Translations under genes and position numbers: made by a program
Notes under the pieces: generated by a model
The model's input: the letters and a program-made list of their open reading frames with translations, nothing else
What the model was told of the DNA's origin: nothing
Database searches by the model: none
IMG/VR virus record: IMGVR_UViG_3300019093_000078
Location: 1 to 20,622 of that record
Strand: one strand, 5' to 3'
Source of the DNA: a virus
DNA: 20,622 bases
In this document: piece after piece, positions 1 through 20,622 of the stretch
Numbering within the stretch: the first letter of the stretch is position 1
How the letters are laid out: each line of letters starts with the position of its first letter

Positions 1-803
1 AATGTAGCATGAAGCAATAATTCGGCATCGATGTCTACTGATTCTAAACTGACAATGGCAGCACCCAGTCGTTCGATCTCTTCCGTTTTCTTTTTTTCCC
101 AGGCAGAACTCTTAATTCCTAAACTGTCAATGCTTTTCTGAACATTTTCATTGGCAGATCTAACGGCTTCGATACGAAATTGTTCGGCACTAATTAAATC
201 TTTGGTTTCTTTAACACGAGTTTTCAGAGATTCGGCCTTTTCACTAAGCAATGTGATGCCCAACAACTGCTCAATCACTTCACGTTGGTCGGCAGCTCTC
301 ATGGCTAGGAATGGTTCTGTATAGGTATTTAAGGCAACTAAGTGTTTGAACATGGTATGAGTCATGTCCAACATCTGTTCGATTGACTTTTGTGTTTCTC
401 TACTATCGCCCTGGCTCTCATCTTCGCCTTGATTATCTGCACTGATTTCTCGATCATCTACATATAATCTCAGCAGATTGGGTTTTCTTCCGCGTTCAAT
501 GCGATAATTTAGACCATTCTTTTCAAACTCTACAGTGACCAACATGTTCTTACCGTTGATCTTGTTGATCAAGTTTTCTTTTCTAATGTTAGTTAGTGCC
601 TGTCCATATAAAGCATAACTTAGTGCGTTGATGATTGTGGTTTTACCAGTTCCGTTGCGGGATCCTGTATCATCGCCACCTAGGTCTAGGTTACTGCCCA
701 ACACCAATGTAAGAGATTCTTGGTCAAAATTTACTGCCTGGGACACATTGCCCACGCTCATAAAATTCTTAACTGTGAGATTTTTAATGCGAAATTGACT
801 CAT
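1..803 (-). CDS. 46: gp46-like recombination endonuclease subunit (SbcC/Rad50-type ATPase), N-terminal part, cut by window edge
   Basis: Large subunit of the T4 gp46/gp47 complex, the phage counterpart of SbcCD or Rad50/Mre11, which resects DNA ends for recombination-dependent replication. The frame starts with ATG at 803-801 and runs off the left edge after 267 codons. The start MSQFRIKNLTVKNFMSVG is the usual SMC-like beta strand. A Walker A P-loop GSRNGTGKT lies at residues 47-55, followed by INALSYALYG, a strong hallmark of T4-type gp46. From about residue 184 the chain becomes rich in Lys, Glu and Gln and is probably the start of the coiled coil. The Zn-hook, signature motif and Walker B lie outside the window. 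The start overlaps the gp47 stop as ATGA, and no Shine-Dalgarno sequence is visible before it, so translation is probably coupled to gp47. Confidence 0.93.
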   Translation of the reverse strand, partial: MSQFRIKNLTVKNFMSVGNVSQAVNFDQESLTLVLGSNLDLGGDDTGSRNGTGKTTIINALSYALYGQALTNIRKENLINKINGKNMLVTVEFEKNGLNYRIERGRKPNLLRLYVDDREISADNQGEDESQGDSRETQKSIEQMLDMTHTMFKHLVALNTYTEPFLAMRAADQREVIEQLLGITLLSEKAESLKTRVKETKDLISAEQFRIEAVRSANENVQKSIDSLGIKSSAWEKKKTEEIERLGAAIVSLESVDIDAELLLHAT

Positions 804-1813
804 AAATCGTTGTAGATATCCAGTAGAATTTTTTTATCAAATTGACCACTGTCAATATTGACCAGTTGTTCGGTTACAATGTTGTCGATACTTTCAAATT
901 TAGTATCAGGGTTATCTTCGTAACTGCTTTCTAAGTTGCTCTTGTCTTGAACAAGACTGATTTCACGTATGTCATAGTCTTTGATAAAGGTTTCTTTGAT
1001 GTAGTTGGCTTCTTCAAAACTGATGTCAATATCTAAGTTAACACGTAGATACATTTTACTCAGCATGATTTCATCCTTGCAATCAATCAGTTCGCTGAGT
1101 TTAATAGTTCTAAACTTGGGAGCATCTGGCCAATTCTTGTATTCTGGTTGGCCACCCCACTCCATCATCATCATGCCGCGTTCATCATCCCAAGCATCTG
1201 AGAAATTATGGGGAAAGGCATTGCCGATATACACAACATTGTGATTATTTTGGCGTTTGTGGAAGTGGCCACTGAATACATATTCGGGCCCGACAAAGTC
1301 TTCTGCTCGTAATTCACCGTGATCTGGCATTTGTACCATGGCATTCATAAAGAATTTAGGCAGTTCAAAGTGTCCAAACACATAACGGCTTTTGACATTA
1401 CGCATGGTTTTCCACTCATCGCCTACTAGCCACGGCACTAGAGTAACATTGTCCAGTGTGGTAACACCTTCGACCACAGTTACTCCGGGGATATGTCTGC
1501 CAAATACACTGCTGTGGATATCTCGCTTGTCTTTGTAGAATAAATCGTGATTGCCCGGAAACCAGAAAAACTGTTTAAAGGCAGCACCTAGTTTCTCTAA
1601 ACACCTGATACTGGTGTCTAGAGTATAAAGGTTCATGCTGTTTCTATTATGTGACCAATCTCCAAGGAAGATGGCCGTTTCGCAGCCAGCCTCCTGTGCT
1701 TGGGCAATAAACCAATCTACAAAATCTTCACAATCCTGTAGGTGAACTGTACTATTGGACTTGGCCCCCACATGGAGGTCTGTAAAACATGCAACTTTTT
1801 TAAATAATGCCAT
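800..1813 (-). CDS. 47: gp47-like recombination endonuclease subunit (SbcD/Mre11-type metallophosphoesterase)
   Basis: Nuclease partner of gp46. The 337-aa length matches the T4 gp47 class. All calcineurin-like phosphoesterase motifs are present: DLH at residues 12-14, GDW at 51-53, GNHD at 87-90, GHFE at 147-150 and GHFH at 182-185. These supply the expected Asp, His and Asn ligands for two metal ions, so the enzyme looks catalytically intact. Residues about 230-337 would be the capping and gp46-binding region and are acidic. The ATG at 1813-1811 is preceded by a good ribosome site (AAGGGAG, seven bases upstream) and a sigma70-like promoter. The stop overlaps the gp46 start by four bases, so the two subunits are likely made from one mRNA. 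Confidence 0.95.
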   Translation of the reverse strand: MALFKKVACFTDLHVGAKSNSTVHLQDCEDFVDWFIAQAQEAGCETAIFLGDWSHNRNSMNLYTLDTSIRCLEKLGAAFKQFFWFPGNHDLFYKDKRDIHSSVFGRHIPGVTVVEGVTTLDNVTLVPWLVGDEWKTMRNVKSRYVFGHFELPKFFMNAMVQMPDHGELRAEDFVGPEYVFSGHFHKRQNNHNVVYIGNAFPHNFSDAWDDERGMMMMEWGGQPEYKNWPDAPKFRTIKLSELIDCKDEIMLSKMYLRVNLDIDISFEEANYIKETFIKDYDIREISLVQDKSNLESSYEDNPDTKFESIDNIVTEQLVNIDSGQFDKKILLDIYNDL

Positions 1814-1817
1814 TAAA

Positions 1818-1827
1818 TCTCTCCCTT
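1818..1827 (-). promoter_or_regulatory. Ribosome binding site of gp47
   Basis: On the minus strand the bases read AAGGGAGAGA. The purine-rich AAGGGAG core ends seven bases before the gp47 ATG, which supports that start. It is one of the strongest Shine-Dalgarno sequences in the window. Confidence 0.7.
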
Positions 1828-1830
1828 GCT

Positions 1831-1860
1831 ATTATAGCAGAGTAACAGTTTAATAGTCAA
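1831..1860 (-). promoter_or_regulatory. sigma70-type promoter for gp47-gp46, extended -10
   Basis: Minus strand: -35 TTGACT (1860-1855), an 18-base spacer, then a perfect -10 TATAAT (1836-1831) preceded by TGC, giving an extended -10. It sits between the gp55 stop (1863) and the gp47 start, so it would drive gp47 and gp46 with unmodified host polymerase, as expected for early or middle genes. The -10 lies in the palindrome TGCTATAATAGCA (1827-1839), which could be a regulator site or chance. The assignment is by motif only. Confidence 0.65.
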
Positions 1861-1862
1861 TA

Positions 1863-2780
1863 CTATACTTCCTCTTCTGGCGATTCTTCTTCGTCATTAT
1901 CAGGACTATCATCTCGTTTAGGCATGCGAATATTTTTATATAATTCGGCTTGTCTAGCAGTTTCTTCGGCATATTCGTGAGCATGTTGACGAGTTGAACT
2001 AGGTGTTAATCCATTTTCTTCCAGCATATCGTCCCGGATATTTTGATTTTTCTTTTCGAGATTTAGCACACGAGTAAACGAGTTGGTCACTGCTGCGGTA
2101 TAATAGGCAAATGGATTTTCACTTTTGCTTTCATCAAACTGTAGACCAATTTGACTCAATTGTAATATGGCCTGACCACGCATTTCTTCAACATAGGTAT
2201 ATCCTCGCCAATTACTGCGTTGGGCATATCTTTCGCTGAGTTTGATATACATGCGACCTAAGTTTTCAGTAATGCGACCATGATCTCGGTCAAATTTTCC
2301 TGTGTCAACAGGCCCTTTCCAATGACTCTTGCCGACGCAAATTAGTTCATCTTGATCGTCGTATTTCCAATGCTGGAATGGCGGGAAATTTACTTTCTCA
2401 TGTCCATCTGCTGTGGTCTTGGTAGTTTTTTTTCTGCCCGGAGACAACGGTATATGATCAAAAGTCATTATGCGAATAACAAGATCGTTCTTATCAATAG
2501 TATTGGGATCTTGAACACATTCAGATAGTTTGATTTTTTTATCACCAGCGGCCTTGGCCAAGTTGAATGCTTCTAGGCCCAATCGTTTCGCACGATTTTT
2601 TTTAGCCTCGTTGATTATGGTTTGATCAATTTTATTTAAATTAGAAACAATAACATCATATTGGTGATATTCTTTTTTTGTAAAACTCGAATATGAACAT
2701 TTGCTTCTATGTATTTCGATTAGCAGATCTCGATTGTTCAGATATTTTATTTTTCTAGTGGTAGTTCCTGATGTAGTCAT
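1863..2780 (-). CDS. 55: gp55-like sigma factor for late transcription, enlarged form
   Basis: Directs host RNA polymerase to phage late promoters. The N-terminus (YLNNRDLLIEIHRSK, residues 13-27) resembles the YVNNKELLQAI start of T4 gp55. The sigma-70 region 2-like core lies at about residues 170-257: LGRMYIKLSERYAQRSNWRG, YTYVEEMRGQAI, then FDESKSENPFAYYTAAVTNS and a basic helix. Between these blocks, residues about 28-165 form an extra segment not present in T4 gp55, making this protein 305 aa against about 185 in T4. The C-terminus is a run of acidic residues (ESPEEEV) and does not show the SLDFLYE-type clamp-binding motif of T4. The ATG at 2780 has an AAGGA about 13 bases upstream, a rather long spacing. 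The gene lies directly upstream of gp47 on the same strand, 49 bases away. Confidence 0.88.
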   Translation of the reverse strand: MTTSGTTTRKIKYLNNRDLLIEIHRSKCSYSSFTKKEYHQYDVIVSNLNKIDQTIINEAKKNRAKRLGLEAFNLAKAAGDKKIKLSECVQDPNTIDKNDLVIRIMTFDHIPLSPGRKKTTKTTADGHEKVNFPPFQHWKYDDQDELICVGKSHWKGPVDTGKFDRDHGRITENLGRMYIKLSERYAQRSNWRGYTYVEEMRGQAILQLSQIGLQFDESKSENPFAYYTAAVTNSFTRVLNLEKKNQNIRDDMLEENGLTPSSTRQHAHEYAEETARQAELYKNIRMPKRDDSPDNDEEESPEEEV

Positions 2781-2803
2781 TTAGTATGTGTTTTCCTTAT
2801 AAG

Positions 2804-2833
2804 TTATAATAACACAATATATCTTATTGTCAA
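2804..2833 (-). promoter_or_regulatory. sigma70-type promoter for gp55
   Basis: Minus strand: a consensus -35 TTGACA (2833-2828), 18 bases, then a -10-like TTATAA (2809-2804). A one-base shifted TATAAC is an alternative. It lies 24 bases before the gp55 ATG, and an AAGGA ribosome site (2798-2794) falls between. The perfect -35 gives moderate confidence; the -10 is imperfect. Confidence 0.55.
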
Positions 2834-2866
2834 CACCGAGGTTATTAAAGTAGCAGTTTATTTAAC

Positions 2867-2874
2867 GATAAATA
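2867..2874 (+). promoter_or_regulatory. T4-type late promoter (GATAAATA) for the structural operon
   Basis: GATAAATA matches the T4 late -10 TATAAATA at seven of eight bases and fits the NATAAATA form reported for marine T4-like phages. It ends 18 bases before the ATG at 2893. The transcript would start near 2880, leaving a leader of about 13 bases that contains only the ribosome site AAGGAG. The position at the head of a long structural run, facing away from the sigma factor gene, supports the call. Confidence 0.7.
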
Positions 2875-2881
2875 TATACTT

Positions 2882-2887
2882 AAGGAG
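2882..2887 (+). promoter_or_regulatory. Ribosome binding site of the first structural gene
   Basis: AAGGAG, five bases before the ATG at 2893, is the best plus-strand Shine-Dalgarno sequence in the window and fixes the start of the structural run. Confidence 0.75.
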
Positions 2888-2892
2888 TATTT

Positions 2893-3645
2893 ATGCCAAG
2901 CACTGACGATATTGTAGGAGCAGTTGACAAATATGGTGGCCCGGCATTGGGTAATGCAGCCAGAAATCTGCAAAGTCTAGCTCGGGGAGCAGGTGCGTTG
3001 GCTAATAAATTTAGTAAAAAGCCCCCAATCGATGTCAATGTAAAAAGTGCAAACGGTGTTGTTAAGCCCAAGGATAACAGAGTTAAAGTTTTAGTTCCTG
3101 AAAATTATCTTCCAGAGCCTGTTGATCTCTATAATATAGGTGGAATAATTTTTCCTTATACTCCTCAAATAACTTTTGAAACCAATGCAGATTATCAATC
3201 ATTGGCTCCGGTACACAGTAATTATATTCAACATTTTTACAAGAACAGCAGTGTATCTGCAATCACTATAGTTGGAAAGTTTACAGTTCAAAATGATAGA
3301 GATGCACAAAATTTGTTGGCTACACACAGTTTGTTAAGAATTTTAACTAAAATGCGAACAGGTAATGATACCAATCCAGGGGCACCTCCCCCTGTGTGTA
3401 GATTACAGGCCTATGGTGATCAAATGTTGGATAATACTCCTATTGTTATTAAACAGTTTAGATTAGATCTGCCAGAAGGAGTTGATTATTATACTTTATA
3501 TAAAACTAATTCTACTCGTGCTGTGTCTGTTCCTGTGTCGTCGTTAGTTAATATTCTCTGTATACCAATTTACAGCAGACAAGAAATTAAAGATTTTTCT
3601 GTAGATACTTGGTTATCAGTAGGAAGAACTAGAGGATATCTATAA
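2893..3645 (+). CDS. Baseplate/tail structural protein, first gene of the late run
   Basis: A 250-aa protein that I place by context and resemblance among baseplate proteins found just upstream of gp53 in marine T4-like phages; I cannot assign a T4 number. The N-terminal 60 residues are rich in Gly, Ala and Lys and probably flexible. The body carries GGIIFPYTPQITFETNADYQ at residues 83-102, then PVHSNYIQHFYKNSSVSAITIVGKF (about 106-130) and PPPVCRLQAYGDQM (165-178). These are patterns I associate with beta-rich tail or baseplate subunits. It ends FSVDTWLSVGRTRGYL. The start is supported by AAGGAG five bases upstream and the late promoter. The stop TAA shares its last A with the next ATG, so it is coupled to gp53. 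Confidence 0.75.
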   Translation: MPSTDDIVGAVDKYGGPALGNAARNLQSLARGAGALANKFSKKPPIDVNVKSANGVVKPKDNRVKVLVPENYLPEPVDLYNIGGIIFPYTPQITFETNADYQSLAPVHSNYIQHFYKNSSVSAITIVGKFTVQNDRDAQNLLATHSLLRILTKMRTGNDTNPGAPPPVCRLQAYGDQMLDNTPIVIKQFRLDLPEGVDYYTLYKTNSTRAVSVPVSSLVNILCIPIYSRQEIKDFSVDTWLSVGRTRGYL

Positions 3646-3944
3646 TGGCTCTATATAAAGATAATAGTCCTTATGCTACCACAAGTTTTTCTAATGGGTA
3701 CCTAGACATTATAGATTTTAGAGATATACCTGCAAAAACAGATGATGTTTTGTATGAAGTAACCAAGCAATATGAAAATAGGCCAGATCTATTAGCTTAT
3801 GATCTCTATAGTGATGTAGGATTATGGTGGGTGTTCAGTGTGAGAAACAAGGACATTATTAAAGATCCTGTATTTGATCTAGTGGCAGGAATAAAAATTT
3901 ATTTGCCCACTGGCAATACCATACGAGCCGCATTGGGTATTTGA
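3645..3944 (+). CDS. 53: gp53-like baseplate wedge subunit
   Basis: A small 99-aa protein. Residues about 33-92 contain DDVLYEVTKQYENRPDLLAY, then DLYSDVGLWWVFSVRN, DPVFDLVAG and IKIYLPT. This is the compact core typical of short phage gp53/LysM-like wedge proteins: RPDLLAYDLYGD, then LWW, then a final I-Y-LP strand. T4 gp53 is about twice as long; short forms like this are usual outside T4 itself. The role would be to join inner wedge subunits in the baseplate. The ATG overlaps the previous TAA by one base and has AGAGGA eight bases upstream. The stop TGA is one base from the next ATG. Confidence 0.78.
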   Translation: MALYKDNSPYATTSFSNGYLDIIDFRDIPAKTDDVLYEVTKQYENRPDLLAYDLYSDVGLWWVFSVRNKDIIKDPVFDLVAGIKIYLPTGNTIRAALGI

Positions 3945-3945
3945 T

Positions 3946-6129
3946 ATGGTGGACTACAGCTTAAGTGGAAAAAATTTTAAGGCTCCACGAGAACAATTAA
4001 GCCAAAATGTAACCAGGAAGCCTCCGGAATCAACCGCCGGCCTTAAGGTTAACGCGGTTTATAACAATACCGAAAATATCTTAAACCGATATAGATCCTA
4101 CACCTATAATTTTACTCTGGCCGCAGTTGATAAAAATCATGCCAACAGTCCGGAAAATTGGAGGAAAAGTATTCAGAATTATATCATTTTAAAATCCGGA
4201 GGAAAAGGTTCTAGTGTTATCAGTGAGGAAAATGTTGTCGGACAGGATGTTTACAAAGATCAAACAGTCTACAGATTAAAAGGACCGGATTCGGTTGAAA
4301 AAGTATTTGCTGGCGTAGATAAAACAAGAGCACAGACATTGGTTAAAAAATTTAATGAAAGTGACAGTTCTGGCAGATTTGATTTTTTTATTGATAATAT
4401 TGAAATAGATATTACCATGTCTGCGCAAAAAATCGGAGGATTTACATTACCTACAAAAATAGAATTTGATGTATTTGAACCCTATGGTATAGAAGGATTT
4501 ATCGAAGCCCTGCAAGTATCTGCTGAAGCAGCAGGTTATGAAAATTATGTAGTGGCCAGTTTTGTATTGTTAATAGATTTTATAGGGTACCCGGATAATC
4601 AATCTCTTCCTAAACCTGTTAATATTAACGGATCCAGCAGATATTTTTTAATAAAATTTACAGGACTAGGTATTGAAATTACAGAAAAAGGAACCAAATA
4701 TCGTTGCACGGCAGTTCCTTACAACGAAATAGGATTTGGAGAAGCAGGTAAAATAAAAAAACCTTTATCAATGAAAGGCTCTACAGTTAAACAAATGCTG
4801 GAAAGTCTTATGGAAAGTGCAAATAGTCGGTCGAGGGAAGATGAAAGTATTTTTAAAGATACAGAATCGGATACCTATGAAATAAAATTTCCGGTTCGCA
4901 AAGCAGATGGTACGTGGGATTATAACGACTATGATAAAACAATAGCCGATCAGAAGATGGCCGATTCTGTGGAAGGCAGTAAGTTAGTTGGTATGCTGGA
5001 TCCAAGCATAGCCAGTACATCTACAGTTAATTTGTCGTCATTTTTACTAAGCAAAGAGGCCGATGGTCGTATACAGTTTCCTGAAAATGTCAATATACAC
5101 GATATAATATCGGCTACTATTAGAGACAGTACATATGTCAGAAATCTTCTAGAAACAATAGGCAAAGATAAAAACAATCCTGATAAGTTTGGGATGGTGC
5201 AATATTTTTTAATTAAATTAGAAATAGAGAACAAATCTCGTACAGATCCTTATAAAAAGCGTCCCTATTATGTTTTTAGATATGTAGTTACTCCACACAG
5301 AGTTCATTATACTTTTATTCCTGAATATGCTCAAAGTGAAAAAATTGATAGAAAAATATTGCAAACTGTGGTATACAGAAAGTACGATTATATCTATACC
5401 GGACTGAACACGGATATTTTAAATTTTAAATTGGATTATAATTTTTTATATTTTGAAGCAGTTCCGACAGCATTAGGAAAAAATCGAGATAGTGGAACAG
5501 AAAATCAGGCAACTGGTACCGATCTTAAAAAAGAAGCACAACCGGGTAATGTTGCAGTTGCTTCGAATAGCGCACTTGGGGGAACGGTTATGAATTCAGC
5601 CGCCCGTACAAAAATACACCCCGGCGAAGAACAAAATGCCGGACAACCTACTCCGGATCCTTATGCTGCTATGGCTAAAAACATGCATCTAGCACTGCAA
5701 AACAGCGTAAGTAGGGTCACTGGGGATTTAGAAATTATAGGAGATCCATTTTTTCTGGTAACTGGGGGTATCGGTAATTATAAACCAACTCCAATCCCCG
5801 ATCAACCAGGAGTTACAACTGATGGGGAAGCAGATACCTATTATGGGCAGGTATTAGTTCAAGTAAATTTTAAAAATCCCACCGATATAGGTGCCAACGG
5901 TATAATGAAATTTAGGCCGGGTATCTCGTCGACTAGTGGGATTTTTATGGTAATACAATCTAAAAATTCATTTAAAGATGGCGCATTTAAACAAGTTCTT
6001 AGTTTGGTTCGCATACCGGGAGAATTGACAGATAAAAATAATGCCACTGATCCTGCCCAGGGTAATCCTACTGAATCTAGGTCTCCTTCGCAAAATTCAT
6101 CAACTATGACAACACAAGGAAATGCATAA
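3946..6129 (+). CDS. Baseplate hub-like structural protein (gp27-position protein)
   Basis: A 727-aa protein encoded directly upstream of the gp5 spike. Residues about 145-265 form a beta-rich block (FDFFIDNIEIDITMSAQKIG, then FDVFEPYGIEGFIEALQVSA and ITEKGTKYRCTAVPYNE), a pattern of baseplate hub subunits. Residues about 444-509 contain YVFRYVVTPHRVHY, then VVYRKYDYIYTGLNTDILNF and KLDYNFLYFEAVP, resembling the tube-like hub fold. A low-complexity linker of about 60 residues (515-575) precedes a C-terminal domain (594-692) with GDPFFLVTGG, SGIFMVIQSKNSFKDGAFKQ and LSLVRIPGE, a signature of hub proteins that bind the spike. By inference it is the gp27 counterpart. The Ser/Thr/Asn/Gln-rich tail after residue 693 is probably disordered. 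No clear ribosome site is seen; translation is likely coupled to gp53. Confidence 0.65.
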   Translation: MVDYSLSGKNFKAPREQLSQNVTRKPPESTAGLKVNAVYNNTENILNRYRSYTYNFTLAAVDKNHANSPENWRKSIQNYIILKSGGKGSSVISEENVVGQDVYKDQTVYRLKGPDSVEKVFAGVDKTRAQTLVKKFNESDSSGRFDFFIDNIEIDITMSAQKIGGFTLPTKIEFDVFEPYGIEGFIEALQVSAEAAGYENYVVASFVLLIDFIGYPDNQSLPKPVNINGSSRYFLIKFTGLGIEITEKGTKYRCTAVPYNEIGFGEAGKIKKPLSMKGSTVKQMLESLMESANSRSREDESIFKDTESDTYEIKFPVRKADGTWDYNDYDKTIADQKMADSVEGSKLVGMLDPSIASTSTVNLSSFLLSKEADGRIQFPENVNIHDIISATIRDSTYVRNLLETIGKDKNNPDKFGMVQYFLIKLEIENKSRTDPYKKRPYYVFRYVVTPHRVHYTFIPEYAQSEKIDRKILQTVVYRKYDYIYTGLNTDILNFKLDYNFLYFEAVPTALGKNRDSGTENQATGTDLKKEAQPGNVAVASNSALGGTVMNSAARTKIHPGEEQNAGQPTPDPYAAMAKNMHLALQNSVSRVTGDLEIIGDPFFLVTGGIGNYKPTPIPDQPGVTTDGEADTYYGQVLVQVNFKNPTDIGANGIMKFRPGISSTSGIFMVIQSKNSFKDGAFKQVLSLVRIPGELTDKNNATDPAQGNPTESRSPSQNSSTMTTQGNA

Positions 6130-6132
6130 TTT

Positions 6133-7665
6133 ATGAGCGGCGATTTTATCGACACAAGGTCGAGATCTAAATTAGGTAGTCCAGGCCCTTTTGTGGCCAT
6201 TATAACTAACAATGTGGATCCTACCTACATGGGTAGATTAGAAGTGGCTGTAATTAAAGGTCTATATCCTGATACAACCAAACAATCAAACACCTATACC
6301 GTAAAATATCTCAACCCATTTTATGGAGTAACTTCAGTAAACTTTCAAGGAAATACTCCTGCTAATCCTGCAGATGTACAAAAAAGTTATGGCATGTGGA
6401 TGGTTCCGCCTGATGTTGGTACTAGAGTATTAGTTATATTTGTTGACGGCGATCCCAATCAAGGATTTTGGATGGGATCTGTGATGGACAATTATCAAAA
6501 TCACATGGTACCCGGTATCGCGGCCAGTGATACAGCATTGCTTTCTGCTGCTCAAGAAAAAGAATATGATACCAAATATCTACCTGTTGCAGAATTTTTA
6601 AAAAACAATGAAACTGACAAAAATAATTTAGACGTTGGTAAATTTGGTAAACCCGTACATCCATTTGCAGACAAGTTATTAAAGCAAGGATTATTAAAAG
6701 ATAGAGTACGCGGAGTTACATCCAGTTCTGCCAGGCGAGAATCACCTAGTTCAGTATTTGGCATTAGTACACCGGGCCCGCTTGATAAAAATGGAAAGAA
6801 GGGAAATCTAGGCTATACAAATAATTATCAAGCACCTGTTGATAGATTGGGTGGCAGTACATTTGTCATGGACGACGGTGATAAAAACGGTGAAAATGAG
6901 TTGATAAGAATTAGAACTCGTACCGGGCATCAAATACTCATGCACAATACCAAAGATTTGATTTACATAGCAAATGGTCAAGGAACCGCATGGATAGAAC
7001 TAACCGGCGATGGCAAGATAGATATCTATGCTAGAGATTCGGTCAGTATTCGATCGGAGGCAGATTTTAATTTTCATGCTGACCGTGACATCAATATTGA
7101 AGCGGGACGCAATATTAATTTTAGAGCACAGGGGAATTTCAGTATCGAAGCAGAAAAAAATTTCAGTCTCGTATCCGGCCAGGATGGTAAAATTCATGTC
7201 AAACACAATTTAGATCAAACAGTAGAACAATACTATAAAGTTACTGCTCACAGCAATTATGATTTAAAGGTTGGCGGTACCGCAAGACAAACTGCTGCCA
7301 AGGATTTTAATATTTCGTCCGGAGCAAATAATAATTTTTCAGCCAACGCCAATACCAATATTTCCACTCAGGGTACTCATTATGAATCTGCTAAGGAAAT
7401 ACATATGAATGGACCAGTTGCTGCCACTGCTGCCCCGGCAGAAAAAGCAGAAATTCCTGAACCTATGACTCGTTGGAGTTTACCAAATACAGATCCTATT
7501 AAATTCCCCTGGAAAGGTAAACAATATAAGGCTACTCCTATAGAAAGTATCATGCAGCGTATGCCTACACACGAGCCCTGGGAACAGCACGAGGATCTTG
7601 GAAGAGAAAAATTCAGCTCTATTGCAACTGATGCGGTGGCAGGAAACGCTAATAAAAAGGTCTAA
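6133..7665 (+). CDS. 5: gp5-like baseplate spike/hub protein without visible lysozyme domain
   Basis: Central needle protein of the baseplate. Residues about 16-128 are the OB-fold domain: GPFVAIITNNVDPTYMGRLEV, then YGMWMVPPDVGTRVLVIFVD and GDPNQGFWMGSVMDNYQNHM. Residues 129-243 are a linker. Residues 244-425 form a beta-helix needle with regular eight-residue repeats. The tail carries MPTHEPWEQHED (477-488), which I recall from marine T4-like gp5 proteins. In T4 a lysozyme domain sits between OB fold and needle; here that interval is only about 115 residues, lacks the T4-lysozyme motifs and reads as Lys/Ser/Asn-rich linker. The OB fold would contact the hub protein encoded just upstream. 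An AAGGA (6116-6120) lies 12 bases before the ATG. Confidence 0.88.
   Translation: MSGDFIDTRSRSKLGSPGPFVAIITNNVDPTYMGRLEVAVIKGLYPDTTKQSNTYTVKYLNPFYGVTSVNFQGNTPANPADVQKSYGMWMVPPDVGTRVLVIFVDGDPNQGFWMGSVMDNYQNHMVPGIAASDTALLSAAQEKEYDTKYLPVAEFLKNNETDKNNLDVGKFGKPVHPFADKLLKQGLLKDRVRGVTSSSARRESPSSVFGISTPGPLDKNGKKGNLGYTNNYQAPVDRLGGSTFVMDDGDKNGENELIRIRTRTGHQILMHNTKDLIYIANGQGTAWIELTGDGKIDIYARDSVSIRSEADFNFHADRDINIEAGRNINFRAQGNFSIEAEKNFSLVSGQDGKIHVKHNLDQTVEQYYKVTAHSNYDLKVGGTARQTAAKDFNISSGANNNFSANANTNISTQGTHYESAKEIHMNGPVAATAAPAEKAEIPEPMTRWSLPNTDPIKFPWKGKQYKATPIESIMQRMPTHEPWEQHEDLGREKFSSIATDAVAGNANKKV
7012..7179 (+). repeat. Seven in-frame octapeptide repeats of the gp5 beta-helix needle
   Basis: Codons 294-349 of gp5 encode seven consecutive eight-residue units: GKIDIYAR, DSVSIRSE, ADFNFHAD, RDINIEAG, RNINFRAQ, GNFSIEAE, KNFSLVSG. 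Positions three and five of each unit are hydrophobic and position four is polar, the spacing expected of an intertwined triple-stranded beta-helix such as the T4 gp5 C-terminal domain. The DNA of the units is diverged, so this is an old protein repeat and not a recent duplication. Confidence 0.8.
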
Positions 7666-7671
7666 TAAATA
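7664..7671 (+). promoter_or_regulatory. T4-type late promoter candidate (AATAAATA) overlapping the gp5 stop
   Basis: AATAAATA matches the late -10 pattern and overlaps the gp5 TAA. It ends five bases before the gp25 ATG, so a late transcript would begin at or beside the start codon. It either yields a leaderless mRNA or is a chance match in AT-rich DNA. Confidence 0.4.
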
Positions 7672-7676
7672 TTGTT

Positions 7677-8111
7677 ATGGTATATAAATCCAAAGTAATC
7701 ACTACAACAGAATCTGTTTATCAACAGGCTGCTAAATCGAATCATTTTTATAAAGGGTTCAGTACAGTTAATTCTAATAATTCTAATAATCTCTATGATT
7801 TAGAATTGATCAAGCAGGATATTATCAACAATTTCAATACCAAAAAAGGTGAAAGAGTAATGAATCCTGAATTTGGTAGTATTATTTGGGATTTGCTAAT
7901 GGAACCTTTAACAGACGGAACTACAGCATTGTTAAGAGAAGATATCAACAAAATCTGTACAGCAGATCCTAGGGTAGTTCCGACGCAAATGGATATAACA
8001 GAATTTACTCAAGGTTATTTGTTGGAAATTACACTGGAAACAGTTGATACCGATCAAAGCATCAATATGAAACTGACTTTTAATCAACAGACCGGGCTTA
8101 CTTTCCAATAA
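7677..8111 (+). CDS. 25: gp25-like baseplate wedge subunit
   Basis: A 144-aa wedge protein of the sheath-initiator family (GPW/gp25). The block at residues 24-72 reads FYKGFSTVN, then LELIKQDIINNFNTKKGERV and MNPEFGSIIWDLL. The KGER-x-MNPEFG motif is diagnostic of gp25 and related contractile-system proteins (T4: RKGSRPFDPEFG). Residues 73-144 give the DPRV and beta-sheet part of the fold. It starts polymerisation of the tail sheath on the baseplate. The first 23 residues have no counterpart that I recognise, and no other in-frame start codon lies between the ATG and the conserved block. No ribosome site is at usable distance (AAAAGG is 16 bases away). Eleven bases separate it from gp5. Confidence 0.88.
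   Translation: MVYKSKVITTTESVYQQAAKSNHFYKGFSTVNSNNSNNLYDLELIKQDIINNFNTKKGERVMNPEFGSIIWDLLMEPLTDGTTALLREDINKICTADPRVVPTQMDITEFTQGYLLEITLETVDTDQSINMKLTFNQQTGLTFQ
7771..7788 (+). repeat. Two tandem copies of ATTCTAATA in gp25
   Basis: Two perfect 9-base copies (7771-7779, 7780-7788) encode a Ser/Asn-rich stretch (NSNNSNN) between the N-terminal FYKGFST motif and the conserved helix of gp25. It could vary in copy number by slippage without shifting the frame. Confidence 0.5.
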
Positions 8112-8131
8112 TCTATGTAGTTTATTTGTTC

Positions 8132-8139
8132 AATAAATA
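8132..8139 (+). promoter_or_regulatory. T4-type late promoter (AATAAATA) for gp6
   Basis: AATAAATA lies in the 47-base gap between gp25 and gp6 and ends 19 bases before the gp6 ATG. This is nearly the same spacing as the late promoter at 2867. The predicted leader is about 14 bases, A/T-rich and without a Shine-Dalgarno sequence. Confidence 0.6.
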
Positions 8140-8158
8140 CCATATCTAATATAAAAAC

Positions 8159-11100
8159 ATGATTCCATCAACTAATACTAAACTACTGGTCGCCGAAGAT
8201 TGGAAAAAGATTTATCAATCTTTTCGTAATGCCGATTTTAAAAGTTATGATTTTGAAACATTAAGACGCACTATGATTCAATATCTTCAGGAAAACTATC
8301 CTGAAGATTTCAACGACTATATTACCAGCAGTGAATATATTGCTTTGATAGATGTAATTGCTTATTTAGGGCAGAATTTAAGTTTTAGAATAGATTTAAA
8401 TGCTAGAGAAAATTTTTTAGAAACTGCACAGCGCAGAGACAGCATTTTAAGACTGGCTCAACTGGTCAGTTACATACCCACTAGAAATATCCCTGCATCA
8501 GGTTTTTTAAAAATATCATCGATAACAACCACTGATAGTGTAGTTGATGGATCGGGCAATAATCTAGCCAACACCACAATTTCTTGGAATGACAGTACCA
8601 ACTCCAATTGGTATCAACAATTTATTACTGTATTAAATTCTGCTATTCCTGGCAGTTTTGTATTTGGTAAGCCTTATGATAGAAATACTATTGATGGAAT
8701 TTTAACTGAACAATATAAAATCTCCAGTACCAATACCAATGTTCCTGTATATGGTTTCTTAAAAACCATTAACGGAACCGCAATGAATTTTGAAATAGTC
8801 CCGGCTACATTTTCTGGAGAGACCTACATATATGAGGAGTCTCCTAAACCTGCTAGTTCTTTTAGTTTAATTTATCGCAATGATAATCAGGGCAATAACA
8901 GTGCCAATACAGGATTTTTTGTTTATTTTAAACAAGGAACTTTAAATTTATCTTCGTTCAGTGTAACCAATCCAGTTTCAAATGAAATAATAGGCATCGA
9001 TGCTAAAGGCATTAACAATACAGATATTTGGTTATGGCAGTTGGATGGCAATGGGAATTTTTCTAAACTATGGTCTAGGGTGCCGGATGTTGTAGGTAAT
9101 AATGTTATCTACAACAGTATTTCTAAGGATGAAAGAAATATCTACAGTGTTACATCAAGAGACCAGGATCAGGTCGATTTAAATTTTGCCGACGGAAGTT
9201 TTGGAAACTTGCCCAATGGACAGTTTAATTTATATTATAGACAAAGTAATGGTTTAACATATACCATTAAGCCCGATCAAATGGGCGGAGTTGTTGTTGA
9301 AATACCTTATAAAAATAAATCTGGTCAAAATAATACATTAATTTTGACCATGAGCCTTTTGTACACAGTCAGTAATGCTGCAGGTACTGAAAGCAATACC
9401 AGTATTCAAAGCAAAGCACCGCAGGCCTATTATACTCAAAATCGTATGGTAACAGCCGAGGATTATAATATTAAACCATTGACTTTGGGCAGCGATATAT
9501 TAAAAGTTAAAAGCGTTAATAGAATCAGCAGCGGTCTAAGCAAATATTTTGATCTCAGTGATGTTAGTGGAAAATACAGTAAGACCAATATTTTTGCCGC
9601 AGATGGATTGATCTATAAAGACAGCAGTGAGCAAAGTTTTGATTTTTCTTTTGTAAATAAAAATCAAATTTTAGCCACTATCAAAGAAAAATTAGAACCC
9701 ATAGTAGCATCTAGTGCCATGCGATCTTTTTATTTGGATCAATGGCCCAGGGTTAATATACAAGATCTATCATTATCGTGGAATGTACCGGTGCTAGGTC
9801 AGCCTAGAGGATATTTTTCGAGTTCGACTAGACCCGAAAGTGTGGGCAGTTATACATCTTCATTATTACAATATGTATCTAATGGTGCGTTAGTTAAGTT
9901 TATTCCTACTTCAGGAAAAAAATTCTCCGCAGCAGGAAAGTTAGTATCATTGACTAATGTTTCAGCAGTAGATTATCTATGGAGAGGAATTTCTCAGGTC
10001 ATTGCTGATGGATCAAATCAAAATCTCGGAGTATTAGACAATGGCACAGGCCCAATTATTTTAAACAATTATATTGACGATAAGTCTATTCCTGTTGAAA
10101 TAATTCCTAAATTTATTAATTCATTTACCAGTAGTTTTGAAAGTCAACTGGTAGATCTTTGTGCAAACAAACGCAATTTTGGATTGACATTTTTAAAAGA
10201 TACTAGAGTATGGGCAATTATACTGGATACCAATTTAGATTTAAATAGTCCGTTTAGTCTTGATCTTCAAGGAAATACAGAAAATACCAGTAGAGATTCT
10301 AGTTGGATAATTGCATTCTCTTGGCAGGGCAATGGTTATAAAGTTAGATATAGATTAACAAATTACATCTTTGAAAGTGAAAAAGAAACAGCATTTTATA
10401 TAGATAATGATTCGATAAATTATGATTTTACCAGTAACACAGTAATTAAGGATCAAATTAAAGTATTATCTCTTAATAGTTCTCTTGCTACCAATACGTC
10501 CTTGGATAAGGAGTATCAGTGGCAAATTGACAGTTCGGTTATCGAAGCTGATGGATATGTGGAGCCCAAAAAAGTTAAAGTAAGTTTTTACGATCAAACC
10601 AATAGTGGACAAATTGCTGATCCGGATACCTTTAACAATATTGTTTTGCCTTTGGCTATATCTACCGAGACTGGATTTCGAACTAATTTTATATATTTTA
10701 AAAAATTATCGGATGGTATACGTTATCAGTTAGTAAGTGATACATTTTTTTATGCTTATCCTACTCCTAATGACGTTCCTTTAAATCAAGCAGCCGACGG
10801 TGATTTATATTATTTTTATGATCCTGAGTATAATGTAATAAAACATTATTCAGCTGATTTAGCAGACACAGCAGATCCGTGGGTTTATGAACCTGATTAT
10901 TTTGCTTATTCGGGAAGATCAGGATTAAAATTTCAATATATTCACAATAGCGGAGAAGAGCGTAGAATTGATCCTAGTAAGAGTAATATTATTGATGTTT
11001 ATCTGCTAACAGCATCTTATGATACAGCATATAGATCATGGCTATTAACTAGAACAGGTACCGAACCTTTATCTCCAACTAGCCAAAGTCTTAATCAAAA

Positions 11101-11554
11101 CTTTGGTGGCTCTTTAGATTTAGTTAAAACTATAAGTGATGAAATTATATTTCAACCTGTTAAGTATAAGGTTTTATTTGGGGATTTGGCAGATATAAAT
11201 CTTCAGGCTACATTTAAGGCAGTTAAAAATTCTTCTAGAACTACCAGTGATAATGAAATCAAAACTAAAATATTACTGGCTATTGAAGATTTTTTTAGTT
11301 TAGAAAATTGGGATTTTGGTCAAAGTTTTTATTTCAGCGAGCTGTCTACTTACGTAATGAATATATTAACTCCTGATATCACAAATTTTGTTATTGTTCC
11401 TAGGTCTAATAATTTTGGTAGTTTATATGAAGTTGCTTGTTTAAGAAATGAAATATTTATAAATGGCGCAACAGCTAATGATATTGAAGTGATCACAGCA
11501 ATCACAGCTAGCCAGTTAAAGACTGGTGTTATTACTACAAATATTTCAAGTTGA
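8159..11554 (+). CDS. 6: gp6-like baseplate wedge subunit, enlarged
   Basis: Core wedge protein that dimerises around the hub in T4-like baseplates. Residues about 57-118 (SSEYIALIDVIAYLGQNLSF, then RIDLNARENFLETAQRRDSI and YIPTRNIPASG) are the conserved gp6/baseplate J-like N-terminal helices. About 335-450 contain VDLNFADGSFGNLPNG and YYTQNRMVTAEDYNIKPLTL, the J-like core. Residues 1014-1125 hold the C-terminal block (KTKILLAIEDFFSLENWDFG, then SFYFSELSTYVMNILTPDIT and the final NDIEVITAITASQL). At 1131 aa it is much longer than T4 gp6 (about 660). The surplus is mainly in about 450-1010, which includes RRIDPSKSNIIDVYLLTASY. The protein ends two bases before the next ATG. Confidence 0.9.
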   Translation: MIPSTNTKLLVAEDWKKIYQSFRNADFKSYDFETLRRTMIQYLQENYPEDFNDYITSSEYIALIDVIAYLGQNLSFRIDLNARENFLETAQRRDSILRLAQLVSYIPTRNIPASGFLKISSITTTDSVVDGSGNNLANTTISWNDSTNSNWYQQFITVLNSAIPGSFVFGKPYDRNTIDGILTEQYKISSTNTNVPVYGFLKTINGTAMNFEIVPATFSGETYIYEESPKPASSFSLIYRNDNQGNNSANTGFFVYFKQGTLNLSSFSVTNPVSNEIIGIDAKGINNTDIWLWQLDGNGNFSKLWSRVPDVVGNNVIYNSISKDERNIYSVTSRDQDQVDLNFADGSFGNLPNGQFNLYYRQSNGLTYTIKPDQMGGVVVEIPYKNKSGQNNTLILTMSLLYTVSNAAGTESNTSIQSKAPQAYYTQNRMVTAEDYNIKPLTLGSDILKVKSVNRISSGLSKYFDLSDVSGKYSKTNIFAADGLIYKDSSEQSFDFSFVNKNQILATIKEKLEPIVASSAMRSFYLDQWPRVNIQDLSLSWNVPVLGQPRGYFSSSTRPESVGSYTSSLLQYVSNGALVKFIPTSGKKFSAAGKLVSLTNVSAVDYLWRGISQVIADGSNQNLGVLDNGTGPIILNNYIDDKSIPVEIIPKFINSFTSSFESQLVDLCANKRNFGLTFLKDTRVWAIILDTNLDLNSPFSLDLQGNTENTSRDSSWIIAFSWQGNGYKVRYRLTNYIFESEKETAFYIDNDSINYDFTSNTVIKDQIKVLSLNSSLATNTSLDKEYQWQIDSSVIEADGYVEPKKVKVSFYDQTNSGQIADPDTFNNIVLPLAISTETGFRTNFIYFKKLSDGIRYQLVSDTFFYAYPTPNDVPLNQAADGDLYYFYDPEYNVIKHYSADLADTADPWVYEPDYFAYSGRSGLKFQYIHNSGEERRIDPSKSNIIDVYLLTASYDTAYRSWLLTRTGTEPLSPTSQSLNQNFGGSLDLVKTISDEIIFQPVKYKVLFGDLADINLQATFKAVKNSSRTTSDNEIKTKILLAIEDFFSLENWDFGQSFYFSELSTYVMNILTPDITNFVIVPRSNNFGSLYEVACLRNEIFINGATANDIEVITAITASQLKTGVITTNISS

Positions 11555-11556
11555 AT

Positions 11557-14500
11557 ATGTCTAATAAAAAAATTAATTCTGTTAACCTACTACCAGAATC
11601 TTTAAGAACAGATAAAAATTCTAAATTTTTAGCAAGTACTATTGATCAGTTAATCAATCCTGCTGATCTAGAAAGAATTGATGGATATATTGGGTCTACT
11701 ATTACCCCTAATTATGTATCTACTAGCGACATTTATATTTCTGAAACATCATCTTTGAGAAGGGATTACCAATTAGAACCATCTTTGATAGTCAATGACA
11801 GTCTCGGTAATATTAACGATGTTATAGGGTTTGATGATTTGATTAATGAAATTTCTCTCCAAGGAGGGAATGTTAATAATTTTGATAGATTATTTAGGTC
11901 GTCGTTTTATTCTTATGATCCTTATATTGATTGGGATAAGTTTGTAAACTATCAAAATTATTATTGGTTGGTTAATGGCCCGAATATTTTAACAATATAT
12001 AGGAACGAATTAGATATTGAACAGGATATTATAGGTAAAACTTCTTATACATATGAATTTACCCTTGGGGGAGAATCAAAATCTATTTCGTTATTCAACG
12101 GCATGTTGATTCGATTTCAGGGAAATGTTTTTCCTAGTTTCTATCAGGACCAAGATTTTTTTGTAGAAGGTGTTGGAACAGAAATTAAATTGATCAGTTA
12201 CACAGCATTATCTTCTTCGGGAAATCTTTCCAATTTATATATTGATCATTTTGACGCCAATCCTTTTGACAGCTATCCATTTGATGGAGATAAAAAATTA
12301 CCTATCAATCCTGAATATGTCACAATTAATAGGGCCAGTAAAGATTTAAATGCGTGGTCTAGATACAATCGTTGGGTACACAAAAATGTTATTCAACGCA
12401 TGGCCGATTTATCGGGCGATCAAGCAGTTTATCCTGCCGATCAGAGAGCCCGTAGACCTATTATAGAATTTCGAGAGGATTTAAAATTATATAATTTTGG
12501 AACAACCGGAATATCTAATGTTGATCTAATTGATACCGGCACAGTAGATGCATTTAACACAGTCGAAGGATCTGCAGGGTATTATGTTGATCGTGTTTTG
12601 TTACAGCAAGGAAATACAGTTATATTTGCAGCTGACAAAGATTCTTCTGTACGTAATAAAATATATCGAGTAAATTTTAAGAATATCAATAAAAAAATTA
12701 GATTGGTATTGGAAGAAATTGTTTCTGCTGTTGCAGGATCGGTTACCAGCATCAATCTTGGTTCGACACATGCAGGAACAAGCTGGTGGTACGATGGTAA
12801 TTTTTGGCAATATGCTCAACAGAGAACATCATTAAATCAGCCGCCGTTATTTGATCTTTTTGATAATCAAGGTAGAAGTTATAGCGATAAAGTCTATTAT
12901 AAAACTAATTTTTCTGGAAATAAAATATTTGGCTATGATGTAGGGACCATCCTTGACCCAATATTGAGAATTAAATTAAAATATCGAAGCAGTTACGCAG
13001 TGGGTAATTATTTGTTTAAAAACTATTTCATGACAGATAGTTTTTCAAATTCCTTGGACAGTCAAAATACAGAAATAATCTCTACCGGTAGGACTTATTT
13101 TAAGTTTGGTAATTCTTACGTTAATGTATGGAAACTCACCAATCCTTATCCTATACCATTGTTATATTCGCCTATATCGGGTAATAGTTATTATGAACCA
13201 CCGTTGGGATTGACTAATAATCCATTAAATGGTGCAATTTCAAATCTAACTTTAAGCGAAGTAAATGATCATGTATTGAATAATAAACGACGATTGATAT
13301 CTAATAAAAATCCCCTGGCATTTGCACAGTTTTTTATCGGAAAAAAAGAACACAATATTGTTAATGCATTGTTCGTGGCTGCCAATCAATACAATGAATT
13401 TAAATTATCATTTTTGAAAAAAATTGAACAACTGTCAATTCAATTTGATCCGGTGGCAGCGGTTGATCAGGCTCTAAAAGAAATTAATGCAGATAAAGAT
13501 GTGTTAAGTCCTTATTATCTTTCTGACATGGTAGCCTATGGTACAAATAAAATTACAAGAAAATGGACAGTATCAGACAGTAGAAATAAAATATATCCTA
13601 TAACTAGCGATTATGATCCGCATGTATTATCTATGCGTAGCGTTTTAGTTTATGTTAATGGAAATCAGTTACTTCGTGATATTGATTATGTGTTTGAAGT
13701 GTTAGATTCGTCTGTTAATTTCTTAATTGATCTAGTTGTCGGGGATAAAATAGTTATCGATGATTACACAGATACACGCGGATCATTTATTCCATCGACA
13801 CCTAGTAAATTAGGCATATATTACAAATATGCACCTAGAATATTTTTAGATGATACCTATCTAAATCATGTTAATGTAATTCAAGGGCATGATGGCAGTA
13901 TCATGCTGGCATATAATGATTATAGAGATGATATAATTTTAGAGTTAGAAAAAAGAATTTTCAATAATATCAAAGCAGAATATAAAAAAGATCTATTTGA
14001 TATTAATTCTGTAATACCGGGTGCATTTAGATCTACGGACTATTCTGTTACAGATATTAATAACATAGCACATGGCGAATTTAATAATTGGGCAGGTATC
14101 TACGGAATAGATGCTACTACTAATAATGCGTTTGATGAAAATAATTCCTGGACCTGGAATTATTCTTCTTCGTATAATAATAATTTACGAATTAATCTGC
14201 AAGGCAGTTGGAGAGCAGTATATCTTTATTTCTACGGCACAGATAGACCACACACTCATCCGTGGGAAATGTTAGGGATTTCAATTAAGCCCACATGGTG
14301 GGATGATCTCTACGGTCCGTTTCCATATACAAGCGGAAATTTAATACTTTGGGAAGATATAGCAGCGGGTCGAATCAATGGTACTATTGATTCTCTATAT
14401 GCTCGTCCTGGATTATTAAATATTATTCCGGTTGACGAAAACGGAAATTTATTAAATCCAATGGATTTAATTGTTCAGTCTGGCAGTGTAACTCCTAGTA

Positions 14501-17500
14501 CAATTAGACAGCCGTGGAAATTTGGCGAATTAGGACCTGCTGAATTCAGTTGGAGACGAAGCAGTTATTGGCCGTTTGTAGTGCAGAAAATATTGGCATT
14601 AACCAAGCCTGCTGATTATGCAGCATTAATGTACGATCCTATTAGATTAACAAAAAATTTAACAGGACAATGGACATACGATAGTGATCATAAATTTTTA
14701 AATCCCAAATTGGTTAAAATACACGGTGATGGGGACAACTTAACCAGTGGATACAGTGTATATGTTGTCGAGGCAGGTGTACAGAGAAAAGGTGGTTACA
14801 TAGAACAATTAAAAACTGATCTTCAGTATGTCGATTATAAACTATTTTATAAAGTAGGTGGGTTCATCAGTAAAGATAAGATGCAAATTATTATTGATGC
14901 AATTGATCCTACCAGTACTAGCCCGGGTGCCATATTACCTCAGGAAGATTATCATCTAGTTTTAAACACCAGTAATCCAGTTAATTCATTTACTATGTCT
15001 GGTGTAATTATACAAAAGTCGAATGGAAAATTTATTATCAGAGGTTATGATAATCGTCGACCCTATTTTAGTGTTTATTCTCCTATTAGAAATGCAAACA
15101 CACCTACAATAACTGTAGGAGGTCGTAGCGAATCTTATGTATTATGGGAATCTAGTCAAACTAGAGGCAGTACAGGTCTAACTGATGCCGATTTAACTAC
15201 AGCAAATTCTGCGGTGTTTGGAACCTATTATCAACAAGGACAAATAGTTTCTTATCAAGATAGATATTATAGAGTTAAAGTTTCGCATAGAAGTACAGAT
15301 ACGTTTAATCCAAATTATTTTCAAATTCTTATTTCTTTGCCTATTATTGGCGGTGCTGTTGTTCAATCCTATGATAACTTTGATCAACAGGTAATTACTA
15401 TTCCTTATGGAACTGAATTTAATAGAATACAGGAAGTTTATGATATACTTGTAGGATATGGAGCATGGCTAGAAGACAACGGATTTATATTTGATCAGTT
15501 TAACGAAGATCTTCAATCTGTGTTGAACTGGGAATTTTCAGGTAAAGAATTTTTATATTGGACGACACAGAATTGGGCTGATAACAGTATAATTACACTA
15601 AGTCCATTTGCGGATCAAATTAAATTTACATCTGCAACCAGTGTGGTTGATAATTTGTTTGACACATTTAATAATTATCGATTGCTTCAAGTCAATGGTA
15701 AACCTCTAGATCAACAGTATATCAATGTAAATCGCACAGACAATATTTGTACAATTAATACACAAAATACCAGCCAAGGAATATATTTTGCAGTTTTAAA
15801 TTTAGTTCAGAAAGAACACGCAATGGTATTCAACAATACCACTATGTTCAATGACATTATCTATGATATAGAAACTGGATATCGCCAGCGTCGAATGAAG
15901 TTGTTAGGATTTAGAACAGCAGGGTGGAATGGAGATTATTTCAGTCCGGGATTTGTTTATGATCAAGCACAGGTTTCAGATTGGAAAACTTACACAGATT
16001 ATCGTTATGCAGATGTTGTAAAATTTAATGGAAATTATTATTCTGCTAATAAAAATATTCCCGGTTCTACTAAATTTGATTTTACAAAATGGACGCCTTT
16101 GAGATCTAAACCTTCTGCGGATCTTATCTCTAATTTTGATTATAGAATTAGTCAGTTTGAAGATTTTTACAGTTTAGATATTGATAATTTTGACAGTGCC
16201 CAACAACAGATGGCACAACATCTTACTGGTTATACACCTAGAGTATATCTAAATAATATTTTTACTAATCCAGTAAGTCAATATAAATTTTATCAAGGTT
16301 ATATAAAAGAAAAAGGAACACGAAATTCTATTAAAAAATTAGCTAAAGCCAGTATACATAATCATCAAGGCGAAATTGATTTTACAGAAGAATGGGCTTT
16401 TAGAATAGGACATTATGGTTCTTATGAAACTTTTAGAGAATTAGAGATTTCTCTTGTCGAAGGATCATTTATTGAAAATCCTCAGATCATAAATTTTGTT
16501 GATTCAATTTCTACAGTATCAAACAACTTGATTGTTTATAGTACCGCTAGTAATAGAGTAATTACACCTGTAAATTATTCAACTACTGAAACTTTTATTA
16601 CTATTAATAATTCGGATATATTTCAAATTAGTCCGGCCGGATATGCAAATATCAATGATGTTGATCACACTGCCTATGACCAAGATACATTATTGAATAT
16701 AAAAAACAACGGATCAATTTTACTTAACAATCAAGTTGTATGGGTAGCAAATAAACCCAATGGCGATTGGGGAATATATAGATATTCTTTATCTCGTTCA
16801 AGAATTCTTAGCGTGGTACTTAGTTCTAGTGAAGAAAATCAATTGATATTAACAAACAATATTGCTCATAATTTACAGATTGGTGATATTATTGCAATTG
16901 ATAGATTTGATACAAATATTGATGGAATTTATATTGTTAAATCAATAGTTTCCGAAACTAGTTTTAGTATAGAATTGTCAATCTCACCATTACCGACTCC
17001 AACCTCTTTTGGATTATTGTATAATTTTATGTCGGTTAGATACGAGGATTTTGACCAGTTACCTAGCGATAAAGAATTGCTGCGTTGGCCAGAAGATTCT
17101 CAAATATGGATTAACAACAACGGTTTGGAACAGTGGAATGTTTATAAAAAAATAAAAAATTATCAAACTTATTCCATGTTAGGGCCCGACGGCGTACCTA
17201 ATCAAAAGTTAGGATGGAGCGTTTCTAAAAATAAAAATTCAAATGTTTTTATGGTTGGCTCTCCGGGGTATGAAACGGCAATTGATGTTGGAGGAGTAAC
17301 TGTATATCAGGAAGTTCCGCATGGTGTAACAATAAAATTTAGATATCAAATAAACCGCGGATCTAATTTGTATCATGATTCTGAATCGGAGTTTGGTTAT
17401 TCTGTAGTTTATGACACAAGAGAATTTCATAATTCGGCAGGTCCTACTGGGTACGGATTGTTTATAGCAGGTGCCCCGGGAGCAGGAAATATAAGATCTT

Positions 17501-20500
17501 CAATGGCAGTCGGGTCAGTGAGGTATGCATCTCCGTCGGGTAATATATCAACTAACAACCAAGCAGGTCTAGTTAAAATCAGTAGTGTGGATCCTATCTC
17601 GCAGGAAGAAGTACCACAACGTATATTATTAAGTCCTTTTCCTAAAAGTTATGAAAGATTTGGTAGTAGTTTATATCTTCAGTCAAATTCGATTACCAAT
17701 AACAAAAAACTGTTGGTAGGAGCCCCGCACACAGTTGAAGTAGGGACAGGAACAGTTTATGTATATGAAATTTCAACCGGAACGGCAGCAGTAAATCTCT
17801 CACTAGTTAAAACTTTAAATACCTCTAGTATTAATAAAATTGGAGGACTGTGGGGTAATGCCATCAGTGGTTCCGATAATGCAGATATAGTAGCAGTTGG
17901 TGCGCCGGGATATTTCACCAATACAGGTCTGGTTTGTATTTTCACAGGAACAGATTTAACATATTCTCAGACTATAGTTTCGCCTTTTGGAAGATATGGA
18001 CAATTCGGACATGCAGTTAAAGTTTCCGATGATGGAAATTATCTATTTGTTTCTGCACCTGAAACAAGAGAATTAGATCAATCCTATGGAAAGGTTGCTG
18101 TCTATACATTAACTAATAATCTATTTGTACTAGAAGATATTATTAATAATCCTCTATCCGGTTCAGGAATGCATTTTGGCCAGGCAATAGACATCAATCA
18201 AAAAAATGCCGAATTTTTGATTTCGGCAATAGGAACTAATAGAAATATTATTACAACATTTGATAAGAGTGAGTCGGTGTCGATCTTTGACGGAGATTCG
18301 ACAACATTTTATGATTCAGTCGATCAATCAGGTACTGTATATGTATATAATAGAAAAAATAATAAATTTAAATTAGCCGATGATCTTACTCCAGTTTGGC
18401 CATATACGGGTACCAATTTTGGTTATAGTTTGGCCATAAATGACAACAGCATTTATGTTGGTGCCCCGTGTTATTCTAACAGTGAAAGATCTGGCGCCCT
18501 TCATCAGTTTTACAAAAAAGACATTGCAGAAGAAAGTTGGAGTGTATCAAGGTCGCAGGCTCCTTTAGTTGATCTCGGTACTGTACATAAAATTGAATTA
18601 ATTGACACATTCAATGATGAAATCGTGGAATATCTAGATACCATTGATCCTTTAAAAGGAAAGATACCCGGTATCGTAGATCAAGACATCAAATATAAAT
18701 CTGCGTTTGATCCTGCAATTTATACTCAAGGAAATTCAGATATTGTAGTTGATCCAGAAATTAATTGGACCGATATACATGTGGGGGAATTATGGTGGGA
18801 TCTAAGTACAACAAAATACATTTGGTATGAGCAAGGGGATCTAGTTTATAGAAAAAATAATTGGGGTAAATTATTTCCTGGATCCAGCGTAGATGTTTAT
18901 GAATGGGTAGGAACTCCTTATTTGCCCAGCCAATGGAGTGAAATAGCCGATACCAGTGCAGGATTAACCATGGGCATAAGCGGACAGCCTAAACATCCCG
19001 ATGACAGTGTATTTTCTACTAGACAAATATATAATTCGGTTAATGACAGTTTTGAAAACTATTATTACTATTGGGTTAAAAATAAAACAACAATTCCAAA
19101 CACTAAAAATAGAAGAATAAGTGTCTATGAAGCCGCTAGTATAATCAACGATCCTTCTGCCTATGGAATAAAATATTCGGCTATCATAGATAAAGATGCA
19201 ATATTATTATTTAACGTAAGCGAAAATTTAGTAGACAATAGAATCCATCTCAATATCAATTCCGATGTAATTAATAATCCAATTCCTCGTCACACAGAAT
19301 GGTTGTTATTGCAAGAAGGGTCTGCAAATAGCAGACCTAATACCTTATTAGAAAAAAAATTAATTGACAGTTTATTAGGTCATGATAGCTCAGGTAATCC
19401 TGTTCCGGATCCTTTGTTGTCGTCAAGAGCAAAATATGGTATTGAAGTAAGACCTCGGCAAACTCTTTTTAAAGATAGATTAGAAGCACTGAGAAATATT
19501 GTAGAATTTACCAACAGTGTGTTGATTAAAAATCGTATCACAGGTAATTATAATTTTTCAAATCTAAAGAAAAAGGAGGAAATACCTGATTTTTACACTC
19601 GTGAATATGATCAAATTGTAGAAGACAATGATTCTCTATTGTCTATAGATTCAACTATTTTAAATCAAGCCAGTATTAGTTGTACCGTCGAGAATGGTAG
19701 AGTTGCAAGTGTTAATATTGTCAATCCTGGTTATGGATATAAGACAAGTCCTATAGTAATTGTTTCAAATCCTACAGTGAATATTTCAACAGAGATTGAT
19801 GAATTTGGACAGATTATTAATGTTAATATTGATAAACCCGGTGAAGGATTATACGAAATTCCGGTATTAGAAGTGCGACCTTATACCGTAATAGTTCGAG
19901 TTGACAGTGAAAATAATGGTAAATGGTCAAAATTTATCTATAGTCAAGCATCTAAAACATGGGTAAGATCACACACTCAAGAATACAATACCGAATTGTA
20001 TTGGGAATATCAAGATTGGGTTAGTGATTCGTATAATAAATTTTTAGATTACTCTTACACAATCAATGAAGTATATGAATTAAATTCATTAACAGATCTT
20101 CAATCCGGGGATTATGTTAAAATTCGCAATGGCGGTCAGGGGTATTACATAATAGTTAGAAAAACTGCCTCGGGAGAGACAGGCAGTTTTGATAACGATT
20201 TTGATCTTGTTTATTATGAAAATGGTACAATTCGCATATTAGATACTATTTGGAATCAAAAAAATAGCAAGTTAAACTATGATTATATAGATGGCTACGA
20301 TCAAACTCTATATGACCAAACTCCGGATTTAGAGTTGCAATATATTTTACTTGCGTTAAAAGATGATTTGTTCATTAACGAACTTAAAATAAATTGGAAT
20401 CTATTATTTTTTACTGCGGTAAAGTATGCCACAAGCGAACAAAAAATGCTGGATTGGGCTTTTAAAACTTCCTTCATAAATGTAACAAATTATGCCGGAG

Positions 20501-20622
20501 GACTAGATCAACGACCAGTTTATAAATTACAGAATGCTCAATACTTTGAAGATTACATAAAAGAAGTTAAACCGTATCATACCAAAATTAGAAGTTTCAC
20601 TGAGAACTACTCTGTATTAGAT
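11557..20622 (+). CDS. Giant virion structural protein in the gene 7 position (baseplate wedge type) with embedded beta-propeller; incomplete at right edge
   Basis: An open frame of 3022 codons without a stop that continues beyond the window. It follows gp6 as gp7 does in T4, but T4 gp7 is about 1030 aa. The start LLPESLRTDKNSKFLASTID (11-30) and the block WDKFVNYQNYYWLVNGPN (126-143) resemble the giant proteins next to gp6 in marine T4-like phages. Further blocks I take as conserved: GHDGSIMLAYNDYRDD near 777, RPHTHPWEMLGISIKPTWWD (897-916) and YGPFPYTSGNLILWED (919-934), YGTEFNRIQEVYDILVGYG near 1284, FDYRISQFEDFYSLDIDNFD near 1526, YGIEVRPRQTLFKDR near 2627, and DWAFKTSFINV with YIKEVKPYHTKIR at 2966-3012. 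Seven FG-GAP repeats occupy about 1875-2337, and a short tandem repeat lies at 2714-2773. The ATG is two bases after the gp6 stop with no clear ribosome site. Its base composition is AT-rich, as in its neighbours. Confidence 0.8.
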   Translation, partial: MSNKKINSVNLLPESLRTDKNSKFLASTIDQLINPADLERIDGYIGSTITPNYVSTSDIYISETSSLRRDYQLEPSLIVNDSLGNINDVIGFDDLINEISLQGGNVNNFDRLFRSSFYSYDPYIDWDKFVNYQNYYWLVNGPNILTIYRNELDIEQDIIGKTSYTYEFTLGGESKSISLFNGMLIRFQGNVFPSFYQDQDFFVEGVGTEIKLISYTALSSSGNLSNLYIDHFDANPFDSYPFDGDKKLPINPEYVTINRASKDLNAWSRYNRWVHKNVIQRMADLSGDQAVYPADQRARRPIIEFREDLKLYNFGTTGISNVDLIDTGTVDAFNTVEGSAGYYVDRVLLQQGNTVIFAADKDSSVRNKIYRVNFKNINKKIRLVLEEIVSAVAGSVTSINLGSTHAGTSWWYDGNFWQYAQQRTSLNQPPLFDLFDNQGRSYSDKVYYKTNFSGNKIFGYDVGTILDPILRIKLKYRSSYAVGNYLFKNYFMTDSFSNSLDSQNTEIISTGRTYFKFGNSYVNVWKLTNPYPIPLLYSPISGNSYYEPPLGLTNNPLNGAISNLTLSEVNDHVLNNKRRLISNKNPLAFAQFFIGKKEHNIVNALFVAANQYNEFKLSFLKKIEQLSIQFDPVAAVDQALKEINADKDVLSPYYLSDMVAYGTNKITRKWTVSDSRNKIYPITSDYDPHVLSMRSVLVYVNGNQLLRDIDYVFEVLDSSVNFLIDLVVGDKIVIDDYTDTRGSFIPSTPSKLGIYYKYAPRIFLDDTYLNHVNVIQGHDGSIMLAYNDYRDDIILELEKRIFNNIKAEYKKDLFDINSVIPGAFRSTDYSVTDINNIAHGEFNNWAGIYGIDATTNNAFDENNSWTWNYSSSYNNNLRINLQGSWRAVYLYFYGTDRPHTHPWEMLGISIKPTWWDDLYGPFPYTSGNLILWEDIAAGRINGTIDSLYARPGLLNIIPVDENGNLLNPMDLIVQSGSVTPSTIRQPWKFGELGPAEFSWRRSSYWPFVVQKILALTKPADYAALMYDPIRLTKNLTGQWTYDSDHKFLNPKLVKIHGDGDNLTSGYSVYVVEAGVQRKGGYIEQLKTDLQYVDYKLFYKVGGFISKDKMQIIIDAIDPTSTSPGAILPQEDYHLVLNTSNPVNSFTMSGVIIQKSNGKFIIRGYDNRRPYFSVYSPIRNANTPTITVGGRSESYVLWESSQTRGSTGLTDADLTTANSAVFGTYYQQGQIVSYQDRYYRVKVSHRSTDTFNPNYFQILISLPIIGGAVVQSYDNFDQQVITIPYGTEFNRIQEVYDILVGYGAWLEDNGFIFDQFNEDLQSVLNWEFSGKEFLYWTTQNWADNSIITLSPFADQIKFTSATSVVDNLFDTFNNYRLLQVNGKPLDQQYINVNRTDNICTINTQNTSQGIYFAVLNLVQKEHAMVFNNTTMFNDIIYDIETGYRQRRMKLLGFRTAGWNGDYFSPGFVYDQAQVSDWKTYTDYRYADVVKFNGNYYSANKNIPGSTKFDFTKWTPLRSKPSADLISNFDYRISQFEDFYSLDIDNFDSAQQQMAQHLTGYTPRVYLNNIFTNPVSQYKFYQGYIKEKGTRNSIKKLAKASIHNHQGEIDFTEEWAFRIGHYGSYETFRELEISLVEGSFIENPQIINFVDSISTVSNNLIVYSTASNRVITPVNYSTTETFITINNSDIFQISPAGYANINDVDHTAYDQDTLLNIKNNGSILLNNQVVWVANKPNGDWGIYRYSLSRSRILSVVLSSSEENQLILTNNIAHNLQIGDIIAIDRFDTNIDGIYIVKSIVSETSFSIELSISPLPTPTSFGLLYNFMSVRYEDFDQLPSDKELLRWPEDSQIWINNNGLEQWNVYKKIKNYQTYSMLGPDGVPNQKLGWSVSKNKNSNVFMVGSPGYETAIDVGGVTVYQEVPHGVTIKFRYQINRGSNLYHDSESEFGYSVVYDTREFHNSAGPTGYGLFIAGAPGAGNIRSSMAVGSVRYASPSGNISTNNQAGLVKISSVDPISQEEVPQRILLSPFPKSYERFGSSLYLQSNSITNNKKLLVGAPHTVEVGTGTVYVYEISTGTAAVNLSLVKTLNTSSINKIGGLWGNAISGSDNADIVAVGAPGYFTNTGLVCIFTGTDLTYSQTIVSPFGRYGQFGHAVKVSDDGNYLFVSAPETRELDQSYGKVAVYTLTNNLFVLEDIINNPLSGSGMHFGQAIDINQKNAEFLISAIGTNRNIITTFDKSESVSIFDGDSTTFYDSVDQSGTVYVYNRKNNKFKLADDLTPVWPYTGTNFGYSLAINDNSIYVGAPCYSNSERSGALHQFYKKDIAEESWSVSRSQAPLVDLGTVHKIELIDTFNDEIVEYLDTIDPLKGKIPGIVDQDIKYKSAFDPAIYTQGNSDIVVDPEINWTDIHVGELWWDLSTTKYIWYEQGDLVYRKNNWGKLFPGSSVDVYEWVGTPYLPSQWSEIADTSAGLTMGISGQPKHPDDSVFSTRQIYNSVNDSFENYYYYWVKNKTTIPNTKNRRISVYEAASIINDPSAYGIKYSAIIDKDAILLFNVSENLVDNRIHLNINSDVINNPIPRHTEWLLLQEGSANSRPNTLLEKKLIDSLLGHDSSGNPVPDPLLSSRAKYGIEVRPRQTLFKDRLEALRNIVEFTNSVLIKNRITGNYNFSNLKKKEEIPDFYTREYDQIVEDNDSLLSIDSTILNQASISCTVENGRVASVNIVNPGYGYKTSPIVIVSNPTVNISTEIDEFGQIINVNIDKPGEGLYEIPVLEVRPYTVIVRVDSENNGKWSKFIYSQASKTWVRSHTQEYNTELYWEYQDWVSDSYNKFLDYSYTINEVYELNSLTDLQSGDYVKIRNGGQGYYIIVRKTASGETGSFDNDFDLVYYENGTIRILDTIWNQKNSKLNYDYIDGYDQTLYDQTPDLELQYILLALKDDLFINELKINWNLLFFTAVKYATSEQKMLDWAFKTSFINVTNYAGGLDQRPVYKLQNAQYFEDYIKEVKPYHTKIRSFTENYSVLD
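17179..18567 (+). other. Seven FG-GAP repeats: predicted seven-bladed beta-propeller domain
   Basis: Within the giant protein, seven successive units each start with an FG- or LG-like motif and continue about 15-30 residues later with a GAP-like turn. By residue: LGWSV 1885/GSPG 1901; FGYSV 1946/GAPG 1972; FGSSL 2035/GAP 2055; LWGNA 2098/GAPG 2115; FGHAV 2150/SAP 2166; FGQAI 2207/SAI 2223; FGYSL 2288/GAP 2302. Most end in a G-x-V-x-V-Y strand (GTVYVYE, GKVAVYT, GTVYVYN). This is the integrin-alpha type propeller pattern, and seven is the complete number. Canonical DxDxDG calcium loops are not obvious. By inference it is a surface-exposed binding module. Confidence 0.75.
19696..19875 (+). repeat. 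Two tandem 23-residue repeats in the giant protein
   Basis: Residues 2714-2736 (GRVASVNIVNPGYGY then KTSPIVIV) and 2751-2773 (GQIINVNIDKPGEGL then YEIPVLEV) align over their full length: G-x-(V/I)-x-x-V-x-(I)-x-x-PG-x-G-x-x-x-x-P-(I/V)-x-(V/I)-x. Their spacing is 37 residues. The pattern resembles short beta-repeats of tail-fibre and adhesin proteins. It is diverged at the DNA level. Confidence 0.7.
20161..20190 (+). other. Perfect 10-bp inverted repeat with terminator-like shape inside the giant gene
   Basis: AAAACTGCCT is followed by a 10-base loop and its exact complement AGGCAGTTTT. The stem ends in a T-run on the plus strand and, by symmetry, on the minus strand, as a bidirectional intrinsic terminator would. 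It lies in coding sequence (KTASGETGSF region), so function is doubtful; it may pause or attenuate polymerase or be chance. Confidence 0.4.

Follow-up and report, generated by a model that had tools for sequence, protein, structure and literature searches.

Gene neighborhood and the giant structural protein

The window analyzed here, a stretch of 20,622 nucleotides, comes from an uncultured, probably very large phage and carries a cluster of baseplate genes on its plus strand. The genes are, in order, a baseplate wedge protein that is gp53-like by position (3645..3944; phrog_7145 baseplate wedge subunit, E 3.6e-24), a structural protein of 727 aa, a gp5-like hub or spike protein (6133..7665; PF04717, E 6e-6; phrog_13211, E 1.6e-49), a gp25-like baseplate wedge protein (7677..8111; PF04965, E 3e-9; phrog_43), a gp6-like baseplate wedge protein (8159..11554; phrog_10646, E 1.5e-286; phrog_219) and a giant structural protein (11557..20622) that is still open at the window end. 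The translation of the giant gives one open frame of 3024 aa from 11551 to 20622, cut by the end of the window. Residue 1 is numbered from the TTG at 11551, and the first ATG, at 11557 and just past the gp6 stop, is the likely start.

The giant matches the virion structural protein family phrog_10938 over its scaffold (E 0, 1074 bits) and has homologues of 3.3-5.3 thousand aa, among them proteins of jumbo phages. The scaffold includes two conserved blocks: block A, residues 740-1650 (13768..16500, plus strand), is common to the cultured jumbo phages, and block B, residues 2336-2660 (18556..19530, plus strand), adjoins the 3' end of the propeller described below and is common to all relatives. 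A weak CBM_5_12-like stretch, under the Pfam cut-off (E 4e-4), is found at residues 1224-1251 (15220..15303, plus strand).

The giant has the same surroundings in the cultured phages PA5oct, Atu_ph07, SCTP-2, XaC1, Vibrio 2.275.O, RaK2, Phosso and CBB, where some records do not name gp25 or gp6 and the upstream gene of SCTP-2 is one very long ORF. Mass spectrometry of CBB virions detected 21 peptides of the giant homologue CBB_236 (PMC5259590), and the record of the PA5oct homologue EST35_0128 is annotated with ESI-MS/MS. The gp25-gp6-giant order common to cultured jumbo phages and the presence of the homologues in virions agree with the original prediction that the giant is encoded after gp6.

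The same prediction had placed the giant in the baseplate wedge. In T4 the place directly after gene 6 in the gp53-gp5-gp25-gp6 cluster is occupied by gene 7, and this position is the likeness between the giant and the T4 gp7 baseplate wedge protein; the giant is at least 3 times longer and no sequence similarity between the two is detectable. Both halves of the giant, compared by hhalign with the single T4 gp7 sequence, gave a probability of 0.2%, and the model of the N-terminal 530 residues (pLDDT 83) had no confident PDB match. A siphophage baseplate protein was the best candidate for this N-terminal part, with a VIA Z of 5.4 that is too weak to use. Because neither the profile comparison nor the N-terminal model ties the giant to gp7, we assign it to the wedge by position only: gene order and virion homologues support the wedge position, and the giant is a candidate for the gp7 wedge subunit.

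A seven-bladed propeller of the FG-GAP type

The feature under study is a beta-propeller at about residues 1868-2336 of the giant (17152..18558, plus strand), identified by structure prediction with AlphaFold2, fold search and profile search. The original prediction had put seven FG-GAP-type units in a row at 17179-18567, which corresponds to residues 1877-2339. This interval lies inside the giant as claimed, and the bounds of the domain shift in the model, which begins near residue 1868 (nt 17152) and ends near residue 2336 (nt 18558). The seven units start with [F/L/W]G at residues 1887, 1948, 2037, 2101, 2152, 2209 and 2290. Five blades on the plus strand were recognized by a unit profile: blade 1 (17206..17310; LGW..GSP..GGVTVY), blade 3 (17656..17778; FGS..GAP..GTVYVY), blade 4 (17848..17952; WGN..GAP..GLVCIF), blade 5 (18001..18117; FGH..SAP..GKVAVY) and blade 6 (18172..18357; FGQ..SAIG..GTVYVY), the last with a degenerate GAP and a long 2-3 loop. 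Blade 2 (17389..17592, plus strand; FGY..GAP..GLVKIS) is weak alone by the unit profile and has a long 1-2 loop of 14 residues and a long 2-3 loop of 30. Blade 7 (18415..18522, plus strand; FGY..GAP..GALHQF) was recognized by the unit profile and by Pfam, and is the only unit that Pfam FG-GAP_2 detects in the window protein. The GAP turns and G-x-V-x-V-Y strands said to lie in register are present, with two small corrections: blade 6 has SAIG in place of GAP, and the loop lengths of blade 2 make the repeat spacing non-uniform.

Several comparisons bear out the seven units. Each of the seven FG glycines is either invariant in an alignment of 42 homologues or conserved there to 90% or more, and 69 of 78 distinct whole propellers keep all seven glycines, 7 keep six and 2 keep five. 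The unit profile never found more than seven matches in any giant of the set. The pattern [FYWLIM]G-x13-22-AP gives 6 matches, with overlaps allowed, in the 491-aa stretch that contains the domain and 0 in the other 2533 residues; in 2000 shuffles of that stretch it matched 0.06 times on average and never more than 2 times. We also scored each blade against 500 shuffles, with a profile to which only the remaining six blades, taken from other proteins, contributed. Blades 1, 3, 4, 5, 6 and 7 of the window outscored all 500; blade 2 is not significant alone (15 of 500 shuffles were as good) because of its long insert. Chance or artefact as the source of the repeats is ruled out by the shuffles, the profiles and the 102 relatives that carry the domain.

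The Pfam models are weak on the window protein. The Pfam FG-GAP model has no match on the window protein, and FG-GAP_2 (PF14312) scores 33.3 bits on the excised domain, above the gathering cut-off of 23, and 17.6 bits, below it, on the whole protein. FG-GAP_2 matches 40 of the 42 homologues at E 0.01, and the suggested FG-GAP similarity is found across the family; in the window protein Pfam finds one repeat. PF18698 HisK_sensor and similar weak Pfam matches were judged to be chance overlaps with blade 1.

For the structure prediction we used residues 1855-2345 together with a 42-sequence alignment (the window and 41 environmental homologues). The AlphaFold2 model has a mean pLDDT of 90.2 and a pTM of 0.90, and DSSP divides it into two N-terminal strands followed by seven groups of four strands. 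The best 50 Foldseek matches in the PDB are all integrin alpha chains, with E from 1e-16. Integrin alpha heads align with model residues 15-490 by VIA-align (Z 34.7-37.3, rmsd 2.9-4.7, 358-394 residues, ~18% identity), and from sequence alone the family profile matches integrin alpha-4 with E 8e-21. Pizza/PknD (NHL) propellers, which appeared as PDB matches to a single-sequence query, gave way to integrins when the family profile was used.

The comparison with integrins has limits at the level of motifs. All integrins carry a calcium-binding motif in blades 5-7, and their blades follow the Cage spacing aromatic-aromatic-G-aromatic-x13-20-P-x2-15-G (PMC3192720). The DxDxDG calcium motif is absent from the window domain and from 41 of the 42 homologues, the remaining one having it in one place. 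The window domain departs from the strict Cage spacing: at 27, blade 2 is too long, the proline is missing from blade 6, and several blades have no aromatic residue after G. The likeness to the N-terminal propeller of integrin alpha therefore consists of seven FG-GAP/Cage units of four strands each and a match over the whole domain; the phage domain differs in its place inside a virion protein, in having neither leg domains nor the calcium motif of blades 5-7, and in its ~18% identity. Because those calcium loops are absent, we call it an FG-GAP_2-type propeller of the integrin fold and not an integrin.

The model predicts seven four-stranded blades closed into a ring, an FG-GAP propeller of integrin-alpha fold. 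The complete seven-bladed propeller that had been proposed is thus supported by the model, by fold and profile searches and by conservation, and the fold and its place in the giant after gp6, taken alone, are virtually certain. The domain shares repeat family and ring with the Pfam FG-GAP_2 (PF14312) propellers of bacteria, giant viruses and phages. Precedents in phages include Atu_ph07 AUZ95081, cyanophage S-TIM5 H6WG31 and an FG-GAP repeat protein of Vibrio phage nt-1; the annotated phage FG-GAP_2 proteins are separate genes, mostly of ~400 aa, whereas the ring described here is an insert in the giant after gp6. The literature searched, which included few subscription journals and preprints and is not proof of novelty, yielded no published FG-GAP domain in a phage baseplate, and a 2026 review of jumbo phages makes no mention of such a propeller.

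Distribution and inheritance of the propeller

Searching with the conserved block that follows the propeller identified at least 590 related places in IMG/VR. The propeller itself was a poor query: direct tblastn in annotated phages and the first IMG/VR pattern scan with the propeller alone both gave no match, and it was the flanking block that found the relatives. These had been expected among marine T4-like phages; the relatives recovered are not specifically of that kind but are jumbo phages and uncultured contigs.

The phrog_10938 giants of RaK2, CBB and PA5oct belong to the same protein family and show the same gp25-gp6-giant order, but cultured members lack the propeller in the slot, and no FG-GAP unit is present there in any of the eight cultured giants. 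The slot is shortest in RaK2-type phages (about 100-140 aa beyond the shared blocks), followed by PA5oct (about 330 aa) and SCTP-2 (roughly 430-520 aa); in Atu_ph07 and Phosso it contains other sequence of about 1500 aa with G-x-G-Y repeats. Inspection by eye had suggested a LamG-like domain in the slot of SCTP-2, which neither Pfam nor the PDB supported. A search of all eight cultured genomes at full length with the propeller profile left six without any match; Atu_ph07 gave one FG-GAP protein of 393 aa, and Phosso gave two of 394 aa as well as two giants containing many FG-GAP units. Among six large uncultured records (150-320 kb) the propeller in the giant was the sole match.

In a maximum-likelihood tree built from 125 thinned scaffold sequences, the 102 carriers of the propeller all group on a single branch (100/95), a clade of uncultured phages, and the propeller stands at the same place in 102 of 102 clade members with a readable slot. 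The only non-carrier row inside the clade is L019, a contig that starts past the slot and hardly differs from one of the carriers; on the tree, presence and absence of the propeller require two changes, of which L019 accounts for one. Because the carriers form one branch, the propeller was gained once, or lost once by the others, and in the sequences read it was never swapped out within the clade. Pairwise identities of propeller and scaffold are correlated (Spearman 0.80, compared with 0.85 between the two scaffold blocks), which indicates joint inheritance. The tree and this correlation rule out a swapped cassette within the clade, so the swap between relatives that had been raised as a possibility was not found there. 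The whole-domain profile missed L153, in which the units are present by eye and by the unit profile.

Loop variation and possible roles

Along the 3024 residues, conservation is lowest in the propeller (identity 0.27-0.39). Phage receptor-binding modules are often exchanged, and two marks of such a module can be looked for here. Change faster than that of the scaffold is found, the median pairwise identity being 30% for the propeller compared with 55-57% for blocks A and B; exchange between relatives is not, the propeller being confined to one clade and co-inherited in 102 of 102 readable members. The low identity could also mean that the ring is a spacer or clamp that fills or rigidifies a gap between wedge arms and leaves its loops free to vary, and the alternative slots of very different length that are tolerated would suit this. 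We consider a spacer improbable, since the ring and its seven core glycines are retained at 30% identity, which argues for selection on the complete ring, and since length changes are spread unevenly over the loops.

Integrin propellers have a ligand face and an opposite face, and the top and bottom of the phage ring are assigned here by analogy with that fold. The ligand face of integrins is made by the 4-1 and 2-3 loops; at the opposite end lie the 1-2 and 3-4 loops, which carry calcium (PMC3192720). The mean standard deviation of loop length in the phage propellers is 5.3 for the 2-3 loops, 3.3 for the 3-4 loops (mostly blade 3), 2.1 for the 4-1 loops and 0.9 for the 1-2 loops. Inserts of at least 20 residues fall mostly in the 2-3 and 4-1 loops, with loop 3-4 of blade 3 as the main exception and none in the 1-2 loops; these loop and insert counts are not independent events because relatives share them.

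The original prediction had proposed a built-in receptor- or glycan-binding head, and we give about an even chance to the reading that the propeller is a built-in head for a host-surface glycan or protein, where ligand, exposure, copy number and role in adsorption are what we infer. The scaffold of the giant would tie the propeller to the wedge, the propeller would sit on the outside of the baseplate and be repeated with the wedges, in wedge symmetry, and the 4-1 and 2-3 loops, on the face that takes the ligand in integrins, may contact the host glycan or protein. Homologues that are virion proteins, the fastest-evolving stretch of the giant, length variation in the loops of the putative ligand face, an optional slot and CBM_5_12-like stretches in some slots are consistent with a binding head. 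Several observations speak against it: fast change and loop variation also fit a change-tolerant domain, or one that tracks a changing partner in the virion; length variation extends to the 3-4 loops on the opposite side (s.d. 3.3, blade 3 above all); no replacement of the domain is seen within the clade; and the calcium loops, and hence stabilization of the integrin type, are missing.

The main rival to a binding head is a docking platform within the virion, whose variable face would hold tail fibers or peripheral baseplate proteins and whose fast change would follow that partner; on both readings the ring should be conserved and have a single variable face. Beta-propellers are mostly platforms for protein-protein contact, and strict retention in the clade (102 of 102) is what would be expected of a structural partner. 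The cultured relatives that lack the propeller have other tail equipment, whiskers or branched fibers (PMC5259590, PMC3622015). No candidate partner was found, however, and the cultured relatives build the same gp25-gp6-giant order without a propeller; we regard docking as possible and clearly the less probable of the two.

The CBM_5_12-like stretches bear on a further alternative, that the propeller is a weak adhesin for mucus, exopolysaccharide or particles and not the receptor-binding part itself. Such stretches occur in the same protein and in some propeller slots (L095, E 5e-9; L017, E 1e-4), and FG-GAP proteins are often extracellular adhesins (PMC9003413). The CBM_5_12 scores of the window protein are under the Pfam cut-off and the ligand is putative, and we hold this to be very unlikely.

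If the binding head does contact the host, a large uncultured clade would recognize its hosts via a fixed, fast-evolving baseplate domain with the same fold as is used in animal cell adhesion, acting besides, or instead of, exchangeable fibers, and reading a single conserved slot of metagenomic contigs could then inform on host range. A ring that only docks other proteins would still mark the gain or loss, in one event, of a module of 470 residues in the giant after gp6.

A stronger form of the binding reading, with the propeller as the clade's main receptor-binding head in place of separate short tail fibers, seems to us unlikely. Integrins have an I domain inserted in the propeller, and ring inserts of several hundred residues around blades 2 and 3 in two relatives, L012 and L018, would parallel it; in both, the first two blades are followed by roughly 500-700 additional residues.

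Inserts and domain-like stretches in the propeller slot

In two members of the propeller clade, L012 (7241-8938) and L018, the propeller ring of the giant carries an insert of several hundred residues, which is placed after blades 1-2 and opens with a weak CBM_5_12-like stretch; integrins, which have an I domain inserted in their propeller, may offer an analogy. CBM_5_12-like stretches were also found within the propeller slot of the giants of two other clade members, L095 (7433-10045; E 5e-9) and L017 (7979-10051; E 1e-4). The giant of a further related sequence, L103 (6848-10030), is without a propeller; its slot gives an E1_FCCH match (E 1e-12) and contains G-x-G-Y type repeats resembling those of the jumbo phages Atu_ph07 and Phosso.

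FG-GAP proteins encoded apart from the giant

The baseplate giant of Phosso, a Sinorhizobium jumbo phage, lacks a propeller; FG-GAP proteins are encoded elsewhere in its genome (L117:4339-24979, which is Phosso 48338-68978, and L119:3125-5533). Two huge unannotated proteins of 3162 and ~3690 aa contain many FG-GAP units, and two FG-GAP proteins of ~394 aa are adjoined by a MazG-like gene. The Atu_ph07 gene for a 393-aa 'hemagglutinin protein' (L118:5019-6200), a stand-alone FG-GAP_2 propeller, likewise adjoins a MazG-like gene.

N-terminal part of the giant and marine contigs

The N-terminal 530 residues of the window giant (11551-13140) have a predicted fold of fair confidence (pLDDT 83), and comparison of this model with known structures gave no good match. 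The giant is also present on marine MAG contigs L098-L102, which are probably phage contigs inside bins assigned to Rickettsiales, Pelagibacter, Porticoccaceae, Betaproteobacteria and Pacearchaeota; these assignments are possible hints to the host.
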